A stretch of DNA of 9,799 bases from Candidatus Tectimicrobiota bacterium (GTDB taxonomy: Bacteria; JACPSX01): NCBI GenBank assembly GCA_016193065.1, contig JACPSX010000101.1, positions 1 through 9,799 on the forward strand, given 5' to 3'. The notes under the pieces are model-generated. The model saw only the letters and a list, made by a program, of their open reading frames with translations. It had not been told where the DNA came from and made no database searches. Positions within the stretch are counted from its first letter, which is position 1. The number at the start of each line of letters is the position of its first letter. This document shows positions 1 to 9,799 of this stretch, in pieces. The position numbers and the translations under genes were made by a program.

Positions 1-326
1 GATGCAAATGCTTGCCCACCCCCAGTTTGCCTGCGAGGAATTGCTACCCCCTCGGAGGAGAGAGCACCGAGGGGACTGTCCTTCCTGCCCTGAGCGCAAC
101 TGCCGGGAGCAGCGGGGGAACCCACCGGGAGCGGCCAGGGATGGGAAACCGCGCAGCCTAGACTTGCTTGCAGATAGCCGAACCTTTATCGTGGCGGTAG
201 CGGAGGGGTCCCACCCTGGGCGCCCCGTAAGGGTCCGTTGCGGGAGGCGTGTAGCGAAGGGCAGAAGACAGTCCCTTTGCTATGGATTCGCAAAAACTGG
301 GGGTGGGCAAGGAAGCAAATGCCATC
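1..326 (+). ncRNA. candidate structured RNA or inverted-repeat element, unassigned
   Basis: The stretch has no convincing gene but has strong, nested complementarity between its two ends. Positions 11-25 pair perfectly with 297-311 (15 bp), and 26-30 continue with 290-294 after a 2-nt A bulge. Positions 1-4 (GATG) can pair with 323-326 (CATC). Inside this, 72-80 pair with 267-275 (9 bp), 85-91 with 258-264 (7 bp), and 95-100 with 237-242 (6 bp). A local hairpin is possible at about 48-74, competing in part with the 72-80 stem. The middle, about 101-236, holds smaller GC-rich hairpins. I could not match it to RNase P RNA, tmRNA, SRP RNA or 6S RNA by their conserved blocks. A 6S-like rod, a retron msr-msd (whose a1/a2 ends also pair) or a MITE with terminal inverted repeats are possible. 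The plus strand is a weak preference: one G-U pair extends a stem in that sense. The element may extend left of the window. Confidence 0.45.
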
Positions 327-336
327 CCCAAGCCGG

Positions 337-352
337 GTCACCATCCGTCACC
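337..352 (+). repeat. two direct GTCACC repeats, 10-bp period
   Basis: GTCACC occurs at 337-342 and again at 347-352, exactly one helical turn apart. It lies 22 bp upstream of the -35 box of the predicted pilF promoter. That -35 region (CGTGAC, 374-379) contains the inverted form GTGAC. The spacing would suit a transcription factor bound on one face of the DNA. No named operator is recognised, and chance is possible. Confidence 0.25.
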
Positions 353-374
353 TCGGTCTTCCTACTGTTTTTCC

Positions 375-403
375 GTGACAGCCAGACAAGTTTTTGTTAT
401 ACA
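375..403 (+). promoter_or_regulatory. sigma70-type promoter for pilF-rodZ-aroE
   Basis: GTGACA at 375-380 matches the -35 consensus TTGACA at five of six positions. A 17-bp spacer leads to TATACA at 398-403, four of six to TATAAT. TGT at 395-397 places an extended -10 TG dinucleotide correctly. Transcription would start near 410. This leaves a short leader and favours the ATG at 465 over the one at 423, which would have only about 13 nt of leader. Prediction by eye. Confidence 0.5.
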
Positions 404-464
404 AGAGGTTTGAAAAGAGACGATGGGAGAATTTGTGAAGGGAGCGGCGGGAAGGGCCAGGAGC

Positions 465-1226
465 ATGAGGGCTCGTTTCCTTAAAAAAGTGTTGCTGGCA
501 GGCTCCCTGGGGGTCGGGCTTCTCCAGGGATGCGCCTCGCTGGATCCTTCCAGTTCCGAAACAGCCCGGGCCAAGTACAATTTGGGGATCGTTTACCTGG
601 AGGCACGAGCCGTGGAGCAGGCTCAAAGAGAGTTGCTGGAGGCAGCAGCCCTCACCCCCAACGACCCGGAGATCGCTGTTGGACTCGGGCGCGTCTACTT
701 CCTGCAGCGCCGTTTCCCTTTGGCCTTGCAGGAATACAAAAAGGCCCTGTCCTTGAACCCTCAGATGGGTGAGGCCCACTACTACCTGGGCAACCTGCAC
801 ATCGAGCAGAGGCAGTGGGACGAAGCTATCAAGGAGTTTCAGGCGGCCTTGAATTCCCCCCGCTTCGCAGCCCCTCAATTTGCCTATAATAACATGGCCC
901 TGGCCCATCTTGAAAAAGGGCAGTACGATAAAGCAGTCGAGGGGTTCCTTCTGGCTCTGCGCCTGGATTCGGGACTCTACGAAGCCCGTAACAACCTGGG
1001 AAAATCCTATTACTTTTCAGGGAAGAACGAAGAAGCCATTCGCGAGTTCCGGGAAGCTTTAAGGATCTTTCCCGACTACAGTCAGGCCCAGTTGAACATG
1101 GGGATGGCATTAGTGAAAAAAGGGGACCGGGAAGGAGCCATCAAATCCTTCCGGCAGGTCCTCGAACTGAGTCCGGAAACCGAGCTGGCCCGAGAGGCCC
1201 AGCGCTACCTCCAGCTCTTACGGTAA
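465..1226 (+). CDS. pilF: PilF-like TPR lipoprotein (type IV pilus pilotin)
   Basis: This protein of 253 residues starts with a basic n-region (MRARFLKK), a hydrophobic stretch and a lipobox LQGC, so Cys23 would be the lipidated N-terminus of an outer-membrane lipoprotein. The rest is about six tetratricopeptide repeats, roughly residues 33-66, 67-100, 101-134, 138-171, 172-205 and 206-239. Typical TPR residues are visible (A-x-Y/N-L-G at helix A, A-I-x-x-F at helix B, P at repeat ends). Six TPRs in about 250 residues is the size and plan of Pseudomonas PilF, which helps the PilQ secretin assemble in the outer membrane. An in-frame ATG at 423 would add 14 residues before the signal peptide; GAAGG at 451-455 suits the start at 465. 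The next gene is rodZ-like, as in the gammaproteobacterial pilF-rodZ cluster. A generic TPR lipoprotein is the alternative, as TPR proteins are hard to assign by sequence. Confidence 0.75.
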   Translation: MRARFLKKVLLAGSLGVGLLQGCASLDPSSSETARAKYNLGIVYLEARAVEQAQRELLEAAALTPNDPEIAVGLGRVYFLQRRFPLALQEYKKALSLNPQMGEAHYYLGNLHIEQRQWDEAIKEFQAALNSPRFAAPQFAYNNMALAHLEKGQYDKAVEGFLLALRLDSGLYEARNNLGKSYYFSGKNEEAIREFREALRIFPDYSQAQLNMGMALVKKGDREGAIKSFRQVLELSPETELAREAQRYLQLLR

Positions 1227-1268
1227 AGTGAGACAGAACCCCTCTTTCCCATTGGGACAAAGACCAAG

Positions 1269-2186
1269 ATGGATTCTTTAGGGGAGTATCTCAAGCGCGA
1301 GCGTGAACTCAGAGGGATCACGTTGCGTCACATCTCGGATGTGACCAAGATCCACATCAAATACCTGGAGGCCCTGGAGGAAAATCATTTTGAAGTTCTC
1401 CCGGCAGAGGCTTTCACCAGAGGTTTCCTGCGTTCCTACGCCAGGTGCGTCGGCATCGACCCGGACGAAGCGGTTCTAGTCTACAAGCAATGTCTGGACA
1501 GGCTCAAAGGCAGCAGCACTCCTTCTATCCCTCCGGTTGCTTTCGAGACTTATCCCCCTCCTCCGGTCCAAGCCCCTGCTACGCCGCAGGAGAAGGCGCC
1601 CTCTACGGGCTCTCCCAAACTTCTCATCACTCTTCTCTCTCTTTTCCTGGTGCTGGCCGTCGCCTTCTTTGCTTTTGTCAGCTCCCGGGCCAAGCGCGGA
1701 CCGGAGACTTCCGCCGGGCGAATTGCCCGGGAGCCGGTGGGATCCGTCCCTGAGCCCCGGACTCCGGGATCCGAGGTCAACGTCCCGACGCTGTCTCAAA
1801 AAGCCCCCGCTGACAAAGCGCCGAAGCCGGAGCCAACACAGAAATCCCCCACCGCTTCGACCTCCAAGGAGCAGGGGACCACTGCCCCCATAGCTCGGCC
1901 CCCCGGGACGGAAACCGCGGAAAGCCAAGCGCCGAAAAATCTCGCTTTGACGATCAATGCGAAAGAAGACACCTGGATCCAGGCGGTCATTGACGGAACA
2001 GAGCGCCGGGAGGCTCTGATCCCGGCGGGTTCCCAGGTGACCTGGAGGGCGGCGAACAAATTCGTGCTGGTGATCGGCAACGTCAAGGGAACCGAGATGA
2101 CCCTGAACGGCACCGAAATTCAAGTTCCCGAGGGACAACAGAACGTGCTGCGGGATTTCGTCGTTACCCGTGAGCTCATCCGGTAA
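1269..2186 (+). CDS. rodZ: RodZ-like HTH / DUF4115 membrane protein
   Basis: This 305-residue protein has the RodZ plan. An N-terminal Cro/CI-type helix-turn-helix (HTH_25, about residues 4-75) begins LGEYLKRERELRG and includes the FTRGFLRSYA motif typical of the family. A Pro-rich cytoplasmic linker covers 82-115. One membrane segment lies at about 117-138, followed by a basic residue. A long Pro/Thr/Ser/Lys-rich periplasmic linker covers 141-223, and a C-terminal beta-rich DUF4115 domain covers 224-305 (WIQAVIDG, then P-A-G and the LNG motif). In E. coli RodZ the cytoplasmic HTH binds MreB and links it to the cell-wall elongation machinery. The gene lies 42 nt after pilF. The Shine-Dalgarno is weak (GGGAC, 1253-1257), so translation may depend on the transcript from pilF. 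The domain plan is clear; a role in cell shape is inferred from the family, and some DUF4115 proteins may have other roles. Confidence 0.85.
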   Translation: MDSLGEYLKRERELRGITLRHISDVTKIHIKYLEALEENHFEVLPAEAFTRGFLRSYARCVGIDPDEAVLVYKQCLDRLKGSSTPSIPPVAFETYPPPPVQAPATPQEKAPSTGSPKLLITLLSLFLVLAVAFFAFVSSRAKRGPETSAGRIAREPVGSVPEPRTPGSEVNVPTLSQKAPADKAPKPEPTQKSPTASTSKEQGTTAPIARPPGTETAESQAPKNLALTINAKEDTWIQAVIDGTERREALIPAGSQVTWRAANKFVLVIGNVKGTEMTLNGTEIQVPEGQQNVLRDFVVTRELIR

Positions 2187-2193
2187 CCTCCAT

Positions 2194-3063
2194 ATGGCTC
2201 CGCCGCCAAAGATCCTCGGCATTATTGGCCATCCCGTGAGCCACTCCCTGTCGCCGGTCATGCAGAATGCGGCAATCCAATACAAGTCACTGAATTACGT
2301 TTACGTGGCCTTTGAAGTCTTGCCCCACCTCCTGGGGCGAGCCATCCGGGGAATTCCCGGTTTGGGTATTTCAGGGGTGAACGTCACTGTCCCCCACAAG
2401 GAAGCCGTACTCCCGTTCTTAGACCGGATCAGCCCCGAGGCCCGATTTATTGGCGCGGTGAACACCATCGTGCGCGAAAAGGAAGAGCTGATCGGGTACA
2501 ACACGGACGGGATCGGATTTTCCAGAGCCCTGGCCCAGGAAGGAAATTCCTCCCTGGCAGGAAAAGCCCTCCTCCTTCTTGGTGCCGGAGGGGCCGCCCG
2601 GGCTGTGGCTGCTCAGGCAGCTACGGAAGGGGCCAGAGAGTTGATCATTGCCAACCGGTCTCTCCCCAGGGCGCAACGACTCGAAACGGACCTGCTCGGG
2701 AAATTCCCCGACCTGCAATGTCGCAGTTTGCCATTGGATAGTACTGCAATCGAACCCCTTCTTCCCACCGTCGACCTGCTGGTCAATGCGACTACCCGGG
2801 GAATGAGACCGGGGGACCCCCCTCCCGTTTCTCTGGCCGGCCTTCCCAGACATACCATGGTCTACGATCTCATCTATAATCCACCCGTTACCGAACTGAT
2901 CCGGATCTCCCGTCAGCGCGGGAACCCGGCCCTCAACGGCCTGGGGATGCTGATCTACCAAGGGGCCGCTTCATTCGAACTCTGGACGGGATCGGCGGCC
3001 CCAATTGACGTGATGAAGAAGGCCCTGGAAATAGCTCTGGGCAGCCCCAATGCAGGAGACTGA
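2194..3063 (+). CDS. aroE: shikimate dehydrogenase (NADP+)
   Basis: AroE reduces 3-dehydroshikimate to shikimate with NADPH in the cytoplasm, in the pathway to chorismate and aromatic amino acids. The protein is 289 residues, near the usual length. The substrate domain shows the SHSLSP motif (16-21), NVTVPHKE (63-70, catalytic Lys69), GAVNT (87-91, Asn90) and YNTDG (102-106, catalytic Asp105). The nucleotide domain shows the loop GAGGAARA (130-137) and NRS (154-156) for the NADP phosphate. Further typical blocks are NATTRGM (198-204), YDLIYNP (224-230) and the final YQGAASFELW (255-264, with the substrate-contacting Gln256). All key residues are present. An in-frame GTG at 2170 would overlap rodZ and add eight residues. 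I prefer the ATG at 2194 because the fold begins just after it. The start lies 7 nt after the rodZ stop, so the two are probably co-transcribed. Its link to pili is positional only. Confidence 0.95.
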   Translation: MAPPPKILGIIGHPVSHSLSPVMQNAAIQYKSLNYVYVAFEVLPHLLGRAIRGIPGLGISGVNVTVPHKEAVLPFLDRISPEARFIGAVNTIVREKEELIGYNTDGIGFSRALAQEGNSSLAGKALLLLGAGGAARAVAAQAATEGARELIIANRSLPRAQRLETDLLGKFPDLQCRSLPLDSTAIEPLLPTVDLLVNATTRGMRPGDPPPVSLAGLPRHTMVYDLIYNPPVTELIRISRQRGNPALNGLGMLIYQGAASFELWTGSAAPIDVMKKALEIALGSPNAGD

Positions 3064-3079
3064 GAGCTCCCGCCCTATC

Positions 3080-3116
3080 CTCACGCCTGTGAGCAAGATC
3101 ACCCTCCTTCCGAGGG
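3080..3116 (+). repeat. two small hairpins after aroE
   Basis: CTCAC (3080-3084) pairs with GTGAG (3089-3093) across a 4-nt loop. CCCTC (3102-3106) pairs with GAGGG (3112-3116) across a 5-nt loop. No T-tract follows, so this is not a standard intrinsic terminator. It could mark the 3' end of the aroE transcript or slow exonucleases. These are weak structures that could be chance. Confidence 0.25.
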
Positions 3117-3124
3117 AGACCAGC

Positions 3125-3153
3125 TTGACATTTAGTTTCCCGGCCGATAAGAT
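3125..3153 (+). promoter_or_regulatory. sigma70-type promoter for the pilT-pilS operon
   Basis: A perfect TTGACA lies at 3125-3130. A 17-bp spacer leads to TAAGAT at 3148-3153, four of six to TATAAT. Transcription would start near 3160, giving a leader of about 85 nt before pilT. It lies in the only sizeable gap (181 nt) between aroE and pilT, where an operon promoter would be expected. The spacer is not AT-rich, and the prediction is by eye. Confidence 0.55.
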
Positions 3154-3210
3154 GCCCCCATCCTATCGGATATGAAGGGGTTAGAATCGATTCACCATCT
3201 CGCAACTGGA

Positions 3211-3236
3211 CCTAGATCTTCCCTAGGGGGAGGAAG
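3211..3236 (+). promoter_or_regulatory. pilT Shine-Dalgarno with possible occluding hairpin
   Basis: The purine tract GGGGGAGGAAGAG (3226-3238) is a strong ribosome binding site 6-9 nt before the pilT ATG. Just upstream, CTTCC (3218-3222) can pair with GGAAG (3232-3236) and cover it. CCTAG (3211-3215) can instead pair with CTAGG (3223-3227). The two pairings exclude each other, so translation could be modulated, but each stem is only 5 bp. Confidence 0.3.
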
Positions 3237-3244
3237 AGACCCAC

Positions 3245-4327
3245 ATGGCAAAAATCGACGCTTTCTTTAAGCTGATGCACGACCAGGGCGCATCCGATCT
3301 CCACCTGGCTTCCGGAAGCCAGCCCATTCTCAGAATCCGCGGGGAAATGGAGCGGGTGAAATACCAGGAGCTCAACAACGACGATCTCAAAGCCATGCTT
3401 TATGAGATTGCCCCGGAGGACAAGATCAAGGTCTTTGAAGAGACCGGAGATGTGGACTTTGCTTACGAGATTCCGGGAATGGCCCGCTATCGAGCGAACT
3501 TCTTCATGCAGAAGTATGGAGTGGGGGCCGTCTTTCGGGAAATTCCAAGCAATGTTCTGACCGCCGAGCAATTGGGGCTCCCACCCATTCTCCCCCGGCT
3601 TGCGTTGCTCCCCCGGGGACTGGTCCTGGTCACAGGACCAACAGGGAGCGGCAAATCGACAACCCTGGCCGCCATCATCGACTACGGCAACAAGAACCGG
3701 AAAGACCACATCATCACCGTCGAGGACCCTATTGAATTTGTCCACAAGAGTCAGGGGTGCCTGGTAAATCACCGGGAAGTGGGGGTCCACACGCGCTCCT
3801 TTGCCGCAGCTCTGCGCGGTGCACTGCGCGAGGATCCAGACATCATTCTGGTGGGCGAGATGCGCGATCTGGAAACCATATCCCTGGCCGTGGAAGCGGC
3901 GGCAACCGGGCACCTGGTCTTCGGCACACTGCACACCCAGAGTGCTGCCAAGACCGTTGACCGGGTGATTGAAGTCTTCCCTGCCAACCAGCAGGCCCAG
4001 ATCCGCTCCACACTGGCCGAAGGATTGCGGGCCGTGGTCTGCCAGGCCCTCTTCAAGAGGATCGACGTCAAGGGGAGATGTGCAGCCATGGAGATCATGA
4101 TTGCGACTCCCGCTATTCGCAATCTGATCCGGGAGGGGAAAACCTACCAGATCCCCTCCTCCATCCAGACCGGGCGAAAATACGGCATGCAGACCCTCGA
4201 CGACGCGATCTTCTCCTTCCTGCAGGCCAAGAAGATCAACCCTGAGGAGGCCTACAGCAAATGCGTCGACAAGGCGAAGTTTCAACCGTACCTCACCAAG
4301 CCACCCGAAGACTTCACGGAGGCATAG
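3245..4327 (+). CDS. pilT: PilT, type IV pilus retraction ATPase
   Basis: PilT is a cytoplasmic hexameric ATPase that drives pilus disassembly at the PilC platform, giving twitching motility. The protein is 360 residues, close to the usual 345-370. The N-terminal PAS-like domain (about 1-100) includes the SDLHL motif (17-21) and MARYRANFF (79-87). The ATPase core shows Walker A GPTGSGKST (131-139), the Asp box VEDPIEF (159-165), Walker B ILVGEMRD (201-208, catalytic Glu205) and the His box GHLVFGTLH (222-230). The signature AIRNLIREGK (290-299), required for retraction in studied PilT proteins, is intact, with QIPSSIQTG following. It is the first gene of a tight operon, preceded by its own predicted promoter and a strong Shine-Dalgarno. 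No extension ATPase (pilB) is in the window. Confidence 0.95.
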   Translation: MAKIDAFFKLMHDQGASDLHLASGSQPILRIRGEMERVKYQELNNDDLKAMLYEIAPEDKIKVFEETGDVDFAYEIPGMARYRANFFMQKYGVGAVFREIPSNVLTAEQLGLPPILPRLALLPRGLVLVTGPTGSGKSTTLAAIIDYGNKNRKDHIITVEDPIEFVHKSQGCLVNHREVGVHTRSFAAALRGALREDPDIILVGEMRDLETISLAVEAAATGHLVFGTLHTQSAAKTVDRVIEVFPANQQAQIRSTLAEGLRAVVCQALFKRIDVKGRCAAMEIMIATPAIRNLIREGKTYQIPSSIQTGRKYGMQTLDDAIFSFLQAKKINPEEAYSKCVDKAKFQPYLTKPPEDFTEA

Positions 4328-4339
4328 GGAGGAAAGGCA

Positions 4340-5515
4340 ATGCGCCAGCCAGAGATTGACTACATATTGAACCGCATGCTGGAGTCTCACGGTAACGTCT
4401 CCGACTTGAACCTGACGGTGGGCAAGCCTCCCCAGGTGGAATCCTCGGGACAACTGGTCCCCGTCCCCCTGGAGCCGACCATCGAAAAACTGACTCCGTT
4501 TCAGACCGAGGTTTTTGCCCTGAACCTGATTAACTCGGACCGGCGGCTCACGGAAATCCTGCTCCGGGAAGGCTCCTGCGACTGTTCTTATTCCCTACCC
4601 GGGATTTCCCAGCGCGGGGACTACTCCATCGTGCAAAGAAAACTCGAGACCCGCATCCCCACACTGCAGGATCTGAACCTGCCCCCGGCTTTCCTCAAGA
4701 TGGCTCAAGAAAAGAACGGCCTGATCCTGGTCACGGGGGCCACCGGCAGCGGCAAATCCACCTCGCTGGCCGGGCTCCTCAACGAGATGAACGAGACGAA
4801 ATCAATCCACATCATCACCCTCGAGGACCCCGTGGAGTTCTCGCACCCCCACAAGAAGGCCACCTTCAACCAGCGCGAGCTGGGGGGGGACTTCGACGCC
4901 TTTTCCACGGGCTTGAGGGCGGCCCTGCGTCAGGCTCCCAAGGTCATCCTGGTGGGGGAGATGCGGGACCGGGAAACGGTGGAAATCGGCCTGAGCGCCG
5001 CGGAAACCGGCCATCTGGTCCTCAGCACACTGCACACGGTGGACGCAGGGCAGACCATCAACCGCATCCTGGGCATGTTCGAACAAGAAGAAGAGCGGCA
5101 GATCCGCATCCGGCTGGCGGACACGATTCGCTGGATCGTCTGCCAGCGCCTGTTGCCCAAGGTGGGCGGAGGCCGGGTGGCGGCCTTCGAGATCATGGGG
5201 AGCAACCTGCGGGTCAAGGACACCATTCTCAACGGGGAATCGGAAGGGAAAACCTTTTACGAGATTATCGACGCCGGGGAGGCCTTCGGGATGATGACGT
5301 TCGACAAGTGCATCATCGAGCATTACAAGAACGGCTTGATCACCGAGGAAACCGCCCTGGCTTACGCTTCGCGCAAGGCCGTTGTGGGCCGGGGCATGGA
5401 CCGGATCAAGAGCTCCCGGGGCGAGAAGACCTCTGATATCGATGAACTGGCCGTCGATGCGGAGTACGGAAAATCCGAGTTTAAGGATCTGCAGACCAAA
5501 GGGAAAAAACGGTAA
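4340..5515 (+). CDS. pilT2: second PilT/PilU-family pilus ATPase
   Basis: This 391-residue ATPase follows pilT by 12 nt, with a GGAGGAAAGG ribosome site between them. It keeps SDLNL (21-25), Walker A GATGSGKST (133-141), the Asp box LEDPVEF (161-167), Walker B VILVGEMRD (202-210, Glu207) and the His box GHLVLSTLH (224-232), so it should hydrolyse ATP. It differs from its neighbour in two places. The AIRNLIREGK signature is replaced by NLRVKDTILNGESEGK (289-304). The N-terminal domain also appears about eight residues short after PG (87-88), where the neighbour has the arginine-rich strand RYRANFF. Its C-terminus has a charged, probably disordered tail (about 350-391). The family probably includes accessory retraction motors such as PilU, which work with PilT. 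An accessory or regulatory retraction role is inferred; the symbol marks a paralog, not an established name. Confidence 0.85.
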   Translation: MRQPEIDYILNRMLESHGNVSDLNLTVGKPPQVESSGQLVPVPLEPTIEKLTPFQTEVFALNLINSDRRLTEILLREGSCDCSYSLPGISQRGDYSIVQRKLETRIPTLQDLNLPPAFLKMAQEKNGLILVTGATGSGKSTSLAGLLNEMNETKSIHIITLEDPVEFSHPHKKATFNQRELGGDFDAFSTGLRAALRQAPKVILVGEMRDRETVEIGLSAAETGHLVLSTLHTVDAGQTINRILGMFEQEEERQIRIRLADTIRWIVCQRLLPKVGGGRVAAFEIMGSNLRVKDTILNGESEGKTFYEIIDAGEAFGMMTFDKCIIEHYKNGLITEETALAYASRKAVVGRGMDRIKSSRGEKTSDIDELAVDAEYGKSEFKDLQTKGKKR

Positions 5516-5533
5516 CTCCGGAAGGTAAACCAA

Positions 5534-6229
5534 GTGGAAATCACCTGTTCTTCCTGTGCGGCCAAATACAACGTCCCGGACGAGAAAATCCCCAAAGATA
5601 AGGCATTCCGAATCACCTGCCCGCAGTGCAAGGAGAAAATCACCGTCGAGCCCCCGGGCCAGGGAGCGGCGGCCGCGGCCAGCGAGGCTCCTGCGCCAGC
5701 AACCCGGGATCTGGAGGGCCTTCCGGAAAACGGCCAACACCAACCCGCGGCTGAAGCCCCCCTCTACGACACCGCCACTTCAGAATACTTCGAGGAAGGG
5801 GTAAAGACGGCTCTGCTCTGCGAGAGCGACGAAAAGCGGGCCGATTTCCTGACCGGGATCCTGAAGGAGCTGGATTACATCGTGACCTGCCCCAGTTCCC
5901 ACGAGGACGCCCTGCTCCGGCTCAAGTTCAACAAATACGACCTGATCGTAGTGGACGAGGAGTTCGCCGGAGCCACCCCGGGCAACAATGCGGTGCTCTC
6001 CCATCTCCAGAAGCTGCCCATGGCCGCCCGCCGCTACATCTACCTGGTTCTCCTGGGGCAGAAGCTCAACACCTCCGACAACATGATGGCTTTTGTGAAA
6101 AGCGTCAACATGGTGGTGAATCACAAAGATCTTGAAAATTTCAAGAACATCCTAAAGCGAAACCAGACAGAGCACGAAACGTTCTACAAGGTCTTCATGG
6201 ACGTCCTTAGGGAGTTGGGGAAGCGGTAA
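5534..6229 (+). CDS. MJ0042 zinc-ribbon / receiver-like protein of unknown function
   Basis: This 231-residue protein starts at a GTG with GGAAGG 8 nt upstream. The N-terminus is an MJ0042-type zinc ribbon, with Cys5, Cys8, Cys29 and Cys32 as likely ligands (CSSC and CPQC knuckles). A linker rich in Ala, Pro and Glu follows (about 39-90). Residues 91-210 resemble a response-regulator receiver: a beta1 ending in LLCESDE (94-100), a beta3 ending in DLIVVDEEF with Asp141 at the phospho-acceptor place, and Lys198 near the conserved lysine. The Ser/Thr usually found at the end of beta4 is not evident (VLLGQK, 172-177), and the acidic pair is altered (Glu97, Ser98), so it may be a divergent or pseudo-receiver. 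It sits 18 nt after pilT2 and 21 nt before pilC, pointing to a pilus-linked role. I do not recognise a named gene. The zinc ribbon is clear; the receiver fold is inferred. Confidence 0.75.
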   Translation: MEITCSSCAAKYNVPDEKIPKDKAFRITCPQCKEKITVEPPGQGAAAAASEAPAPATRDLEGLPENGQHQPAAEAPLYDTATSEYFEEGVKTALLCESDEKRADFLTGILKELDYIVTCPSSHEDALLRLKFNKYDLIVVDEEFAGATPGNNAVLSHLQKLPMAARRYIYLVLLGQKLNTSDNMMAFVKSVNMVVNHKDLENFKNILKRNQTEHETFYKVFMDVLRELGKR

Positions 6230-6250
6230 TTGCCGGGAGAAGCTTGAGCC

Positions 6251-7459
6251 ATGCCCGTCTTTCGCTACGCCGGGAACGCCCCATCGGGAGCCATCAAGGG
6301 AGAAATCGAGGCTGCTGACCTGGAAGCAGCCAGGGTGCTCTTGCAGCGCCAAAAGATCAAGATCGCCACGCTCAAGGCCAAGCCCAAAGACATCCAACTG
6401 AAGATCCCCGGATTCGGGGGAGGAGGGGTGGGGGAGAAGGACCTGGTGGTTTTTACCCGGCAATTTTCCACCATGATCAACGCCGGGCTCCCCATCGTCC
6501 AGGCCCTGGACGTCCTTGCCCAGCAGACCCAGAACAAAACCCTGGCAAACATCATCAGGAAAATCCGCTCCGACGTGGAAGGCGGAGATACTCTTACGGA
6601 TGCCATGCGCCGGCACACGAAGGTCTTTGATAACCTCTACGTGAACATGGTCCAGGCAGGGGAGATCGGCGGGATCGTCGACACGATCCTGAACCGCCTG
6701 TGCGCCTACATGGAAAAGGCCATGGGGCTCAAGAAAAAAGTCAAGTCCGCCATGGTCTACCCGATCGCCATTATCACCATCGCCGTAATGGTCGTCGTCT
6801 TCCTGATGATCTTCGTCATCCCCACCTTTTCCAAGATGTTCGCCGAATTTGGCCAGACCCTGCCCGCTCCGACCCAGATTGTCATTAACCTCAGCGACTT
6901 CACCAAGAAGTACGTGTTTTACTTCGTGCCGGCCTTTATCGGCGCCATCATCGCCTTCAAACAGTACTACAAGACTCCCCCGGGGAAGCTGAGCGTGGAC
7001 AAGTTCATGCTCAAGGCCCCCGTCTTCGGTCCCTTGATCCAGAAAGTCTCTGTGTCCCGATTCACCCGCACGCTGGGAACATTGATCACCAGCGGCGTCC
7101 CCATTATTGACGCTCTCAACATCACGGCCCGCACGGCCGGCAACAAAATCGTGGAGCTGGCCGTGCTGTCCATCGTGGAAAAGATCAAGGAAGGCCAGAC
7201 CATCGCCGCACCCCTTTCCGAAAAGAAGGTGTTTCCCCCCATGGTCGTGCAGATGATTTCCATTGGAGAGTCGACGGGCGCTCTGGATGCTATGTTGAGC
7301 AAGATCGCTGATTTTTACGATGAGGAAGTCGATGCGGCCGTAGGGGCACTCACCTCCCTCATGGAACCCTTGCTCATGGTATTCCTGGGCGGGGTCATCG
7401 GATTTATCGTGGTGGCTATGTACCTGCCGATCTTCAAGATGGCTTCCGCGATCGGATAG
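6251..7459 (+). CDS. pilC: PilC, type IV pilus inner-membrane platform protein
   Basis: PilC is the polytopic inner-membrane protein that couples the assembly and retraction ATPases to pilin subunits. The protein is 402 residues, the usual length. After a short N-terminal region (1-60) it carries two GspF/T2SSF domains, about 69-191 and 271-393. Each has the family pattern: FTRQFSTMINAGLPIVQAL in the first, FTRTLGTLITSGVPIIDAL in the second, then GE-x-G (GEIGG 137-141; GESTG 339-343). Membrane segments lie at about 168-192, 221-237 and 371-394; the last ends in the conserved MYLPIF motif (390-395). A purine-rich GGGAGAAG (6236-6243) serves as the ribosome site. It lies 9 nt before pilS in the same operon. 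The type II secretion homolog GspF is the alternative, but the pilT and pilS neighbours make PilC much more likely. Confidence 0.95.
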   Translation: MPVFRYAGNAPSGAIKGEIEAADLEAARVLLQRQKIKIATLKAKPKDIQLKIPGFGGGGVGEKDLVVFTRQFSTMINAGLPIVQALDVLAQQTQNKTLANIIRKIRSDVEGGDTLTDAMRRHTKVFDNLYVNMVQAGEIGGIVDTILNRLCAYMEKAMGLKKKVKSAMVYPIAIITIAVMVVVFLMIFVIPTFSKMFAEFGQTLPAPTQIVINLSDFTKKYVFYFVPAFIGAIIAFKQYYKTPPGKLSVDKFMLKAPVFGPLIQKVSVSRFTRTLGTLITSGVPIIDALNITARTAGNKIVELAVLSIVEKIKEGQTIAAPLSEKKVFPPMVVQMISIGESTGALDAMLSKIADFYDEEVDAAVGALTSLMEPLLMVFLGGVIGFIVVAMYLPIFKMASAIG

Positions 7460-7468
7460 CTTCAGTCC

Positions 7469-9223
7469 ATGTCACCTCCACAGACACCGCTTCAGGATCG
7501 CGACTTCCTCTTTAAAGTCAAGGTCCTCATGGCCCTGAGGGTGCTGGTGCTGACCCTGTTTCTGGGGGCCGTCATTGTTTTCCAGATCAAGACCCGGCAA
7601 TCGGCCTCCCTGTTGCCCATCAGCATGCTCATTGCGGTCACCTACTTCCTCACCCTCCTGTATGCCCTCATGCTCGGGCGGGTGAAGAGCCTCAAGCTCT
7701 TTTGCTACCTTCAGATCGCTGGAGATATCCTGATCGAAACCGGGATCGTTCACATCACGGGGGGGGTGGAGAGCGTGTTCTCCTTCCTCTACATTTTCTC
7801 TATCATCTCGGCAGCCATCATTCTTTACCGGCCCGGCAGCTATACGATCGCCTCTTTGGCCAGCATCCTCTACGGCCTCCTGACCAACCTGGAGCTTCGC
7901 CAGCTTCTGCCCTCGGTTTACTTCCATTCCCAGGTGGACACCTTCGTGGAAGGAGAATACGCGCTATACAAAGTCTCCCTCAACATCGTCGCCTTCTTTC
8001 TCGTGGCCTTCCTGAGCGGCTACCTGGCCGAGAAGGTCAGATCCACGAGAGAGGAACTGGAAAAAAAGAGCGAGAATCTGCTCGAACTCCAGGAATTCCA
8101 CGAAAACATCGTGAAAAGCATGAACAGCGGGCTGATGACCCTCAACGGATCGGGGCAGATCGTGACCTGCAACCATGAGGCGGAACAGATCTGCGGCTAC
8201 CCGATCGAGAAGATTCGCGGCATGCTTTGCCCCGATCTTTTCCCCGATTTCCCCTGGCACCGGATCCTGCTGCGGGAGCCGATCGGAGTGACCATCAACC
8301 GCCACGAAGGTTGGTTCAACCGCCGGGACGGGCAGCGAATCTACCTGGAAATGCGCCTCTCCCCCCTCAAGGATGAAAAGGGAATCGTCAAAGGAACCAT
8401 TCTCCTGTTTCAGGATGCCACGGAGCTCAAGGCCCTGGAACTCCAGGTCAAGCGCTCGGAAAAGCTGGCGGCTGTGGGCCGTCTGGCGGCAGGAATCGCC
8501 CACGAGATCCGCAACCCACTGGGTTCCCTGAGCGGCTCCGTCCAGGTTCTGCAATCGGAGTTGGAGCTTGACGAGACCAACCGCCGCCTCATGGAGATCG
8601 TCGTCAAGGAAACAAACCGACTTGATTCCATCGTGACCCAGTTCCTAAGCTATGCCCGGCCTCAACCCCTTCAAATTGCCAACTACGAGATCAACCGCTT
8701 GATCAGAGACTCCCTGACGCTGCTGCAAAATCACGAGCACTACAAGGACACCGTTCTCATCGAAACCCGCTTCGAAGAGCCCGGGCTCATGGCCGCCGTA
8801 GACCCCCAATCCTTCCAGCAGGTGCTATGGAACTTATTCCTGAACGCTCTCCAGGCGATGCCCTCCGGCGGGACTTTGCGGGTCGAGACGGCCACGTTGT
8901 CCCCGAAAGCCTCCGGCTTCCGCTCGCCCAACCCGGAAGACGGCCGCAGCGCCGGGCTGTGCCAGATCACGGTAGAGGACAGCGGGGAAGGGATTCCACC
9001 GGAGGCTCTGGACAAGGTCTTCGATCCCTTCTTCACCACGAAGGATCAAGGGACGGGCCTCGGATTGGCTCTGGTTCACAAGATCATTGAAGAACACCAA
9101 GGAGAAATTACGGTAGAAAGCATGGGGGGAAAGGGGACCACCTTCCGCATCGTGCTGCCCGCAGCAAAGCAATTGGCACTCAGCGCTCAGCAATCAGCGC
9201 TGCAAGAAGGGTCTGCGGCCTAG
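7469..9223 (+). CDS. pilS: PilS, membrane sensor histidine kinase
   Basis: PilS senses pilin in the inner membrane and controls phosphorylation of PilR, a sigma54 activator of pilA. The protein is 584 residues. Six membrane segments are likely at about 21-41, 48-69, 76-96, 101-119, 124-142 and 167-188, followed by a charged helix (190-212) and a PAS domain (about 210-320). The HisKA H-box is AAGIAHEIRNP (340-350), with phospho-accepting His345. The ATP domain shows the N-box NLFLNALQ (455-462), G1 DSGEGIP (504-510), F-box FDPFFTTK (518-525) and G2 GTGLGLAL (528-535). All catalytic boxes are intact. The family normally ends soon after the FRIVLP strand (559-564); here about 20 more residues follow, partly encoded by a heptamer repeat. 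The ribosome site is weak, so translation is probably coupled to pilC 9 nt upstream. No pilR follows in the window. The neighbours make PilS more likely than a generic kinase. Confidence 0.88.
   Translation: MSPPQTPLQDRDFLFKVKVLMALRVLVLTLFLGAVIVFQIKTRQSASLLPISMLIAVTYFLTLLYALMLGRVKSLKLFCYLQIAGDILIETGIVHITGGVESVFSFLYIFSIISAAIILYRPGSYTIASLASILYGLLTNLELRQLLPSVYFHSQVDTFVEGEYALYKVSLNIVAFFLVAFLSGYLAEKVRSTREELEKKSENLLELQEFHENIVKSMNSGLMTLNGSGQIVTCNHEAEQICGYPIEKIRGMLCPDLFPDFPWHRILLREPIGVTINRHEGWFNRRDGQRIYLEMRLSPLKDEKGIVKGTILLFQDATELKALELQVKRSEKLAAVGRLAAGIAHEIRNPLGSLSGSVQVLQSELELDETNRRLMEIVVKETNRLDSIVTQFLSYARPQPLQIANYEINRLIRDSLTLLQNHEHYKDTVLIETRFEEPGLMAAVDPQSFQQVLWNLFLNALQAMPSGGTLRVETATLSPKASGFRSPNPEDGRSAGLCQITVEDSGEGIPPEALDKVFDPFFTTKDQGTGLGLALVHKIIEEHQGEITVESMGGKGTTFRIVLPAAKQLALSAQQSALQEGSAA
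9177..9201 (+). repeat. heptamer tandem repeat inside the 3' end of pilS
   Basis: Three heptamers CACTCAG, CGCTCAG and CAATCAG follow one another, then a partial CGCT (consensus C-N-N-TCAG). They code for residues around 570-578 of PilS. The palindrome AGCGCT occurs twice (9182-9187 and 9196-9201), so the unit also forms an inverted repeat. Short heptamer arrays of this type look like spread of a small intergenic repeat into the gene end. The repeat is seen directly; its origin is inferred. Confidence 0.6.
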
Positions 9224-9268
9224 GGGCTCCGGCAGGCGGTGACACGACCAAGGATTGTCGGATCAGGA

Positions 9269-9799
9269 CTAAAACACGCTAACTGCCGCAGAGCGAGCCA
9301 CGTAGGCCCCTCCGTCAGTCACGCCATAGGTCTGCTTTACAGCGTTCCCATCCAGATCCCCTTGCGCGGTGGCTTTGAAACCAACCTCTGCGGAGCCGGT
9401 TACCCTTACCCTTCTTCTCCTGGACGTGCCGGCCGTCCAGGTACCCGTTGCGGCCGCAAACCCGCTGCCGTCCACCAGCACGCCTTGGGAAGTCGCGAAA
9501 GTATCCACCGCATAGTTGAAATAGACGTTGCCGGAGGCGACAAACCCAATCTCGTCGAAATCGGCGTTTCCTACCCAGGGCCGCTTGGCCGAACCCACGG
9601 CTCCACCCGGAGCTTCAGCAGCATTCACGTATTCGTCCTCTTCAGCTTTGTAGGCCTCCTCCATACTGCGAATATGCCCGAGGTTGTTCCTGGCCTCGGT
9701 GGTCTTGGCCTTGAGCTGGTAGCGGTTGAAGGTTGGGATGGCGATGGCCGCGAGAATCCCGATGATCGCCAATGCGATCATGAGCTCGATCAGGGTAAA
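9269..9799 (-). CDS. pilA: type IV pilin, major-pilin-like (PilA), 5' end cut off
   Basis: The gene runs off the right edge. The last codon in the window encodes Phe1 of the mature pilin, giving FTLIELMIALAIIGILAAIA. This is the class III signal motif with Glu5 and the hydrophobic helix that packs in the pilus core. The leader peptide and the Gly cleavage site lie just outside. The mature protein is 176 residues, in the range of type IVa pilins and longer than the short Geobacter-type pilin. The globular part ends in a GDLDGN motif (about residues 148-153), common in pilins of this kind. It contains no cysteine, so it has no disulfide-bonded C-terminal loop. There is an odd Arg run, RRRR, encoded by AGG/AGA codons (9412-9423). 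It converges on pilS with 45 nt between them. A minor pilin or pseudopilin is possible, but the size and neighbours favour a major pilin. Upstream control (sigma54 and PilR sites) would lie outside. Confidence 0.85.
   Translation of the reverse strand, partial: FTLIELMIALAIIGILAAIAIPTFNRYQLKAKTTEARNNLGHIRSMEEAYKAEEDEYVNAAEAPGGAVGSAKRPWVGNADFDEIGFVASGNVYFNYAVDTFATSQGVLVDGSGFAAATGTWTAGTSRRRRVRVTGSAEVGFKATAQGDLDGNAVKQTYGVTDGGAYVARSAAVSVF

Follow-up and report, generated by a model that had tools for sequence, protein, structure and literature searches.

Introduction

To our knowledge, only a few families of transposase are known to direct bacterial transposons to promoters, and the factor that recruits them to these sites is unproven. 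TnGBS and related ISs follow the p-MULT insertion rule, landing 15-17 nt upstream of -35 boxes (PMC3942029), and 13 ISs of the ISKra4 group, whose inverted repeats (IRs) are near-perfectly complementary, insert either way round, with a distance criterion of 13-17 nt that holds also for ISLre2 (PMC3942029). The IRs of p-MULT elements are 18-39 bp long and carry a terminal C, and their duplications measure 8 or 9 bp (PMC3942029). The TnGBS transposase has been proposed to contact an initiation subunit of RNA polymerase (Guerillot et al. 2014, PMC3942029).

Short repeats that carry no gene offer a second point of comparison. The BOX elements of pneumococci, for example, are modular. The family that we describe here is like bacterial MITEs (Correia, RUP, QMITE2 and others; PMC10969869) in being short, intergenic and geneless, with terminal inverted repeats (TIRs), target duplications, a stable hairpin and many copies; it is unlike MITEs in general in its precise promoter distance and in its long, GC-rich mosaic body (up to ~465 bp) built of several exchangeable hairpin modules. 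We also liken it, claiming no relation of sequence, to the pneumococcal BOX elements, described as intergenic parasitic repeats with extensive RNA-like secondary structure, for which the abstract of that description states no fixed promoter distance (PMC3049150). A search of the open-access literature returned no report of a promoter-targeting MITE, which is not proof of absence.

Here we analyse a 9,799-nt stretch of DNA from Candidatus Tectimicrobiota bacterium (JACPSX01; assembly GCA_016193065.1, contig JACPSX010000101.1), which we call the window, within its source genome assembly (2.9 Mb, 294 contigs, 86% complete). We conclude that positions 11-311 very probably represent one copy of a non-autonomous, gene-less MITE family that would be moved in trans by a promoter-targeting Mutator-like transposase and would carry its nested hairpins as passengers.

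Results

A long nested fold with perfect terminal inverted repeats

Window positions 1-326 fold into one long nested rod of -171.5 kcal/mol (z -6.6), an energy that none of 100 shuffles matched, and the complementary strand folds equally well (z -6.7). The ordered nesting noticed in the preliminary description is thus real, at a z of about -6.6 on both strands. Its outermost pairing is a perfect 18/18 terminal inverted repeat (11-28 versus 294-311), so the paired ends described earlier do exist but extend over 18 bp, not 20 bp. The limits first proposed, 1-326, proved nearly exact, since the element at 11-311 is flanked by a 10-bp duplication on each side (1-10 and 312-321; Table 1). The fold had also been described as holding no gene and showing none of the conserved blocks of RNase P, tmRNA, SRP or 6S RNA, and both points stand: the ORF at 2-484 matches no Pfam family and its reading frame is disrupted in most siblings, for which reasons a protein reading of 2-484 was dropped, and Rfam searches at the gathering threshold (window) and at relaxed thresholds (the region, and 12 full-length copies down to E<=1) returned chance matches only. 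Beyond the element, positions 423-9799 of the window form a type IV pilus cluster that comprises a TPR lipoprotein (pilF-like), a RodZ-like protein, shikimate dehydrogenase, two tandem PilT/PilU-like ATPases, a zinc-ribbon protein, PilC and a PilS-like kinase, with a pilin-like protein on the minus strand.

Table 1. Features of the window copy and its immediate surroundings
Feature	Position	Strand	Remarks
Left target-site duplication copy, GATGCAAATG	1..10	.	9/10 identical to 312-321; contig C61 begins with these bases
Left terminal inverted repeat, CTTGCCCACCCCCAGTTT	11..28	+	18/18 complementary to 294-311; common to sibling copies
Left sub-terminal arm	29..70	+	Without the ~110-nt hairpin module B present here in most full-length siblings
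Outer covarying stem, 5' strand	71..95	+	Pairs with about 254-276; helix 3, 8/21 pairs with changes on both sides
Conserved inner core hairpin	96..253	+	Paired columns differ by 8.7% between copies, versus 29-34% in outer stem and ends
Outer covarying stem, 3' strand	254..276	+	Pairs with 71..95
Right terminal inverted repeat, AAACTGGGGGTGGGCAAG	294..311	+	18/18 complementary to left repeat
Right target-site duplication copy, GAAGCAAATG	312..321	.	9/10 versus 1-10
pilF promoter-like site, GTGACA-17-TATACA	375..403	+	Distance from element differs from the family's 13 nt
TPR protein (pilF-like)	423..1226	+	Downstream neighbour, outside the element

A dispersed family with shared ends and 10-bp duplications

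Positions 1-330, used as a query, gave 53 matches in the genome of origin, of which about 20 cover almost the full length at 74-89% identity. Roughly 65 loci carry modules of one MITE family and range from 66 to about 465 bp; the fetched copies cluster into 66 module-bearing places in 65 stretches (one place being represented twice), and these totals are lower bounds because many contigs, the window's included, end at or inside a copy, as expected for repeats in a short-read assembly. No cluster falls inside a predicted coding sequence, all mapped copies being intergenic.

Full-length copies have the common ends CTTGCCCACCCCCAGTTT ... AAACTGGGGGTGGGCAAG, just outside which ten bases are directly repeated, at 10/10 in L034 and L019, at 9/10 in the window copy (GATGCAAATG/GAAGCAAATG) and in L011, L015, L036, L056, L073 and L095, and at 8/10 in L017 and L028. 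About ten copies retain this 10-bp target-site duplication, from a 66-bp hairpin (L056) up to an element of about 465 bp. Flank identity among TIR pairs peaks only at k=10, where 9 copies reach >=80%, compared with one copy at k=11 and none at the other lengths from 5 to 15. Shared ends together with 10-bp duplications are what a DDE transposase leaves when it moves a non-autonomous element, and the combination of shared terminal inverted repeats, a duplication of fixed length and many dispersed intergenic copies that lack coding sequence is that of a MITE. A mobile inverted-repeat element was one of the two readings first offered for this locus, together with the proposal to look for multiple genomic copies and target-site duplications; both were found, alongside the terminal inverted repeats, and bear this reading out.

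Beyond the source genome, a search of 59 other genomes gave a single 32-bp chance-like match, plasmids, phages and viral contigs yielded no copies, and a search of genome contigs with the core pattern gave one isolated match in an Acetobacter contig (L055), which is probably due to chance. The source genome is the sole member of its phylum in the searched collection, which offers no comparison set for lineage-specific repeats. Within the source genome, a full copy in L025 is immediately preceded on its left by an end fragment, CCGGGTGGGCAGG (L025:580-610), suggesting that one copy inserted beside an older one.

Insertion at a fixed distance from promoters

In many copies, TTGACA begins exactly 13 nt outside one end, a distance made up of the 10-bp duplication and three further nucleotides. 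The TTGAC of a -35 box lies at +12/+13 outside 24 of 67 mapped ends, against 0.13 expected from base counting, and a joint histogram of -35/-10 offsets places 23 ends at 13 and six at 12, where shuffling predicts about 0.8 per offset. When ends were selected on the -35 box alone, 12 of 24 also had a -10 box (>=4/6 matches, 16-18 nt), against 9% expected; the targeted sites therefore look like real sigma70-type promoters. For 12 of the 14 elements with both ends mapped, TTG at +13 and then a -35-like hexamer is found at exactly one end, and this hexamer begins with TTGAC in ten of the 12; L073 (TTGGCC, with no -10 box found) and L025 depart from the pattern. Either the 5' or the 3' end can face the promoter; element orientation is thus free, which is consistent with the near-perfect symmetry of the element ends. 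The 3' end of the element at first seemed to point preferentially toward downstream genes, but this bias arose from requiring the 3' end to be present and was rejected; the family uses both ends.

The right flank of the window copy has no -35 box at +13, and on its left the contig begins precisely at the duplication, cutting the flank off; the promoter targeted by this copy would lie off the contig. The targeting rule could therefore not have been recognised from the window by itself. Its predicted junction, TGTCAANNNGATGCAAATG, was not found elsewhere in the assembly, a result that neither confirms nor refutes the prediction because the contig ends there. The pilF promoter-like site (Table 1) is probably not the target, because it does not lie at the 13-nt distance of the family.

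This fixed landing about 13 nt upstream of promoters points to a promoter-seeking transposase. The intergenic position of all mapped copies would also agree with untargeted insertion, if copies survived only in harmless or useful spots or if the TIR were an activator-binding site that needs a fixed distance; the TIR would then occupy about -50 to -67 relative to the start site, a region bound by class I activators. We consider this improbable, since purifying selection would give broad distances and not a single-base peak at 13, the same peak is present in the 66-bp copy and in copies with quite different bodies, and published p-MULT elements show the fixed distance to be a property of the transposase.

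Exchangeable modules, covariation and the possibility of a structured RNA

Between the ends lie exchangeable hairpin modules, namely B, D, E, the core and small GGGTACCC hairpins at stem tips. Module B (111 nt), which is missing from the window copy, occurs at 41 places in the genome, and the module D hairpin at 38. The ~150-nt module D (GAGACCGGGGTGCCCC...GGGGCACACCCGGTCTC; L010:510-657, L029:209-356, L027:485-631) appears in several combinations with B and the core, and may be a separate repeat family. Module E (CCGAGGCCCGCGCCGGATGAAAGCCGG...) replaces the inner core while the outer stem and ends are kept (L037:780-849, L043:794-863, L040, L041, L059). At the same stem tips, some of the core copies L009, L011, L024, L025 and L027 carry small GC-rich GGGTACCC hairpins (e.g. 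ACCCGCAAAGCGGGTACCCG, GGGTACCCGTCCTGGGTGTGGG) and others lack them, which gives the impression of a second, very small mobile palindrome. Sections of the core are swapped or deleted in L034, L036, L056 and L073, all with intact duplications.

The preliminary description had proposed a check for covarying base pairs, and among sibling copies of the same genome the stems do covary: in a 20-copy alignment of the core, both partners have changed in 17 of 71 pairs, 90.9% of cells are paired, against 43-49% when the alignment is slid, and the covariation score is reached by none of 500 shuffles. Differences between copies amount to 8.7% in paired and 23% in unpaired columns of the inner core, and to 29-34% in the outer stems and ends, which makes the inner core 3-4 times more conserved than the ends. 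This conservation is the main unexplained feature of the family, and a passenger body does not by itself explain it; it could reflect a constraint on the core or the spread of a younger module within older frames.

Selection on an RNA can produce covariation of this kind, and so can DNA-level processes, namely hairpin-templated correction and module exchange. A strand test gave G.T:A.C ratios of 34:0 for 32 tRNAs of the same genome, of 48:29 for the outer stems of the element (plus 133 other mismatches, part of them alignment noise) and of about 25:12 for the inner core (by our own tally), a contrast between tRNAs and element that is somewhat flattered by the tRNA stems having been drawn by ARAGORN, which is reluctant to draw A.C pairs. 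The test leans toward a DNA-level origin of the covariation and is not decisive; an excess of G.U over A.C of only about 2:1 does not demonstrate selection on an RNA.

The other reading first offered was a new structured RNA, and the locus could be primarily a family of such RNAs (a multicopy small RNA or a cis-regulatory RNA) that was dispersed by transposition and whose inner core acts as RNA. The covarying stems, the lower divergence of paired than unpaired core columns and the modest G.U excess on the plus strand would all fit, but the minus strand folds as well, G.U is not favoured over A.C as it is in the tRNAs, and no Rfam family matches. The copies moreover lie upstream of promoters, outside the transcript of the adjoining gene and in both orientations, as dispersed mosaics in which sections of the core are swapped or deleted despite intact duplications. 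We therefore give this account little credence as the main reading, and favour the passenger hairpins of a MITE. A retron msr-msd, which part of the pattern had been said to resemble, and any other reverse-transcribed RNA whose a1/a2 ends pair have only the paired ends in their favour and can be set aside as exceedingly improbable, given dozens of copies with target-site duplications, a body highly variable between copies and no reverse transcriptase among the window's proteins.

Candidate transposases in the source genome

The MITE family encodes no transposase. One ISKra4-family transposase, the sole p-MULT enzyme found, is present in the source genome (C242; NF033572, 315.8 bits, cut-off 205), in an element whose ends (GGGTGTGCGACAAATTTGTGG) are different, whose duplication is apparently 9 bp long and which lacks a promoter at the expected distance; because these ends differ from those of the MITE, C242 is not an obvious partner. 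The complete ISKra4-family element, at about 1414-3260 of L131 (C242), has its GGGTGTGCGACAAATTTGTGG ends flanked by CAGCCATCT repeats and lies beside an IS1380-family transposase gene. The sole DDE_Tnp_1 protein found in the genome belongs to the IS1380 family, and a search of the source genome for an IS256 protein found none. No autonomous partner with matching ends was found in the 86%-complete, fragmented assembly. Autonomous partners of MITEs are usual, not required, and are often lost.

Discussion

The repeats described here belong to an isolated lineage and constitute a new MITE family, whose novelty lies in strict promoter targeting joined to a nested-palindrome body. Among described systems, the family is most readily set beside the p-MULT 4 ISs of the ISKra4 group, with which it shares a fixed distance upstream of -35 boxes (13 nt here; sigmaA promoters there), insertion in both orientations, IR length (18 bp) and the terminal C, and an ISKra4-family transposase is encoded in the source genome. 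It is unlike those ISs in having no transposase gene, a 10-bp duplication where theirs is 8-9 bp, and a body of nested palindromes, and its ends do not match those of the single ISKra4 element found in the source genome. TnGBS ICEs and ISLre2 ISs (p-MULT 3) likewise target the region upstream of -35 boxes (15-17 nt there); they are oriented, with IR-right next to the promoter, are large or IS-sized and encode their transposase, whereas the MITE is short, non-autonomous and inserted both ways. From these likenesses we infer that the MITE works like a p-MULT element and is mobilised by an enzyme of that kind, an assignment made by behaviour because no transposase with matching ends was found, and one that does not file the family, with its 10-bp duplication outside the 8-9 bp of p-MULT elements, as a proven member.

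In the mechanism that we propose, a p-MULT-type DDE transposase (ISKra4 group or ISLre2-like), supplied in trans, would bind the symmetric ends and be recruited to promoters, probably via initiating RNA polymerase or its sigma/alpha subunits; insertion data do not tell whether the promoter complex or the -35 sequence itself does the recruiting. The enzyme would then cut the DNA upstream of the -35 box with a 10-bp stagger. Insertion between the upstream neighbour of a gene and its promoter would spare both genes and promoters and so account for the high copy number. The nested hairpins would be palindromic passenger modules, in which paired changes may stem from module exchange, hairpin-templated correction or selection for folding, and the data do not decide among these. 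The window copy would have lost module B, probably when a stretch between short direct repeats was deleted. That one copy is just 66 bp long hints that hardly any sequence besides the ends is required.

A more speculative idea, on balance doubtful, is that the nearly invariant inner hairpin is a functional RNA or DNA structure kept by selection within a promoter-seeking MITE family. If this were true, the core might, for example, enhance transposition or give rise to a small RNA expressed from many promoter-adjoining loci, and the MITE would form a dispersed, genome-wide layer of promoter-linked structures.

The dozens of short copies, most of those with mapped ends lying 13 nt upstream of a -35 box, provide a large natural set of insertion sites, and these sites mark likely sigma70 promoters in a lineage that has no close relatives in collections.
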